A model generated the notes under the pieces. The model worked only from the letters and a program-made list of their open reading frames with translations. It did no database searches and was not told where the DNA came from. 64,000 nucleotides of DNA, taken from contig NZ_CP006367.1 in assembly GCF_001442755.1 (NCBI RefSeq), positions 3,658,001-3,722,000 of the forward strand. The letters are read 5' to 3'. Shown here piece after piece: positions 1 through 64,000 of this stretch. The position numbers were made by a program, and so were the translations under genes. This DNA comes from Aureimonas sp. AU20 (GTDB taxonomy: Bacteria; Pseudomonadota; Alphaproteobacteria; Rhizobiales; Rhizobiaceae). Position 1 is the first letter of the stretch. Every line of letters begins with the position of its first letter.

Positions 1-2863
1 GCGTGCCGAGGAAGCTCGGCTTGGCGGGCCGGAAGTCCGACCAGTCGACCCGCTGCCGGTTTTCGCGCGCGCGGGCGAGCGGCAGGCGCTGCTTCTCGGC
101 CTCGGCCTCGGCGTGCTTGTCCGCCACCTTCTCGTATTCGGCGCGGATGCCCGTGGCATAGGCCTCGCGCCCCTCCGGCGAGAGAAGGTTGGAGACGACG
201 CCGACGGCGCGGCTGGCGTCGGTGACATAGACCGTCTGCCCCTTGCGATAGCGCGGGTCGATCTTCACCGCCGTGTGGACGCGGCTGGTCGTCGCCCCGC
301 CGATCAAGAGCGGCACGTCGAAACCCTCGCGCTCCATCTCGGCCGCCACATGCACCATCTCGTCCAGCGAGGGGGTGATGAGGCCGGACAGGCCGATCAC
401 GTCGACCTTCTCCGCCTTGGCGATTTCGAGGATCTTGGCGGCCGGCACCATGACGCCGAGATCGATCACCTCGTAATTGTTGCAGGCGAGCACGACGCCG
501 ACGATGTTCTTGCCGATATCGTGGACATCGCCCTTCACCGTAGCCATCAGGATCTTGCCGGCGTTCTTGCGCTCCTCGCCGCCCGACAGGCGCTTCTCCT
601 CCTCCATGAAGGGCAGGAGATGAGCCACGGCCTGCTTCATGACGCGAGCGGACTTGACCACCTGCGGCAGGAACATCTTGCCCGCGCCGAAGAGATCGCC
701 AACCACGTTCATGCCGGCCATGAGCGGGCCTTCGATGACATGGAGCGGGCGCGCGGCCTGGAGGCGCGCTTCTTCCGTGTCGGCCTCGATGAACTCGGTG
801 ATGCCGTTGACGAGGGCATGGGCGAGCCGGTCCTCGACCGGCCGCTCGCGCCAGGCGAGGTCCTTGGCCTTGGCCTCCTTGCCGGCCGTGCCGCGATAGC
901 GCTCGGCGAGATCGAGCAGGCGCTCGGTCGGGCTCTTGCCCTCGCGGCCCGGCCGGTTCAGCACCACGTCCTCGCAGGCCTCGCGCAGATCCGCGTCGAT
1001 CGTGTCGTAGACGGCGAGCTGGCCGGCATTGACGATGCCCATATCCATGCCCGCCTGGATGGCATGGTACAGGAAGACCGCGTGCATGGCCTCGCGCACC
1101 GGCTCGTTGCCCCGGAACGAGAAGGAGAGGTTCGACACGCCGCCCGAGATATGGGCGTGCGGCAGGGTCTCACGGATCGTGCGCGTCGCCTCGATAAAGG
1201 CGACGCCGTAGCCGTCATGCTCCTCGATGCCGGTCGCGACTGCAAAGACATTGGGGTCGAAGACGATGTCTTCGGGCGGAAAGCCGTTTTCGGTCAGAAG
1301 CTTGTAGGCGCGCGAACAGATCGCGACCTTGCGCTCGAACGTGTCGGCCTGCCCGTCCTCGTCGAAGGCCATGACCACCACCGCCGCGCCGTAGAGCCGG
1401 CAAAGGCGGGCGTGATTCAGGAAGGCCTCCTCGCCCTCCTTCATGGAGATCGAGTTGACAATCGGCTTGCCCTGGACGCATTGCAGCCCGGCCTCCATCA
1501 CCTCCCATTTGGAACTGTCGATCATGACCGGCACGCGGGCGATGTCGGGCTCCGAGGCGACGAGATGGAGGAACTCCACCATGGCGCGCTTGGAGTCGAT
1601 CAGGCCCTCGTCCATGTTGATGTCGATGATCTGCGCGCCGTTGGCCACCTGATCGCGCGCCACATCCAGCGCGGCGGCATAGTCGCCAGCCGTGATCAGC
1701 TTGCGAAACTTGGCCGAGCCGGTGACGTTCGTGCGCTCGCCCACGTTAACGAAGGGAATGTCCTTGGTCAGCACGAAGGGCTCGAGGCCCGACAGGCGCA
1801 TCAGCGGCGCGGGCTTGGGGATGGCGCGCGGCTTCAGGCCCGCCACCGCCGCGGCGATGGCGCGGATGTGCTCCGGCGTCGAGCCGCAGCAGCCACCGAC
1901 GACGTTGATTAGACCTTCTTCGGCAAAACCGCGCACCTGCGCGGCCATGGCCTCCGGCGTCTCGTCGTACTGGCCGAACTCGTTGGGCAGCCCGGCATTG
2001 GGATAGGCGCAGACGAACGTGTCCGCGACGCCGGACATCTCGGACAGATGCGGGCGCATCGCCTCGGCGCCGAGTGCGCAGTTCAGCCCGATCGTGAAGG
2101 GCTTGGCATGGCGCACCGAATGCCAGAAGGCCGTCGGCGTCTGGCCCGAAAGCGTGCGGCCGGAGAGATCGGTGATCGTGCCGGAGATCATCACCGGCAG
2201 CCAGAGGCCCTTCTCGGCGAACACCTCCTCGGCCGCGAAGATCGCCGCCTTGGCGTTCAGCGTGTCGAAGATCGTCTCGATCAGGATGATGTCGGAGCCG
2301 CCGTCCACGAGGCCTCTGACCTGCTCGGCATAGGCGACGCGCAGATCGTCGAAGGAGACGGCGCGATAGCCGGGATTGTTCACGTCCGGCGAGATCGAGG
2401 CAGTGCGGTTGGTCGGGCCGATGGCGCCGGCGACGAAGCGGCGGCGTCCGTCCGCCTCCTCAGCGCGCAGGGCGGCACGGCGGGCGACGGCCGCGCCCTC
2501 GCGGTTGAGGTCGTAGACCACCGCTTCCATTGCGTAGTCGGCCTGCGCGATCGTCGTGCCGGAGAACGTGTTGGTCTCGACGATGTCCGCCCCGGCCATG
2601 AGATAGGCGAAGTGGATGTCCTCGATGGCTTTGGGCTGGGTCAGCACCAGAAGGTCGTTGTTGCCCTTCAGATGACAGGCGCAGTTCTGGAACAGGTCGC
2701 CCCGGAAATGCTCCTCCTCCAGCCCCAGGCCCTGGATCTGCGTGCCCATGGCGCCGTCGAGGATCAGGATGCGCTCGGAAGCCGCCCGGCGCAGCGCGGT
2801 TCCCACATCCTCGCGCGGGGCGGCGGGGCGGGCGGCGAAGAGCGTGTCGGACGCGGAACTCAT
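1..2863 (-). CDS. metH: Cobalamin-dependent methionine synthase (5' part; C-terminus off the window)
   Basis: MetH transfers the methyl group of 5-methyltetrahydrofolate to homocysteine through cobalamin. The visible 954 codons start ATG AGT TCC GCG. They contain the N-terminal signature [11 protein letters not shown], the homocysteine-domain zinc cysteines (one in [14 protein letters not shown], two in [11 protein letters not shown], near residues 260-325), the pterin-binding domain, and the B12 motif [10 protein letters not shown] (near residue 777), whose His is the lower cobalt ligand. The end of the window reaches the start of the AdoMet-activation domain ([15 protein letters not shown]). 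Full-length MetH is about 1,230-1,260 residues, so roughly 280 are missing at the window edge. No frameshift is visible. The start lies 57 bp downstream of the palindrome at 2921-2944, a probable operator. I see no adjacent metF in the window. Confidence 0.97.
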
Positions 2864-2920
2864 GGGGCACCTAACGGCAGGACTTGAACGGGTCGGCGTT
2901 CCGGCCATCAGGGGGCCGAA

Positions 2921-2944
2921 CCATATAAGGACATCCTTATATGG
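2921..2944. promoter_or_regulatory. 24-bp palindrome upstream of metH; candidate methionine/SAH-regulator operator
   Basis: Two 11-bp arms (CCATATAAGGA and its complement) flank a 2-bp centre in an otherwise GC-rich stretch, 57 bp before the metH start. Such AT-rich perfect dyads are typical operators of ArsR-family dimers. SahR, an ArsR-family regulator responding to S-adenosylhomocysteine, is known to control methionine-cycle genes in Proteobacteria. Assigning this site to SahR is inference from position and symmetry. Confidence 0.6.
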
Positions 2945-3020
2945 TTTCGCAAGGCTTGGCGAGACACGGGTTTTCCACGGTCCCGACGGAGGCGAATGCG
3001 CGCGGCTTGCCAGGGGGCGC

Positions 3021-3053
3021 GCGCTCGGCCAAGCTTTGCGCTCGGCCAAGCTT
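3021..3053. repeat. 17-bp-period tandem duplication
   Basis: GCGCTCGGCCAAGCTT occurs twice, at 3021-3036 and 3038-3053, one extra base apart. Confidence 0.75.
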
Positions 3054-3110
3054 GGCCTTGGCCCCGCTTCGCCCTCGGCCCTTGCCGGGCGGCGGTTCGC
3101 TGGAGGCCGG

Positions 3111-3143
3111 ATGCGCCTTCGCCAGGGATGCGCCTTCGCCAGG
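3111..3143. repeat. 17-bp tandem duplication
   Basis: ATGCGCCTTCGCCAGG is repeated head to tail at 3111-3126 and 3128-3143, about 30 bp before the cyclase start. The period matches that of the unrelated duplication at 3021-3053. Confidence 0.75.
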
Positions 3144-3173
3144 ATGGAATTTTCGGAAAGCGGGAGTTCGAGC

Positions 3174-3995
3174 ATGTGCCATGCCTGCGTCATCGACAGC
3201 GTCAAGCATTCCATGCTGTCGCGCCGGTCCTTCTTCACGGCGGCCTCCGCTTCTGCGGGCGCGGCGGTCGTGGCCCCTCTCGCCATGGCCCGCCCGGCCC
3301 TGGCCGAGGTCACCCACGGCGGGCGGGTGGTGGATCTCACCCATGCCTATGACAGCGCCTTTCCGACATTCGACGGCGTGCCGGGCATCACGCAGGAGGA
3401 GGCGGCGAATTTCGACAAGAGCGGCTACCAGCTCTACAAGCTGACGATCTTCGAGCACACCGGCACCCATATCGACGCGCCGCTCCATTTCAGCCGCGAC
3501 GGGTTGAGCGTCGACGAGCTGGAGCCCTCGCGCCTCGTCTGCCCGCTCTGCATCGTCGACATCACGGCCAAGGCTAAGGACGATCCGAACGCCACGCTGG
3601 AGGCCGAGGACATCGAGCGCTTCGTCTCCGCCCATGGCGAGATCCCGGCCGGCGCCTGCGTCGCGCTGCGCTCGGGCTGGGCCGCCAAGCTCGGCACGCC
3701 GGCCTTCCGCAACGACGCGGCGGGGAACTTCGCCTTTCCCGGTTTCGCCAAGAGTGCGACCGATCTTCTGGCCGAGCGGGATGTCAGCGCCATCGGCGTC
3801 GACACGCTGTCGCTCGACCCCGGCAATTCCGCCGACTTCGCCGTCCACTCGTCCTGGCTACCGAGCGGACGCTACGGGATCGAAGGGTTGGCCAATCTGG
3901 AAGCCCTGCCCGCGACCGGCGCGACGATCGTGGTCGGCGCGCCCAAGCACAGGGGCGGCACCGGCGGCCCGGCGCGGGTGCTGGCGTTGGTCTAG
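3174..3995 (+). CDS. Tat-exported cyclase-family (kynurenine formamidase-like) metal hydrolase
   Basis: A 273-residue member of the cyclase superfamily (PF04199), which covers metal-dependent amidohydrolases such as kynurenine formamidase. The metal-binding signature [12 protein letters not shown] lies near residues 94-105, and further family motifs follow (IGVDTLSLD, then [11 protein letters not shown] at the end). The N-terminus carries a twin-arginine signal: SRRSFF at residues 16-21, a hydrophobic Ala-rich stretch, and a likely cleavage after PALA near residue 44. The product is therefore probably exported folded to the periplasm. The ATG at 3174 was chosen because it places the Tat motif close to the N-terminus; the open frame continues upstream through repeat DNA. 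Export argues against a role in cytosolic tryptophan catabolism. The substrate is unknown. Confidence 0.85.
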
Positions 3996-4163
3996 ATCGG
4001 GCTCATGCTCCGAAACGGCCGTTCAGGGGAATGGTTTTCTACAAGTGGTGCCCTGCGCGCAATCCACCGTCTCGGCGACTCTCCTGCACCCGCCTAGATA
4101 GAAGGCAAGACAGAACGAAGGCGCTTGTCCCTCCAGCGGCGAGCGCCGATCAGGACCTTGCCC

Positions 4164-5594
4164 ATGGCCCCTCCCCGCTCCGCACCTTCTCGCTCCACAC
4201 GTCGCCCCGCCCCTGGACGCCCCGTCTCGGCCGCCCCCAAGCCTCCCAAGCCGTTCTATCGCTCCTTCGGATTCCAGGTTCTCGTCGCGCTGGTGATCGG
4301 CCTCGCGCTCGGGCTCCTCGCCCGCGAGATGGGGCCGGCCCCCTCGGGCGGGCCGAACTGGCTGGTGCAGACGCTGGCGACCGTCGGTTCTTCCTTCGTC
4401 TCGCTTCTGCGCACCGTCGTGCCGGTGCTGATCTTCACCGCCATCGTCGCCTCGATCGCCAATCTGCGGGAGTTGAACAACGCCGCGCGGCTGGTCTGGC
4501 AGACGCTCCTCTGGTTCGCCGTGACGGCGCTGATCGCGGTTCTGATCGGCATCGCGCTCGGCCTCGTGCTGCAACCCGGCCTCAACACCTCGGTGACGCA
4601 GGCCGCCGCCCATGCGCCTTCGCGCTCGGGCTCGTGGCTCGATTTCCTAACCGGGCTCATTCCCTCCAACATTCTCGGCCTCCAGGCCTCCACCAGCCTG
4701 AAGGACGGCGCGGCGACGACGAGCCTCAACTTCAACGTCCTGCAGATCCTCGTCATCTCCATCGCGGTGGGCGTCGCGGCGCTGAAGGTAGGCGAGGCCG
4801 CCGAGCCCTTCCTCGCCTTCAACCGCTCCTTCCTGAAGATCGTTCACAAGGTGCTCTGGTGGATCATCCGCCTGACGCCGATCGCGACCGTCGGCCTGCT
4901 CGGCAACGCGGTCGCGGTCTATGGCTGGACGACGCTGGCACAGCTCGGCACCTATGCGGTCGCGATCTATCTCGGCCTCGCCCTGGTGCTTCTCGTGGTC
5001 TACCCCGCGCTGCTCCTGGCGCATGGGCTCAGCCCCGTGCGCTTCTTCCAGAGCGCCTGGCCGGCCATCCAGTTCGCCTTCGTGTCGCGCTCCTCCATCG
5101 GCACGCTGCCGATCACCGAGCGCGTCACGGAAAAGGGCCTCGGCGTGCCGCGCGAATATGCCAGCTTCGCCGTGCCGCTCGGCGCCACCACCAAGATGGA
5201 CGGTTGCGCCTCGATCTATCCCGCGATCTCGGCGATCTTCGTGGCGCAGTTCTTCGGCCTGCAGCTCGGGCTCACCGAATATGTTCTGATCGTCTTCGTC
5301 GCCGTTGTGGGCTCGGCCGCGACGGCGGGCCTCACCGGCGCGACCGTCATGCTGACGCTGACGCTCTCCACCCTTGGCCTGCCGCTGGAAGGTGTCGGCC
5401 TGCTGCTCGCTATCGACCCCATCCTCGACATGGGCCGCACGGCGGTCAATGTCGCCGGACAGGCGCTGGTGCCGACGATCGTCGCCAAGCGGCAGGGCAT
5501 GCTGGATGAGGCGGTCTATAACCGGATCGGCGACATCGACGCGCTGGATGCCGGGCCGGAGCCGCTGGGCGCAAGACGCGTCCCGGCCGAATAA
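4164..5594 (+). CDS. Dicarboxylate/amino acid:cation symporter (DAACS family)
   Basis: A 476-residue inner-membrane symporter of the GltP/DctA family, which imports dicarboxylates or acidic amino acids with Na+ or H+. The family hairpin serine motif appears as SRSSIGTLP. The cation-site motif appears as ATTKMDGCAS, where most homologues have NMDGT. The substrate-binding helix is DPILDMGRTAVNVAG. There are about eight hydrophobic spans plus re-entrant loops. The ATG at 4164 follows AGGA with 8-nt spacing; an in-frame TTG at 4125 is possible. The N-terminus (first 35 residues) is Pro/Arg-rich and cytosolic. It stands alone, ending at the terminator at 5604-5634. The altered cation-site residues make the coupling ion and substrate uncertain. 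Confidence 0.9.
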   Translation: MAPPRSAPSRSTRRPAPGRPVSAAPKPPKPFYRSFGFQVLVALVIGLALGLLAREMGPAPSGGPNWLVQTLATVGSSFVSLLRTVVPVLIFTAIVASIANLRELNNAARLVWQTLLWFAVTALIAVLIGIALGLVLQPGLNTSVTQAAAHAPSRSGSWLDFLTGLIPSNILGLQASTSLKDGAATTSLNFNVLQILVISIAVGVAALKVGEAAEPFLAFNRSFLKIVHKVLWWIIRLTPIATVGLLGNAVAVYGWTTLAQLGTYAVAIYLGLALVLLVVYPALLLAHGLSPVRFFQSAWPAIQFAFVSRSSIGTLPITERVTEKGLGVPREYASFAVPLGATTKMDGCASIYPAISAIFVAQFFGLQLGLTEYVLIVFVAVVGSAATAGLTGATVMLTLTLSTLGLPLEGVGLLLAIDPILDMGRTAVNVAGQALVPTIVAKRQGMLDEAVYNRIGDIDALDAGPEPLGARRVPAE

Positions 5595-5603
5595 GACCAC
5601 GAA

Positions 5604-5634
5604 CGAAGAAGGGCGCCCTGAGCGCCCTTCTTCG
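5604..5634. terminator. Bidirectional intrinsic terminator
   Basis: Thirteen-base perfect arms (CGAAGAAGGGCGC / GCGCCCTTCTTCG) enclose a CCTGA loop between the convergent symporter and HAD genes. The outer A/T-rich ends give short U runs on both strands. Confidence 0.8.
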
Positions 5635-5636
5635 CA

Positions 5637-6464
5637 TCAGGAACGGGCAGCGATCAGTTGATCGAGAAACGCGGCCACGCCGTCCGCCTCGTTCGTGTCC
5701 GTCACATGCCGGGCGGCGCGGCGCACCTCGTCCGGCGCCTGTCCCATGGCGACAGAAAGGCCGACAGGCTCGAACATCGGCACGTCGTTGGGCATGTCCC
5801 CGATCGCGGCCGTCTCGCTCAAGGGAATGCCGGCCGCCCCGGCCAGTGCCTTGACGCCTGCGCCCTTGTTGGCGACCGCCGTGGTCACGTCGAGAAAATA
5901 GGGCTGCGAGCGCACGACATTGGCGCTTGTGCCGAGCGCCTGCCCGATCTCGCGCTCCATCCGGGCGATCAGCGCGTGGTCGTCGCTGACGCCGACGACC
6001 TTGTCGGCGCGCGGAAGCCAGGTCTCGAAATCGGGCGCGATGGTCGGCTCCTGCCGCGCGGCGCGGCGCTCCAGATCACCATGCGGCGAGTGGTCGTCGC
6101 GCGCGATCCAGAGCCCGTCGGCAAAGAGCCAGACCGGCACCTCGGCTTCGTCCAGAAGCGCGATGGCGCGGCGCGCGTCGCTTTCCTCCAGGCGATGCGC
6201 CTCGACGATCCGCCCACCCGGCTCGAACAAGGTGCCGCCGTTGAAGGCGCCGACCGCGCCGGTGAGGCCCAGCCGATCCACGAGTTCGCCGAGGCCGCTC
6301 GGCGGGCGGGCGCTGATCAGCGTGAAGGCGATCCCCGCCTCCCCCGCACGGCGCACGGCCTCCACCGTGCGCTCCGACAGCGTCTTGTCGTTGCGCACCA
6401 GCGTCCCGTCGATATCGGACACGACGAGGCGGATGGAGGCGGCGAGAGCCGGATCAAGGGTCAT
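5637..6464 (-). CDS. HAD-superfamily (Cof-type, IIB) sugar-phosphate phosphatase
   Basis: A 275-residue Cof/YbiV-like hydrolase. Motif I is VSDIDGTLV near residue 15, which supplies the nucleophilic Asp and the acid/base Asp. The Ser motif is TLISARP. Motif IV is AIGDMPNDVPMF near residue 220. The C2-type cap lies between them. Enzymes of this class dephosphorylate sugar phosphates or flavin and pyridoxal phosphates. The location beside 6-phosphogluconate dehydrogenase and transketolase suggests a sugar-phosphate substrate, which is inference. The ATG at 6464 has AAAGG upstream; a GTG 10 codons earlier is less likely. Confidence 0.88.
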   Translation of the reverse strand: MTLDPALAASIRLVVSDIDGTLVRNDKTLSERTVEAVRRAGEAGIAFTLISARPPSGLGELVDRLGLTGAVGAFNGGTLFEPGGRIVEAHRLEESDARRAIALLDEAEVPVWLFADGLWIARDDHSPHGDLERRAARQEPTIAPDFETWLPRADKVVGVSDDHALIARMEREIGQALGTSANVVRSQPYFLDVTTAVANKGAGVKALAGAAGIPLSETAAIGDMPNDVPMFEPVGLSVAMGQAPDEVRRAARHVTDTNEADGVAAFLDQLIAARS

Positions 6465-6541
6465 GGGAGCCTTTGTGCGGGGGAGGATGGGCACGGGAGG
6501 AAGGAGGGCGCGGCAAAGCGAACCGCGCCCGAAGTCGGCTG

Positions 6542-7519
6542 CTACTGCGGGATTTCGACGTGGCCGCCGAAGCCGAAGCGCATGGCGGACAGCATCTTGT
6601 CGCCGAAGGTCGCGTCCTGACGCGAGCGATAGCGGGCATAGAGCGCGGCGGACAGGACGTTGACCGGCACCGCCTCCTCCATCGCCGCTTCCAGGGTCCA
6701 GCGCCCTTCGCCGCTATCGGCGACATGGCCGGAGAAGCGGGCAAGGTCCTTGTCGCCCGCCAGCGCGATGGCAGTGAGGTCGAGCAGCCAGGAGGAGATG
6801 ACCGAGCCGCGCCGCCACACTTCCGCGATGTCGGGCATGTTCAGGTCGAACCGCTCGTCCTCGGGAAGGTGGGGCGAGTTCTTGGACTTCAGGATGTCGA
6901 AGCCTTCCGCATAGGCCTGCATCAGCCCGTACTCGATGCCGTTGTGAACCATTTTGACGAAATGGCCCGCACCCGCCGGGCCGGCATGGATATAGCCGCG
7001 CTCAGCGCGGTCGTCCGGCGCGTTGCGCCCATGGGTGCGCTCGATGTCGCCATAGCCCGGCGCCAGCGCGTCGAACACGGGGTCGAGATCGCGCACCGTG
7101 TCCTCCGGACCGCCGATCATCATGCAATAGCCGCGCTCCAGACCCCAGACGCCGCCCGAGGTGCCGACATCGACATAGCGGATGCCATGCGGCGCCAGTT
7201 CCTTGGAGCGGCGGATGTCGTCCTTGTAGAACGTGTTGCCGCCGTCGATGATGACGTCGCCCTGGCCGCAAAGCGGGGTGAGGTCGCGGATCGTCGCCTC
7301 GGTCGGCTCGCCGGCCGGCAGCATGACCCAGAAGACGCGGCGCCCGCTAAAGCGCCCAGCCAACTCCTCCAGCGAAGCGGCGCCCGTCGCCCCGTCGCCG
7401 GACAGAGCCGAGACGGCCTCGGCGTTGCGGTCGAACACCAGGGCCTCGTGGCCGTGCTTCATCAGGCGGCGGGCGATATTGCCGCCCATTCGGCCAAGGC
7501 CGATGATCGCGATCTGCAT
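6542..7519 (-). CDS. gnd: 6-phosphogluconate dehydrogenase, decarboxylating, short form
   Basis: It converts 6-phosphogluconate to ribulose 5-phosphate with reduction of NAD(P)+, in the oxidative pentose-phosphate pathway. The N-terminal Rossmann motif is [10 protein letters not shown] (residues 5-14). The substrate-binding signature is [14 protein letters not shown], and the catalytic Lys segment is [16 protein letters not shown]. At 325 residues it belongs to the short YqeC/GndA-like class, against about 470 residues for the long enterobacterial form; short forms are often NAD-preferring. It lies 117 bp downstream of tkt on the same strand with a strong hairpin between them (7590-7631), and upstream of the HAD phosphatase. 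Confidence 0.94.
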
Positions 7520-7589
7520 GGAACTCTCTTCGACATCAGGGTTGCTTGGGAAGTCCCGGCCGCCCTCCCCTTCGGCCGAAGCTCTGTGG

Positions 7590-7631
7590 CTCCCGCCGCC
7601 CGGCTTTTTGAAGCGCAGGGCGGCGGGAGCG
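7590..7631 (-). terminator. Strong hairpin after tkt
   Basis: Perfect 13-bp arms (GCTCCCGCCGCCC / complement) surround a 16-base loop just past the tkt stop. There is no clear U run after the stem, so it may be an mRNA 3'-end protector or attenuator rather than a full terminator before gnd. Confidence 0.55.
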
Positions 7632-7636
7632 GATGG

Positions 7637-9736
7637 TCAGCTCTTGCGGGCTTCGATCTGCCCGCGCGCCTTCGCCACGACCGCATCCGGCGTGAAGCCG
7701 AACTTCTCCTGCAGCTTGGCGAGCGGCGCGGAGGCGCCGAAGGTCGACATCGTGACCTTGGCGCCCTTGGCGCCGACATAGCGGTCCCAGCCCATGGAGC
7801 CGGCCTGCTCCACCACGACGCGGGCCATGACGTCCGGCGGCAACACACTGTCGCGATAGCTGTCGTCCTGCTTCTCGTAGAGCTCCCAGGAGGGCAGCGA
7901 CACGACGCGCGCCTTGACGCCCTCGGCCACCAGCTTCTCGTAGGCGGCAAGGCAGAGCGAAACCTCCGAGCCCGTGCCGATCAGGATCACGTCGGGCGTC
8001 TCGCCGGGGTCGCCGGCGAGGACGTATCCGCCGCGCTTCAAGCCAGAGGCCGGGGCGTATTTCGTGCGGTCGAGCGTCGGCAGCGGCTGGCGGGACAGGA
8101 TCAACGCGGTCGGCTCGTGCGTCTGCTCCATGGCGACGCGCCAGGCTTCCGCCGTCTCGTTGGCGTCGCAGGGGCGGATCGTGTTGAGGCCGGGAATGGC
8201 GCGCAGGCTCGCCAGATGCTCGATCGGCTGGTGCGTCGGCCCGTCCTCGCCGACGCCGATCGAATCATGGGTGAAGACCCAGACCACCGGAATTTCCATG
8301 ATCGCCGACAGCCGCACCGGCGCGCGCATATAATCGGAAAAGACCAGGAAGGTGGAGGCGTAGGGCCGAACGTAAGTCAGCGCCATGCCGTTGGCGATCG
8401 AGCCCATTGCGTGTTCGCGAATGCCGAAATGCAGGTTGCGACCGGCGTAATTGTCGCTTTCGAAAGAGCCCGCGCCCTCGAAGCCGAGCTTGGTCTTGTT
8501 GGAGGGGGCAAGGTCGGCCGAGCCGCCGATGAGATAGGGCACCTTCTCGGCGATGGCGTTCAGCACCTTGCCGCCGGAATCGCGCGTGGCGAGGCCCTTG
8601 GCGTCCGCCTCGAAGGTCGGGATCGATCCGTCCCAGCCGGCGACGAGCTTGCCCGAGCGCATGGCGTCGATCTCTGCGGCGAGTTCGGGATAGGCGGCGC
8701 GATAGCGCGCGAAGGCCGCTTCCCATTCCTCACGGGCCGGGCGGCCGCGCCCCTCGACGGCGGCGCGGAAGCTTCTGGCCGCCGCGTCCGGCACGAGGAA
8801 GTCCTTGTCCTCCGGCCAGCCGTAGAAGCGTTTGGCGCCCTTCACGTCGTCGGCGTCGAAGGCCTCGCCATGGGCCGAGGCCGTGCCCTGCTGCTTCTGC
8901 AGGCCGTAGCCGATCACCGTGTCGACCACGATCAGCGTCGGCCGGTCATCCGTCTGCCGGAACTCGGCGACGGCCTTCTCGATGGCGGCGAGATCGTTGC
9001 CGTCCTGGACATGCAGCGTCTTCCAGCCGTAGCCCCGGAAGCGCTCGGCGACATCCTCGGAAAAGGCGAGGCTGGTGAAGCCTTCGATCGACACCTTGTT
9101 GTTGTCGTAGATCCAGCAGAGGTTGGAGAGCTTGAGGTGGCCGGCGATCGAGGCCGCTTCGGAGGACACGCCCTCCATCATGTCGCCGTCACCGCACAGG
9201 ACGATGACGTCGTGGTCGAAGACCTTCGCTTCCGGCTTGTTGTAGCGCGCGGCGAGCCAGCGCTCGGCCAGCGCCATGCCGACCGAATTGCCGCAGCCCT
9301 GGCCAAGCGGGCCGGTCGTGGTCTCGACGCCCGTGGTCATCCGATATTCCGGGTGGCCCGGCGTCTTGGAGGAGAGCTGGCGAAACTGCTTGATGTCGTC
9401 GAGCGAGACGGCGGGCTTGCCGGTCTTGCGGCCATCGGCGTCGATCTCCTCGACGCCGGCCAGATGCAGCACGGAGTAGAGCAGCATGGAGCCGTGGCCG
9501 ACCGAGAGCACGAACCGGTCGCGATTGGGCCAGTCGGGCGCGGTCGGGTCGTAGCGCAGAAACTGCGTCCACAGCGAATAGGCGACCGGCGCAAGGCCGA
9601 GCGGCGCGCCGACATGGCCGGAATGGGCCTTCAGAACCGCGTCCATCGAAAGGGTGCGGATCGTGTCGATCACCAGTTGGGGCGAGCCGTTCTCGCCGGT
9701 GCGGGTCTCGGACGGGGTTTTGGGCAGGGCGCTCAT
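7637..9736 (-). CDS. tkt: Transketolase
   Basis: A 699-residue thiamine-diphosphate enzyme moving two-carbon ketol units between sugar phosphates, in the non-oxidative pentose-phosphate pathway and gluconeogenic rearrangements. Visible elements are the N-terminal AHSGHVGAPLG, the TPP motif GDGDMMEGVSSEA...NNKVSIEG, the transketolase signature (HDSIGVGEDGPTHQPIEHLA) and a normal length. The ATG at 9736 (MSALPKTPSE) has AAGGA 8 nt upstream; the frame stays open upstream but without similarity. It is the first gene of a tkt-gnd-HAD series and diverges from exbB. Confidence 0.97.
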   Translation of the reverse strand: MSALPKTPSETRTGENGSPQLVIDTIRTLSMDAVLKAHSGHVGAPLGLAPVAYSLWTQFLRYDPTAPDWPNRDRFVLSVGHGSMLLYSVLHLAGVEEIDADGRKTGKPAVSLDDIKQFRQLSSKTPGHPEYRMTTGVETTTGPLGQGCGNSVGMALAERWLAARYNKPEAKVFDHDVIVLCGDGDMMEGVSSEAASIAGHLKLSNLCWIYDNNKVSIEGFTSLAFSEDVAERFRGYGWKTLHVQDGNDLAAIEKAVAEFRQTDDRPTLIVVDTVIGYGLQKQQGTASAHGEAFDADDVKGAKRFYGWPEDKDFLVPDAAARSFRAAVEGRGRPAREEWEAAFARYRAAYPELAAEIDAMRSGKLVAGWDGSIPTFEADAKGLATRDSGGKVLNAIAEKVPYLIGGSADLAPSNKTKLGFEGAGSFESDNYAGRNLHFGIREHAMGSIANGMALTYVRPYASTFLVFSDYMRAPVRLSAIMEIPVVWVFTHDSIGVGEDGPTHQPIEHLASLRAIPGLNTIRPCDANETAEAWRVAMEQTHEPTALILSRQPLPTLDRTKYAPASGLKRGGYVLAGDPGETPDVILIGTGSEVSLCLAAYEKLVAEGVKARVVSLPSWELYEKQDDSYRDSVLPPDVMARVVVEQAGSMGWDRYVGAKGAKVTMSTFGASAPLAKLQEKFGFTPDAVVAKARGQIEARKS

Positions 9737-9931
9737 GGGCGAAATCCTTCGTCGTTCGGGACGAAACGTTTCCACGGCGAATTCGGCTGCTTCCTCCTGA
9801 AAGGCTACAACCGGCAGGCCGGAAACTCGTGGCCTGAGATGGAGCGCGAAGGCCGCGCGTCGATGGGCGGCAACGCGAAAATCCGTGCGCAAAAAGGGGC
9901 TTGATGCGGGGACGGCGCTTGCCTAATGAAA

Positions 9932-9952
9932 ACATGACATATGAAATCATGT
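9932..9952. promoter_or_regulatory. Candidate RirA iron-responsive operator (TGA-N9-TCA)
   Basis: The dyad ACATGA-N9-TCATGT has 6-bp arms and contains TGA (9935-9937) and TCA (9947-9949) nine bases apart. That is the published core of the Rhizobium iron-responsive operator bound by RirA. It sits in a short AT-rich island 73 bp before the exbB start, so repression of exbB-exbD-tonB under iron sufficiency is expected. Assignment to RirA is inference; rirA itself is not in the window. Confidence 0.65.
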
Positions 9953-10024
9953 ATTGGCGCTTGCGCGACGGCTTCTCCCGGCTTCGTCGCCGCGCCCCGC
10001 TTCAACAGACCGGAAGGCCCCGCC

Positions 10025-11149
<1,125 letters not shown>

Positions 11150-11154
11150 GCGGC

Positions 11155-11610
11155 ATGGGGGTCAGCCTTCGCTCCGGCGACGACGACGACACCGGCGAAG
11201 TCGCCGACATCAACGTCACGCCCTTCATCGACGTCGTCCTTGTTCTGCTCATCATCTTCATGGTGGCCGCGCCGCTTTCCACGGTGGACGTGCCGGTGGA
11301 CCTGCCGGTTTCCAACGCGCAGCCGCAGGAGCGGCCGGACGAGCCGCTCTTCCTCACCGTGTCGAACGATCTCGACCTCGTTATGGGCGAAGCGCCGGTG
11401 GAGCGCGGCGCGCTTCAGGCCGCGCTGGATGCCAAGACCGGGGGCAAGCGCGACGAGCGCATCTTCCTGCGCGCCGACGAGAAGGTGGCCTATGGCGACC
11501 TTATGGAGGTGATGAACCTCCTGCGCACGGCGGGCTATCTCAAGATCGCGCTGGTGGGGCTGGAATCGGCCCCCGCCCCGAGCGAAGCGGCACCCGCTCT
11601 CCAGCCATGA
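11155..11610 (+). CDS. exbD: TonB-system energizer ExbD
   Basis: A 151-residue inner-membrane protein with one transmembrane helix, [20 protein letters not shown] (residues 17-36). It carries the conserved Asp used in proton translocation and a periplasmic ExbD/TolR domain (residues 45-140). It partners ExbB and TonB. Its stop codon overlaps the tonB start (ATGA), implying translational coupling. Confidence 0.95.
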
Positions 11611-12575
11611 CCCTCGCTTACGACAAGAAAGCGGAGCGCGGCGGCTCGCTGCTCGGCGCGATGCGCTGGGGCACGGCCGCCCTTGCCGTCGCCGCGCTGC
11701 ACGCGGGCGCGGCCTTCTACGTTTCCAACATGCCCGCGCCGGAAGCGCCCCCGCAAGGCACGCCCGAGGCAGCCGTGCTGATCGACCTCGCGCCGCCCGC
11801 GCCGCCGCCAAGCGCGCCGGCCGCCGAGGCGCCGCCGGTCGAGGCGCCGCCCGAGGAGGTGCCGCCGGAGCCCCAGCTAGAGCCGACACCCGAGCCGGTT
11901 CCGCCGCCGCCCGAGCCGGTGGCTCCGCCCCCCGAACCCGCGCCACCCGAGCCGCCGCCCCCGGAGCCCGTGGCCGAGCCGGAGCCTCCTCCGCCTGAGC
12001 CTATCCCGGAACCCGAGCCTTTGCCCGAACCGCCTCCGCCGGAGCCGGTGGTAACGCCCGAGGTGCCGAAGATGGAAGCGCCGCCGGAGGTCGCCGAGCG
12101 CGCGGCCGTACCGCTGCCGCGCCCGACGCCGCCTCGCCCGCGCGTGGCCGAAAAGCCGCCCGAGCGCCCGACGCCGCCCAAGCCACGCCGGGAGCGCCCG
12201 CGCGAGGAAGCGCGTCCGCGCACGCCGCCGCGCGCCGCGCCGCCGCCCTCCCGCGCCTCGCAGGCGTCCCGCGCTCCCACGACGCAAGGGGCAGCAGTGT
12301 CCTCGTCCGCGGTAGCGCGCTGGAAGTCGCAGGTTCAGTCGCGCCTCAACCGGTTCAAGCGCACTCCGCCCGGCGGCGCAGTGGGTATGCCGAGCGTGAC
12401 CTTCACCATCGGCCCATCGGGCGCCGCGTCCAACATCCGCATCGCGCGTTCCTCGGGCAATCCGATCCTGGACCAGGCGGCGCTCGATCTCGTGCGCCGC
12501 GCCAGCCCCTTTCCGTCGCCGCCCTCCGGAGAAAGCGTGTCGATCCCGCCGTTTGCGATCAACTACAAGCGGTAG
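11607..12575 (+). CDS. tonB: TonB energy-transducing protein
   Basis: A 322-residue protein with an N-terminal membrane anchor (about residues 20-42). A very long periplasmic spacer rich in Pro-Glu and then Pro-Arg (about residues 45-210) follows. The C-terminal TonB domain (about residues 228-318) has [18 protein letters not shown] and [16 protein letters not shown]. It spans the periplasm to TonB-dependent receptors, none of which is encoded in the window. Start ATG at 11607 overlaps the exbD stop. The repetitive PEP spacer makes this region prone to indels in assembly. Confidence 0.94.
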
Positions 12576-12581
12576 GCGGGT

Positions 12582-13118
12582 TCAGGCATGGTCCGGCAGC
12601 GGCGCGATCTGCTTCCAGAACAGAACCGTGCCGGTCAGCCCGCCCTGCGGCTTGAAGGCGTAATGCGGGATCAGGCCGGCCCTGATATAGCCGAGGCGCT
12701 CGTAGAGCGAGGCGGCCCCCTCCTCCTCGGCGGTGTCGAGAACGAGAAGGCTCTTGCCGCGCTCGCGCGCCAGGGCTTCGGCCGCCGCCATAAGGGTGCT
12801 GGCAATGCCCCGGCCGCGATGCGAGACGGCGGTCATCAGCTTGCCGATCTCGCCGCGATGCGGCTGGTTCTGCGGCAGCGCGAGAAACACCGTCACCGTG
12901 CCGACGATCCGCTCCCCGTCGAAAGCGCCGAGCACCACGCGCTCGCCGCTTGCCGCCGCCGCCAGCGCGCCGGTCCAGAACGTTTTGGCCCGCCCCTCGT
13001 CCAGCGGATGGAGAAAGCTGACCGACCCGCCGTTCGCCACCGTCTCGATCATGAGATCGGACAGGTCGTTGAGCGACCGGGGCGAGGCGTCCACGGGGCG
13101 GATCACGACATCAGACAT
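12582..13118 (-). CDS. GNAT-family N-acetyltransferase
   Basis: A 178-residue protein with the GNAT fold. The acetyl-CoA binding motif A is IGKLMTAVSHRGRGIASTLM (R/QxxGxG/A as RGRGIA). Flanking segments are VLGAFDGERIVGTVTVF and, at the C-terminus, LYERLGYIRAGLIPHYA. It follows the XRE-cupin regulator by 6 nt and so is its likely operon partner. The XRE-cupin/GNAT pairing is common and suggests the regulator controls or is controlled by a small acyl-acceptor metabolite. The substrate is unknown. It is convergent with tonB, only 6 bp away. Confidence 0.88.
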   Translation of the reverse strand: MSDVVIRPVDASPRSLNDLSDLMIETVANGGSVSFLHPLDEGRAKTFWTGALAAAASGERVVLGAFDGERIVGTVTVFLALPQNQPHRGEIGKLMTAVSHRGRGIASTLMAAAEALARERGKSLLVLDTAEEEGAASLYERLGYIRAGLIPHYAFKPQGGLTGTVLFWKQIAPLPDHA

Positions 13119-13124
13119 GGGGCT

Positions 13125-13691
13125 TCAGCTCCTTGTGAGGGCGACGAGATAGAAGCAGGCGGCGTCACTCTCGTTGGAGAAGGTGACCTCGCCCGGCGCG
13201 CCGAAGCCGAGGCAATCGCCCGGACCGAGATCGAACAGCTCGCCCCCTTCCGAAAGGCGCAGCCGCCCTTGCGTGACGCGCACGACCTGCCGGATGCGGC
13301 TGTAGGAAGAGGCAGGCAGCACCACACGCCCGCCGGGCGGCAACTCGACATCGACGATCTCGACGGGATGCCAGGACCGGGCGAAGGCTTGGCGGCGCCG
13401 ATAGCCGGTTTCCGGATCGGTCCACCAGCTCTGGTGCCCGCTCCTCTGAAGACGCGCCTCGTCGCCCTCGGCCCGAACGAGCAGACCCGCCAGCGTCAGC
13501 CCGAAGGCCTCGGCCAGCCGCACCAGCACGCCGGCCGTCGGGCTCACTTCGCCGCGCTCGATCTTGCTGATCGCCGCCTTAGACACGTCCGAACGCGCCG
13601 CCAACTCGCTCAGCGACCAGCCCCGCGCCTCCCGCTCCCGCCTGATATGCTGCGCCAGCCGCCGCTCCGAATCATCCACTAAAATATCCAT
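13125..13691 (-). CDS. XRE-family regulator with C-terminal cupin
   Basis: A 188-residue protein. The N-terminal Cro/C1-type HTH (about residues 10-65; LSELAARSDVSKAAISKIERG) is followed by a C-terminal cupin-2 small-molecule domain (about residues 105-185; ELPPGGRVVLP, LGPGDCLGFG). This is the usual layout of repressors/activators of amine, amino-acid or sugar catabolic genes. Its ATG lies in an AT-rich stretch, where an autoregulated promoter may sit. It is transcribed with the following acetyltransferase gene and lies 31 bp after the stop of the truncated VOC frame. Confidence 0.88.
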   Translation of the reverse strand: MDILVDDSERRLAQHIRREREARGWSLSELAARSDVSKAAISKIERGEVSPTAGVLVRLAEAFGLTLAGLLVRAEGDEARLQRSGHQSWWTDPETGYRRRQAFARSWHPVEIVDVELPPGGRVVLPASSYSRIRQVVRVTQGRLRLSEGGELFDLGPGDCLGFGAPGEVTFSNESDAACFYLVALTRS

Positions 13692-13722
13692 TCGTATTTT
13701 TTAAGAGACGAATGACCTTTCG

Positions 13723-14031
13723 TCAAACGACATCCAGCAGAGGCCCCACCGCGACGAACTCGACCTTGATCCGGCCGGGGTCCTCGACGAAGAGCGCATG
13801 ATAGTCCTCGCCGCCATTCGCGAAGGGATAGCGATCGTCGTCGAGACAGAGGATGCCCCGCGCCTCGCAATGATCCCGCAAGGCATCGACGGCCGCCCGG
13901 CTGTCGAGCGTGAAAGCGAGATGGTTTAGCCCGACGCCCGCGCGGTGATAGGGGCGATCGGCATGGTCCGGCCGGACCTGAACGAATGTGAGATAGGCGT
14001 CCTGCCTGTTGGCGAGCGGGAAGCCTTCGCC
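13723..14031 (-). pseudogene. 5'-truncated VOC-family (glyoxalase/dioxygenase) remnant
   Basis: The frame reads GEGFPLANRQDAYLTFVQV, then AGVGLNHLAFTLDSR, and ends EDPGRIKVEFVAV. This is the C-terminal two-thirds of a single-domain VOC protein, including the metal-ligand region NHLAF and the terminal Glu (KVEF). An in-frame TAG (14032-14034) lies directly before it, and no ATG or GTG start precedes the conserved part. About 50 N-terminal residues are absent, and the 93 bp upstream to the next gene do not encode them in any frame I read. The gene looks decapitated by a deletion next to the hairpin at 14082-14117. A sequencing error cannot be excluded. Confidence 0.7.
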
Positions 14032-14081
14032 CTAGCATGACAGACCCTGCCGAGAGACCACGGTTCGCCCAGTTCGATCAG

Positions 14082-14117
14082 TCCCCGACGCGCCCTTGCC
14101 GCGGGCCGCGTCGGGGA
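14082..14117 (-). terminator. Hairpin after the SAF-domain oxidoreductase gene
   Basis: Perfect 11-bp arms (TCCCCGACGCG / complement) with a 14-base loop lie 11 bp past the stop at 14129. There is no clear U run. Confidence 0.55.
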
Positions 14118-14128
14118 ACTTGCAGCGG

Positions 14129-15460
14129 TCAGGCGGCGGCGGTCAGAAACCGCGCATCCGCCTCGTCCAGCAGCTTGCGGATCTGCGTCACTTCCTGCGC
14201 GGCGTCGGGGGTGCAGTTGGCGTAGGTGATCTTTTCGCCGGCCTTGATCGCCGCCGTCACCACCCCGCCCTCGGCAAGGCCCAGCGGCAGGCCGCCGGCC
14301 AGGCGCGCGTCCTTCCAGGTCATGGCGAAGCCGCGATATTGCGTTTCGCCGATGCGCCCGAGCACCTCGCCCACGGCGAGATCGCGCTTGGCCACCGCGA
14401 TGCATTCCCCGACCGGCCGGTCCAGTGGCTCCAGATGCGGCGCGCCGCGCATGACGGCGTGGATGGCGGACAACGGCACTTCGATCGAGGTGAGGTGGAA
14501 GGGGCGGAACAGGGCGAAGCACGGGCCGGGGCCGACCTTCAGATCGGCGATGCGCTCCAGAACGCGGGGATGCTTGGGCTTCACGATGCAGAAGACCCCG
14601 GGCGCGACGCCCTTGCCGATGGAATAATCGACGCAGCCCGAGCGCGACAGGATGCCCCCGTCCTCGCGGGTGCAGAGAACCTGCGCCAGATCCTCGGCCG
14701 TGGCGTTCGGCCCGTGCATACCGGGCACGTCGGGGCGAAGGCCCGTGGCGTTGGCGATGGCGGTCATCTCCACCATGGTCTTGGAGCCGTCCACGAACTC
14801 CACCAGCATCCGGGCATTCATGTTGCGCCGGGCGGCCTCCTCCTCGTAGTCCGCCGGCACGGCGGAGAAGTCGAGCGGGTTGTTCTTGCCCTTGCCGGCC
14901 GCCACGATCTCCAGTCCCAGCGACTGGGCAAGGCCGATCAGCTCGATCGTTGATTGCGGCTCGTCGCCGGCCGCTCCCGTGTAGACGACGCCGGCGCGCC
15001 GGGCCTCGGCCTTGAGATAGCGGCCGATCGTGATGTCGGCCTCGACATTGAGCATGACCACATGCTTGCCGTTGCGAAAGGCGTCGAGCGCGATGCGCGT
15101 GCCCGCGCTCGGGCTGCCCGTCGCGTCGATCACCACGTCGATCCGGCCCGCCGCGCAGAAGGAGCGGAAGTCCTCCACGATCGCGACCGCGCCGGCCCCG
15201 ATCGCGGCGTCCACGCCGGCCGGCGTGTCGGCGCTGCGCACGGCTGCGTCCTCATAGCCGGCAAAGCGCAGCGTTTCGCGGGCGCGGTCGGCCTTGGAGG
15301 TGGAGACGGCGCCGAGCCGGACGCCCGGCATCAGGAGAAGCTGCACCATGAGATCGGTGCCCATCTGCCCGGCGCCGGCAAGACCCACGGTGACGGGACC
15401 GCGCGCCTGCGCATAGGCCAGAAGTTCGGCCGCAAGGCCCACCCGCGCGATGCCATCCAT
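14129..15460 (-). CDS. NAD(P)-binding oxidoreductase with SAF domain (homoserine dehydrogenase-like)
   Basis: A 443-residue protein. An N-terminal Rossmann domain (VGLAGAGQMGTDL near residue 27; DVVIDATGSPSAG) resembles homoserine dehydrogenase. The middle domain has GKGKNNPLDFS and NATGLRPDVPGMHGPNAT. A C-terminal SAF-type domain (about residues 350-435) has AKRDLAVGEVLGRIG and ITYANC. Members of this family act in catabolism of branched or unusual sugar acids, and related proteins have been assigned as D-apionate oxidoisomerase. No sugar-acid genes surround it here, so the substrate is unassigned. The ATG at 15460 is the first Met just before the conserved fold; the open frame extends 14 codons further. 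It diverges from the two-component regulator. Confidence 0.78.
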   Translation of the reverse strand: MDGIARVGLAAELLAYAQARGPVTVGLAGAGQMGTDLMVQLLLMPGVRLGAVSTSKADRARETLRFAGYEDAAVRSADTPAGVDAAIGAGAVAIVEDFRSFCAAGRIDVVIDATGSPSAGTRIALDAFRNGKHVVMLNVEADITIGRYLKAEARRAGVVYTGAAGDEPQSTIELIGLAQSLGLEIVAAGKGKNNPLDFSAVPADYEEEAARRNMNARMLVEFVDGSKTMVEMTAIANATGLRPDVPGMHGPNATAEDLAQVLCTREDGGILSRSGCVDYSIGKGVAPGVFCIVKPKHPRVLERIADLKVGPGPCFALFRPFHLTSIEVPLSAIHAVMRGAPHLEPLDRPVGECIAVAKRDLAVGEVLGRIGETQYRGFAMTWKDARLAGGLPLGLAEGGVVTAAIKAGEKITYANCTPDAAQEVTQIRKLLDEADARFLTAAA

Positions 15461-15678
15461 GCTTCCAGCCTTCTTCCTGTTCCGCCGCAGAGGGCGCGAC
15501 ACTTCGTCGGTTCGGGGGATAAGGGGTGATCCGCTCCGGGATCAACCGTCTTCGTAACGTGCGGCGCATCACGCGCCCTTGTGTCCCGCCCCTTCCCGGA
15601 CGGTTTCCAAAGCCGGGCAGGCTCCCTATGCTTCGCCGGCTCGAGCATCACAAGAGATCGGACAGGCAGCCCGTCGCC

Positions 15679-16395
15679 ATGCGCATGCTTCTGGTGGAAG
15701 ACAATGAAGGGCTCGGCGACGCGGTGAACCGGCACCTGCGCAATGCCGGCCATTCCGTGGAATGGGTGCGCAGCGGCGAGGACGCGCTGGAATGCCTCGG
15801 GCTGGAGCGGTTCGACGCGGTCATTCTCGACCTGTCGCTGCCCGGCCGCGACGGGCTTTCGGTGATCGCGGAGCTGAGGCGCGGGCGCTCCAGCGTGCCG
15901 GTTCTGGTGGTCACCGCGCGGGCCGAAATCGACGATAAGGTGAGCCTTCTCGACCAGGGGGCGGACGACTATCTCGTGAAGCCCTTCGACCTGCGCGAGC
16001 TGGAAGCGCGGCTGCGCGCCCTTCTGCGCCGCCCGGCCGGGCAGACCACGAGTCTCGCCCGCGTCGGCGACGTGGAAATGGACATGGCGGGCCATCTCGT
16101 GACCGTCGGCGGCCGGCCGGTGGATCTCGGCCGGCGCGAGTTTCGTCTCCTTGAAATCCTCCTCTCCAAGCCCGGCGTCGTGGTGCAGAAGGAGCAGCTG
16201 ATGGCGCAGCTCTTCTCCTATGACGACATGGTCTCCACCAATGCGCTGGAGCTCTACGTCTCGCGCTTGCGCCGAAAGCTGGAAGGCGCCTCCGTCGAGA
16301 TCGCCACCGTGCGCGGGGCGGGCTATGTCGCGCGCGTGCCGGGCAGCGGCCCGGCGCTCGACCCGAAGGCGGCCGGCGAGCGGAAAAACGGCTGA
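15679..16395 (+). CDS. OmpR/PhoB-family response regulator (TctD-like)
   Basis: A 238-residue regulator. The receiver domain (residues 1-115) has LLVEDNEG, the phospho-acceptor Asp in AVILDLSLPGRDG (about D51) and the conserved Lys in YLVKPFDLRELEARL. The C-terminal winged helix (about residues 125-220) contains LGRREFRLLEILLSKPG and ELYVSRLRRKLEG. Its stop overlaps the kinase start by one base (TGATG). With tctCBA downstream it corresponds to TctD, which activates tricarboxylate uptake genes. A direct-repeat operator candidate lies at 18983-19002. The open frame extends upstream, but ATG 15679 starts exactly at the receiver fold. Confidence 0.92.
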   Translation: MRMLLVEDNEGLGDAVNRHLRNAGHSVEWVRSGEDALECLGLERFDAVILDLSLPGRDGLSVIAELRRGRSSVPVLVVTARAEIDDKVSLLDQGADDYLVKPFDLRELEARLRALLRRPAGQTTSLARVGDVEMDMAGHLVTVGGRPVDLGRREFRLLEILLSKPGVVVQKEQLMAQLFSYDDMVSTNALELYVSRLRRKLEGASVEIATVRGAGYVARVPGSGPALDPKAAGERKNG

Positions 16396-18926
16396 TGCCG
16401 CTGCGCTTCGCCCCGGTCCATGTCCGCGCCGCCGCCGCCCCGCCCGCCGCTAGGGTGCCGCGCCCCGTCTCGATCCGGCGGCGCATCCTGGTCTTTGCCG
16501 GCGCGCTGCTCTTGATCGCCGCCTTTGGGCTGGTTCTCTTCATCCGCGACTATGCCGAGCGCTCGTCCGACCGCGCCTTCGACCGGCTGCTCGGCGCCTC
16601 GGCGCTCACCATTGCCGGCGCGGTGCAGCTGGAGGACGGGCGCGTCACGGTGGAGCTGCCGCTCGCTTCCTTCGCCATGTTCTCGGGCGAGGATCGCATC
16701 TTCTACGCCGTGGAATCGCCGGCCGGCGAAAACGTCACCGGCGAGAGCGACCTTTCCGCCGGCTTGGCCCCCGCGACCAGCAGCGACCCCGCCTTCGCCG
16801 ACAAGACCTATCGCGACGAGGGGGTGCGCGTGGCCAGCGTCGGGCGCCTCGTCTCCACGGCGGAGGGCACGGGCTGGGTGACGATCCGCGTCGCGGAAAC
16901 GCGGGGCGAGCGCAACGCTCTGGCGCGCGAGATCCTGAACAACGCCATCCTGCCCGTTCTCCTCATGACGCTGCTGGCGCTGGTTCTCCTGTGGATCGGC
17001 ATCGGCCGCGTCTTCGCCCCACTGCTCACCCTGGAGCGGCACCTGCGCGGGCGTTCGCCGGACGATCTCTCGCCGGTCGACCTGCCCGCCCCGCTGGAAA
17101 CGGCGCAGCTCGTCGGCGCTCTGAACGGCTTCACCGCGCGGCTGAAGCTCGCCCGCGAGCGGCTGGAGGCGCTGGTGGCCGAGGCCGCTCACGAGGTCCG
17201 CACGCCGCTGGCGAGCCTTCGCGCCCAGGCCGAGCTGGCCTTGGGCGAGCGCGACCCGGCGGCGCTGCGGCGCGATGTCGAGCGCATCCACGAGGGCGCG
17301 GTGCAGGCGAGCCAGCTCGTCTCGCAGCTTCTGATGGACGCGACCGTGACGCACCGCCTGGAAAACCAGCCCGAGCCCACACCCGTCGCGCCGCTGGCGC
17401 AGGAGGTCGTGCGCCGCCTCAGCCCCGACATGGCCGAGCGGGTGTGCCTGTCCATCGCCCCCGAAGCCGCCGAGGCGGAACTGCCGATCGACCGGGTGGT
17501 GCTGCGCGAGGCCATCCGCAATCTCGTGGACAATGCCCTGCGCTATAGCGACGAGGCGGTGGAAATCCGCATCGAGCGGGACGGATCGTGGCTCGCCATT
17601 CGCGTGCTGGACCGGGGGCCGGGCATCCCCGAGCACGAGCGGCCGCTGGTCTTCCAGCGCTTCCGGCGCGGCGAAACGGGCTCGCGGCGGGACCGGGGCG
17701 GCTCGGGGCTCGGCCTTGCCATCGTCGCGCGCGTGGTGGAGGCGCATCGCGGCGAGGTGCGTCTTGGCGAGCGCGAAGGCGGCGGCCTCGACATGCATCT
17801 GCGCCTGCCGCTCGCGCCGACTGCTACGCCCCTAGCCGGGCCGGGGGCGACGCGAAGCGGGCGCGCCCTCCCGGCCCTTCTCTTGTTCGCGGCCTTCGCC
17901 GCCCTCCCCCTCCTCACCGGCCGGGCCGAGGCCGCCGCCGAGTTCCAGGCGCGTGAAAACCCGCCCTCTGCCACGCTGCGCATCCTGGGCGCGACGGACA
18001 CGGGCCTGTTCTCGCATCTGATCCGCGCCTTCCAGCGCGAGCGGCCGGACATCGCCATCACCTACGAGGAAGACGAGAGCCGCACGGTCTACGACCGGCT
18101 GGTCGCGCCCGGCGCCTCGCCGCCCGATCTCGTGGTGAGCTCGGCCTCCGACCTTCAGGTGAAGCTCGTCAACGAAGGGCTGGCGCGCGCCTATCAGCCG
18201 CCCCGGCTCGCCGGCATTCCCGACTGGGCGCATTGGCGCTCGGAGGTCTTCGGCTTCAGCTTCGAGCCGGCGGTGATCGTCTACAACCGCAATCTCATGA
18301 GCGATGCGGAAGCGCCGCGCACGCATCTCCAGCTTGCCGAACTCCTGGAGCGCGAGCCCCGGCGCTTTGCCGGCCGGGTCGGCACCTACGACGTGGCGCG
18401 CAGCGGGGTCGGCTATCTCCTGGCGACGCAGGATCAGGCGATCTCCTCCTATTTCTGGCGCCTCGCCGCCGCTTTCGGGCGCACGCAGGTTCAGCTCAGC
18501 GCCTCAAGCCCGGCAATTCTCGACCGGCTGGTGACGGGCGATCTCGCCATCGGCTACAACATCATCGGCTCCTACGCCTTCGCGCGGCAGGACGCGGGCG
18601 CTGATATCGGCATCGTGGTGCCGGACGACTACGTGCTCGTCTTCTCCCGTTCCTTTCTGATCCCCGAGGACGCGCCGCAGCCCGCGCTGGCCGAGGCCTT
18701 CATCGATTTCACCCTGTCGCCTCAGGGCCAGGCGGTTCTGGCCGGCCCCGCCGCCTTCGGCGCGCTTCTGGATGGCGAAGGGCGATGGACGGCCGCGCGC
18801 ATCACCGCGCTCGGAAAGGGCGCGGTGCAGCCCATCCGCTTCGGCCCTTCGCTGCTGGTCGGCCTCGACCGGCAGCGCCGCGAGCGCTTCCTCGCCACTT
18901 GGAGCGAGATCGTCTCGCCGCACTGA
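16395..18926 (+). CDS. Sensor histidine kinase fused to a periplasmic substrate-binding protein
   Basis: An 843-residue TctE-like kinase continued by a solute-binding domain. The order is: TM1 (residues 31-50), a sensor domain (51-180), TM2 (182-203), a HAMP-like linker, and HisKA with His266 in AHEVRTPL. The N box NLVDNALRYS (376-385) and G boxes DRGPGIP and GGSGLGLAI complete the ATPase domain by about 472. A hydrophobic stretch (491-507) ends in an Ala-X-Ala-type site (AEAA) and looks like an embedded signal peptide. An extracellular solute-binding domain (about 525-843) follows, with ILGATDTGLFSHLIRAF and DLVVSSASDLQVKLV. The frame is continuous. The segment at 491-507 should either anchor the binding domain outside the membrane or be cleaved to release it. 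Usual TctE proteins end after the ATPase domain. The ligand is presumably related to that of the adjacent tctCBA. Confidence 0.88.
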   Translation: MPLRFAPVHVRAAAAPPAARVPRPVSIRRRILVFAGALLLIAAFGLVLFIRDYAERSSDRAFDRLLGASALTIAGAVQLEDGRVTVELPLASFAMFSGEDRIFYAVESPAGENVTGESDLSAGLAPATSSDPAFADKTYRDEGVRVASVGRLVSTAEGTGWVTIRVAETRGERNALAREILNNAILPVLLMTLLALVLLWIGIGRVFAPLLTLERHLRGRSPDDLSPVDLPAPLETAQLVGALNGFTARLKLARERLEALVAEAAHEVRTPLASLRAQAELALGERDPAALRRDVERIHEGAVQASQLVSQLLMDATVTHRLENQPEPTPVAPLAQEVVRRLSPDMAERVCLSIAPEAAEAELPIDRVVLREAIRNLVDNALRYSDEAVEIRIERDGSWLAIRVLDRGPGIPEHERPLVFQRFRRGETGSRRDRGGSGLGLAIVARVVEAHRGEVRLGEREGGGLDMHLRLPLAPTATPLAGPGATRSGRALPALLLFAAFAALPLLTGRAEAAAEFQARENPPSATLRILGATDTGLFSHLIRAFQRERPDIAITYEEDESRTVYDRLVAPGASPPDLVVSSASDLQVKLVNEGLARAYQPPRLAGIPDWAHWRSEVFGFSFEPAVIVYNRNLMSDAEAPRTHLQLAELLEREPRRFAGRVGTYDVARSGVGYLLATQDQAISSYFWRLAAAFGRTQVQLSASSPAILDRLVTGDLAIGYNIIGSYAFARQDAGADIGIVVPDDYVLVFSRSFLIPEDAPQPALAEAFIDFTLSPQGQAVLAGPAAFGALLDGEGRWTAARITALGKGAVQPIRFGPSLLVGLDRQRRERFLATWSEIVSPH

Positions 18927-18982
18927 GAGACTGTCTTGCCCCCCCTTAACGAATTTGGAACGTTTCGAGGGATGGGGCGAAG

Positions 18983-19002
18983 CTGACAGGTTTTTGACAG
19001 GT
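18983..19002. promoter_or_regulatory. Pho-box-like direct repeat upstream of tctC
   Basis: TGACAG occurs twice with 11-bp periodicity (18984-18989 and 18995-19000). On the minus strand it reads CTGTCA-N5-CTGTCA, the spacing bound by OmpR/PhoB-family regulators. It lies 235 bp before tctC and just after the kinase gene, inside a 310-bp gap with no other feature that I can support. The neighbouring TctD-like regulator is the obvious candidate; PhoB is the alternative. Confidence 0.5.
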
Positions 19003-19236
19003 CGAGCGGGCTAGTCTGAAAGGGATGGCCGGGGAGGCTTGAGGCACAGTCTTGGGAGAGCCGGCGAAACGCTCGCAGCGTTTCGCGCCGCTCGAATGTC
19101 TGGAGGGACATTCTTGCGGCCGGTCGATCCCCATTCGTTTCCGTTGTCTTTCCCTCGCGACTCGTGCCCCGCGCACGAGCCCGGCCCAAGAACATCCGGC
19201 CCCATTCGGCGGCCTTTCGTTTTGGGAGAAACACCG

Positions 19237-20196
19237 ATGAAATCCATGGTCTTCGGCGCCTTCGTCGCGCTTGCCCTCGCCTCCACCTCGGCCTTTGCGC
19301 AGAGCGCGCCCGCCTACGAGATCATGGCGCCGGCCTCGCCCGGCGGCGGTTGGGACCAGACCGCCCGCGCCATGCAGAACGTGCTTCAGGAAACCAAGCT
19401 CGCCAGCAACGTGCAGGTGGTCAACGTTCCCGGCGCCGGCGGCACGATCGGCCTCGCCCAGTTCGCCTCCACCAAGTCCGGCAATCCCAACGCGCTTCTC
19501 GTCGGCGGCTACGTGATGGTGGGCGCGATCCTCACCAACAACTCGCCGGTCAGCCTGGACGACGTGACGCCCGTGGCGCGCCTGACGGGCGAGGACGAGG
19601 CGATCGTGGTGCCGGCCTCCTCGCCCTACAAGACGATCGCCGATCTCGCGGCGGCGATGAAGGAGAACCCGGGCGCCGTCGCCATCGCTGGCGGCTCGGC
19701 CGGCGGCACGGACCATATCGCGGCGGGCCTCTTCGCCCAGGCCGTGGGCGCCGACCCGAAGGGCATCAACTACATCGCCTTCTCGGGCGGCGGCGAGGCG
19801 CTGGCGGCCATTCTCGGCCAGCAGGTCGCGGCCGGCATTTCCGGCTACGGCGAGTTCGAGGCCCAGGTGAAGGCCGGCACGCTGCGCCTTCTCGCCACGA
19901 CCGGCGAGCAGCGCGTGCCCGGCTCGGAAGCCCCGACGCTGAAAGAAGCGGGCATCGACATGGCGCTGCAGAACTGGCGCATGGTCGCCGCCGCGCCCGG
20001 CGTCTCCGCCGATCAGACCGCCGCGCTCGCCGCCAATCTTGAGAAGATGGTCGGCACGCCGGAGTGGAAGGCGGTTCTCGAGCGCAACAACTGGCAGAAC
20101 ACGTTCCTGGCCGGCGACGCCTTCAAGACCGAACTCGCCAAGAACATCGCGGACACCAAGCAGGTGCTGACCGCGATCGGCCTCGTCCAGCAGTGA
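19237..20196 (+). CDS. tctC: Tripartite tricarboxylate transporter substrate-binding protein
   Basis: A 319-residue periplasmic TctC-type receptor with a Sec signal peptide (SMVFGAFVALALASTSAFAQ, cleavage about residue 22). Family motifs are IMAPASPGGGWDQTARA near the mature N-terminus, VPGAGGTIGLAQF, and GGSAGGTDHIAA. It captures citrate or a related carboxylate for the TctA/TctB permease. The stop overlaps the tctB GTG start (GTGA). Confidence 0.93.
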   Translation: MKSMVFGAFVALALASTSAFAQSAPAYEIMAPASPGGGWDQTARAMQNVLQETKLASNVQVVNVPGAGGTIGLAQFASTKSGNPNALLVGGYVMVGAILTNNSPVSLDDVTPVARLTGEDEAIVVPASSPYKTIADLAAAMKENPGAVAIAGGSAGGTDHIAAGLFAQAVGADPKGINYIAFSGGGEALAAILGQQVAAGISGYGEFEAQVKAGTLRLLATTGEQRVPGSEAPTLKEAGIDMALQNWRMVAAAPGVSADQTAALAANLEKMVGTPEWKAVLERNNWQNTFLAGDAFKTELAKNIADTKQVLTAIGLVQQ

Positions 20197-20672
20197 GCGC
20201 CCCGCTCGCTCCCGCGCGCCGCCCCGACAGGGCGGCGCTTGCCATCGGCATCGGGCTCGGCGTTCTCGGCCTCCTGGTCGGTTGGGATGCGCGCAATGTC
20301 GGCGGCGGCACCTATGCGCGCATCGGGCCGGCCACCTTTCCCTATGTCATCTCCGCCGTTCTGATCGCCCTTTCGATCTGGACGATGGTGGAAGCCTGGC
20401 GCGGCCAGTTTCCCGAGCGCGACCATGACGAGGGCAAGCCCGTTCTCTGGATCGTGGGAGGCCTTGCCGCGCAGCTCGTGCTCCTGAACACGGCGGGCTT
20501 CTCCATCGCGACGGGGCTTCTCTTCGCCGCGACGGCGCGCGCCTTCGGCAAGCGCAAGCTGCATGTCTCGGTGCCGCTCGGCATCCTCATCAGCTTCGCG
20601 ATCTGGATTCTGTTCTCGCAGGTCCTGCGCCTGTCCTTGCCGGCCGGCCCGCTGGAGCGCCTGTTCTTCTAA
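20193..20672 (+). CDS. tctB: Tripartite tricarboxylate transporter small membrane subunit
   Basis: A 159-residue protein with four predicted membrane segments, matching the small TctB subunit in size and position. The conserved early segment GGGTYARIGPATFPYVISAV follows the first helix. The start is GTG at 20193, overlapping the tctC stop, so the two are translationally coupled. A 224-bp non-coding gap then precedes tctA, unusual for this normally compact operon. Confidence 0.9.
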   Translation: MSAPLAPARRPDRAALAIGIGLGVLGLLVGWDARNVGGGTYARIGPATFPYVISAVLIALSIWTMVEAWRGQFPERDHDEGKPVLWIVGGLAAQLVLLNTAGFSIATGLLFAATARAFGKRKLHVSVPLGILISFAIWILFSQVLRLSLPAGPLERLFF

Positions 20673-20896
20673 GGCAAAGGCATAAGAGCCGGGCGGCGCG
20701 CCTGCCACCCGACCGGCAAAGGCGGCTCGGCTAAACGCCCACGTCGCCCGCGACGCCGGCGTCCCGCCGACCCTGCAAAGACCCGCTGCCCGGCTGCGGC
20801 AAAAGCCGGACAGAAATCCGGCCTGCCCCACCGGACGGCCCGCTTCCGCCCCGCCTCGCCGCGGTTCGCCCCTTCCTCGTCGCATTGGTTCAGCCG

Positions 20897-22507
<1,611 letters not shown>

Positions 22508-22540
22508 TCGCTCCCGATCCGGGAGCCCGCAACGAAAAAG

Positions 22541-22569
22541 GGCAGCGCCTCGTGGCGCTGCCGTTTTTT
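22541..22569 (+). terminator. Intrinsic terminator of the tct operon
   Basis: GGCAGCGCC / GGCGCTGCC arms with a 4-base loop, followed by GTTTTTT. An A run upstream (22535-22539) lets it serve the opposite small ORF too. Confidence 0.9.
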
Positions 22570-22610
22570 CATGACCGGTTTGGAGTGGAGGGTCCCGCCC
22601 TCGCCCCAGC

Positions 22611-22787
22611 TTACTTGCGGTTGATGCCGTAATAGGCCTCGGGGTCGATGCCCACGGCCGTCAGTGCGGCGCGGCTGGGGCTGCGGCCCGCTTCGGCGGC
22701 GGCGGCACAGGCAGCAGCGCCACCGATCGTGCCGGCAATGCCGCGCAGCTGGCGGCCGAAGGTGCGGATGCGGGAGGTCTGGGTCAT
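22611..22787 (-). CDS. Small alanine-rich hypothetical protein
   Basis: A 58-codon ORF, MTQTSRIRTFGRQLRGIAG onward, with a basic amphipathic N-terminus, an Ala-rich centre (GGAAACAAAAEAGRS) and an ordered C-terminus ending EAYYGINRK. It terminates 42 bp before a bidirectional terminator. I do not recognise a family. The basic start followed by a small-residue hydrophobic patch would suit a membrane-associated or DNA/RNA-binding peptide. Convergent position with tctA and a plausible terminator favour a real gene. Confidence 0.55.
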   Translation of the reverse strand: MTQTSRIRTFGRQLRGIAGTIGGAAACAAAAEAGRSPSRAALTAVGIDPEAYYGINRK

Positions 22788-23133
22788 CGGTCTCGTCCTC
22801 GATCTGTTGCACCGAAGATGAGCCTTCGCACCCTTGCTTTGAAGAGCCAAAGCCGATGGGGAGCCATGCATCAAAGCATGGCTTGTGGATTGGATGCTGA
22901 ACTGTCTGCGCTCGGCTGCCAGAATTTCGGCCTTACACATGGTCCGATGTGACCGTCTCATGCTTCCAGCGCATTCCTTAAATCGGTTGAACGGACGTTT
23001 CCTCGCCCCGAGCAGGCGTCGCCGGGTACTGGGCTCCTTGGTTTTCGCCCGTGCGACGGAACCTCCACCGCGCCCGTGCATTGGGCGCGGTCGACGCTGC
23101 GAACAAATTCGCGTGCGAGCAAAGGATGCTGCC
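22788..23133. other. Intergenic region with an inverted repeat
   Basis: The 346-bp divergent region holds AGCCATGC-N6-GCATGGCT at 22862-22883 and the ribosome binding site AAAGGA (23121-23126) of the next gene. No gene is supported. An open frame of the downstream gene crosses it without family similarity. Confidence 0.5.
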
Positions 23134-25110
23134 TTGGATATCGTGACGTCGCAGATGCTCAAGAAGGCGCTTCCGCTGTTCACCGCCCTTGCGGTGACGG
23201 TGCTGATCCTGACGGTGTCCTCCATCCTCTATCTCGGCCGCGAAATCTTCGTTCCCTTCGCGCTCGGCATTCTTCTGTCCTTCATCCTGGCGCCGATCGT
23301 CATCAAGCTGCAGCGCTACCGCGTGCCGCGCATCCTGGCGATGTCCGGGGCCATCCTGGCCGCGACTGTGGTGATCCTCGCGCTCGGCTTCCTCATCGCG
23401 ACACAGGTGACGGGCCTCGTCGGCGAAATCCCGTCCTACCGGGTAACGGTGGAGCAGAAGCTGCGCTCCCTATCGGAATCGGCCCAGGCCGAGGGCAACG
23501 GGCCGTTCAGCCGCGCCGCCGTGGCGCTGGAAGAAATGGCAGCGGACATCCAGAAGCTCGCTGCCCCCGCCGAGGCCGACGCCAACCAGCCCAAGCCCAT
23601 TCCGGTGACGGTGGAGAACAACGGCAGCGTCTTCGCCACGTTGAGCGCCGTCGCCATTCCGCTTCTTTCGCCCATCGCCACGTTCGGCGTCGTCATCATC
23701 TTCGCGATCTTCATCCTCCTCCAGCGGGAGGATCTCAGAAACCGCTTCATACGCCTTGCCGGCACGGACGACCTGCAACAGACCACGGCGGCGATCGACG
23801 ACGCAGCCAAGCGCCTTTCGAAGCTGCTTCTGTTTCAGCTGGGCGTGAACGCCGCCTTCGGCGCGATGACCGCGCTCGGCCTCTGGCTCCTCGGCGTGCC
23901 GAGCCCGATCCTCTGGGGCATTCTCGGCGGCATCCTGCGCTTCATTCCCTATGTCGGCGGCTTCGTCGGCGCCGGCCTTCCCATGCTGCTCGCCTTTGCG
24001 GTCGATCCCGGCTGGTCCATGCTGATCTGGACGGCAGTTCTCTATCTCGGCGCCGAAGCGCTGCTCAGCAATGTCGTGGAGCCCGTGCTCTACGGCCATT
24101 CCACCGGCCTCTCGCCGGTCGCCATCCTTCTGGCAGCGACGGTCTGGGCGCTGCTCTGGGGCCCGATCGGCCTGATCCTGGCGACGCCCCTCACCATCTG
24201 CCTCGTGGTTATGGGCCGGCACGTGCCGCGCCTCGCCTTTATCGACGTGATGTTCGGCGACCGGCCGGCGCTTTTGCCGGCTCAGATCTTCTACCAGCGC
24301 ATGCTGGCCGGCGCGCCGCAGGAAGCGGCCGATCAGGCGCGCGAGTTCCTGCGCGAGCGCGAACTCGCCACCTATTACGACGAGGTGGCGCTGGACGGGC
24401 TGCGCATCGCGCACGAGGACGTGGCGCGCTTCGCGGTGAAGGGCGAGCGGCTGGAAACGCTGCGCGCGGCGACGCTCGAACTGGTGCGCGAGGTCGGCAC
24501 GATCAACCCTTCCAAGCGCCGCCGCAAGGCGCACCTGACGGCGGAAGCGGCGGCGGCCGTGGACGCGGTCGGCCCCGACCAAGAGGTGACGCGCATCGTG
24601 CAGCGGAAGGGCGATCTCGCGCCGGAATGGCGCGGGCAGACACCCGTCATCTGCCTGTCCGGCAACAATGCGCTGGACGCCGCCGTTACCACCATGCTCG
24701 CCCAGGTGTTGGAGCGGCACGGGCTCGGCGCACGCCACATCGCCTTGTCGGAGCTGCGCGAGAAGCCGCCGACCGCCAAGGATGCGGAAGGCGTGGCGCT
24801 CGTCGTCCTGTCCTTCATCGAGCCGCTGTCGACCGTCCATCTTCGCCAGGCGGTGCGCGCGGTGCATCGCGTCGCGCCCAAGGCGCGCATCATGATCGGC
24901 ATCTGGCGCCAGCGCGACCCCGCCATGCTTCAGGAGCTTCAGCGCCGCGTCCATGCCGACGCGCTGGTGACCACGCTGAACAAGGCGCTGGCCGCGGCCC
25001 TCGAAATGTCCGGCCAGCGCATGGCGCAGGCGCCCGAACCCCGCCCCGCCCCGCGCCCCGAACGACCGGGCAATAAGGTGGAACCGGAAGCCGCCGCCGT
25101 GGCGCTCTGA
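23134..25110 (+). CDS. AI-2E/PerM-family membrane protein with long soluble C-terminal domain
   Basis: The N-terminal half (about residues 1-365) is a typical AI-2E family transporter (PF01594). It has paired helices near the start (FTALAVTVLILTV; FVPFALGILLSFILAPIV), a periplasmic loop, and the signature block ILWGILGGILRFIPYVGGFVGAGLP ending around GPIGLILATPLT. About 290 further residues follow: a charged linker and an alpha/beta segment (about 500-635) containing TPVICLSGNNALDAAVTTMLAQVLERHG and KARIMIGIWRQRD. That segment reads like a Rossmann/cobalamin-binding-type fold. Homologues usually have 340-400 residues. TTG at 23134 is preferred since AAAGGA lies 7 nt upstream; ATG at 23155 is the alternative. 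The transported compound is unknown; PerM-like proteins include Na+/H+ antiporters and exporters. Confidence 0.82.
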   Translation: MDIVTSQMLKKALPLFTALAVTVLILTVSSILYLGREIFVPFALGILLSFILAPIVIKLQRYRVPRILAMSGAILAATVVILALGFLIATQVTGLVGEIPSYRVTVEQKLRSLSESAQAEGNGPFSRAAVALEEMAADIQKLAAPAEADANQPKPIPVTVENNGSVFATLSAVAIPLLSPIATFGVVIIFAIFILLQREDLRNRFIRLAGTDDLQQTTAAIDDAAKRLSKLLLFQLGVNAAFGAMTALGLWLLGVPSPILWGILGGILRFIPYVGGFVGAGLPMLLAFAVDPGWSMLIWTAVLYLGAEALLSNVVEPVLYGHSTGLSPVAILLAATVWALLWGPIGLILATPLTICLVVMGRHVPRLAFIDVMFGDRPALLPAQIFYQRMLAGAPQEAADQAREFLRERELATYYDEVALDGLRIAHEDVARFAVKGERLETLRAATLELVREVGTINPSKRRRKAHLTAEAAAAVDAVGPDQEVTRIVQRKGDLAPEWRGQTPVICLSGNNALDAAVTTMLAQVLERHGLGARHIALSELREKPPTAKDAEGVALVVLSFIEPLSTVHLRQAVRAVHRVAPKARIMIGIWRQRDPAMLQELQRRVHADALVTTLNKALAAALEMSGQRMAQAPEPRPAPRPERPGNKVEPEAAAVAL

Positions 25111-25214
25111 GGCGCGCTCAAGCGGGTGCGGGATCGCATCCGCTTCGGCGTGCGTGAAGAGGACTGGAGTTGAGACCCGCCCGCGCTGGCGGGACGAAAT
25201 CTTCAAACGCGATC

Positions 25215-25242
25215 AGGCCCATCCCAACGGATGGGCCTTTTT
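25215..25242 (+). terminator. Intrinsic terminator after the AI-2E-type gene
   Basis: AGGCCCATCC / GGATGGGCCT arms, CAAC loop, followed by TTTT. Confidence 0.88.
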
Positions 25243-25482
25243 CGTATGGGGGCGGCAATCCCTCAAGCGCGCCGCGTCCGACTGAACTCAGGGCCACGTG
25301 GAGCGCGACGCGGTGGCTTGAACGGTAATAGTCTCAACAGGTCCATGCTCGGCACCTCTGCCTCCGCCCGGCCTGACAGCCGCCGACGTCAGGGAGGATG
25401 GCGACGAGGCCGCTGACTCCCATCCACTATAGACCCAGGGCATCACTTCTTTTCAGGCCGTCCGAAACCACGCCCCCAAACG

Positions 25483-25512
25483 AAAAAGGCCGCGCTCGAA
25501 AGCGCGGCCTTT
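25483..25512 (-). terminator. Intrinsic terminator of glgX
   Basis: GGCCGCGCT / AGCGCGGCC arms with a 4-base loop, followed on the minus strand by TTTTT. Confidence 0.88.
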
Positions 25513-25538
25513 CCAGAAGTCTCGAATCTCGGACGAGA

Positions 25539-27818
25539 TCAGTCCTGCGACTCGGGGCGCATGAAATGGACCCGGTCCACCGCCGACTTGCGGAAAGCTT
25601 CCGCCACATGGGCGAAGGCTTGGTGGGCGGCGTCCGAAACGTCGTCGTTCTGTTCCGGCTCCAGAAGGAAGACCAGGAACGAGCGGCCCGTCGCCATGTA
25701 GTCCGTGCCGAAGTCGAAGTGAGCGAGCTCGCTGCGGTTCGGCAGGTTGGTGTCGATGATGGAGACCCAGCGCTTGCCCCCGGGCGCGGAGGGAAGCTTG
25801 AAGTTCACCACGTCGTCATGCGCGTTCAGGACGAGAAGCATCGTGGCGTCGCCACCGAGGCGCCGGATGCCTTCCGCTTGCGCGCGGCCGTCCAGCAGCA
25901 GGCCGAAGCAGCGCGCGCCGGCATCCTGCCATTCGCCGTCCTGCATCTCGGAGCCGGAGGGCGAAATCCAGGTCACGTCCTTGGCGCCGATCTCCTCGTC
26001 GAACGTGCCATGCAGGAAGCGGCCTCGGCGCAGCATGGGCAGCGACTGGCGCAGCATGATGAGCTTCTGGACGAACTCGGCGAGTTCGACGCCCTGTTCG
26101 GTGACGTTCCAGTCGACCCACCCGATCTCGTTGTCCTGCGCATAGGCATTGTTGTTGCCGTTCTGCGTGCGGGCGAACTCGTCGCCCGCCAGGATCATCG
26201 GCGTGCCGCGCGAGAAGAGCAGCGTCGTGAAGAAGTTGCGCAGCTGGCGGAAGCGGACCTCGTTGATGGCGGGATCGTCCGTCAGCCCTTCCACGCCGTA
26301 ATTGTAGGAGAGGTTGTGCGAATGGCCGTCGCGATTGTCCTCGCCATTCGCTTCGTTGTGCTTGTCGTTGTAGCAGACCGTGTCGTGCAGCGTGAAACCG
26401 TCATGGGCGGTGATGAAGTTCACCGAAGCCCACGGCCGGCGGCCGCGCTTGTCGAAGAGATCGGCCGAGGCCGAAATCTTGGAGGCCACGGCCGGGATCT
26501 TGCCCTGCTCGCCCTTCCAATAGGCGCGGATCGTGTCGCGATAGCCGTCGTTCCACTCCGCCCAGCCCGGCGGGAAGCGGCCGACCTGATAGCCGCCCGG
26601 ACCGCAGTCCCAGGGCTCGGCGATGAGCTTGACCCGGGTGAGCAGCGGGTCCTGCATCGTGGCGTGGAGGAAGGAGGACTCCTCCGAGAAGCCGTGCGGC
26701 TCGCGCGCCAGAATGGTGGCGAGGTCGAAGCGGAAGCCGTCGACATGCATCTCGCCGGCCCAGTAGCGGAGAGAGTCCATCACCAGCTGCATGACGCGGG
26801 GATGCGAGGTGTTGACCGTGTTCCCCGTGCCGGTGTCGTTGATATAGTAGCGCTTGTTGTCCGGCATGAGCCGGTAATAGGAGGCGTTGTCGATGCCCTT
26901 GAAGGAGAGCGTCGGCCCGTTCTCGTTGCCTTCGGCCGTGTGGTTGTAGACGACGTCGAGGATGATCTCGAGACCCGCATGGTGGTAGGTCGAGACCATT
27001 TCCTTGAATTCGTTGACGAAGGGCGAGCCCATGTAGCGCGGATCGGGCGCGAAGAAGCCGAGCGTGTTGTAGCCCCAGTAGTTCCGCAGACCCTTCTCGA
27101 CGAGATAGCTGTCGTCCACGTAGGCGTGGATCGGCAGCAACTCGACCGACGTGACGCCGAGGCTCTGGATGTAGCGAACGACGTCGTGATGGGCGAGGCC
27201 GGAGAACTTGCCGCGATCACGCTCCGGCACGGACGGATGGCGCTGCGTGAAGCCCTTCACATGGGTCTCATAGAAGATCGTCCGTTCCCACGGCACGTTC
27301 GGGCGGGTCTCGGTGCCCCACGTAAAAGCGGGGTCGATGACCTGGCTCTTTGGCACGAAGGGCGCAGAGTCGCGCTCGTCGAACGATAGGTCGCCGTCCG
27401 GGTGGCCGATCGTGTAGCCGAACAGCGCGTGGTCCCATTTCAGCTCGCCCACATGCTGCTTGGCATAGGGGTCGAGCAGCAGCTTGTTGTAATTGAAGCG
27501 GTGGCCGTTCTCGGGCTCGTAGGGGCCATGGACCCGGTAGCCATAGACCTGGCCGGGGCGCGCATCCGGCAGATAGCCGTGGAACACCTCGTTCGTGTAT
27601 TCCGGCAGGACGATGCGCTCGAGCTCGTTCTCGCCCGTCTCGTCGAACAGGCAAAGCTCGACCTTGGTGGCGTTGGCCGAGAAAAGGGCGAAGTTGACGC
27701 CGAACCCATCCCAGGTCGCGCCTCGGGGAAAGGGCTGGCCCGCCTCGACCCGCGTGCCGCCGCGCCCGGCGCGCGGAAGGCTCTTCAGCAGGGAAGCTGT
27801 CGTGTTTTGGATGTTCAC
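25539..27818 (-). CDS. glgX: Glycogen debranching enzyme (isoamylase type)
   Basis: A 759-residue GH13 enzyme that hydrolyses alpha-1,6 branches of glycogen limit dextrin. An N-terminal CBM48 domain (about residues 15-115; GVNFALFSANATKVELCLFD) precedes the (beta/alpha)8 domain with the conserved regions LDVVYNHTAEG, DGFRFDLA (nucleophile Asp), IAEPWD (acid Glu) and FITAHDG. A C-terminal beta domain follows. Length fits GlgX/TreX (about 660-760). The start is GTG at 27818 without an obvious Shine-Dalgarno, so it is uncertain by a few codons. No other glycogen gene is in the window. Confidence 0.93.
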   Translation of the reverse strand: MNIQNTTASLLKSLPRAGRGGTRVEAGQPFPRGATWDGFGVNFALFSANATKVELCLFDETGENELERIVLPEYTNEVFHGYLPDARPGQVYGYRVHGPYEPENGHRFNYNKLLLDPYAKQHVGELKWDHALFGYTIGHPDGDLSFDERDSAPFVPKSQVIDPAFTWGTETRPNVPWERTIFYETHVKGFTQRHPSVPERDRGKFSGLAHHDVVRYIQSLGVTSVELLPIHAYVDDSYLVEKGLRNYWGYNTLGFFAPDPRYMGSPFVNEFKEMVSTYHHAGLEIILDVVYNHTAEGNENGPTLSFKGIDNASYYRLMPDNKRYYINDTGTGNTVNTSHPRVMQLVMDSLRYWAGEMHVDGFRFDLATILAREPHGFSEESSFLHATMQDPLLTRVKLIAEPWDCGPGGYQVGRFPPGWAEWNDGYRDTIRAYWKGEQGKIPAVASKISASADLFDKRGRRPWASVNFITAHDGFTLHDTVCYNDKHNEANGEDNRDGHSHNLSYNYGVEGLTDDPAINEVRFRQLRNFFTTLLFSRGTPMILAGDEFARTQNGNNNAYAQDNEIGWVDWNVTEQGVELAEFVQKLIMLRQSLPMLRRGRFLHGTFDEEIGAKDVTWISPSGSEMQDGEWQDAGARCFGLLLDGRAQAEGIRRLGGDATMLLVLNAHDDVVNFKLPSAPGGKRWVSIIDTNLPNRSELAHFDFGTDYMATGRSFLVFLLEPEQNDDVSDAAHQAFAHVAEAFRKSAVDRVHFMRPESQD

Positions 27819-28008
27819 GGACGATAACTCGCGTCAGGAGGAAGACTGCGAGCGAGGAAAGGCGGGAAGCGCGGTTTGGTTCCGCGCCTTGGATGGAACG
27901 ATTTTTCGCTGAAGGCGAATGCGATCGTCCAACCTCGGGTTCGGCCTGAACTCTTCGCGGGCTGCGGCGTTGAGGCGCGGCAGGAATGGCCAAGGGGGAA
28001 CACCATCC

Positions 28009-28437
28009 ATGAAGATCGAAGCCGTCATGACCCGGCATGTCGAATATGCCGCACCGGACGATGCCGTCTCGGACCTCGCTGTCATTATGGGGGATCTCGA
28101 CGTGGGCGCGCTGCCCGTCGGCTCGGACGACGAGTTGCTGGGTGTCGTCACCGATCGCGACATTCTCTTCCGCGTCGTGGCGCGGGGCCTGCACCCCGCG
28201 CAGGTTTCGGCGCGCGAGATCGTGTCGACGCCGGTGATCGCCTGCCACCCAGGCGACAGTCTCGGCGCGGCGATGGACCTTATGGCCAGCAACCATGTGC
28301 GCCGGCTGGCGGTGCGGAGCGAGAGCGGCAAGGTCGTCGGCTGGGTGACGCTGGCCGATCTCTCCCGCAAGCTGCTTCTGGATTCCGACGTCGTGCAGAA
28401 CGGCTTGGCCGAGATCAGTCGCGATAGCGGCGGTTGA
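28009..28437 (+). CDS. Two-CBS-domain protein
   Basis: A 142-residue protein made of a CBS pair: residues 3-60 (MTRHVEYAAPDDAVSDLA; GVVTDRDI) and residues 70-130 (VIACHPGDSLGAAMDLMASNHVRRLAV; GWVTLADLS). Such stand-alone Bateman modules bind adenine nucleotides and modulate partner proteins. GGGGGA lies about 10 nt before the ATG. Its last 23 bp overlap the 3' end of the convergent DUF533-like gene. Confidence 0.9.
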   Translation: MKIEAVMTRHVEYAAPDDAVSDLAVIMGDLDVGALPVGSDDELLGVVTDRDILFRVVARGLHPAQVSAREIVSTPVIACHPGDSLGAAMDLMASNHVRRLAVRSESGKVVGWVTLADLSRKLLLDSDVVQNGLAEISRDSGG

Positions 28438-29008
28438 CGCTGCCGACCACCTCCTGCGACAGGCCGAGGCGTGCCGCCAGATACGTGAGATAAAGCTGGC
28501 CGGCAGCCTGCCGCGAGCCGGCCGCCAGAAGCGAGACGGCATAGGCATGGGCGGCCCGGTCGCTCGCCTGCGCCCCGGCGACGAGGACGTTCACCGACAA
28601 AGGCGCGGCGGCGGAGGCGCGAAAGCGCTCCAGAACCGCCTCATCCGCCCCGCGCCGCGCGAGCCGCGCTTCGGCGGCGGCAAGCGCCACCTCCCCGCCG
28701 CCGCCGGCCATCGCCGCTGCGGCTGCGACATCCACCAGGAAATCCCGCTCCGCCCCGGCCAGCGTGCGAAAGTCGATCGTCAGCGGGTAGGAGATCTGGT
28801 GGCGGTTCGCCAGATGCGCCCCCAGAAGCTTGGCCGAGAGAACCTTCAGCGTTTCCGCGCGCTGGCGGCGCATGGACTGCGGGAGGGGCAGCGGCTCGGC
28901 GAGCGTCGCCAAAGCCGTGTCCGGGAGGATCGTCTCCAGCGCCAGCCCCTGCCCGTCGCGCGGGCCGGCGGCGCGGCCGGCAAAACGCCAAAGCCAGCCG
29001 AACGCCAT
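28415..29008 (-). CDS. DUF533/TerB-like protein
   Basis: A 197-residue soluble protein. The C-terminal half (about residues 100-195; ASDRAAHAYAVSLLAAGSRQ, AARLGLSQEVVGSVNRRY) resembles the helical TerB-like DUF533 domain found in YebE. The N-terminal half is Ala/Leu-rich and unassigned. Its ATG overlaps the TAA of the upstream response regulator by one base (TAATG), so it belongs to the sensor kinase operon and may be an effector or accessory of it. Family assignment is from pattern only. Confidence 0.55.
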   Translation of the reverse strand: MAFGWLWRFAGRAAGPRDGQGLALETILPDTALATLAEPLPLPQSMRRQRAETLKVLSAKLLGAHLANRHQISYPLTIDFRTLAGAERDFLVDVAAAAAMAGGGGEVALAAAEARLARRGADEAVLERFRASAAAPLSVNVLVAGAQASDRAAHAYAVSLLAAGSRQAAGQLYLTYLAARLGLSQEVVGSVNRRYRD

Positions 29009-29397
29009 TACTGCGCCGCCGCCTCGGTCGCGGTGGCCGGCAGCAGCGCCTCGATCTGCCCGAGCAGGCGCGAGAAATCGACCGGCTTGGCATGATAGTC
29101 GTCGCAACCGGCCGCCAGCGTCTTTTCCCGGTCACCCGACATGGCATGGGCGGTGAGCGCGATGATCGGGATGCGGGGGATGGAGGGGTCAGCGCGGATG
29201 GTGCGGGCCGCCGTCCAGCCGTCGAGAATGGGCAGGTTCATGTCGAGCAGCACGATGTCGGGCGCGGCGACCTTGGCCTTGTCCACCCCGTCCTGCCCGT
29301 CATGGGCGAGAATGACCTCGTAGCCCCGGCGCTGCAGGCGCCGCGACAGGAAGTCCCAGATTTCCTCGTGATCTTCCACCAGCAGGATACGGGTCAT
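29008..29397 (-). CDS. Single-domain response regulator (CheY/DivK-like)
   Basis: A 129-residue receiver domain without an output domain. It has LLVEDHEE, the phospho-acceptor Asp in IVLLDMNLPILDGWTA, a Thr switch in IIALTAHAM, and the conserved Lys in YHAKPVDF. The start overlaps the stop of the hybrid kinase (ATGA) and the end overlaps the DUF533-like gene. The three form a coupled cascade in which this protein probably receives phosphate from the kinase. Confidence 0.92.
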   Translation of the reverse strand: MTRILLVEDHEEIWDFLSRRLQRRGYEVILAHDGQDGVDKAKVAAPDIVLLDMNLPILDGWTAARTIRADPSIPRIPIIALTAHAMSGDREKTLAAGCDDYHAKPVDFSRLLGQIEALLPATATEAAAQ

Positions 29398-32300
29398 CGG
29401 ATGGGCTCCAGTTCGGATTCCTGCCCCGCGGGCAGAGCTTCGCTCGGTGTCTTGCGTGTCATAACGCGGATCTGGCCCGCAAGCTCCCGAAGGTCGACAT
29501 CTCCCTTCATGAGAATGCGGGAGGTCTGTCCCTGCAGCCGCTCGAACTCCTCGCGGGTGAGGTCCTTCGAGGTCAGGACGAGCACGGGAATGTCGCGCCA
29601 TTCGGGGCGCGAGCGCAGCGCGTTGAGGAAGCCGAACCCGTCCATCACCGGCATGACGAGATCGAGAAGGATGAGGCCCGGTTTTTGAACGGCGACGCGC
29701 TCCAGCCCTTCCTGCCCGTTCACCGCCGTCACCACGTCCAGCCCCTCGCGCTCCAGGAGGGTCGCGGTGCGCTGAAGCGCGTCCTCGTCGTCGTCCACCG
29801 CCAGAACCAACGAATTATCGGGCGTGCGGTAGCGCGTCATGACGCTTTTCAGCTTGGTCCATTCCACCGGCTTCAGGAGATAGTCCGAAGCGCCGAGGGC
29901 GAAACCGAGACTGTGCTCGTCGATGATGGTGATCATGATAACGGGAATGTCCGTCAGCTCCGGGTCGGCCTTCAGTTCGGTCAGCACCGTCCACCCGTCC
30001 ATCTTGGGCATGGTGACGTCGAGAAGGATCACGTCGGGCTTGAGCATCCGGGCCATTTCCAGCCCGCTCAGGCCGTCCGCCGCCGTGCGGACCGAGAAGC
30101 CTTCCTTGCTGAGGAAGCGCATCATCAGCTCGCGCGCATGCGGATCGTCGTCGATCGCGAGGACCAGACCCGCCGCGCCGTGCGGCGTCGCCTCGCCGAT
30201 CGTGACCGGCGCCGTCAGCTCCGCCTCTTCCGGAGGCACTTCCACCTCGGCGGGAATGCGGATGGTGAAGGTCGTGCCGGCGCCGGGCTCGGAGCGCACG
30301 CCGATGTCGCCGCCGAGCAGGCGGCAGAAGGCGCGGGTGATGGCAAGGCCGAGGCCCGTGCCGCCGAACTTGCGCGTGGTGGAACTGTCGGCCTGCGCGA
30401 AGCGCTCGAACAGGCGGCCGACCTGCTCCTGCGTCATGCCGATGCCGGTGTCCGACACTTCGAAGGTGATCCAGTCGCGCCCATCGCCCGCCGAGCGCTT
30501 GGCGTGGAGGGTGATGACGCCGTTCTCGGTGAATTTCGAGGCGTTGGACAGGAGGTTGATGAGGCACTGGCGCAGCTTCACCTGATCGGTGTGCATCGGC
30601 CCCAGCTCGCCCTCACGCTCCACCACGAGGCGGTTGTTCTTCTTGGCGACGAGCGAGCCGACCGTGGAGGCCACCTCGTCGATCACCGTGCCGGTCTCGA
30701 AGGTCTCGGCGAAGATGTCCATACGCTCGGCCTCGATCTTGGAAAGGTCGAGCACGTCGTTGATGAGGCTGAGGAGATGGCGGGCATTGCCCTCGATCTT
30801 CTTCAGGTCGGACAGGAGATGCTCGTGGCCGAGATCCTCGACCTCCTCTTCCAGCATCTCGGCATAGCCGATGACGGCCGAGAGCGGCGTGCGCAGCTCG
30901 TGGCTCATATTGGCGATGAACTGCGACTTGGCGCGGTTGGCGTTCTCGGCCGTCTCCTTGGCGGCGGCCAGCTCGTCCTCGGCCTCGCGCTGGCTGGTGA
31001 CGTCCGTGTTGGTGCCGAACCAGCGCCGGATCACGCCCTCCTCGTCGCGGATCGGGATCGCCTGGCTGAGGAACCAGCGATAGGAGCCGTCGGCGGCGCG
31101 CAGGGGGAACGTGTCCTCCCAGGGCTGCCCCTCGGAGAAGCGCTGCATCAGCCCCTGGCGCACCCGTTCGAGATGGTCGGGATGGTGGACCTTGGTCCAG
31201 CCGAGGCCCTTCATCTCGTCCATCGTGGCGCCAGTGTAGTCGAACCAGCGCTGGTTGTACCAGTAGATCTCGCCGTTCGAACTGGCGGTCCAGGCGAACT
31301 GGGGAATGTTATCGGCGATGGCGCGGAACTGCTCGTTGGTCTCGCCGAGTTCGGCCGCCGTGCGCTTCTGGTCGGTGATGTCGGTGTGGGTGCCGATCCA
31401 TTCCAGAATGTCGCCCTCGGGCCCAAAGATCGGCACCGCGCGGGCGATCATGTCCCGCCACTCGCCGTCGAAGCGGCGCACCCGGTGCTCGATCTTGTAG
31501 ACCGATTTGGACTTCACCGCCTCGTTCCAGATGTCGGCCGAGCGCTGCCGGTCTTCCGGGTGGAGGGCGTCGATCCAGCCGAAATCGCTGTAGGCTTCCT
31601 CGCTCTGGCCGGTGAAACGTGCCCAGCCCGGCTGCTCGCCGCTGAAGCGACTGGAACTTGGCACCGACCAGACGATGGCCGATGTCGCCTCGATCAGCGA
31701 GCGGAAGCGGCTTTCGGACGCGGCGAGCCGCGCTTCGGCGCGCATACGCTTGGTGGCGTTGACGAGAGCGACGCCGGCGCCGACGACCTCCGGCCCCGCC
31801 CGGCGCCCTTCGGCATGAAGCGGGTAGAGGCTGGCGAGATAGACGCGCTCGTCCTCCCCTTCGCCGACCCGCAGTTCCACGTCGTTGTGCACCGCGCCGC
31901 GCCGCAGCGTTTCTTCGAACAGGCGCGACAGGCGCTTTCGGTCGGCGGGGAAGAGATCCAGCACGTTCGCGCCCGGCTTCGGAGCAAGGCCGCCTTCGCC
32001 CGAGACGGCGCCGAAGGCGGCGTTCATGCGCCCGAGCGTCAGGTCGCGCGAGACGAAGGCGGTGCCGATCGGCGCGTTGCTGATGACGGAACTGAGAAGA
32101 TCGGCGTTGCGCCGGCCCTCGATCTGCCGGCGAAAGGCCAGGATGGCGAGCGCGGCGGCCGAGGAGATGGCGAGAAGAAAGGCGAGATTGGAGATGAGGT
32201 CGGTTCGCCGCCCGGCCGCCATGGCCTGATCGACTCGAATCTGCGCATTGCGCTGAACGGTCGCGACCTCGGCGCGAATCTGGTCCATGACCTCCCGGCC

Positions 32301-32774
32301 CTGGCCCGAGCGAACCAGTTCGGCGGCGGGCTCGAAGCCCCCGTCGGTGCGCAGGCGCACAACCTCGGCCTCGAAGGCGCGCTCGGCCGCCGTCAGTTCG
32401 GTCAGGCGCCGGAGCCGGGCCGGGTCGGCGCCCGCCGCCTCCCAGTTCTGGCCCATCCGGTTGAGCTGCGCGTCGAGCCCGGCTTCGGCCAGGCGATAAG
32501 GCTCCAGGAAGACTTCGGTGCCGCCCAGAACGAAGCCGCGCGCCGAGGTTTCCAGCGTCACGATCATCGACAGGAAGCGTTCAGTCTGGGTTCCGACCTC
32601 CGTGTTGGCGGTCACCCGCACGTCCCGCATCCGCGTCTGCCACACCGTCCAGCCGAAGGCGGCGATGGCCAGGACCAGAAGCACGGCGGCCGTCAGCCCC
32701 GTCCGCCCCATGCCGTCCATGCGTTTGCGGCCGGTGTCATTGTCGGATGCGCTTCCGACGCCATTCTTGATCAT
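29394..32774 (-). CDS. Hybrid sensor histidine kinase (CHASE3-PAS-HisKA-HATPase-REC-REC)
   Basis: A 1,126-residue membrane kinase. A first membrane helix (TAAVLLVLAIAAFGW) leads to a CHASE3-like periplasmic helix bundle (about residues 40-180), and a second helix (LISNLAFLLAISSAAALAIL) closes it. Three PAS-type regions follow (about 220-330, 345-470 and 475-600; GWIDALHPEDRQRSADIW, TGATMDEMKGLGW). HisKA carries MSHELRTPL (His about 622). HATPase has NLLSNASKFTENG and FGGTGLGLAI. Two C-terminal receivers have Asp in VILLDVTMPKMDG and LILLDLVMPVMDG. The PAS domains have no visible haem or flavin signature. The ATG at 32774 follows a G-rich site; the frame extends 16 codons upstream. It diverges from the SLC13-type transporter gene, and functional coupling to it is possible but unproven. 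Confidence 0.93.
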   Translation of the reverse strand: MIKNGVGSASDNDTGRKRMDGMGRTGLTAAVLLVLAIAAFGWTVWQTRMRDVRVTANTEVGTQTERFLSMIVTLETSARGFVLGGTEVFLEPYRLAEAGLDAQLNRMGQNWEAAGADPARLRRLTELTAAERAFEAEVVRLRTDGGFEPAAELVRSGQGREVMDQIRAEVATVQRNAQIRVDQAMAAGRRTDLISNLAFLLAISSAAALAILAFRRQIEGRRNADLLSSVISNAPIGTAFVSRDLTLGRMNAAFGAVSGEGGLAPKPGANVLDLFPADRKRLSRLFEETLRRGAVHNDVELRVGEGEDERVYLASLYPLHAEGRRAGPEVVGAGVALVNATKRMRAEARLAASESRFRSLIEATSAIVWSVPSSSRFSGEQPGWARFTGQSEEAYSDFGWIDALHPEDRQRSADIWNEAVKSKSVYKIEHRVRRFDGEWRDMIARAVPIFGPEGDILEWIGTHTDITDQKRTAAELGETNEQFRAIADNIPQFAWTASSNGEIYWYNQRWFDYTGATMDEMKGLGWTKVHHPDHLERVRQGLMQRFSEGQPWEDTFPLRAADGSYRWFLSQAIPIRDEEGVIRRWFGTNTDVTSQREAEDELAAAKETAENANRAKSQFIANMSHELRTPLSAVIGYAEMLEEEVEDLGHEHLLSDLKKIEGNARHLLSLINDVLDLSKIEAERMDIFAETFETGTVIDEVASTVGSLVAKKNNRLVVEREGELGPMHTDQVKLRQCLINLLSNASKFTENGVITLHAKRSAGDGRDWITFEVSDTGIGMTQEQVGRLFERFAQADSSTTRKFGGTGLGLAITRAFCRLLGGDIGVRSEPGAGTTFTIRIPAEVEVPPEEAELTAPVTIGEATPHGAAGLVLAIDDDPHARELMMRFLSKEGFSVRTAADGLSGLEMARMLKPDVILLDVTMPKMDGWTVLTELKADPELTDIPVIMITIIDEHSLGFALGASDYLLKPVEWTKLKSVMTRYRTPDNSLVLAVDDDEDALQRTATLLEREGLDVVTAVNGQEGLERVAVQKPGLILLDLVMPVMDGFGFLNALRSRPEWRDIPVLVLTSKDLTREEFERLQGQTSRILMKGDVDLRELAGQIRVMTRKTPSEALPAGQESELEPIR

Positions 32775-32889
32775 CGTCGTCCCCCGGACGCGGGCGAAAC
32801 ACCTGCGCGACGGGCGGAACAACGCATCGTCCCTCCTTTCGTTCAGCCGCCGGGCGCCCCCGGCGGCAATTTTGTCGCGAGTTCCCCTG

Positions 32890-34662
32890 ATGACACTCGA
32901 TCAAGCCCTGGCGTTCGGACTTGTCGGCCTCACCGTGGCCGGGTTCGTCTGGGGGCGGCTGCCTTACGACCTGATCGCGCTGGCCGGCCTCCTGGCGGGC
33001 GTCGTGACCGGCATCGTCCCGGTCAAGGCGGCCTTCACGGGCTTCTCGGACGACGTGGTGGTGATCGTCGTGGCCGCGCTTCTGGTGAGCGCGGCGATCG
33101 CGCGCTCGGGCGTGGTGGAGGACATCATGCGCCCCTTCATGCCCTTCATGAAGACGCCGCAGCGGCAGGTCATGGTGCTGGTCGGCGCGGTGACGCTGCT
33201 CGCCATGTTCACCAAGAATGTCGGCGCGCTCGCCATGTTCATGCCCGTCGCCGCGCAGGTCTCGCGCAAGAGCGGCACCTCGATCTCGCAGCTTCTCATG
33301 CCCATGGCCTTCGGCTCGCTGATCGGCGGCCTCGTGACGCTGGTCGGCACCTCGCCCAACATCATCGTCTCGAAGATTCGCCAGGACATCACCGGCCAGC
33401 CCTTCGCCATGTTCGACTATGCGCCGGTCGGCCTCGGCGTCGTCGCGGTGGGCTTTCTCTTCCTGTGCTTCGCATCCAACCTCATTCCCAAGCGCAAGCC
33501 GGCGGGCGCGGCCGGCGACGCTTTCGCGCTCGACGCCTACACGGCGGAAGCGCAGGTGCCGGAAGGCTCGGCCTTCTCGGGGCGGACGGTGGCCGATCTC
33601 GAAGCGGCGGCCGACGGCGACATCGCCGTGCGCACGGTGATCCGCGAGCGCTTTCGCCGGCTGGAGCCGACCCCGAACCTTCTGATCCGCGAGGGAGACG
33701 ACCTTCTTCTGGTGGGCGAGCCGGAGGGTATCGAGCGCGCCGTCGCCCGCGCCGGGCTGCGCCTCACGGGCGAGCCGACGACGCAGGCCGGCGACATCGA
33801 AAGCGAAAGTGTGGTGGAGGGCGTCGTCACGCCCCAGTCGCCCATGGTCGGCTCGCGCATCGCCAAGCTTTCGCTCCCCTCCGCCCATGGCGTGACGATC
33901 CTCGCCGTCAGCCGATCGGGAACCGAAATCCGCCAGCGTCTCCATTCGCTGCGCCTGCGCGAGGGCGACGTGCTGGTCCTCAAGGGCACCAGCGAGACCG
34001 TGCCGGAAGCCCTGGCGGCGCTGAAGATCCTGCCGCTGGCCGAGCGCTCCATCGTACTCGGGCGCAACCGGCGCTCCTTCATTCCGCTGGGCGTGCTCGC
34101 CGTCGCCATGCTTCTCACGGCGACCGGGCTCGTCAGCGCGGTCGCGGCCTTCTTCGGCGCCGCCGTGGTGCTGCTTCTCCTGCGCGTCATGAGCATGCAC
34201 GAGGCCTATTCCACGGTGGAGGCCTCGGTGATCGTGCTCCTGGCCGCGCTGATCCCCCTGTCGGAGGCGATCCAGACCACGGGGGGAACGGACCTCATCG
34301 CCGGCTGGCTGTCCACCGCGCTGCACGGGCTTTCGCCTCTCACCTCGCTCTTCATGGTGACGCTGCTCGCCATGTCGGTGACGCCCTTCCTCAACAATGC
34401 CGCGACCGTGCTCATGCTGGGGCCGATCGCGGGCAGTTTGGCGCAGCGGCTCGGCCTCAATCCCGACCCGTTCCTGATGGCGGTGGCGCTGGGCGCGGCC
34501 TGCGACTTCCTCACGCCGATCGGCCACCAGTGCAACACGATCGTCATGGCGCCGGGCGGCTATCGCTTCGGCGACTATTGGCGCCTCGGCCTGCCCTTGT
34601 CGCTGATCGTTCTCTTCGTCGGCGTGCCGCTCATCGCCTTCTTCTGGCCGGTGGCGGTGTGA
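32890..34662 (+). CDS. SLC13/ArsB-type anion transporter with TrkA-C domains
   Basis: A 590-residue transporter of the DASS/citrate-transporter superfamily. The N-terminal half has five to six helices with LVGTSPNIIVSKI. A cytosolic insert (about residues 210-375) holds two TrkA-C (RCK_C) domains, where SAFSGRTVADLEAAADGDIAV begins the first and VGSRIAKLSLPSAHGVTI the second. The C-terminal half carries TPFLNNAATVLMLGP and FLTPIGHQCNTIV. Proteins of this layout (YfbS/SAC1-like) move sulfate, dicarboxylates or other anions with Na+. The TrkA-C pair suggests allosteric control by a nucleotide or ion. The substrate is undetermined. Confidence 0.88.
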   Translation: MTLDQALAFGLVGLTVAGFVWGRLPYDLIALAGLLAGVVTGIVPVKAAFTGFSDDVVVIVVAALLVSAAIARSGVVEDIMRPFMPFMKTPQRQVMVLVGAVTLLAMFTKNVGALAMFMPVAAQVSRKSGTSISQLLMPMAFGSLIGGLVTLVGTSPNIIVSKIRQDITGQPFAMFDYAPVGLGVVAVGFLFLCFASNLIPKRKPAGAAGDAFALDAYTAEAQVPEGSAFSGRTVADLEAAADGDIAVRTVIRERFRRLEPTPNLLIREGDDLLLVGEPEGIERAVARAGLRLTGEPTTQAGDIESESVVEGVVTPQSPMVGSRIAKLSLPSAHGVTILAVSRSGTEIRQRLHSLRLREGDVLVLKGTSETVPEALAALKILPLAERSIVLGRNRRSFIPLGVLAVAMLLTATGLVSAVAAFFGAAVVLLLLRVMSMHEAYSTVEASVIVLLAALIPLSEAIQTTGGTDLIAGWLSTALHGLSPLTSLFMVTLLAMSVTPFLNNAATVLMLGPIAGSLAQRLGLNPDPFLMAVALGAACDFLTPIGHQCNTIVMAPGGYRFGDYWRLGLPLSLIVLFVGVPLIAFFWPVAV

Positions 34663-34811
34663 TGTCGCCGCACGGAGCTTTGGGGGAACCGCCGTTCGCG
34701 ATAGCTCGCGAATTCAGCATGGGTTTGTTCGGAAAAGCCCCTTCCCGCCGCTAGGTTCTGCGGCAGAAACGGACCGCCGCCCCGGCGGCGTCCCTGGAGG
34801 GAAGGCAACCC

Positions 34812-35441
34812 ATGGCTCGCATTCTCGTCGTTCCCGGCTGGCGGGGCTCCGAAAACGGACATTGGCAGCGCCATCTCGCGGAAAGCGACCCGGACGCGCT
34901 CCTGGTGGAACAGGAGGATTGGGAGAACCCGATCCTCACAGACTGGCTGCACACGCTGGAGGCGCACCTAGCGGCAGCGCCCGGCGCCGTGCTGGTCGCC
35001 CACAGCCTCGGCGCGGTGCTCGTGGCGCATCTGGCCGCGCGACCTTCGGCCCAGCATGTGGCGGGCGCGCTTCTGGTGGCGCCGGCCGACACCGCCCGGA
35101 TGGCGCGCGGCGACCCGCGCTTCCTGTCCTTCGCGCCGATCCCCCGCGCGCCCCTGCCCTTCCCCTCCGTGGTGGTGGCCTCGCGGGACGATCCGTTTAT
35201 GAGCCTGTCCACCGCGCGCTCCTACGCGGGCGCCTGGGGCTCGGGCTTCATCGATCTCGGGCATGCCGGGCACATCAACCCGGCCAGCGGCTTCGGGCGT
35301 TGGCCCGAGGGCGAGACGCTGGCGCGCGACCTCGCCAACGGCTGGGATCACGAGGGGCCGCATGCGGCGGGCCCGAGCCTCTCCTCCGTCGCCCACGCGC
35401 CGATCTTCTCGTTCGGCGTCAACATGGCGTCGAGCGGGTAA
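34812..35441 (+). CDS. RBBP9/YdeN-type alpha/beta hydrolase
   Basis: A 209-residue serine hydrolase (PF06821). VVPGWRGSENGHWQ is at the N-terminus and the nucleophile elbow is AHSLGAVL (Ser near 74). The Asp is in SRDDPFMS and the catalytic His in GHAGHINPASG. GGAGGGAAGG precedes the ATG. The C-terminal 25 residues extend beyond the fold. The physiological substrate of this family in bacteria is unknown. Confidence 0.9.
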   Translation: MARILVVPGWRGSENGHWQRHLAESDPDALLVEQEDWENPILTDWLHTLEAHLAAAPGAVLVAHSLGAVLVAHLAARPSAQHVAGALLVAPADTARMARGDPRFLSFAPIPRAPLPFPSVVVASRDDPFMSLSTARSYAGAWGSGFIDLGHAGHINPASGFGRWPEGETLARDLANGWDHEGPHAAGPSLSSVAHAPIFSFGVNMASSG

Positions 35442-35484
35442 GCCACCGAGGCCGACGGTGGGCGGGAAAGCCCACCCGCCGCCT

Positions 35485-36939
35485 TCAGCCCAGCGCGAGC
35501 GCCGGCGTGCGCCCGTGCTCTTCCAGCTCCCAGACGGCGTGCCAGGCGCCGGCCTGACGCTCCACCACGAGATAGTTCCGGTCGGCCGTGTAGACCGGCC
35601 GTTGGCCCGGCAGGGGGCGCAGGCGGATCTTGCGGCCCTTGAGCGGCGATTCGCCGAGCCGCGACAGGAGCCCCAGCCCGATCGCCATGGCGCGCGGCGG
35701 CTTGGGGTGGGTGATGCCGGAGGCGACGAGCTGGTGCAGCTGGCTGCCGTCGCGAAGATCCATCGTGCCGCGCGTCGCCAGATGGATTTCGCCCGAGACG
35801 ATGGTGACGGGCGAGCGGCGGCAGACCGCCTCGCCTTCCATGAGCGCGAGAAAGCGCCGCCATTCCGCCCGATGCGCCCGGCTCTGCCACTGGTCGCGCA
35901 GATCGTCCTCGTATTGCTGCGGCCGGGGGTAGAAGTCGAGCAGCGCTTCCACGAGGCTGAGACGCGGGCCGAGCGCCGGCACGCTGGAAACGACGATGCG
36001 CCGCGCACCCTCGGGTGCCGCCGTCAACGTGGCCTCGAAGGCCGCCCAGCCCGCCTCGCCCATGACCCGGTCGGGCCGGCGCTCGGAGCGCAGGTCCGGC
36101 AGGAGAACCGACAGGCCGGGGAAATGCGCCCCTTGCGTGAAGCTCCGCCCGGTCCGGTCCGGGCAGGTTTCCGGCAGCAGGCCGTCGGCGGCGCCGAGCT
36201 GGAAGAGAAGGAACATCTCGCGCGCCGCCGCGAACAGGCCGAGCGCCACCGGGCTCTCCTGCAAACCGGGCGGATGGCTGCCCCAACCGTCGAAAATGTC
36301 GTGATCGTCCCAGATCATCAGCGAGGGAACGGCGGCGAAGAGCGCGGCCGCCGCCGGCTGGCGCAGGAGGTCGAGATAGCGGCGGAAGAAGTAGGAGCGA
36401 ACGGCCTCCTCCATCTCCGCCGTCCAAGCGACGCCGGGCCTTTCCTCGTTGGGCAGCTCGCCCCAGCGTTCGACCTCGGGATGGGCCTTGATGGCTTCGT
36501 CTGCGTAGAGCTGGTCGCCGCCATGGAGGAGAAGCGCGAAAGGCCGACGTGCGTGCTCACTCTGCAACCGGCGCCACATGACGTCGCGATCCTCGTGCGA
36601 GCGCGCCTCGTCGTCATGCTCCTGCCCGTTGCAGGACACGAAGCCGACCGCGAGGTCGCCGCTCATGTCGGTGGCGACGCGAAAGCTCCCGCCGTTCACG
36701 CCATAAGCGGCGGTCGGCGACAGGGGAAGCCGGAGATCGCTGCGCCAGACCTCGTGGCCGAACAGCGCGCCGAGTCGAACCGGCTCGCCCGCCGCCCCGC
36801 CGGGCGCCTCGAAGACCGGGGCCGGATCGCCCTGGCGCGTGACGGCGACCGCCGCCATCCGGGCTCCGTGCTCGTCCGCCCCGCGCGCGAAAAGGATCGG
36901 CCCTGCCGCAAGGCCGGTCTTTCCGTCATGTCCGGTCAA
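35485..36939 (-). CDS. PhoD-like alkaline phosphatase/phosphodiesterase
   Basis: A metallophosphatase of the PhoD-like superfamily (about 484 residues). Conserved metal-site segments are FVSCNGQ, LLHGGDQLYAD, LMIWDDHDIFDGWGS and VSGEIHLA. Unlike secreted PhoD it shows no Tat or Sec signal, so it is probably cytosolic. The TTG at 36939 follows AAGGGG at 8 nt and gives MTGHDGKTG; an upstream TTG at 36981 is less convincing. It lies just past the ABC transporter operon on the same strand, with a large hairpin between. Cytosolic PhoD-like enzymes have been linked to phosphodiester or polyphosphate-type substrates, but nothing here defines the substrate. Confidence 0.83.
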   Translation of the reverse strand: MTGHDGKTGLAAGPILFARGADEHGARMAAVAVTRQGDPAPVFEAPGGAAGEPVRLGALFGHEVWRSDLRLPLSPTAAYGVNGGSFRVATDMSGDLAVGFVSCNGQEHDDEARSHEDRDVMWRRLQSEHARRPFALLLHGGDQLYADEAIKAHPEVERWGELPNEERPGVAWTAEMEEAVRSYFFRRYLDLLRQPAAAALFAAVPSLMIWDDHDIFDGWGSHPPGLQESPVALGLFAAAREMFLLFQLGAADGLLPETCPDRTGRSFTQGAHFPGLSVLLPDLRSERRPDRVMGEAGWAAFEATLTAAPEGARRIVVSSVPALGPRLSLVEALLDFYPRPQQYEDDLRDQWQSRAHRAEWRRFLALMEGEAVCRRSPVTIVSGEIHLATRGTMDLRDGSQLHQLVASGITHPKPPRAMAIGLGLLSRLGESPLKGRKIRLRPLPGQRPVYTADRNYLVVERQAGAWHAVWELEEHGRTPALALG

Positions 36940-37053
36940 GAGAATCCCCTTCGCCGCCCTGGCTCGTTTGCCGGCTCCCAATGTCGGAAGTCGGCGGGCG
37001 GATGCAAGGGCAGCGCGCCCACACCAAGCGCGCTGGTTGCAGGGTCAGAGCCC

Positions 37054-37094
37054 GTTTGACAACTCGGTCGGGTCGGCCCGACGCGTTGTCAAAC
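37054..37094 (-). terminator. Large inverted repeat after the ABC ATPase gene
   Basis: GTTTGACAAC (37054-37063) pairs with GTTGTCAAAC (37085-37094), and an inner GTCGGG/CCCGAC stem continues the hairpin. It lies 7 bp past the stop at 37101. There is no long U run, so it could be a 3'-end stabiliser or an operator for the PhoD-like gene. Confidence 0.5.
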
Positions 37095-37100
37095 AGTCCC

Positions 37101-38228
37101 TTAGAGAATGGGCGAAAGGCTCCGTGCCGCCTCGTTCCGGGCGAGGCCGCCGGGCAGCGGGCGGTGGCTGGCGCCGGTTTCGGCGTTCAGGCACTGCACG
37201 TCGTCGGGCGAGAAGAAGACGCTCAGCCGCTCGCCGCGCGGCGGCGGAGGCGCGGCGGGGTCGTTGAACGTGTCGATCAAAAGTTCGTTAGCGCCGAAGC
37301 GGGCGCGGATGCGCACGACCGAGCCGAGAAACGCCACGTCGACGATCTCGCCTTCCAGCCGGTTGCGCCGGTCCGGCCCGGCCTGGAGCGACAGAGCCTC
37401 GGGGCGCAGCGCCAGCGTGACGCGGCTGCCCGGCTGGGCGCCCGGCGTCTCGGCATGGATTTCCTGCCCCGCCACGATCACCCGGTCGCCATGCGCCGCT
37501 TCGCCTTCCAGAAGGCCTAGGGTGCCGACGAAGGAGGCGACGAAGCGCGTGCGCGGCCGGTTGTAGATTTCGAAGGGCGTGCCGACCTGCTCCATCCGCC
37601 CCTCGCTCATGACCACGATCCGGTCCGACATGGACAGGGCCTCTTCCTGATCATGCGTGACGAAGATGGTGGTGATGCCGAGCTCGCGTTGCAGCTCGCG
37701 AATTTCCTCACGCAGCGACACGCGGATCTTGGCGTCCAGCGCCGAGAGCGGCTCGTCGAGCAGGAGGACACGCGGCTTGGGCGCGATGGCGCGGGCGAGC
37801 GCGACGCGCTGCTGCTGGCCGCCGGACAGCTGGTAGGGATAGCGATCCTTCAGATGCTGGAGCTTGATGAGGCCGAGCATCTCGTCCACCCGCGCGGCGA
37901 TCTCGGCCTTGCCGAGGCCGGCGATCTTAAGCCCGAAGGCGACATTGTCCCCGACGCTCATGTTGGGAAACAGCGCATAGGCCTGGAACACCATGCCGAT
38001 GCGCCGCGCGTTGGGCGGGGTGTCCGTCACGTCCTCGCCGGCGATGCTGACGCGGCCGGCGCTGGGCGTCTCGAAGCCGGCGACGATGCGCAGCATCGTG
38101 GTCTTGCCGCAGCCGGACGGGCCGAGAAAGGAGATGAACTCGCCTCGCTCGACCTCCAGATCGAACTCGCGCAGCACGGGCACGCCGTTGAAGCTCTTGC
38201 GAACGCCCTCGATCTTCAGAAAGCTCAT
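37101..38228 (-). CDS. ABC transporter ATPase (PotA/FbpC type) with TOBE domain
   Basis: A 375-residue ATPase. Walker A is GPSGCGKTT (residues 36-44), Q-loop FQAYALFPNMSV, signature LSGGQQQRVALARA, Walker B VLLLDEPLSALD, and switch His in FVTHDQEEAL. A C-terminal TOBE-type region (about 280-355; LALRPEALSLQ, VDVAFLGSVVRIRARF) matches importers of the spermidine/iron/thiamine group. Its ATG overlaps the stop of the upstream permease (ATGA). It is the last gene of a binding protein-permease-permease-ATPase operon. Confidence 0.93.
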   Translation of the reverse strand: MSFLKIEGVRKSFNGVPVLREFDLEVERGEFISFLGPSGCGKTTMLRIVAGFETPSAGRVSIAGEDVTDTPPNARRIGMVFQAYALFPNMSVGDNVAFGLKIAGLGKAEIAARVDEMLGLIKLQHLKDRYPYQLSGGQQQRVALARAIAPKPRVLLLDEPLSALDAKIRVSLREEIRELQRELGITTIFVTHDQEEALSMSDRIVVMSEGRMEQVGTPFEIYNRPRTRFVASFVGTLGLLEGEAAHGDRVIVAGQEIHAETPGAQPGSRVTLALRPEALSLQAGPDRRNRLEGEIVDVAFLGSVVRIRARFGANELLIDTFNDPAAPPPPRGERLSVFFSPDDVQCLNAETGASHRPLPGGLARNEAARSLSPIL

Positions 38229-39049
38229 GGCGTGGCCCGTTTGCGAAAGGGAAGGGAAAACAGGCGCGCGCGGGGCCGACCCGGCCCGCGACCGCCCGCG
38301 ACCTGCAGAAGCACCATGCAGGCCCAGGTGACGAGGAAGGAGATCACCGCCAGCGCCGCCGGCTCGTAGGCGCGGTTGGCGCCGACATTCTGCAGATAGG
38401 GCCCGAAGGCCGGCCGGTTGAGAAGGCTGGCCAGCACGAACTCACCGATCACGATGGCGAAGGTGAGAAAGGCGCCCGACAGGACGGCCGGGCGCACATT
38501 GGGCAGGATCACGTTCCAGAGGATAGCGCCGCGCTTGGCGCCGAGACTCTCGGCCGCTTCCGTCAGCGTGCGGATGTCGATCGCCTGCAGGCCGGTGTCC
38601 ACCGCACGATACATGTAGGGGAGCGCCAGCACGCTGTAGCCGAAGACCAGCAGCACGTTGGTGCCGGGCACCGTGGCGGTGAAGGGCAGCCAAGACGAGG
38701 AATTGTAGAGCCGGAGATAGCCGAAGACGAGCACGATCGGCGGGATCACCAGCGGCAGCAGCGTGACGAACTCCACCACCGGCCGCATGCGCGGCAGGCG
38801 CAGGCGCACCCAATAGGCCGTGGGCACGACGAGCGCGGCGCCGATCACGATCGTGGCGAGCGCCGCCACGGCCGAGAACAGGAACGTTTCCTGAAAGCGC
38901 TGGTCGGCGAAGACGACGCGGTAGGCCTGGAAGCTCCAGGTGCCGCGCAGCATGGACAGCGAGAACTGGAAGGTCGCCCAGAGCGGAAGCAGGAAGTAGA
39001 GGGCCGCCAGAAGGACGATGAGGGTGGAGACGATGCGGCGCGGCTTCAT
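38225..39049 (-). CDS. ABC transporter permease (PotC-like)
   Basis: A 274-residue inner-membrane permease with six helices. The EAA-type loop that contacts the ATPase is TLTEAAESLGAKRGAILWNVILPNVRP. It forms the channel with the adjacent permease. Both ends overlap neighbours by 4 bp (ATGA), so the three membrane-complex genes are translationally coupled. The ATG at 39049 was chosen over longer open frames without similarity. Confidence 0.92.
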   Translation of the reverse strand: MKPRRIVSTLIVLLAALYFLLPLWATFQFSLSMLRGTWSFQAYRVVFADQRFQETFLFSAVAALATIVIGAALVVPTAYWVRLRLPRMRPVVEFVTLLPLVIPPIVLVFGYLRLYNSSSWLPFTATVPGTNVLLVFGYSVLALPYMYRAVDTGLQAIDIRTLTEAAESLGAKRGAILWNVILPNVRPAVLSGAFLTFAIVIGEFVLASLLNRPAFGPYLQNVGANRAYEPAALAVISFLVTWACMVLLQVAGGRGPGRPRARLFSLPFRKRATP

Positions 39050-40017
39050 TTCAGCCACCGTTCGGCGCGCGCGCGCAGCCAGATGTAGAGAAGATTGGAG
39101 CAGCCGGTGATGACGATCATGCCGAAGGCCAGCGCATAGCCGAGATTGGGATTGTAGAGCACATCGCCCCGGATCTGCGCGTAGAGGAGGATCGGCACGA
39201 TATTGAGCGAGGAGCCCGTCAGCGCATAGGCCGTGGCGATGGCGCCGAAGGCGTTGGCGAAAAGGAGCAGGAAGCAGCCGAGAAGGCTGGGAAACAGCAC
39301 CGGCAGGCCGATCATGCGCCAATATTGCCAGTTGGTGGCGCCCAGGATCGAGGAGGCCTCGCGCCATTCGCGCTTCAACCCGTCCAGCGCCGGCGCGATG
39401 ATGAGCACCATCAGCGGGATCTGGAAATAGAGATAGGTGAGCGTGAGCCCCCAGAAGCTGAGGAGGTTGAAGCCCATCCGGTAGATGTTGATGCCGAAGG
39501 CCTCGTTCAGGAACCAGGTGACGAGGCCGAGCCGACCGACCGTCGCCAGGAAGGCGAAGGCAAGCGGGATGCCGGCGAAGTTCGAGGCGACGCCCGAGAA
39601 GGTGACGACGCTGGAACGCACGAAGGACGGCAGCCCTCCGTGCACGATGGCATAGGCGACGAAGAAGCCGATCAGCGCGCCGAGCCCGGCCGAGGCGAGG
39701 CTGATGCGGATCGAGATCCAGTAGGCGGCCAGGATCTGCGGCTGGAAGAGAGCCGTGAGATTGGCCAGCGTGAACTCGCCGGCCGGATTCTGAAAGGCAC
39801 CGATGATGAGATAGAGCGTCGGCCCCACCAGGAAGAGGAGCGCGAAGAGGAGGAAGGGCACGACGCCGAGCCAGGCCATGGACAGGCGCGCGCGCCGCTC
39901 GGCCAGCGGACCGGAGGCCCCTGCCCGCCCCTGGGCCGCGCCGCTTTGGCCGAGGCCACCGGGGCCCGCTCCGCCCTGCGGCGCTTCAAGAAGTCCGACG
40001 CTCGATGCCAAGGCCAC
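39046..40017 (-). CDS. ABC transporter permease (PotB-like)
   Basis: A 323-residue permease with a Gly/Ala-rich cytosolic N-terminus (about 45 residues) and six membrane helices (first WLGVVPFLLFALLFLVGPTL). The EAA loop is REASSILGATNWQYWRMIGLPVLFPS. GTG start at 40017. It is separated from the binding-protein gene by a terminator (40142-40169), which should lower permease expression relative to the binding protein. Confidence 0.9.
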   Translation of the reverse strand: MALASSVGLLEAPQGGAGPGGLGQSGAAQGRAGASGPLAERRARLSMAWLGVVPFLLFALLFLVGPTLYLIIGAFQNPAGEFTLANLTALFQPQILAAYWISIRISLASAGLGALIGFFVAYAIVHGGLPSFVRSSVVTFSGVASNFAGIPLAFAFLATVGRLGLVTWFLNEAFGINIYRMGFNLLSFWGLTLTYLYFQIPLMVLIIAPALDGLKREWREASSILGATNWQYWRMIGLPVLFPSLLGCFLLLFANAFGAIATAYALTGSSLNIVPILLYAQIRGDVLYNPNLGYALAFGMIVITGCSNLLYIWLRARAERWLK

Positions 40018-40141
40018 TCCGCGATCTTGCCGAAGGCGCCCCCGCCCCTCCGATCAGACGCGGAAGACGAGAGCTGCCCGTTGGAACGATGTCCGCTCCC
40101 CGCCCGTCAGCCCGGCACGAGAGCCGAGGGGTCGGAACGGG

Positions 40142-40169
40142 AAAAGGCCGCCGGCGAGCGGCGGCCTTT
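40142..40169 (-). terminator. Intra-operon intrinsic terminator
   Basis: GGCCGCCG / CGGCGGCC arms, 5-base loop, followed on the minus strand by TTTT. It lies between the binding-protein gene and the permease genes. Confidence 0.82.
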
Positions 40170-40182
40170 CAGAAGTTTGGGG

Positions 40183-41298
40183 TTACTGGACTTTGGCGCC
40201 CACGACCTGATCCCACTTGGTGGTGATCTCGGCCTTGGCGCCGTTCTGCTCGTCCAGCGTCGGGAACTTGGCCCGCTCGTAGGCGGCCGCAGGCGGCAGC
40301 TTGGCCAGGAGGTCCTGCGGGATCTTGCCGGCCTTGGCCATCGCGTTGAAGCGGATCGGGTGGCAATAGCCCTTGAGGTAGTTGATCTGCCCCTCGTCGG
40401 AATAGATGTATTCCATCCAGAGCTTGGCGGCGTTCGGGTGCGGCGCGTAGGCGCTGATCGCCTGAACGTAGACACCGGCGACTACGCCGGACTTGGGCAC
40501 CACGACCTCGACCACAGGATTGCCGGCCAGCGTGTCGCGGCCTGCCAGGGCGTTGTAGTCCCAGCGGATCATGATCGGCGTCGTGCCCTGCGCGAGCGAG
40601 GCGGGCTTGCCGATCACCGGCACGAAATTGCCGGCTGCGTTCAGCTGCTTGAAGAAGTCGAGGCCGGCATCGGCGATTTCGGTGGCCGAGCCGTTCGGCT
40701 TGGCGGAAAGGCCGGCGGCGTAGACCGCCTGGATCGCCTGCGCCGAGGCGCGGGGGTCACCCGCCAGCGCGACGGAATTGGCATAGTCGGACTTCAGGAG
40801 GTCGGACCAATCCTGCGGCACGTCCTTCACGATGTCCTTGTTCACCTCGAAGGTGAGGACACCGTAATAGTCGCCGTACCAGAAGCCGTCGGCATCCTTG
40901 GCGTCGTCGGGGATCTCGCTCCAGGTCGCGACCTTGTAGGGCTGGACCAGCTTGTCGGTCTTGGCCTGCGGGCCGAAGGACAGGCCGACGTCGATCACGT
41001 CGGGCGCCTGCGGGCCGGTGTTGCCCTGGTTGGCCTTGATGGCCTCGATCTCGTCGGCCGAGCCGGCGTCGGGGTTCAGCTCGTTGACCTCGATCCCGTA
41101 CTTGGCCTTGAAGCCCGAGATCATCTCGCCGTAGTTGCACCAGTCGTGCGGCAGGGCGATCGTAGTGAGCTGGCCTTCCTTCTTGGCGGCGGCCACCAGC
41201 TCGTCCATCGACTGAGCCCGCGCGGCGGGCGCGGCGGCGGCCATCGCGAAGGACGCGACCGCCAGAATGGAAACACCGCGATTCAATGTCCGGCTCAT
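40183..41298 (-). CDS. ABC transporter periplasmic substrate-binding protein
   Basis: A 371-residue binding protein of the COG1840/spermidine-iron group with a Sec signal peptide (SILAVASFAMAAAAPAARAQ, cleavage about residue 29). The mature part begins MDELVAAAKKEGQLTTIALP. Later segments include VIDVGLSFGPQ, YYGVLTFEVN and APHPNAAKLWMEYIYSDEGQ, the last a typical C-terminal family motif. No pattern of Tyr residues clearly indicates ferric-ion binding, so an organic ligand is equally possible. First gene of the operon; the others follow after a partial terminator. Confidence 0.9.
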   Translation of the reverse strand: MSRTLNRGVSILAVASFAMAAAAPAARAQSMDELVAAAKKEGQLTTIALPHDWCNYGEMISGFKAKYGIEVNELNPDAGSADEIEAIKANQGNTGPQAPDVIDVGLSFGPQAKTDKLVQPYKVATWSEIPDDAKDADGFWYGDYYGVLTFEVNKDIVKDVPQDWSDLLKSDYANSVALAGDPRASAQAIQAVYAAGLSAKPNGSATEIADAGLDFFKQLNAAGNFVPVIGKPASLAQGTTPIMIRWDYNALAGRDTLAGNPVVEVVVPKSGVVAGVYVQAISAYAPHPNAAKLWMEYIYSDEGQINYLKGYCHPIRFNAMAKAGKIPQDLLAKLPPAAAYERAKFPTLDEQNGAKAEITTKWDQVVGAKVQ

Positions 41299-41515
41299 GT
41301 CAGCCCTTCTCCCTTGATGCCGCCCTTTGGCGGATCCGCGCTGCGAGCCGATGCCCGCCGTCTGCGGCTAGCACGCTCGCATGACAGTTCGGTGTCAGTT
41401 GAACAGGCCTTCAACCGCCCCGGCTCCTGGGTGACATGTGATCGGCTTATCGAAAACGAGGCAAGCAAAAAGAAAAGGCAGCCTGTGCGTTTCCCCAAGG
41501 GAGCCACGGCCCATC

Positions 41516-41546
41516 GAAAAAAAGGGCCGGCTTGGTGCCGGCCCTT
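41516..41546 (-). terminator. Intrinsic terminator of the terC-type gene
   Basis: AAGGGCCGGC / GCCGGCCCTT arms with a 5-base loop, followed on the minus strand by seven T. Confidence 0.92.
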
Positions 41547-41587
41547 CTCAAAGGTTTGGATTGTCGCGTCTTCGAGGCGCGTTCGGC

Positions 41588-42643
41588 TTACTGGCCTTTG
41601 CGGGCGTCCGAACGGCTCTTGAGCAGACTCGCCACCGTGGTCACCACGAGGATGCCGACGATCACGGAGAGCGAGAAGCTCGTCTCGATATGCGGCAGGC
41701 CCTGGATCGGCTGGCCGCCGTTCAGGAAGGGCAGCGTGTTGGCTTCCATGGCGTGGATCACCAGCTTCACACCAATGAAGGCGAGAATGAGCGACAGGCC
41801 GAGGCCGAGATAGACCAGCCGGTCGAGCAGGCCGCCGAGCAGGAAGTAGAGCTGCAGAAGGCCGAGCAGCGCGAAGGCGTTGGCGGTGAAGACGATGTAG
41901 GGCGCGTCGGTGAGACCATAGATCGCGGGGATGGAGTCCAGCGCGAAGAGAAGGTCGGTCATGCCGAGCGCGATGATGACGATGAACATGGGCGTGAAGA
42001 AGCGCTTGCCGTTCTCGATCACCGTCAGCGCGTTGCCGCGATAGTCGTCGGTGGTCGGCAGGTGGCGCTGGAAATACTTCACCAGGGCGTTCGGCTCGTA
42101 TTCCTCGTCGGTCGACTTGGCGCCGTGCGAGAAGCTTTCCACCGCGAGCTTGTAGGCGGTGTAGAGCAGGAAGGCGCCGAACAGGTAGAAGACCCAGGAG
42201 AAGCGTTCGATGGCCGCCGCGCCGAGCGCGATAAAGATGCCGCGCATGATGAGCGCGATCACGATGCCGATCAGAAGCGCCTTCTGCTGATAGGCCGCCG
42301 GCACGCGGAAGCTCTTCATGATGATGACGAAGACGAAGAGATTGTCGACCGAGAGGGACTTCTCGGTGATGAAGCCGGCGAAATACTCGATACCGTGCTC
42401 GCGGTCCCAGAAATGCCAGACGCCCCAGCCGAACAGGAGGGCGAGCGCGACGTAGAAGGTCGACCAGAGGGCCGCTTCCTTGAAGGTCGGCTCATGCGGC
42501 TTGCGCACATGGGTCAGGAAGTCGAACACGAAGAGCGCGGCGATGCCGCCGATCGTCGCGAGCCATACCCAGGTCGGCACCACATCGGGGGAAATCCCCG
42601 TCAGGGCGGTCTCCGCCGCGGCATTCGATATCGTCTGGTCCAA
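41588..42643 (-). CDS. TerC/Alx-family integral membrane protein
   Basis: A 351-residue membrane protein of the TerC family (PF03741), which includes Alx and is linked to manganese homeostasis or metallation of exported proteins. About nine helices are visible. The conserved acidic intramembrane motifs are EKSLSVDNLFVFVIIM and MTDLLFALDSIPAIYG. Translation probably starts at TTG 42643, since AAGGAGG lies 5 nt upstream, and no ATG gives a better N-terminus. The 5' leader is structured and is discussed at 42650-42780. Confidence 0.9.
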   Translation of the reverse strand: MDQTISNAAAETALTGISPDVVPTWVWLATIGGIAALFVFDFLTHVRKPHEPTFKEAALWSTFYVALALLFGWGVWHFWDREHGIEYFAGFITEKSLSVDNLFVFVIIMKSFRVPAAYQQKALLIGIVIALIMRGIFIALGAAAIERFSWVFYLFGAFLLYTAYKLAVESFSHGAKSTDEEYEPNALVKYFQRHLPTTDDYRGNALTVIENGKRFFTPMFIVIIALGMTDLLFALDSIPAIYGLTDAPYIVFTANAFALLGLLQLYFLLGGLLDRLVYLGLGLSLILAFIGVKLVIHAMEANTLPFLNGGQPIQGLPHIETSFSLSVIVGILVVTTVASLLKSRSDARKGQ

Positions 42644-42649
42644 CTATCC

Positions 42650-42780
42650 CTCCTTGGCGACGGACGACATGTCCGCATGGCCCAATCCGTCCCGCGCGGG
42701 CCGCCACCGGCTGTCCCGGCGGTCTCGGCAGGCTGTGGGCGGTCGGCTCGTTCGCCAACCGTCCCCACGCCGCGACGCGG
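42650..42780 (-). promoter_or_regulatory. Structured 5' leader of the terC-type gene; weak yybP-ykoY riboswitch candidate
   Basis: Directly upstream of the TTG start the transcript can fold into several hairpins: CGGTTGGC/GCCGACCG, an element around CGAGACCGCCGG...CCGGTGGCGG, and GACGGA/TCCGTC near the ribosome binding site. TerC/Alx genes are classic targets of the Mn-sensing yybP-ykoY riboswitch. CGAGACC resembles its conserved AAGACC loop, but the hallmark GGGGAGUAGC loop is only partly matched (GGGGACGG). Function is therefore tentative. The rest of the 379-bp gap up to rpe shows a 13-bp palindrome (42886-42898) and the hairpin at 42973-42995. Confidence 0.3.
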
Positions 42781-42972
42781 CGCATAGGTGTGTTGTTTTT
42801 TTCGCGGTGCAACGGCGCCGCGCGTGAATTCGGACAGTGTGTGGGAAACAACGCCGCCGATCCGCGCGCCGCGCGACAGATCAAACCGGTTTAACCGGCC
42901 GAGGGCTTGGGTTTTTCCGCTGGAAAGACAAGACGATCAGCTCGTCTTATCACATCGATTTGAGGAAGACTT

Positions 42973-42995
42973 GAAGCGGCACGGAGCGCCGCTTC
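42973..42995 (-). terminator. Hairpin after rpe
   Basis: GAAGCGGC / GCCGCTTC arms with a 7-base loop lie 28 bp past the rpe stop. A poor U tract makes termination uncertain. Confidence 0.45.
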
Positions 42996-43022
42996 CTCTT
43001 CTTGCCCTTCTGGAACGCCTGT

Positions 43023-43694
43023 TCAGGCCGCGTTCGCATGGGCGCGCAGCGCGTCCATGTTGGCGCGGTAGCTCGCCTCGTTGCCGCCCTTGTAGACCGC
43101 CGAGCCGGCGACGAACGTATCGGCGCCCGCCTTGACGATCTCGCCGATCGTCTCGGGCGAAACGCCCCCGTCCACCTGAAGGCGGATCGGCCGGTCGCCG
43201 ATCCGGGCGCGCAGGCGGCGGATCTTCTCCAGCGTCGAGGGAATGAAGCTCTGGCCGCCGAAGCCGGGATTGACCGTCATCACGAGGATCAGGTCCACCC
43301 GGTCGAGCACGTATTCGACGGCGCTTTCGGGCGTCGCGGGATTGATCGCCACGCCCGCCTTGCAGCCCAACGCGCGGATGGCCTGGAGCGAGCGGTCGAG
43401 ATGGCGCGTCGCCTCGGCATGGACGGTGATCCCGTCGCAGCCCGCCTTGGCGAAGGCTTCAAGATAGGGATCGGCCGGCTCGATCATGAGATGGGCGTCG
43501 AAGAACTTCCGGGACGCCCCGCGCACGGCCGCCACCACGGGCGGGCCGAAGGTGATGTTGGGCACGAAATGCCCATCCATCACGTCGAGATGGATCCAGT
43601 CCGCCCCGGCGCGGTCCACCGCCGCGATCTCCTCGCCCAGGCGCGAGAAGTCGGAGGAGAGGATGGAGGGGGCGATGACGAGGTCTGCGGCCAC
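43023..43694 (-). CDS. rpe: Ribulose-phosphate 3-epimerase
   Basis: A 223-residue TIM-barrel enzyme interconverting ribulose 5-phosphate and xylulose 5-phosphate. Signatures are [16 protein letters not shown] (N-terminus), [16 protein letters not shown] (metal and catalytic Asp), [13 protein letters not shown] and [14 protein letters not shown] start at 43694, 3 nt after the fbp stop; GGAGGG within the end of fbp is its likely ribosome binding site. Functionally it joins tkt, gnd, fbp and xylA of this window in pentose-phosphate metabolism. Confidence 0.96.
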
Positions 43695-43697
43695 GGC

Positions 43698-44744
43698 TCA
43701 GATCCCTCCGGTCGGGCGGTGAAGAAGAAGCGGCGATTCGGCGGCGAGACTGTCGGGATCGGCGAAGGTGCGGCCGATCTCCAGCACCTCGTTGCGCGAG
43801 CCGAACACCACCGGCGTGCGCTGGTGCAGCCCCTCGGGCACGATGTCGAGAATGGGATGGATGCCGTCGGTCGCCGCGCCCCCCGCCTGCTCGGCGCAGA
43901 AGGCCACCGGGCTCGCCTCGTAGAGAAGCCGGATGCGGCCCTGCGCATAGCCCTTGCGGCTGTCGCCGGGATAGAGATAGACGCCCCCGCGCACGAAGAT
44001 GCGATAGGCGTCGGCCACCATCGAGGCGACCCAGCGCATGTTGAAATCGCGCCCGCGCGGGCCGTCCTTGCCGGCGAGACACCGGTCGACATAGAGGCGC
44101 ACCGGCGCGTCCCAATGGCGGACATTGGACGCGTTGATCGAATATTCCTTGGCGTCCTCAGGTATGCGCAGCGTCTGGGCGTAGGTGAAGCGCTGCGTCT
44201 GGGACGACCAGCCGAACACATGCGTCCCCTCGCCCACGGTGACCACCAGCAGGAGCTGCGGCCCGTAGACGAAGAAGCCGGCGGCGAGCTGCCGGCGGCC
44301 GGGCTGGCGGAACACCGAAGCCGGGTCGGCCCGGTTTTCGGCCTCGACCGGCAGGACGGAGAAGATCGTGCCGATCGAGACATTGGTCTCGATGTTGGAG
44401 GAGCCGTCGAGCGGGTCGATGGCGAGCGCCAGCGTCCCTTCCGCGTTCATCGCCACCGCCTCGTCCTGCTCCTCGGAGCCGTAGAAGGCGACGGGCGCGT
44501 TCCGCGCCGCCGCGACGAAGAGCCGGTCGGCCTCGAGATCCAGCACCTTCTGCACGTCGCCGCCGCCATTGGCCGCGCCCTCGGCCGAGGTGGCCTGGCC
44601 GCCGCCGAGCGCACCGCCGGAGCTGATGAGGGTCTGCAGCCGGATCGCCGCCTCGGCCAGCTGCGAGAGAAGCGACACAACATCCCGCCCGATCGGGCTC
44701 TTGGCCGAGGTGGGCGCGAAATACTCGTCGAGCGTAGCGGTCAT
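43698..44744 (-). CDS. fbp: Class I fructose-1,6-bisphosphatase
   Basis: A 348-residue Mg-dependent phosphatase of gluconeogenesis. The metal site is AIDPLDGSSNIETN, the upstream acidic motif is FYGSEEQDEAV (E-E in place of the usual residues of the second site), and the C-terminal part has GGVYLYPGDSRKGYAQGRIRLLYEASP with LHQRTPVVFGS. ATG at 44744. It forms a two-gene operon with rpe. No RuBisCO or phosphoribulokinase is in the window, so a Calvin-cycle role is not supported. Confidence 0.95.
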   Translation of the reverse strand: MTATLDEYFAPTSAKSPIGRDVVSLLSQLAEAAIRLQTLISSGGALGGGQATSAEGAANGGGDVQKVLDLEADRLFVAAARNAPVAFYGSEEQDEAVAMNAEGTLALAIDPLDGSSNIETNVSIGTIFSVLPVEAENRADPASVFRQPGRRQLAAGFFVYGPQLLLVVTVGEGTHVFGWSSQTQRFTYAQTLRIPEDAKEYSINASNVRHWDAPVRLYVDRCLAGKDGPRGRDFNMRWVASMVADAYRIFVRGGVYLYPGDSRKGYAQGRIRLLYEASPVAFCAEQAGGAATDGIHPILDIVPEGLHQRTPVVFGSRNEVLEIGRTFADPDSLAAESPLLLHRPTGGI

Positions 44745-44847
44745 GCGTCGTCCCCTCAGTCCCCTCGGATAGGCTGTGGATATAAGGATGCGCCAAGCTT
44801 CGCAAACCGGAAAATGGCGGGACGGCCCTTCGGGCGGGCCCTCCCCT

Positions 44848-45888
44848 CTATCCCTCCCCGCCCTCCAGAAGCGGCGCGTGGCGCAGGGCGGCGAGGTTGG
44901 GGGAGCCGGTGCAGAAGCAGGCAATGCGCAGCTGCGCGATGACATTGGAAAAATGCGCGACCACCGCTTCCGTGGAGTGATCCGCGCCGGGCAGCGCGGC
45001 GGCCGCTTGGCCGGCGAGATCGGCGCCCAGGCGAATGGCCCGCGCCGCGTCCAGCCCATGGCGCACGCCGCCCGAGCCGATCACCACCGCATCGGGGCAG
45101 GCGGCGCGCACGTCGGCAATGGCGCGGGCGGTGGGAATGCCCCAGTCGGCAAAGAGCAGCGCCGTGGCGCGCGCGCCGGGATCGGCGAGCCGCTCGGCCT
45201 CGATCGCGGCCCAGCTCGTGCCGCCGGCGCCCGCCACGTCGATGGCGCCGACGCCGGCCTCCATCAGGCGCCGCGCCAGCCGGCCGGAAATGCCGTTGCC
45301 GACCTCCTTGGCGACGATCGGCCGGCCGAGATCGCTGGCCAGCGCCTCGATCGCGCCGAGAAGCCCGCGCCAGCGCCGGTCGCCCTCCGGCTGTACCGCC
45401 TCCTGCAGCGGGTTGAGATGGACGATCAGCGCGTCCGCCTCGATCATGTCCACCGCCCGGCGCGCCTCGTCGAGGCCCCATCCGGCCAGAAGCTGCGCCC
45501 CGCCGATATTGGCGAGGATCGGCACGCTCGGCGCCAGACGCCGAAGCGAGCCGTCGAGCCCGCCCTGGCCGCGCCCTTCGAGCGCGATGCGCTGCGAGCC
45601 GACGGCGAGCGCGAGGCCCAGCGCCTCGGCCGCTTCGGCCAGCCGCTCGTTGATGCGGGCCGCGCGCTCCATGCCCCCGGTCATGGAGGAAATCAGAAGC
45701 GGCGCGCGCAGGGGCCGGCCGAAAAGCGCCGTGGAGAGATCGACCTCGTCCAGATCCAGCTCGGGCAGCGCGGCGTGCTCGAATCGCACGGCGTCGAAGC
45801 CGGATTCCACGCGCGGGCTCGCGAGCTTGGGGCGCAGGACGATGTCGAGGTGATCACCCTTTCGCGAGCGGATGTCGGCGTCTGGCAC
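44848..45888 (-). CDS. fni: Type 2 isopentenyl-diphosphate delta-isomerase
   Basis: A 346-residue FMN- and NADPH-dependent enzyme (IDI-2) that converts IPP to DMAPP, supplying the allylic primer for CrtE. Motifs are SRKGDHLDI (residues 8-16), [40 protein letters not shown] and [10 protein letters not shown], and the phosphate-binding SGGVRHG. GTG start at 45888 with AGAGGA 6 nt upstream. It is divergent from crtE, and the 186-bp promoter region between them contains the dyad at 45973-45997. Confidence 0.95.
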
Positions 45889-45972
45889 GGCGTGTCCTCT
45901 TGGCGGGTGCGAATCGGCGCGGGCGAGGCGCCCTTCTACTCCTGTTTGCGGCCGGAGGGATGGAACGGGGCG

Positions 45973-45997
45973 CTATGTCCTTTCGTCGCAGACATAG
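45973..45997. promoter_or_regulatory. Dyad between divergent fni and crtE
   Basis: CTATGTC and GACATAG lie 11 bp apart, a perfect 7-bp inverted repeat midway between the two carotenoid transcripts. It could bind a dimeric repressor controlling both. The TGT...ACA element has 13 bp between, one more than the PpsR/CrtJ consensus (TGT-N12-ACA). Confidence 0.45.
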
Positions 45998-46074
45998 GTC
46001 GCATCGGGCGCGGCGCACTTCCCGCCACGACTTGGAGTGCTACTAATTCCTGTTCAGCTTGGATTTCCCATGAA

Positions 46075-47055
46075 ATGCTGGCCACGAAGACGCTTGAACA
46101 AGGTTACGACGCGACGATGATAGCCGGACCGCAGACGACCCGCGATCTTCTGGCCGAGGTGGATGGCCGGCTGGCCACCCTGACCCCCGGCGTGATCGAG
46201 GGACAGTCGCCGCTGGACCTTGCCCTGCGCGACGGCGTGCTGGCGCCGGGCAAGCGGCTTCGCCCGCTGGTGACGCTGCTGGTGGCAGAAGCCTTGGGCG
46301 GCGCGCGCGCGGCGGCGCTGGACGCCGGTTGCGCCTTGGAGATGATCCATGCCGCATCGCTGATCCTCGACGACCTGCCCTGCATGGACGACGCCGAGTT
46401 GCGGCGCGGCCGCCCGACGCTGCACCGCGCCCATGGCGAGGATGTCGCGGTTCTCTGCGCCATCGCGCTTCTGTCGGAGGCCTATGGCACGCTGGCGCGC
46501 CTGGAAGGCGTGGACGGGGCGCGGCGCGGCGAGTGCGTGGCGGTTCTGGCCGAGGCGGTGGGCACGCGCGGCCTCGTCGCCGGCCAGTATCAGGATCTTC
46601 GCGGCGGGCGCGGCCCGCGCCCCGTCAGCGAGATCGACGCAGCCAACGGCCTGAAGACCGGCTCGCTCTTCACCGCCGCCGTGGAGCTCGGCGCCATCCT
46701 GTCGGGCGCCGGGGCGGAGCGACGCGCGCGCCTCAGGGGCTTTGCCAGCGAGCTGGGCCTTGCCTTCCAGCTGCTGGACGATCTTCTCGACGCGGCCGGC
46801 CCGAGCGCCGTCGTGCTCGGCAAGGATGTCGGCAAGGACGCGGCCAAGTCCACCATCGTCTCGATCATCGGACCCGAGCAGGTGGGCCGGCGCATCGACC
46901 GGCATGTGGACGAGGCGCGCTCGCATCTCTCGGCCGCGCTCGGGCCCGCCTCGCGGCTGGAAGCGCTGGTGATGGACGTGTTCGACCGTTCGCTGGGCGC
47001 CCGCCATCTCACCGAGGCCGCGCGAGAGCGCGAACCCGAGCTCGGCGCGTTATAA
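46075..47055 (+). CDS. crtE: Geranylgeranyl diphosphate synthase
   Basis: A trans-isoprenyl diphosphate synthase (326 residues from ATG 46075) making GGPP from IPP and DMAPP/FPP. The first Asp-rich motif is LILDDLPCMDDAELRRG and the second QLLDDLLDAA. KRLRPLV near the start and LKTGSLF are also typical. An ATG at 46117 (MIAGPQTTRD) gives 312 residues and is about as plausible; neither has a strong ribosome binding site. The stop TAA overlaps a possible crtZ start (TAATG at 47053-47057), so crtE-crtZ is an operon. Confidence 0.94.
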   Translation: MLATKTLEQGYDATMIAGPQTTRDLLAEVDGRLATLTPGVIEGQSPLDLALRDGVLAPGKRLRPLVTLLVAEALGGARAAALDAGCALEMIHAASLILDDLPCMDDAELRRGRPTLHRAHGEDVAVLCAIALLSEAYGTLARLEGVDGARRGECVAVLAEAVGTRGLVAGQYQDLRGGRGPRPVSEIDAANGLKTGSLFTAAVELGAILSGAGAERRARLRGFASELGLAFQLLDDLLDAAGPSAVVLGKDVGKDAAKSTIVSIIGPEQVGRRIDRHVDEARSHLSAALGPASRLEALVMDVFDRSLGARHLTEAAREREPELGAL

Positions 47056-47102
47056 TGCCTGCAATGGGGCCGCAGGCCCCGCCGACTGTCGAAAGCATTG
47101 CC

Positions 47103-47615
47103 ATGACCACGAGCTGGCTCGCACTGACCCTTATCGCCATCGGCGTCTTTCTCGTGATGGAGATCGTCGCCTGGGCCGCACACAAATACATCATGCATGG
47201 CTGGGGCTGGGGCTGGCACGAAAGCCACCACGAGCCGCACGAAGGCCTGTTCGAGAAGAACGACCTTTACGCCGTGGTCTTCGCCATCTTCGCCATCGGC
47301 CTCTTCGCGCTCGGCACCTTCGCCGCGCTGCCGATCGTCACCGCCATCGCCAGCGGCATCACGCTCTATGGGCTGTTCTACTTCATCGTCCATGACGGGC
47401 TGGTGCACCAGCGCTGGCCCTTCCGCCACATCCCGCACAAGGGCTACGCCAAGCGCCTCGTCCAAGCGCATCGGCTGCACCATGCGGTGAAGGGGCGCGA
47501 AGGCTGCGTGTCCTTCGGCTTCCTCTACGCCCCGCCGGTGGAGAAGCTTTCGGCCGAACTCAAGTCGTCCGGCCGGGTGCGCGAGGAGCAGGGCGAGCGG
47601 CGCCCGACGAACTGA
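47103..47615 (+). CDS. crtZ: Beta-carotene hydroxylase
   Basis: A 170-residue non-haem di-iron membrane hydroxylase adding 3- and 3'-hydroxyls to beta-carotene to yield zeaxanthin. The histidine motifs are HKYIMHGWGWGWHESHHEPH, HDGLVHQRWPFRHIPH and HRLHHAVKGREGC. The start ATG 47103 places the first helix at the N-terminus as in other CrtZ proteins. In-frame ATGs at 47055 and 47064 would add 13-16 residues and couple translation to the crtE stop. Confidence 0.95.
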   Translation: MTTSWLALTLIAIGVFLVMEIVAWAAHKYIMHGWGWGWHESHHEPHEGLFEKNDLYAVVFAIFAIGLFALGTFAALPIVTAIASGITLYGLFYFIVHDGLVHQRWPFRHIPHKGYAKRLVQAHRLHHAVKGREGCVSFGFLYAPPVEKLSAELKSSGRVREEQGERRPTN

Positions 47616-47623
47616 GCCCGCCC

Positions 47624-48295
47624 CTACTCTCCGACCACGGCGAGGGCGAACCCGTCCCAGCCCTTGACGCCCACGGTCTGGATCGCGGTGGCCCGGAGCC
47701 TTGGATGGTTGCCCAGCAGGCGCAAGGCGGCCTGCGATCCCTGGACGTTCGGGTCGGCGCTGCCGGTGTCGGCCACTGCGCCGCTCCGGATCACATTGTC
47801 GAAGACGATCGTGGTGCCGGGCCGCGAGAGGCGCAGCGCCCAGTCAAAATAGCCGGGATTGTTGGGCTTGTCGGCATCAACGAAGACGAGGTCGAACGGC
47901 CCTTCGAGGGTGGGCAGCACGTCCAGCGCCGCGCCGATCCGAAGGTCGATCCGATCCGCCATCCCGGCCCGTTCGAAATTCCGGCGCGCGACTTCGGCAT
48001 GGGCCGCCTCGCGCTCGATCGTCACCACCCGCCCGCCCGCCGGCAGGGCGCGCGCCAGGCAGATCGTGCTGTAGCCCCCGAGCGTGCCGATTTCGAGCAC
48101 GCGCTTCGCTCCCGTCATGGCGACGAACAGCGCGAGCATTCGCCCCTGCGCCGCCGACACGTCGATCGGCGGCAGACCGGCCGCCGCATTGGCCGCCAGC
48201 ACGGCGTCGAGCACGGGGTCGGTGAGGTTCAGGACCTCGCCGAGATAGCTATCCACCTTCGCCGACACGGCCGGGTCGGTTTCGACATGCGACAT
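47624..48295 (-). CDS. Class I SAM-dependent O-methyltransferase
   Basis: A 223-residue protein of the caffeoyl-CoA/catechol O-methyltransferase-like family (PF01596). The SAM motif is RVLEIGTLGGYSTICLA, followed by VVTIEREAAHAEVARRNFERAG, metal-site FDLVFVDADKPN and IVFDNVIRSG. ATG 48295 follows GGAGA. It lies inside the carotenoid locus, between crtZ (convergent, 8 bp) and crtB (88 bp downstream on the same strand). It is unrelated to the carotenoid methyltransferase CrtF. The substrate, carotenoid or not, is unknown. Confidence 0.9.
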   Translation of the reverse strand: MSHVETDPAVSAKVDSYLGEVLNLTDPVLDAVLAANAAAGLPPIDVSAAQGRMLALFVAMTGAKRVLEIGTLGGYSTICLARALPAGGRVVTIEREAAHAEVARRNFERAGMADRIDLRIGAALDVLPTLEGPFDLVFVDADKPNNPGYFDWALRLSRPGTTIVFDNVIRSGAVADTGSADPNVQGSQAALRLLGNHPRLRATAIQTVGVKGWDGFALAVVGE

Positions 48296-48383
48296 GGGCT
48301 TCTCTCCGAAGGCGAATCGGCGAAAGCTTAGGCGCCACCGGCCGCCTGCGGCAATCCTCTGGCCAAGGGAATTCCAGGGGGCG

Positions 48384-49337
48384 TCAGCGCCCCGGATCAA
48401 TCCTCGGCCTTTGCCAGAGGGCCGGGTCGCGCGCGGGGTTGGCAAGCCTGCGGGGGCCGAACGCGGTGCCGGCGCCGCGAAGGATGGCGCCGAGCTTTTC
48501 GCCCGTGCCGGTGGAGATGCGTCGGCCATGCGCCGCCGCGCCGCGTTCCACGAGCTTCAGGCCGATGCGGCGATAAACGAGGGCGGCGGTCGCCACCGCC
48601 CAGGCCGAGCGGCGGGGGAGATGGTCGATGCCGATGCGGGCGGAGGCGTAATAGGGCTCGGCCGCTGCGACCAGCCGAGCCTGTAGGCGCGCGACGGGTT
48701 CGGCCTTTGCCGGGTCGAGGAGGTCGGCGGGCGTCAGCCCCTCCTCGCGCAGCCAGCCGAGCGGGAGATAGACCCGCCCCTCCCCGGCATCGGCCACCAC
48801 GTCGCGCGCGATGTTGGTGAGCTGAAAGGCGAGGCCGAGATCGGCGGCGCGATCCAGCACCGCCTCCTCGCGCACGCCCATGACGGCCGACATCATGACG
48901 CCGACGACGCCCGCCACATGCCAGCAATAGGCGAGAAGCGCGTCCAGCGTCTCGTAGCGCTGCCCGTCCACATCCAGCGCGAAGCCTTTCAGATGCTCCT
49001 CGAACAGCGCGGCGGGCATGGAATGGCGGTGCGCCACGCTGGCGAGCGCCAAAAAGCTGGGATGGAGACGCGCCGTCTCGCCGGCCAGCGCGCGCGCCGT
49101 GTCCCCCCTCAGACCCGCGATGCGCGCCTCCGGCGGCTCGGGCGCATGGACACGGCCCTGCCCGCCCTCCTGCCCGTCCACCACATCGTCGCAATGGCGG
49201 CACCAGGCGTAAAGGCGCATCACGTCGCGCCGCGTCGCGGGGTCGAACAATTGGGCGGCGGCGGCAAAGCTCTTGGAGCCCTTGGCGATGGAGTCCTCGG
49301 CGAAGCGGTCGAGCGCCTCGCCCTGCGTCTGGCTCAT
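48384..49337 (-). CDS. crtB: Phytoene synthase
   Basis: A 317-residue squalene/phytoene-synthase family enzyme condensing two GGPP to phytoene. Active-site Asp motifs are YAWCRHCDDVVDGQ (residues 44-57) and LTNIARDVVADAGEGRVYLP. Start ATG overlaps the crtI stop (ATGA). It is the last gene of the crtX-crtY-crtI-crtB operon and is followed by the O-methyltransferase gene on the same strand. Confidence 0.96.
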   Translation of the reverse strand: MSQTQGEALDRFAEDSIAKGSKSFAAAAQLFDPATRRDVMRLYAWCRHCDDVVDGQEGGQGRVHAPEPPEARIAGLRGDTARALAGETARLHPSFLALASVAHRHSMPAALFEEHLKGFALDVDGQRYETLDALLAYCWHVAGVVGVMMSAVMGVREEAVLDRAADLGLAFQLTNIARDVVADAGEGRVYLPLGWLREEGLTPADLLDPAKAEPVARLQARLVAAAEPYYASARIGIDHLPRRSAWAVATAALVYRRIGLKLVERGAAAHGRRISTGTGEKLGAILRGAGTAFGPRRLANPARDPALWQRPRIDPGR

Positions 49338-50851
49338 GCGGCGGGGTCGAGGATAAGGCCCGCCGTCGCCTTAGCCGAGCCGACGACGCCCGGCACGCCC
49401 GCGCCGGGATGCGTGCCCGCGCCGACGAAGTAGAGATTGGGGATTTCGTCGTCGCGGTTGTGCGTGCGGAAATAGGCGGACTGCGTCAGCACCGGGTCGA
49501 GCGAGAAGGCCGAGCCGTGATGGGCGTTCAGCTCGGACTTGAAATCGTCCGGCGTGAAGATGCGATGGGTCACGAGATCGGCTCGCAGGCCCGGCATGTA
49601 TCGTTGCTCGAGATAGTCGAAGATGCGCTCGGCATAGCGCGGCCCTTCCACGCTCCAGTCGAGCGGCGCGTTGCCCAAATGCGGCACGGGCGAGAGCACG
49701 TAGTAGCTGCCCGCCCCGTCGGGCGCGAGCGAAGGGTCGGTGGCGCAGGGGCTGTGGAGATAAAGCGAGAAGTCGCCGGCCAAGGTTTTGGCCTTGAAGA
49801 TCTCGTCGATCAAGGCGCGGTAGCGCGCGCCGAACAGGACGGTGTGATGCGCCAGCTGCGGCTGATGCCGCTTTAGGCCGAAGTAAAGGACGAAGAGCGA
49901 CATGGAGAAGCGCTTGGTCTTGAGGCGCTTGGCCTCCTTCGTGCCGCGCGGCGTGTGGCCGAGCAGCGCGTCGTAGGTGTGGACCACGTCGGCATTGGAG
50001 GCGACGAGATCGGCCGCGAGGCGCCGACCGTCGTGCAGGGTGACGCCCGTTGCGCGGCGCCCCTCCGTTTCGATGCGCGCGACCTCGGCCGAGAGTTCGA
50101 CCCGCCCGCCGATATCCTCGAACAGCTTGACCATGCCGGCGACCAACGCGCCGGTGCCGCCTTTGGGAAACCAGACGCCCCATTCGCGCTCCAGCGCATG
50201 GATCAGCGCGTAGATCGAGGAGGTCGCGAAGGGATTGCCGCCGACCAGAAGCGAATGGAAGGAGAAGGCCTGCCGAAGCTGGTCGTCCTTGATGAAATCC
50301 GAAACCTTGGCATAGACGGAGCGCCAGGCCTGCAGCTTGGCCAGCTTAGGCCCGGCGCGGATCATGTCGCGGAAATGGAGGAAGGGTACGGTGCCGAGCT
50401 TGAGATAGCCCTCCTCGAACACGGCGCGGCTATAGGCGAGAAAGCGCTGGTAGCCCTCGACATCGGCGGGGCTCTTGGCGCCGATCTGCCGGTCGAGCTC
50501 CGCCTGGTCGTTGGCATAGTCGAACTGGTAGCCGTCCTCCCAGCAGAGGCGATAGAACGGGCTGACGGGCAGAAGCGTGACATAGTCCGCCATGCTGCGG
50601 CCGGCCGCTCGCCACAACTCTTCCAAGGCGCTGGGATCAGTGATGACGGTCGGCCCCGCGTCGAAGACGAAGCCCTGATCCTCGTAGACATAGGCGCGGC
50701 CGCCGGGCTTGTCGCGCTTTTCCAGAAGCGTCGTCGCGATGCCCGCCGCCTGGAGGCGGATCGCCAGCGAGAGCCCTCCGAAACCCGACCCGATCACGAT
50801 GGCCGTTTGCGGCCGGGACGGGGTAGGCGAAGGCGGCGATGCAGATGTCAT
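49334..50851 (-). CDS. crtI: Phytoene desaturase
   Basis: A 505-residue FAD-dependent desaturase converting phytoene to lycopene in four steps (bacterial CrtI type). The dinucleotide-binding motif is AIVIGSGFGGLSLAIRLQAAG with LLEKRDKPGGRAYVY. GPTVITDPSALEELW follows, and the C-terminal FAD motif is YFVGAGTHPGAGVPGVVGSAK. The first 15 residues are Ser/Pro-rich. Both ends overlap neighbours by 4 bp (ATGA). Confidence 0.97.
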   Translation of the reverse strand: MTSASPPSPTPSRPQTAIVIGSGFGGLSLAIRLQAAGIATTLLEKRDKPGGRAYVYEDQGFVFDAGPTVITDPSALEELWRAAGRSMADYVTLLPVSPFYRLCWEDGYQFDYANDQAELDRQIGAKSPADVEGYQRFLAYSRAVFEEGYLKLGTVPFLHFRDMIRAGPKLAKLQAWRSVYAKVSDFIKDDQLRQAFSFHSLLVGGNPFATSSIYALIHALEREWGVWFPKGGTGALVAGMVKLFEDIGGRVELSAEVARIETEGRRATGVTLHDGRRLAADLVASNADVVHTYDALLGHTPRGTKEAKRLKTKRFSMSLFVLYFGLKRHQPQLAHHTVLFGARYRALIDEIFKAKTLAGDFSLYLHSPCATDPSLAPDGAGSYYVLSPVPHLGNAPLDWSVEGPRYAERIFDYLEQRYMPGLRADLVTHRIFTPDDFKSELNAHHGSAFSLDPVLTQSAYFRTHNRDDEIPNLYFVGAGTHPGAGVPGVVGSAKATAGLILDPAA

Positions 50852-52017
50852 GCGGTATCCCTGAGGCGAGACGGCGCGGCGAGGATGCGCAAGGCACCGC
50901 GCACCGACACGGGCGGTTTGCCCACGAAGATGCGCAGCTTGTCGGAAAATTCCAGCCGTGCGGCGTAGAACCGCGCCACGACCGGATCGGGCAGCCGATA
51001 GAAATGCTCCAGGATGCGGTAGCGCTCGGCCGGCTCTCCCGCCCCGAAGAGAAGCCGGTTCAGGAGCCTGAAATAGGCTCGGTCGCTCCAAAGGTTTCGA
51101 GCATGCTGGGCGAGCAGCCGCGACAGGGCCTCGGCCGAAAGGTCGGGCGCCGAGGAGACGAGATCGGCGACATGCACGGCGTCGGGCAGCGAATAGCCGG
51201 TGGTCGGGTGGAACAGGGCGCGGGCGAGGCCCACGGTCGGCACGCCGGCGGCCTCCTCGATCAGTCGCTCCATGTCGCCGCCGAGCGCGATGGGCAGCAC
51301 GCCATCCTCTTCGCGCGTGAGCCGAGCGAGCTGCCAGCCCTGCCGCTTCGCATAGGCCGCGATCTCGGCGCGTAGCGTTTCGCGGTCGAGCGCGACGTCG
51401 TCGGCGTAGTAGGTGTCCTCGATCAGAAGCCGCGTCGGGGAAAAGGGCAGGACATAGACGAAGCGATAGCCGCCGGCCTGCGGCACGGTGGCGTCCATCA
51501 CCACGGGGCGCGTCACCCCATGCGGGATGGCGGTCTCCCATTCCTGGCCGAGGAACTTCTGGAAGCCAAGCGAGAGATGGGCGCTGCGGCGCTGCCCGCG
51601 CCCGTCGATCACCGCGCGGGCGCGCAGCACCTCGCCGCTTTCCAGCGTGACGCTGCTCCCCGTCAGCGCCCGAACCGGCGCGCCGAGCTTGAGGCGCTCA
51701 GTCAGCCGCTCGCGCAGCACCATGGCGAAGCGCTCGGAGGAAACCGAAGCATAGCCAGTTTCCACGCCGCGCGCGCGGCGGGGAAAGCGCACGTCGTAGC
51801 CCGGCCAGCGATGGGCAACGAAGGGCTCGATCCAGCCATGTTCGACGGGCGAAAGATCGCCATCGTGGAAGCTCCAGGTGTGGTTGCCGCCAAGCTCCGC
51901 GGCGCTTTCCACCACGAGCAGGTCGAGGTCTGGCCGTCGCTCACTGAGGCGATGGGCGATCAGCCCGTTGGCGAGCCCGCCGCCGGCCAAGATCAGGTCG
52001 AACACCCGCTCGCTCAT
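50848..52017 (-). CDS. crtY: Lycopene beta-cyclase
   Basis: A 389-residue CrtY-type cyclase turning lycopene into beta-carotene. The N-terminal FAD/NAD motif is LILAGGGLANGLIAHRL, with the family signature GGNHTWSFH and then VIDGRGQRR, VLPFSPTRLLIEDTYY and FHPTTGYSLPDA. ATG at 52017 overlaps the crtX stop, and its own stop overlaps crtI. Confidence 0.96.
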   Translation of the reverse strand: MSERVFDLILAGGGLANGLIAHRLSERRPDLDLLVVESAAELGGNHTWSFHDGDLSPVEHGWIEPFVAHRWPGYDVRFPRRARGVETGYASVSSERFAMVLRERLTERLKLGAPVRALTGSSVTLESGEVLRARAVIDGRGQRRSAHLSLGFQKFLGQEWETAIPHGVTRPVVMDATVPQAGGYRFVYVLPFSPTRLLIEDTYYADDVALDRETLRAEIAAYAKRQGWQLARLTREEDGVLPIALGGDMERLIEEAAGVPTVGLARALFHPTTGYSLPDAVHVADLVSSAPDLSAEALSRLLAQHARNLWSDRAYFRLLNRLLFGAGEPAERYRILEHFYRLPDPVVARFYAARLEFSDKLRIFVGKPPVSVRGALRILAAPSRLRDTA

Positions 52018-53270
52018 GCCGGCTCGGGCTCCCGGGCCCGGGTGGGAACGGGCGAGACGAGGAGCCTTTCCGCCCAGTCGGCCGCCGCCTCCGAGCCGCC
52101 GGCCGAGAGGATCTCGCGGCCGATCCGCGCCGCGTTGCGGCGGAAGCTGGGGTCGCGCAGCATGAGGGAAAGTGCGTCGGCCACCTCGCCCGCCTGAAGG
52201 CGGCGATGCGACAGGCGAAGCCCCGCGCCATGGTGGAGCAGCCGCGCGGCGACGCCCGGCTGGTCGTAGGCGATGGGCAGCGCCAGAACGGGCACGCCTG
52301 CCTCCATCGCGTCCAGCACGGTGTTGAGCCCGGCGTGGGACACGCAGAGATCGGCCTCGGCCAGCACCGCGCGTTGCGGCAGGAAGTCGGTCACCACATC
52401 GGCGTCGATCAATCCGGCCTCAGCGGCCGAGAGCCGGCCGCAATGGGCGACGGCCAGCTGCGCGCCGATGCGCCGGCAGGCGCGGGCAACGGCCTGAAAC
52501 ACGCCCAAGCGATGGCCTTGCAACGTGCCGAGCGAGGCGAAGACGAGCGGGCGCGCGGGGTCGCGCCGAAAGGGCAGCTCCTCCTCCGCGCCGCGCGCGC
52601 GAAACGGCCCGAGCGCATGAAGCCGCGCCGCATCGGGGCGGGGATAGTCGAAGCCCGGCACGGTCTGCGACAGGGTGGCGAGCGGCGACAGGCAGTCCTC
52701 CATCCGCTCGCGTGGGCGAAGGCCGAGATCGAAGCAGGCCGCGCGCAACGTCTCGCGCTGGCGGCGCAGGAGCAGGCGGGCGACGCGCTCGCCGCCGCGA
52801 TTGCGCTTGCGCCCCTCCGGCGAGGGATCGAAAGGCCAGCCGAGAAAGGGCGAGGGAATCGTCGGGTCGGGATCGATCGGCAGGGCGGCAGCGATCGACA
52901 GGAAGGGAACGCCGAGATGCTCGGCCAGAAGCGCGCCCGCCGGCTCCATCTGATCGGCCAGCACGGCCTGCGCGCCCCAGCGCGCGGCAAGGCCGGGGCC
53001 TTCCCGACAGAGACTTGCCGTGCGCGCCGCGCCTTCGCGCACCGTACGCAGGATGCCGAACAAGCCGGTCGGCCGATCGGTCAGCGCGGGGCCGGCCTCG
53101 AACGCGCCGGTCTCCCAGACCGCGACGCGGGGCGAGCCGACCAGCGCCCCGCCCCCGGCATTGAGAAGAAAGGCCACGGCATGGCCGCGCGCCACCAGCG
53201 CCTCGCCCACCGCCTCGAAGGCGCGGACATGGCTGACGAGCGGCGGGCAGACGAGAAGGAAACGGGTCAT
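52014..53270 (-). CDS. crtX: Zeaxanthin glucosyltransferase
   Basis: A 418-residue GT-B glycosyltransferase (family 1/28-like). The N-terminus is FLLVCPPLVSHVRAFEAVGEAL. The donor-binding C-terminal domain holds FASLGTLQGHR and the nucleotide-sugar motif CVSHAGLNTVLDAMEAGVPV with PIAYDQPGVAARL. In a cluster with crtZ it should attach glucose to zeaxanthin hydroxyls. It is the first gene of the four-gene minus-strand operon; its promoter must lie in the 721-bp gap upstream. Confidence 0.93.
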   Translation of the reverse strand: MTRFLLVCPPLVSHVRAFEAVGEALVARGHAVAFLLNAGGGALVGSPRVAVWETGAFEAGPALTDRPTGLFGILRTVREGAARTASLCREGPGLAARWGAQAVLADQMEPAGALLAEHLGVPFLSIAAALPIDPDPTIPSPFLGWPFDPSPEGRKRNRGGERVARLLLRRQRETLRAACFDLGLRPRERMEDCLSPLATLSQTVPGFDYPRPDAARLHALGPFRARGAEEELPFRRDPARPLVFASLGTLQGHRLGVFQAVARACRRIGAQLAVAHCGRLSAAEAGLIDADVVTDFLPQRAVLAEADLCVSHAGLNTVLDAMEAGVPVLALPIAYDQPGVAARLLHHGAGLRLSHRRLQAGEVADALSLMLRDPSFRRNAARIGREILSAGGSEAAADWAERLLVSPVPTRAREPEPA

Positions 53271-53991
53271 GAGGCAAAAGCGGCGGGCAAGGGTCCGCGA
53301 ACACCGGGACCTCGCGCACCATATGGCGCAGACCCGCCCGCGATCCATCGCGGCGCACCGATGATTTCGCCGGCGTCCGGAGGGGCCGCGCTGGCGCCTC
53401 GGCGGTTTTCCAGCGTGGTTTTCACGCAGAGCGGCGAAGTTGCCGAGACGGGCGCGTTGAAGACACTTGGTCGCTTTGCGGCGGGAAGTGTGTGCTGGCG
53501 TTTCCGTCGCTCGCATGACGCCGATTTCAAATGACGATCAGCAACGGTTCCGGGTGATGGACTGGTCCGCAATGCGCGTTGGAAAACCGTGGACAAGCCT
53601 CCAGGACCGATGGCCTCGCACGATGCAGAGGCAGCTTCGGGTGGCGCGCGAAACACAAGGCGGCGGGACACCATCGGAAGACGTCGACGATATCGGCTCA
53701 TGACGGCGAAGGCAGGCGGGTCGACACGACCGGCTCCGCCGCCTTGGTCAATGTTTGAGTTCAGGAAGCCATTGCGACCAGATGGAAACGGGCACCCTTG
53801 GCGCACCCAAGCCGAAGCGGAAAGCGTCCAACGCATCCTTTCGCTTAAGGTTCGCGCGCGGCTTGCGCGATCGGCCGCAGCGCCCCCGCGCAACCCTTGG
53901 GCGGACCGGCGCGTTGGGCCGGAATGTTCGGTTCGGATCGGTCGGCAGCCGTGGCAGTCAGACCGGCCGGTGGGTGTGGAGTGCGACGACG
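53271..53991. other. 721-bp region without a supportable gene
   Basis: Open frames exist on both strands but have no recognisable domain or codon signature. The region must hold the crtX and UPF0314-gene promoters. I see no convincing operator, repeat or RNA. Confidence 0.5.
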
Positions 53992-54573
53992 ATGAGCGAC
54001 ATGTCCCATCCCCATCGGCCCGAAGGCCTGTCCGCCCTGCCCGCCGGATTGGCCGGACAGGTGATGGTGGGATTGGGCATCCTGGCGGCGATGGCGGCTT
54101 GGCTCGCCTGGATGGACCGCCCGCTGACCTGCCCCTGCGGCACGGTCGCGCTGTGGGACGGCGATCCGCATTCGCCCGGCGCCTCGCAGCAGTTCGCGGA
54201 CTGGTATTCCGCGCTGCACGTCATGTACGGGATCGGGCTCTACGCCTTTATCCGGCGGATGGCGCCGCGCTGGCCCTTGAGCTGGATGTTTCTGGCGGCG
54301 CTCGCCTCCAGCGCGATCTGGGAGGCGATGGAAAACACGCCTGCGATGATCGCCCTGTTCGGGGACGCGCCGGGAACGCCGAGCTACGAGGGCGACAGCA
54401 TTCTCAACGCCTTCGGCGACACGCTGTTCGTAGTGCTCGGCTTCTTTGCCGCGCGCGGGCTTCCGGTTCCCGCCACGCTTTTCCTCGCGCTGGCCCTGGA
54501 AGGCGCCGTCGCCTTCACGATCGGCGACGGCTTCATCCTGGGGAGCCTGCGTCTTCTGGGCGTCGGGGTGTAA
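53992..54573 (+). CDS. UPF0314/DUF2585 membrane protein
   Basis: A 193-residue protein with about five membrane helices, matching the alphaproteobacterial DUF2585 (UPF0314) family in length and in conserved segments. These are TCPCGTVALWDGDPHSPGASQ, QFADWYSALHVMYGIGLYAF, SSAIWEAMENTPAMIALFG and YEGDSILNAFGDTLFV. The conserved WDGD, WEAMENT and GDS..N motifs line a predicted polar face, so enzymatic activity is possible. Function is unknown. ATG 53992 or 54001. Confidence 0.85.
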   Translation: MSDMSHPHRPEGLSALPAGLAGQVMVGLGILAAMAAWLAWMDRPLTCPCGTVALWDGDPHSPGASQQFADWYSALHVMYGIGLYAFIRRMAPRWPLSWMFLAALASSAIWEAMENTPAMIALFGDAPGTPSYEGDSILNAFGDTLFVVLGFFAARGLPVPATLFLALALEGAVAFTIGDGFILGSLRLLGVGV

Positions 54574-54742
54574 GAGTACCTGACAAAATCTCTGGGCGGA
54601 GGATGGTCGAGGGATTTTCGTCGGGGACAAGGAGCGAAGCGCAGTCGATGCCGGCGGCATCGGCGAGCATTCGCGACGAAGTCCACGGCGAAAAGACCCG
54701 GCCAGCCGACCCCAAGAGATTTTCGTTAGGTGCTCTAAGCCC

Positions 54743-55078
54743 TCAGGCGTAGAGCGGATTGGCCGAGGCGATGGAATAGGTCGGGCTCATGCCCTCGTCC
54801 ATGGCGATGGCGTAACGGGCGCGGACCGTTTCGTTCGAGATGCCGATGGCGGCGAGATCGGCCGCGACCTTGTCGAAACCGCCGCGACCACCGGGCTTGG
54901 CGACGCCCGCGCCGATCACCGAACCCGCATAGGCATCGATCTCCTGGCCCTCGAGGCCGAGCTGGCGCGCGGCCCACAGGCCGACGATCCGGTCCGCGCG
55001 GGCGCGGTCCTGGAACGAGCGCCGCTCGCGGGCGGCGTAGAGATTTTCCTGCATTTCGCGGCGACGATCGATCGACAT
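54743..55078 (-). CDS. DUF1476 protein (ATP synthase inhibitor zeta-subunit family)
   Basis: A 111-residue helical protein. Residues 12-95 (NLYAARERRSFQDRARADRIV, GLWAARQLGLEGQEIDAYAGSVI, then KVAADLAAIGI) match the DUF1476 pattern of the alphaproteobacterial F1-ATPase inhibitor zeta. The C-terminus (DEGMSPTYSIASANPLYA) differs from the canonical form, so this may be a paralogue rather than the true inhibitor. AAGGA lies 8 nt before the ATG. Confidence 0.78.
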   Translation of the reverse strand: MSIDRRREMQENLYAARERRSFQDRARADRIVGLWAARQLGLEGQEIDAYAGSVIGAGVAKPGGRGGFDKVAADLAAIGISNETVRARYAIAMDEGMSPTYSIASANPLYA

Positions 55079-55254
55079 CTGGCTTTTCCTTTTCCCCTCG
55101 CCGCCTCTCTCTGCGGCATGGGAGGACTTTGCCTTGGAACGCCTCAAATTCGACTTTTCAGAATGGAGTCAATTGAATCGATCGCCGAAAAAAGAGTGTT
55201 GCGAAATCCTTAACGGCCCTCGCCCTCTTCCCTCACGATCTTGCGAGCGAAAAC

Positions 55255-56775
55255 TCAGGCCCGCCGCATGCGGGACGTCATGCCCGGCGCGCGCTTGCCC
55301 GAACTGCCCGCGCCGGTGCGCCAGTCGCTGCCCGCGATGGACACGACGCGGTTGCCACGAAAGTCGGTTTCGGCCGCGATATAGCCGCGCTCGGCCATGT
55401 AGGTGAGCAGGAAGCGCCCGCGCGAGGGCGAGTGGCTGCCATAGGCGCGGGCCAGCGTCTCGTCGCTTGGGCAGGGCTCGCCGTCGCGCGCCGCCTTGGC
55501 AAGCAGGAGATAGACGCCCTGCATATCCTCCGGCAGCTCTTCCGAGCGGCGCACCACCTCGATCCAGTTCTCGTCCTCGCCCGCCGCGCCGATGCCGGCG
55601 CGCGCCAGGGCAAGGCGGCGGCGGAAGCCGGCCATGTCGAGCCCGCCGTCGCCCACGCGCTTGAGGCGGCAATGGGTGACGAAGTCCTGGTAGAGCAGCT
55701 GCACGGGGCGGAACGCCGCCTCGGGATCGGCCATCAGATCGGCGAAGATCGCGTCCACCACGACCTGCCGCTCGGCCTCGGCCTCCGGGTCGGGCTCGTT
55801 TTCCTCCTCCAGCCGGGCGGGCGCGGGCGCGCCGGCGCGGTTGGCGGCCACGCGCTCCAGAAGCTCGCGCGTCGGCAGCGGCTCGCGCCGCACGGGTGCC
55901 GGCAGGGTCTCGGGCTCGTCCGCCCCGGCGGTGAAGATCAGGTCCGCCATGGCCTCGGGGCTGGAATCGGGCAGCGCCATGAGAACCGGGCGACCGGAGC
56001 GGCCGGCGGTTTCCACCGGGCCGATGCGGATCGGGATCGGCCGGCGCGACAGGGCGGGGCCGAGCGCCACGAAATGGCCGGGCTCGAGATCGCGAAATCG
56101 CTCGGCCTGCCGCCGGTCGAGGCCGAGAAGATCGGCCGCGCGCGCCATGTCGATGTCGAGGAAGGTGCGGCCCATCAGGAAGTTCGAGGCCTCGGCCGCG
56201 ACGTTCTTGGCGAGCTTGGCGAGGCGCTGCGTCGCGATCATCCCGGCGAGGCCGCGCTTGCGGCCACGGCACATGAGATTGGTCATGGCGCCGAGCGAGA
56301 TGCGCCGCGCCTCGTCCCCCACTTCGCCCGCCATGGAGGGCGCGAAGATCTGCGCCTCGTCCACCGCGATCAGCATGGGGAACCAGTAATGCCGGTCGGC
56401 GTCGAACAGGCCGTTGAGGAAGGCCGCCGCGCAGCTCATCTGCAACTCGGCGTCGAGCCCTTCGAGGTTGAGCACGACGGAGGCGCGGTGCTGGCGAATG
56501 CGCGCGGCGATGCGTCCGAGCTCGGACGGGGTGCGGTCGGCATCCACCACGATATGGCCGAAGCGCTCGGAAAAGGAGACGAAGTCGCCCTCCGGGTCGA
56601 TGATCGCCTGTTGAACCCAGCCCGCGCTCTGCTCCAGCACGCGGCGGAAGAGATGCGACTTGCCGGAGCCGGAATTGCCCTGGACGAGAAGACGGGTCGA
56701 AAGAAGCTCCTCGAGATCCATCTCCGCCGGTTCGCCCGTTGCGGTGGTTCCGAGATCGACCGCGACCTTGGTCAA
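55255..56775 (-). CDS. HerA-like (DUF87) ATPase
   Basis: A 506-residue P-loop ATPase of the HerA/FtsK superfamily. Walker A is LVQGNSGSGKSHL (near residue 30), Walker B is FPMLIAVDEAQIFAP, and the sensor/Gln region is RGRKRGLAGMIATQRLAKLAK. Part of the C-terminus (about 350-490) looks like a winged-helix module (YGSHSPSRGRFLLTYMAERGYIA). TTG at 56775 with GAGG 7 nt upstream is preferred. HerA normally works with the nuclease NurA in end resection or in defence systems, but no nuclease gene is adjacent here. A lone housekeeping role is more likely. Confidence 0.85.
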   Translation of the reverse strand: MTKVAVDLGTTATGEPAEMDLEELLSTRLLVQGNSGSGKSHLFRRVLEQSAGWVQQAIIDPEGDFVSFSERFGHIVVDADRTPSELGRIAARIRQHRASVVLNLEGLDAELQMSCAAAFLNGLFDADRHYWFPMLIAVDEAQIFAPSMAGEVGDEARRISLGAMTNLMCRGRKRGLAGMIATQRLAKLAKNVAAEASNFLMGRTFLDIDMARAADLLGLDRRQAERFRDLEPGHFVALGPALSRRPIPIRIGPVETAGRSGRPVLMALPDSSPEAMADLIFTAGADEPETLPAPVRREPLPTRELLERVAANRAGAPAPARLEEENEPDPEAEAERQVVVDAIFADLMADPEAAFRPVQLLYQDFVTHCRLKRVGDGGLDMAGFRRRLALARAGIGAAGEDENWIEVVRRSEELPEDMQGVYLLLAKAARDGEPCPSDETLARAYGSHSPSRGRFLLTYMAERGYIAAETDFRGNRVVSIAGSDWRTGAGSSGKRAPGMTSRMRRA

Positions 56776-57194
56776 AGCGCACCTCTTCGGAAAAACAGGC
56801 CTGAGCGCGCGGCAAGCCACGGCGCGGGGGACGGCCCGACAGGGGTTGGATAGTTCTATCTAGCGGGCGCCATTCACCATTCATAGCGGACCGAGTGTCC
56901 CATCCACAGTTTCACGAACGGTCGCTCGTCATCGGTCATCCCTGGCTACGACGTGAGTTCGGATGATCTCGCCTCAGAGCACAGACTTCGGGGAACCCAT
57001 GCATCGTGAACCAATCCATCGCAGACTATCCAGCGTATAGATCGTTTACGATGCAAGCCAGGTCGTTGAAATTAGAGTTTCGTTTACGAGTAGCTACTCG
57101 CTTGCTTCACCTGCAATTAAGTTGCTTCAAGTTATATACTTCCAGGGGATCAGGAGATTACCCAGGGAAACTTACGAACGCAGAGGGCGTTTCG
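56776..57194. other. AT-richer intergenic region upstream of the chemoreceptor gene
   Basis: The 419-bp region is clearly less GC-rich than its surroundings from about 56990 to 57160 and holds the 14-bp palindrome at 57087-57100. No gene is supported. Confidence 0.5.
57087..57100. promoter_or_regulatory. Perfect 14-bp palindrome before the chemoreceptor gene
   Basis: CGAGTAGCTACTCG, 95 bp before the chemoreceptor start in an AT-rich stretch; a candidate operator. Confidence 0.35.
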
Positions 57195-59351
57195 ATGCGC
57201 TTGACGATAAAGTCCAAACTTGCCGCCAGCTTCGGATGCATCCTCGCCCTGAGCGGGGGCATCGGCTATTTCGGAATGGCGAGCCTTGATCGAGCAAACT
57301 CCACCCTGGACAATTTTGCAGCCGGACCCTTCGTGCAGTCGAGCGCGGCCAAGGATTTCCAATCGTCCCTGCGCGCGATCCGGCTCGACATCCGACGCAT
57401 GACCGACAGCGCGGACCCGGCCGTGATCGAGACCATCAAGCGCCAGTATGATGGGGACTGGGCCAACATGGAGGCGGCGCAGAAGGCGCTGCTCGCGTCC
57501 ATGCCCGCCGCCGAGCGGGATCGGTTCAAGGATCTCGACGGGCTGCTCCACGACTATCGCCCGCTGACGGACGAGGCCATCGCCGCCGCCTCGCAGGCCG
57601 ACGCCAACGAGGGCAACACCGCGCTCACCAAGACCGCTCCGGCCGTAGAGGCCTATCGCGCCGCCCTGAACGATCTGGAAGCGCGCGGCAAGGAGGCCCA
57701 ACTCGACGCCGCCACGCTCACTCAATGGCGAGTGCAACTCGACGCCCTGGCCAGCGGCGCGCAGCTGGACATGTTGAAGACGATCAACCTTTCCGACAGT
57801 ACGGCCATCCTCGCCGCGAGCGACCGGCTGAACGCGACCAATCAGGCCTTCGAAACGGCCCTTAGCGGCATGACCGCCGCCGCGCCCGCCCTGTCGCGAG
57901 AATGGGACGCGGTGCGCCAGCGCTGGCAGGACTCCTTCGCGGCGACGCGCAAGGCAGCCGATCATGGCGCGGAGAACTGGTCCGAGAAGGTCACCCTTCT
58001 CCTCGGCAAGATCCGCACCGTGGAAAGCAAGCTGTCCGAGCAGTTGGATACGGCGGCCGCGCGCGCCAACGAGGTGACGCAGGCGTCTCTGGCCGATGCC
58101 AAGACCTCCTACGACCAGACCCGATTCTGGCTTCTGACCATGCTGGTGGGCTCGGTTCTCGCCGGAACCGCCGCCGCCGCCTGGATCGCCCTGTCCATCT
58201 CGCGCGGCCTCGGCCGCTCCGTGAAGCTGGCCGAGGCAATCGCGCAGGGCGACCTGACGCAGCGGGTCGAGGCCAAGGGGTCGGACGAGATCGCCGATCT
58301 CCAGCGCGCCATGGGCCGCATGGTCGTCAACCTGTCCGAGATCGCCTCGGACGTGACGACATCCGCCTCGCAGGTCGCCGCCGGGTCGACGCAGGCAGCC
58401 GTCACCGCCGAGCAGTTGTCCGCCGGCTCCACCCAGCAGGCCGCGACCACGCAGCGCCTTTCTTCCGGTGCCAGCGAACAGGCTGCCGCCACCGAGCAGG
58501 CCTCGGCCGCGATGGAGGAAATGGCGGCCAATATCCGCCAGAACGCCGAGAACGCCACCACCACGGAAAAGATCGCGACGCTCGCCGCCACCAATGCCGC
58601 GCGCAGCGGCGAGGCCGTGCAGAAGTCGGTGGACGCCATGCGTACCATCGCCGCCAAGATCTCGGTGGTGCAGGAGATCGCCCGTCAGACCGACCTTCTG
58701 GCGCTGAACGCGGCGATCGAGGCCGCGCGCGCCGGCCAGCACGGCAAGGGCTTCGCCGTGGTCGCCTCGGAAGTGCGCAAGCTCGCCGAACGCTCGCAGC
58801 ACGCGGCGCTGGAAATCGGCGCGTTGTCCGGCGAAACGCTGGGCGTGGCCGAGGAGGCCGGCACCATGCTCGGCGCGCTGGTGCCCGACATCCGCCGCAC
58901 GGCGGAGCTGGTGGCCGAAATCTCGGCCGCCTGCCGCGAGCAGAATATCGGCGCCGAGCAGATCAACCAGGCGATCACGCAGCTCGACCAGGTGACGCAG
59001 CAGACCGTCGCCTCCGTCACCGAGCTCGATCAGGTGACGCAGGCGTCGAGCGGCGCCGCCAACGAGATGTCGGTCACGGCCGAGCAGCTTTCGGGCGAGG
59101 CGCGGCGTCTCGCCGAACGGGCGAGCTTCTTCCGCGTCGATCCGGCTCACACCGCGAAGGGCGCCGAGACCGCCGCGACCCAGCCCGTCCGCATCCAGAT
59201 CGGCCCCTCCGCCAAGGCCAATGTCCGCGAGTTGCAGGCTGCGGCCCAGCAGTTCGCTCCGGCGGCTGGCGCGGCCAAGGGCAAGGAGGCCGCGAAGGCG
59301 AACGGGTTCAACCTCGAACTCGACTCGAACTTCGAGCGCATGAGCGCCTGA
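57195..59351 (+). CDS. Methyl-accepting chemotaxis protein
   Basis: A 718-residue receptor. TM1 (about residues 8-28; [20 protein letters not shown]) leads to a four-helix-bundle sensor (30-310), TM2 (about 315-337; [21 protein letters not shown]), HAMP (338-392) and a long signalling coiled coil. The conserved hairpin tip is [21 protein letters not shown]...[16 protein letters not shown], which contacts CheA/CheW. The tip is immediately recognisable, and methylation-type Gln/Glu repeats flank it. No CheR-binding pentapeptide ends the protein. The ATG at 57195 fits the family. No che genes are nearby. Confidence 0.95.
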
Positions 59352-59375
59352 CGGCCGAGCCGAAAGGCTGATCGG

Positions 59376-59418
59376 AAAAGCAGACGGGGCGGACGATCGG
59401 ATCGTCCGCCCCGTCTTT
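59376..59418. terminator. Bidirectional terminator
   Basis: Perfect 16-bp arms (AGACGGGGCGGACGAT / complement) with a 3-base loop, flanked by AAAA on one side and TTT on the other, between convergent genes. Confidence 0.88.
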
Positions 59419-59458
59419 CGTTCGGGAAGCGGTTCGCTGGAGTGCTTGAGAGCGCCCG

Positions 59459-60934
59459 TCAGCCGACGGCGATCTCCGGCACTTCCCGCTTCACCCGCGC
59501 CATGTCTTCCTCGAAGGCCGCTGTCTCGCGCCGCTGCGCTTCGGGGTCGGGCAAGCGCAGGATATAGGCGGGGTGGACCGTCACGAGGAGCTTGGTCTTC
59601 CCGTCGGGCAGGTCGATCAGGCGCGAGCGCGTGTCGCGGATCGTCACGGCATGGCCGAGCACGGAGGCCGCCGCCGTTGCGCCGAGAGCCACGATGAGCT
59701 TGGGCTGGATCAGCTCGCGCTCCTGCTCCAGCCACCAGCGGCAGACCTTGACCTCGCCCATATTGGGCTTGGCATGGATGCGCCGCTTGCCGCGCGGCTC
59801 GAACTTGAAATGCTTCACCGCGTTGGTGACATAGGCTTGGGTGCGGTCGATGCCCGCCGCCGCCAGCGCCGCGTCGAAGACCTTGCCGGCCGGGCCGATG
59901 AAGGGCTCGCCCGCCAGATCTTCCTGATCGCCCGGCTGCTCGCCGACGAAGATGACCGGCGCGTCCGCTGGCCCCTTGCCGAACACGGTCTGCGTCGCCG
60001 GCTCCCAGAGCGGGCAAGCCTTGCAGTGCATCGCCTGTTCCCGCGCCTCTTCCAGATCGTCTGGCGCTTTGTTGAAGCCGTTGAAGACCGGAGCCTTCGC
60101 AACCCTTGCCATCTCGCCGCGCTCCTTTGCCCGTTCGTGACGAAAACTCGGCAAGGTCGGCGCGGTTTCGATCATGCGGCGCGATGCCTCTTCCGCCCCG
60201 CGCACGAGCGGTTCGATCAGCGCGGCCTCGGGCAGGTTGTGCCAGTATTTCTTCGGCATCTCGGCCTGCATCGCCTTAACCTTCAGCCGCGCCGGGTTGA
60301 AGATCGAGCGGTAGTAGGTGAGCCAGAGCGCCTCCATAGCGTCCTCCGGCGGCTTGTCGGCGGGGTCAGCACCGGGCGCGAAAGTCAGCTCGGCCCCGTC
60401 CCAATGGACGGAGCGCTTAGGCGTCAGGATGCTCCAGATCATGCCGGGGAAGCGGCGCATGAAGAAGGGCGCGGTGAACTCGACCACGTGATGGAAGGGC
60501 TCGAACCAGGCGACATAGAGAAAGCCGCCCGCCTCCGTCTCGATCTCGCGAAAGCGCACGAAGGCCTTCATCTTGTGGCTGTCGCGCCGAACCGCCTTTT
60601 CCATCTCGTGCGCGTGGGCGACGTCGGGGTCGGCCAGGATTTCCAGGAGCTTGCGCTCGCCCTGAAGACGCCACAGGAGCCGATAGGCGAAGCTGAAGCG
60701 CTCGGGGTCGCTATGGCAGACGAGCTTGCGGGCGAGATCGGGAAAGCTGCGCGGCACGGAAAAAGGTGGCGCGTCGGCCGGAGCTGGCGGAAGCGGCTCC
60801 GCGAAAAGCCCGCCCGCACCCTCTCCCACTTGGAAGCTCAGCGCCTCGGGCGCGATACGGAGCGCCAGCGCGCTTCGCGCGGCGTCGCGCCAACCGTCGA
60901 AATCGGCGGGAAAGGCCAGCCTCGCCTCGAACAT
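59459..60934 (-). CDS. DUF4130-UdgX fusion (uracil-DNA glycosylase superfamily)
   Basis: A 491-residue two-domain protein. Residues 1-260 match DUF4130 (KLVCHSDPERFSFAYRLLWRL, VAWFEPFHHVVEFTAPFFMRRFP). Residues 295-490 are a family-4-like uracil-DNA glycosylase: Fe-S cysteines 304 and 307 (HCKACPLW) and 398, motif A GEQPGDQEDLAG, and the UdgX-specific loop KRRIH (383-387). In UdgX this loop's His forms a covalent link with the abasic site after uracil removal. The C-terminal motif is VHPAYILR. The fusion implies one repair or processing pathway for modified bases. A partner radical-SAM DNA-repair gene often found with DUF4130 is not adjacent here. ATG at 60934. Confidence 0.9.
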   Translation of the reverse strand: MFEARLAFPADFDGWRDAARSALALRIAPEALSFQVGEGAGGLFAEPLPPAPADAPPFSVPRSFPDLARKLVCHSDPERFSFAYRLLWRLQGERKLLEILADPDVAHAHEMEKAVRRDSHKMKAFVRFREIETEAGGFLYVAWFEPFHHVVEFTAPFFMRRFPGMIWSILTPKRSVHWDGAELTFAPGADPADKPPEDAMEALWLTYYRSIFNPARLKVKAMQAEMPKKYWHNLPEAALIEPLVRGAEEASRRMIETAPTLPSFRHERAKERGEMARVAKAPVFNGFNKAPDDLEEAREQAMHCKACPLWEPATQTVFGKGPADAPVIFVGEQPGDQEDLAGEPFIGPAGKVFDAALAAAGIDRTQAYVTNAVKHFKFEPRGKRRIHAKPNMGEVKVCRWWLEQERELIQPKLIVALGATAAASVLGHAVTIRDTRSRLIDLPDGKTKLLVTVHPAYILRLPDPEAQRRETAAFEEDMARVKREVPEIAVG

Positions 60935-61083
60935 CGCGCCCTCTCCCGCGTGAACCTTTCGGCCTCAACGTCGGGTCGCGCCGTTCGGCTCCAGCGCTGT
61001 TGGTTGTCTGCAGCATCCCGCCGCGAAGCGATGCGCCATTCGGAAGAACGGGGCGGCTGACCGCCGCCCCATCCCGAACCGTC

Positions 61084-61380
61084 TCAGTTGGAAGAGGGCT
61101 TGGCGGCCTTGCCGTCGGCCTCTTCTTCCGCCTCGTCTTCCTCGTCTTCGTCCTCATCCTCCTCCAGATCTTCTCCGAAGGGGAAGGACTCCACCATCTG
61201 CTCGACGTCCTCGTAGATTTCGTCGAGGAATTCCATGGCCGCGTCGGCGTCCTCGGTGCCCTGCGTCACCAGCATCGCGAGCTGGATCTTCAGGACGCTG
61301 GCGACGTCGTCCAGTTCCATCCCCTGGAAGATCGCCGCGATCTTTTCGGAGATCTCGTCGGTCTTGGCTTCGGTCAGCAT
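61084..61380 (-). CDS. Small acidic hypothetical protein
   Basis: A 98-residue protein. The helical N-terminal part (LTEAKTDEISEKIAAIFQGM, ELDDVASVLKIQLAML) is followed by an extremely acidic segment (about residues 70-88, mostly Glu/Asp) and a short Lys-containing end. AAGGAG lies 8-9 nt before the ATG. No family is recognised. The negative tail resembles DNA-mimic or chaperone-type tails, but that is speculation. It lies between the UdgX fusion and the serine recombinase, all on the same strand. Confidence 0.7.
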   Translation of the reverse strand: MLTEAKTDEISEKIAAIFQGMELDDVASVLKIQLAMLVTQGTEDADAAMEFLDEIYEDVEQMVESFPFGEDLEEDEDEDEEDEAEEEADGKAAKPSSN

Positions 61381-61581
61381 GGTCGGGTCTCCTTGGGTTC
61401 GGCTGGAGAGAAGAAGGCGATCGTCGGCCGGTGGTTCCGGGTTTCCCGGTCTCGCGCATCCTCTTTGGGCAAGCAGGGCTCCGCTCACCTGGGGCGCCTC
61501 TAGCAGAAAGCGAGCGGGCGCACCGGCTTTTTAGCCGCCATCAACGGCAATTTCACGAAACAGGCCTTGGGCACGCCGCCC

Positions 61582-62268
61582 TCAGGCAGGAGAAGCCCGG
61601 CGCGGCGGGCGGCGGGTGCGCGCGGGAGAAGCCGGCGAGGCAGCTGGCGGCGGGGGCGAGGCCGGCGCGGCGGCGGGCGCGGGAGCCCCATCCCCCGCCC
61701 CATCCCCCGCCGCGGCCTCCCCGCCCTCCGGCGCCAGCGCACGATAGACCGTCATGCGCGAGACCTTGAGCGCGCGGGCGATGTCGGTCACGCCCTCCCC
61801 GGCCGCGCGGCGGCGGCGGATCTCGGCATTGGGCGCGGTGCGCGGGCGGCCCTTGTAGATGCCGCGCTGCTTGGCGGCCTCGATGCCGGCGCGCTGGCGC
61901 TCCAGAATGAAGCGATGCTCCATCTCCGCCACCATGCCGAGCACGGTGACGACGATGCGGCCGAGATCGCCGCTGGTGGTGAGTTCGGGATCGAGGACCC
62001 TCAGCGAAGCCCCGGCCTTGTCGAGATCGTGGACGATGTTCAGCACGTCGCGCGTCGAGCGCCCGAGTCGGTCGAGCCGCACCACGACGAGTTCGTCCCC
62101 CTCACGCAGGAACTGAAGGACCGTCTCCAGCTCGTCCCGCCCGGCCATCGACTTGCCGGACTGCTTTTCGGAGCGGACGATGGTGCAGCCCGCCGCCTTC
62201 AGCCGCTCCACCTGAAGCGTCAGGTCCTGGTCGGCGGTGCTGACGCGGGCATATCCGATTCGAGCCAT
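61582..62268 (-). CDS. Serine recombinase (resolvase/invertase family)
   Basis: A 228-residue site-specific recombinase. The catalytic domain has YARVSTADQDL (nucleophile Ser10), the Arg motif VVRLDRLGRSTRDVL and the dimer helix MVAEMEHRFILERQRAGIEAAK. The HTH DNA-binding region (about 140-180) contains RRRRAAGEGVTDIARALKVS and MTVYRAL. The last 45 residues are Ala/Pro/Arg-rich and unusual for the family. It carries no transposase partner. A nested dyad 14 bp upstream (62282-62343) is the natural candidate for its recombination or autoregulatory site. It could be a remnant of a Tn3-type element or a stand-alone invertase. Confidence 0.93.
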   Translation of the reverse strand: MARIGYARVSTADQDLTLQVERLKAAGCTIVRSEKQSGKSMAGRDELETVLQFLREGDELVVVRLDRLGRSTRDVLNIVHDLDKAGASLRVLDPELTTSGDLGRIVVTVLGMVAEMEHRFILERQRAGIEAAKQRGIYKGRPRTAPNAEIRRRRAAGEGVTDIARALKVSRMTVYRALAPEGGEAAAGDGAGDGAPAPAAAPASPPPPAASPASPARTRRPPRRASPA

Positions 62269-62281
62269 GGGCGATCCGTCA

Positions 62282-62343
62282 CGCTAGGGTCCCCTGTTGT
62301 GCGACGCGCCCGACCAGGGGTCAAGCCGCGTCGCCCCCTAGCG
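62282..62343. repeat. Nested inverted repeats upstream of the serine recombinase
   Basis: Outer arms CGCTAGGG (62282-62289) and CCCTAGCG (62336-62343) enclose inner arms CCCCTG (62291-62296) and CAGGGG (62315-62320). The 62-bp element lies directly before the recombinase start. Serine recombinases bind dyad sites of similar half-length placed beside their genes. Its function as a crossover site is inference. Confidence 0.6.
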
Positions 62344-62364
62344 CTTCGCTTGGCCGCGGACGCG

Positions 62365-62399
62365 AAAAGGCCGGGCGGAGAGGGCTCCGCCCGGCCTTT
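62365..62399 (-). terminator. Terminator of xylA
   Basis: GGCCGGGCGGAG / CTCCGCCCGGCC arms (12 bp) with a 4-base loop, followed on the minus strand by TTTT. Confidence 0.9.
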
Positions 62400-62420
62400 C
62401 GTTTCAGCGATAGCCCGTCG

Positions 62421-63743
62421 TCAGTAGACGTAGCGGTTCACGACGCCTTCCAGATATTCCTGCCGGCCCGAACGGGGCTGCGGCTGGAGGCCGAGGCCGC
62501 GCTCGGCCACCGCCTCGAAGCTCGATCCGCCCGAAAGGATCGTCTGGTTCTCCGGCTTGTCCCAGCCGGCATAGCGCTCGGCCAGCGGCTTCTCCAGCGC
62601 GCCTTCGTTCAGCATGCGCTCGGCCGAGATCAGCGCTTTCGCGCAGGCGTCCATCGAGGCGACATGGGCGATTACGAGATCCTGCGGGTCGATCGACTGG
62701 CGGCGGATCTTGGCGTCGAAGTTCAGGCCGCCCGTGGTGAAGCCGCCATGCTTCAGCATCTCGTGGAAGACCAGCGTCATTTCCTTGACGTCCATGGCGA
62801 ACTGGTCGGTGTCCCAGCCGAGCAGGTCGTCGCCGCGATTGATGTCGAGCGAGCCGAACAGATCGTTGGCATAGGCGAGCTTCACTTCGTGGTCGAAGGA
62901 ATGGCCGGCGAGGATGGCGTGGTTCTGCTCGAGATTGAGCTTCACGTCGTTGACCAGATCGTACTTCTGCAGGAAGCCGAACACGGTCGCCGTGTCGAAG
63001 TCGTACTGGTGCTTGGAGGGCTCCTTGGGCTTGGGCTCGATCAGGATCGGGCCCTTGAAGCCGATCTTGTGCTTGTAGTCGACCAGCATGGACAGGAAGC
63101 GGCCGAGCTGGTCCAGCTCGCGCTTCATGTCGGTGTTGAGCAGGGTCTCGTAGCCCTCGCGCCCGCCCCAGCAGACATAGTTCTCGCCGCCCAGACGATG
63201 CGTGACGTCGATCGCCGCCTTCACCTGGCCGCAGGCATAGGCGAAGACGTCCGGGTCCGGGTTGGTCGCCGCGCCCGCCATGTAGCGGCGGTTGGAGAAG
63301 AGGTTCGCCGTGCCCCAGAGAAGGCGCGTGCGATGGGTCTTCATCTTCTCCTCGAAGATGTCGGCGATCACGTTGAGGTTCTTGATCGACTCGCCCAGCG
63401 TCTCGCCCTCGGGCGCCACGTCCACGTCATGGAAGCTGAAGAACGGCGCGTCGAGAATCTGGAACAGCTCGAAGGCGACCTCGGCCTTTTCCTTGGCCTT
63501 GGCCAGCGGATCGCCGCCCTGGCGCATCCAGGGGCGGTTGAAGGTCTCGCCGCCGAACGGATCGCCGCCCGGCCAGGTGAAGGAGTGCCAGTAGCAGATG
63601 GCGAAGCGGAGCTGGTCTTCCATGGACCGGCCCATCACCTGCCGGTTCTTGTCGTAGAAGCGGAAGGCCAGGGGATTGGTGCTCCCCTCCCCTTCGAAGC
63701 GCACGCTGGAATCGAGCCCGAAGTAACCGTTCGCTTGGGTCAT
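62421..63743 (-). CDS. xylA: Xylose isomerase
   Basis: A 440-residue TIM-barrel enzyme converting D-xylose to D-xylulose. Catalytic and metal residues appear in [77 protein letters not shown] and [10 protein letters not shown] at 63743 with AGGA 5-7 nt upstream. It is the first gene after the LacI-type regulator gene (104 bp apart, same strand), which probably represses it. Xylulokinase (xylB) is not visible downstream, where a terminator follows. Confidence 0.97.
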
Positions 63744-63846
63744 GGCGGTCCTGGAGTGACGGGCGCGGCGACAAGCCGGGCCTCTTGATTGAGCTACGTA
63801 CCTCAAAAACCCCCGGCACCGCAATCCCGCACCGATCGGGCGCGGC

Positions 63847-64000
63847 TCACGGCAGGTTGTCCTTCATGAGGATTTCAATGCGGATGCGCTCCTGCGCCTC
63901 ATCCAGCTGGGTGCCGGTGAGTTCCGCCGAAAGCGCGCGCAGCGCCGAGCGGGCCTCGTGGCCGGGGTCCTGAACGATCAGCACGTCGATCGCGCCGCTC
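63847..64000 (-). CDS. C-terminal end of a LacI-family regulator (partial)
   Basis: The last 51 codons read [21 protein letters not shown], then [14 protein letters not shown] and a stop. This is the terminal part of the sugar-binding domain of LacI/PurR-type regulators. It is transcribed towards xylA and ends 104 bp before it, as expected of a xylose-gene repressor. The N-terminal DNA-binding part lies outside the window, so the family call rests on this fragment. Confidence 0.72.

Follow-up and report, generated by a model that had tools for sequence, protein, structure and literature searches.

A sensor kinase joined in frame to a citrate-type solute-binding protein through a predicted internal signal peptide, upstream of tctCBA in Aureimonas

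Solute-binding proteins (SBPs) that activate a sensor kinase form a short list, and only about ten cases were counted in a 2022 paper (PMC9602780). A citrate system of this three-component kind (SBP, kinase and regulator) is the TTT-linked BctC-BctE-BctD of Bordetella pertussis, whose kinase responds to a periplasmic protein that binds citrate and is encoded, with the regulator, beside tctCBA-type genes (PMC5812351, PMC9602780). The signalling SBP of that system is the transporter's own TctC-family protein, made as a separate polypeptide. In the cellobiose system CuaD-CuaS-CuaR (CuaDSR) of Ruminiclostridium cellulolyticum, the excerpt describes a signalling SBP that is distinct from the transport SBP and encoded beside kinase and regulator; CuaD is a separate predicted lipoprotein and the transporter is of the ABC type (PMC10384115). 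TctD-TctE are described as citrate-responsive regulators of Salmonella and Pseudomonas in part of a further paper (PMC6403454), and the Venus-flytrap kinases BvgS and EvgS, again from an excerpt, carry SBP-like periplasmic domains and a kinase in one chain (PMC8534201). Partnerships between SBPs and kinases are hard to predict, and a gene fusion such as the one reported here names the partners outright, across many species.

The window, that is, the whole stretch of 64,000 nucleotides from Aureimonas sp. AU20 that was analysed, carries on its forward strand a gene for a sensor kinase fused to an SBP (16395..18926; 843 amino acids, 91 kDa). It is a single frame of 843 codons, running from ATG to TGA with zero internal stops. 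The kinase half has the TctE-type order: a 2CSK_N periplasmic sensor domain (16512..16934, residues 40-180), a HisKA domain (17166..17342, residues 258-316) with phospho-acceptor His266, and a HATPase_c domain (17490..17816, residues 366-474). In the secondary structure of an AlphaFold model (mean pLDDT 85.5, pTM 0.65), 2CSK_N sits between TM1, within a helix at 27-75, and TM2, within a helix at 171-219. Residues H266, N380, G438 and G440 are invariant in 43 aligned fusions, and the kinase half therefore looks active. Unlike that of a TctE-type kinase, the chain continues past the ATPase domain, into a 320-residue solute-binding domain of metal-citrate type (17964..18923, residues 524-843), where a profile search returned SBP_bac_11, SBP_bac_8, SBP_bac_1 and SBP_bac_6 in overlapping matches across residues 536-784. 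All Pfam matches in the protein score above their curated cut-offs, and the original prediction of a kinase, a hydrophobic segment and an SBP in one uninterrupted frame was borne out. In BvgS and EvgS the SBP-like domains precede the kinase and make up its periplasmic sensor region. The fusion likewise unites SBP and kinase in one chain, but its SBP is C-terminal, placed after HATPase_c and behind a signal peptide, which sets it apart from the BvgS type.

Upstream lies an OmpR/PhoB-type, TctD-like response regulator (15679..16395, forward strand; Pfam Response_reg and Trans_reg_C), which starts with MRMLLVEDN at 15679 and whose stop shares one nucleotide with the start of the fusion gene; its best NCBIfam model is TctD (NF012023), at 206.9 bits, below the curated cut-off of 337. 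Downstream, on the same strand and as had been predicted, follow the genes of a tripartite tricarboxylate transporter: tctC for the substrate-binding subunit (19237..20196, PF03401), tctB (20193..20672, PF07331) and tctA (20897..22507, PF01970). Further flanking genes encode a GNAT acetyltransferase, an HTH-cupin regulator, a DRL-type oxidoreductase, an AI-2E-family transporter and a glycogen-debranching-type enzyme. The arrangement of kinase and regulator beside tctCBA resembles the Bct locus, but the fused SBP is a second binding protein, of another family than TctC. We consider it fairly probable that the gene encodes a sensor polyprotein, composed of a kinase and a cleaved citrate-sensing SBP, that signals to the regulator and so switches on tctCBA.

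The fusion itself is neither a chance arrangement nor a sequencing error. A protein search scored 7996 candidates and found 2061 significant matches, of which the best 120, the query among these, are all full length (806-856 amino acids, covering 94-100% of the query). Among these 120, the closest relatives (86, 81 and 77% identity) share the in-frame fusion, and the named proteins come mostly from Aureimonas (59-81%) and Devosia (56-60%), with Pelagibacterium at 59%. The full-length frame is free of stops in 20 of the 21 genomes of the genus (own genome included; the exception is G017), and of 397 genomes sampled from the order, at least 21 carry a full-length fusion (20 or more in one match list, plus G278). 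The idea that a frameshift or misassembly merged two genes draws on the existence of two-gene orthologues in other genera; in view of the close relatives, the 120 matches and the intact frames across the genus, we give it practically no credence and have rejected it. The original prediction had itself regarded two-gene orthologues as fatal to the fusion. They do occur in other lineages, at 56 distinct loci, where they represent an alternative state of the genes and indicate no error here.

Between the ATPase and binding domains lies a predicted internal Sec signal peptide (17853..17933, forward strand; about residues 487-513). Residues 475-523 contain an n-region with arginines, a hydrophobic core at 491-507 and the motif AEA/AAA at 511-515, with a predicted signal peptidase I (SPase I) cut after A513 or A515, in essence the hydrophobic segment with Ala-X-Ala predicted at 491-512. 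The best 19-residue hydropathy (KD19) of the joins averages 1.85 in 44 non-redundant fusions, as compared with 1.82 for the signal peptides of 41 split SBPs (p=0.69; 1.69 for the split SBPs if a shorter stretch is taken). Within these fusions, TM1 (2.61) and TM2 (2.47) are clearly more hydrophobic than the join (p about 1e-12). A site of the SPase I type is found at the join in 182/182 distinct fusions, which include many close relatives and are not independent; Ala occupies position -1 in 179 and position -3 in 152 (Val in a further 18), and position -2 is free. Because the scan selects the best-scoring position among several, and Ala is a frequent residue, it was repeated with controls. A strong site was then found at 165/182 joins, against 35/182 after TM1 and 83/182 expected from shuffled tails, and a strict AXA at 35/44 joins, 18/44 positions after TM1 and 35/41 split signal peptides. 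An anchor-only join would offer no evident reason for Ala at -1 and -3, so that the signal peptide, judged by its sequence, probably still works as such and is cut. The conservation of this cutting signal suggests synthesis of the two parts as one chain, followed by their separation. The gene thus has the internal signal peptide and SPase I site by which internally cleaved polyproteins are recognized, cleavage itself being predicted. A precedent for one gene yielding two proteins in this way is the cytochrome b-c1 polyprotein FbcH of Bradyrhizobium, whose internal signal peptide is cut after synthesis; FbcH belongs to a respiratory complex, whereas the present fusion is a probable sensor.

The binding protein's export signal had been predicted to have become a third membrane segment, leaving the binding domain either tethered or released. 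The export signal is supported by these comparisons and the third membrane segment is not. Were the signal peptide left uncut, it would form a third membrane helix (N-in, C-out) and keep the SBP covalently attached to the kinase, which would raise the effective SBP concentration at the 2CSK_N domain; selection for such proximity could favour the fusion itself. An internal signal that follows about 490 residues might also be cut poorly. Among the split SBPs of a group akin to one fused pair, those of L095 and L096 are lipoprotein-like and that of L085 is signal-anchor-like, so that tethering by other means may be useful in some lineages. We nevertheless regard a tethered SBP as rather unlikely for the fusion, given the cleavage site kept throughout and backed by the controls, and the low hydropathy of the join. 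A weak point in the same direction is that the AlphaFold model has no helix at residues 475-511 (pLDDT < 50, with block means of 33-41 over residues 481-510), unlike the confident helices TM1 and TM2, as signal peptides are often modelled poorly. The evidence leans to release of the SBP, with tethering the less favoured of the two.

Separate translation could in principle also supply a free SBP. An in-frame ATG stands at residue 467, within the final strand of the HATPase_c domain and 24 residues ahead of the signal peptide's hydrophobic core, and there is a TTG at residue 497. If the SBP precursor were also started at Met467, besides or instead of cleavage, the fusion would be a polyprotein only in part. 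ATG (6) or GTG (8) does occur near the join in 14 of 33 fused loci, but 19 have neither codon in the scanned stretch, which began near residue 471 and thus past the position of Met467 (TTG was not counted). Met467 itself is replaced by another residue in the other 11 of 12 seed sequences, and no start codon is conserved at one position, which makes this explanation very improbable. Cleavage of one translation product is the reading that we carry forward.

The split relatives indicate how the fusion could have arisen. We examined 94 loci for the kinase-SBP pair, picked from search matches and not at random. The pair is fused in 33, split in 57 (56 distinct, as L161 repeats L111) and missing in four (L046, L155, L158, L164), which were left out of the tree and junction counts. 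The 56 distinct split loci comprise 51 tandem and five divergent pairs; among the tandem pairs, kinase stop and SBP start overlap by four bases in 41/51 and by one base in 2/51, and 8/51 are arranged otherwise. A small frameshift at a start/stop overlap would merge the two reading frames and leave the signal peptide unharmed, and fusion could in this way recur. The gene order of the window, with kinase and SBP as two genes (RR-kinase-SBP-tctC-tctB-tctA), is present in G034, in support of the predicted joining of two genes; other split cassettes are divergent from tctCBA. A survey of named genome contigs (at least 80 loci) found both genes in 5/80, all separate, including Achromobacter and Janthinobacterium, and is of little value for judging the spread of fusions.

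Kinase and SBP trees were built from 85 non-redundant pairs (44 fused, 41 split), and the changes of state counted on them do not separate fusion from later re-splitting. Seven changes are needed on the best kinase tree and seven on the best SBP tree, while well-supported branches force at least six on the kinase tree and three on the SBP tree (five to eight in SBP bootstrap trees). Fusions of Sulfitobacter and G278 nest within an otherwise split group in both trees, apart from the group of the window, so that at least two independent fusions are likely. Fusion would have started from translationally coupled neighbours, and would have arisen, or been undone, several times. A recent fusion within a single genus, suggested by G278 being fused and its congeners split, was dropped because both trees place G278 with the fused Sulfitobacter protein and apart from the split genes of its congeners. 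Read-through of a stop codon in G183 and G269, each a full-length match with one TGA, was likewise rejected; a start for the SBP is available six bases downstream of the T of the TGA, and this SBP has its own lipoprotein-like signal.

The fused SBP has the fold of MctA-type metal-citrate-binding proteins. We compared the MctA positions mutated in deposited PDB entries, taking facts on MctA from the entry titles and mapping residues by a hand count from the alignment (offset 2, checked against the mutant letters). MctA S26, D28, S79, S164, T199 and Y221 correspond to A533, D535, S583, S670, S705 and Y727, so that four of six are identical, with one Thr-to-Ser and one Ser-to-Ala change; the Ala in place of S26 is a point against a citrate site. 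That these positions contact the ligand in MctA is suggested by their having been mutated and by four mutants titled apo, and we infer that the fused SBP binds citrate or metal-citrate. MctA (7f6e, 7f6f and mutants) and 3c9h of Agrobacterium tumefaciens are free proteins labelled as SBPs of ABC transporters, whereas the fused SBP is joined to a kinase. Binding proteins with this fold mostly work for ABC transporters, and the SBP half could accordingly be a transport subunit that feeds TctBA or another permease, the fusion being an accident of operon compaction with no role in signalling. This seems improbable to us, since TctBA already has TctC, the SBP is linked to kinase and regulator, fused and split, across many families, including loci whose retrieved sequence showed no tctCBA, and no ABC permease lies among the flanking genes examined (11.0 to 27.8 kb of the window). 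The same linkage to a kinase and an OmpR-type regulator is that of SBP-kinase-regulator three-component systems, and favours the predicted role of the binding domain as a ligand sensor.

Ahead of tctC lies a direct repeat, TGACAGG-TTTT-TGACAGG (TGACAGGTTTTTGACAGG; 18984..19001, forward strand), with an 11-bp period, a putative response-regulator site. A possible -10 element, TAGTCT, follows at 19012..19017 on the same strand, and relatives often show a TA-rich step at a similar distance. The layout resembles a two-box OmpR/PhoB-type site, and a TctD motif of Pseudomonas has been published (PMC4513871, in part). A count over 92 loci (1.28 Mb, many loci being close relatives) gave 63 copies of the core GACAG-N6-GACAG, spread over 59 loci, with T preceding the first GACAG in 57/63; the exact repeat is absent from the other 33. 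Controls gave 4, 6 and 6 occurrences at other spacings, 0 for the inverted arrangement and 0-3 in Markov sequence. The 21 genomes of the genus contain 26 copies of TGACAGG-N5-GACAG (reversed-pattern control, 3), and 20 of the 26 lie between the fusion and tctC, one for each fusion-bearing genome (20/20); the others comprise one beside the second fused gene of G014 and five elsewhere, including one in the fusion-less G017. The genome of the window has one exact match to TGACAG-N5-TGACAG, before tctC, and nine with one mismatch, and two exact matches to GACAGG-N5-GACAGG, the second elsewhere. These further matches, like the 33 loci with no exact repeat, weigh against the proposed reading. Azospirillum thermophilum has four copies of the repeat, before a small gene, the regulator gene, a malic enzyme gene and an operon running into citrate lyase.

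In the proposed polyprotein system, the kinase half would insert with two membrane helices and translation would continue into the internal Sec signal peptide, which would carry the SBP domain to the periplasm before being cut by SPase I. Kinase and SBP would thus be produced in equal amounts and in the same place. The released SBP would act as a dedicated (metal-)citrate sensor, distinct from TctC, much as a signalling SBP is separate from the transport SBP in the Cua system; once loaded with ligand it would dock on the 2CSK_N domain and alter kinase activity. The kinase would then phosphorylate the adjacent regulator, and the regulator would bind TGACAGG-N4-TGACAGG and turn on tctCBA. We had considered co-evolution of SBP and sensor domain as evidence for docking and set it aside. 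Distance correlations of the SBP with the sensor domain (0.70 in split rows, 0.78 in fused rows) are no better than those with the catalytic domain (0.74 and 0.82), and so give no specific sign of docking.

With slightly less assurance than for the single gene, we favour the view that such fusions constitute a widespread class of sensor polyproteins. A kinase and a ligand-sensing SBP would come from one translation product, be cut apart by signal peptidase at an internal signal peptide that is conserved, and have evolved repeatedly from pairs with overlapping start and stop codons. Two or more ligand specificities would exist in the class, one for citrate, next to tctCBA, and another next to phosphonate genes, and a TGACAG-type 11-bp repeat would connect each of them to its transporter. 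Cleavage of the polyproteins, if it takes place, would be a simple way of making a receptor and its soluble co-receptor at a fixed 1:1 ratio. The SBP-kinase partnerships shown by the fusions carry over to the split relatives, and many proteins that now bear just the name 'TctE' or 'extracellular solute-binding protein' gain ligands that can be tested for their kinases. Our searches of open-licence PMC papers found no description of a kinase that carries an SBP at its C-terminus, preceded by an internal signal peptide.

A second, diverged fused family is represented by one copy in G014, beside a copy of the first kind. At the top of its match list are 36 full-length proteins, two at 99% and 76% identity and the others at 41-50%, including proteins of Thalassospira, Halomonas, Martelella, Nitratireductor, Pelagibacterium, Devosia and Tropicimonas. 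Split forms of Ensifer, Shinella and G221 fall inside this mostly fused family and may be re-splits. Fusions are also found on plasmids of Azospirillum, Peteryoungia and Sulfitobacter, and many such fusion proteins stand in databases under automatic names.

Where the kinase and the solute-binding protein are encoded by two separate genes, the binding protein is lipoprotein-like at two loci (L095 and L096, from genomes G183 and G269), with an LAAC/LAGC box judged by eye, and at a third (L085, G373) it resembles an uncleaved signal anchor. From their sequences, these lipoprotein-like and anchor-like proteins look like alternative means of retaining the sensor at the membrane. G017 is the sole genome among 21 of the genus that lacks the fusion gene.

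A second family of kinase::binding-protein fusions occurs in genome G014 (L041:10495-12882, minus strand), adjoined by a phosphonate-binding protein and an ABC permease. The citrate-site residues are lost from its binding protein, and the divergent promoter at this locus bears the same 11-bp repeat that precedes tctC in the window. Four copies of the repeat (L172 positions 3613, 5121, 8393 and 10886) share one locus in Azospirillum thermophilum with a fusion, malic enzyme and citrate lyase, making this locus a candidate citrate regulon. The second match in the window's own genome (L255 around 1501, G000:C1:2010091-2010107, minus strand) may be due to chance; directly downstream lies a PF00155 aminotransferase-family ORF, which resembles 5-aminolevulinate synthase.

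Within the window, a DRL-type oxidoreductase gene (14129-15502, minus strand; PF21135) is divergent from the regulator gene, and many of the genus's genomes keep it adjacent to this cassette. A TonB C-terminal protein (11007-12575, plus strand) contains a very long proline-rich linker.
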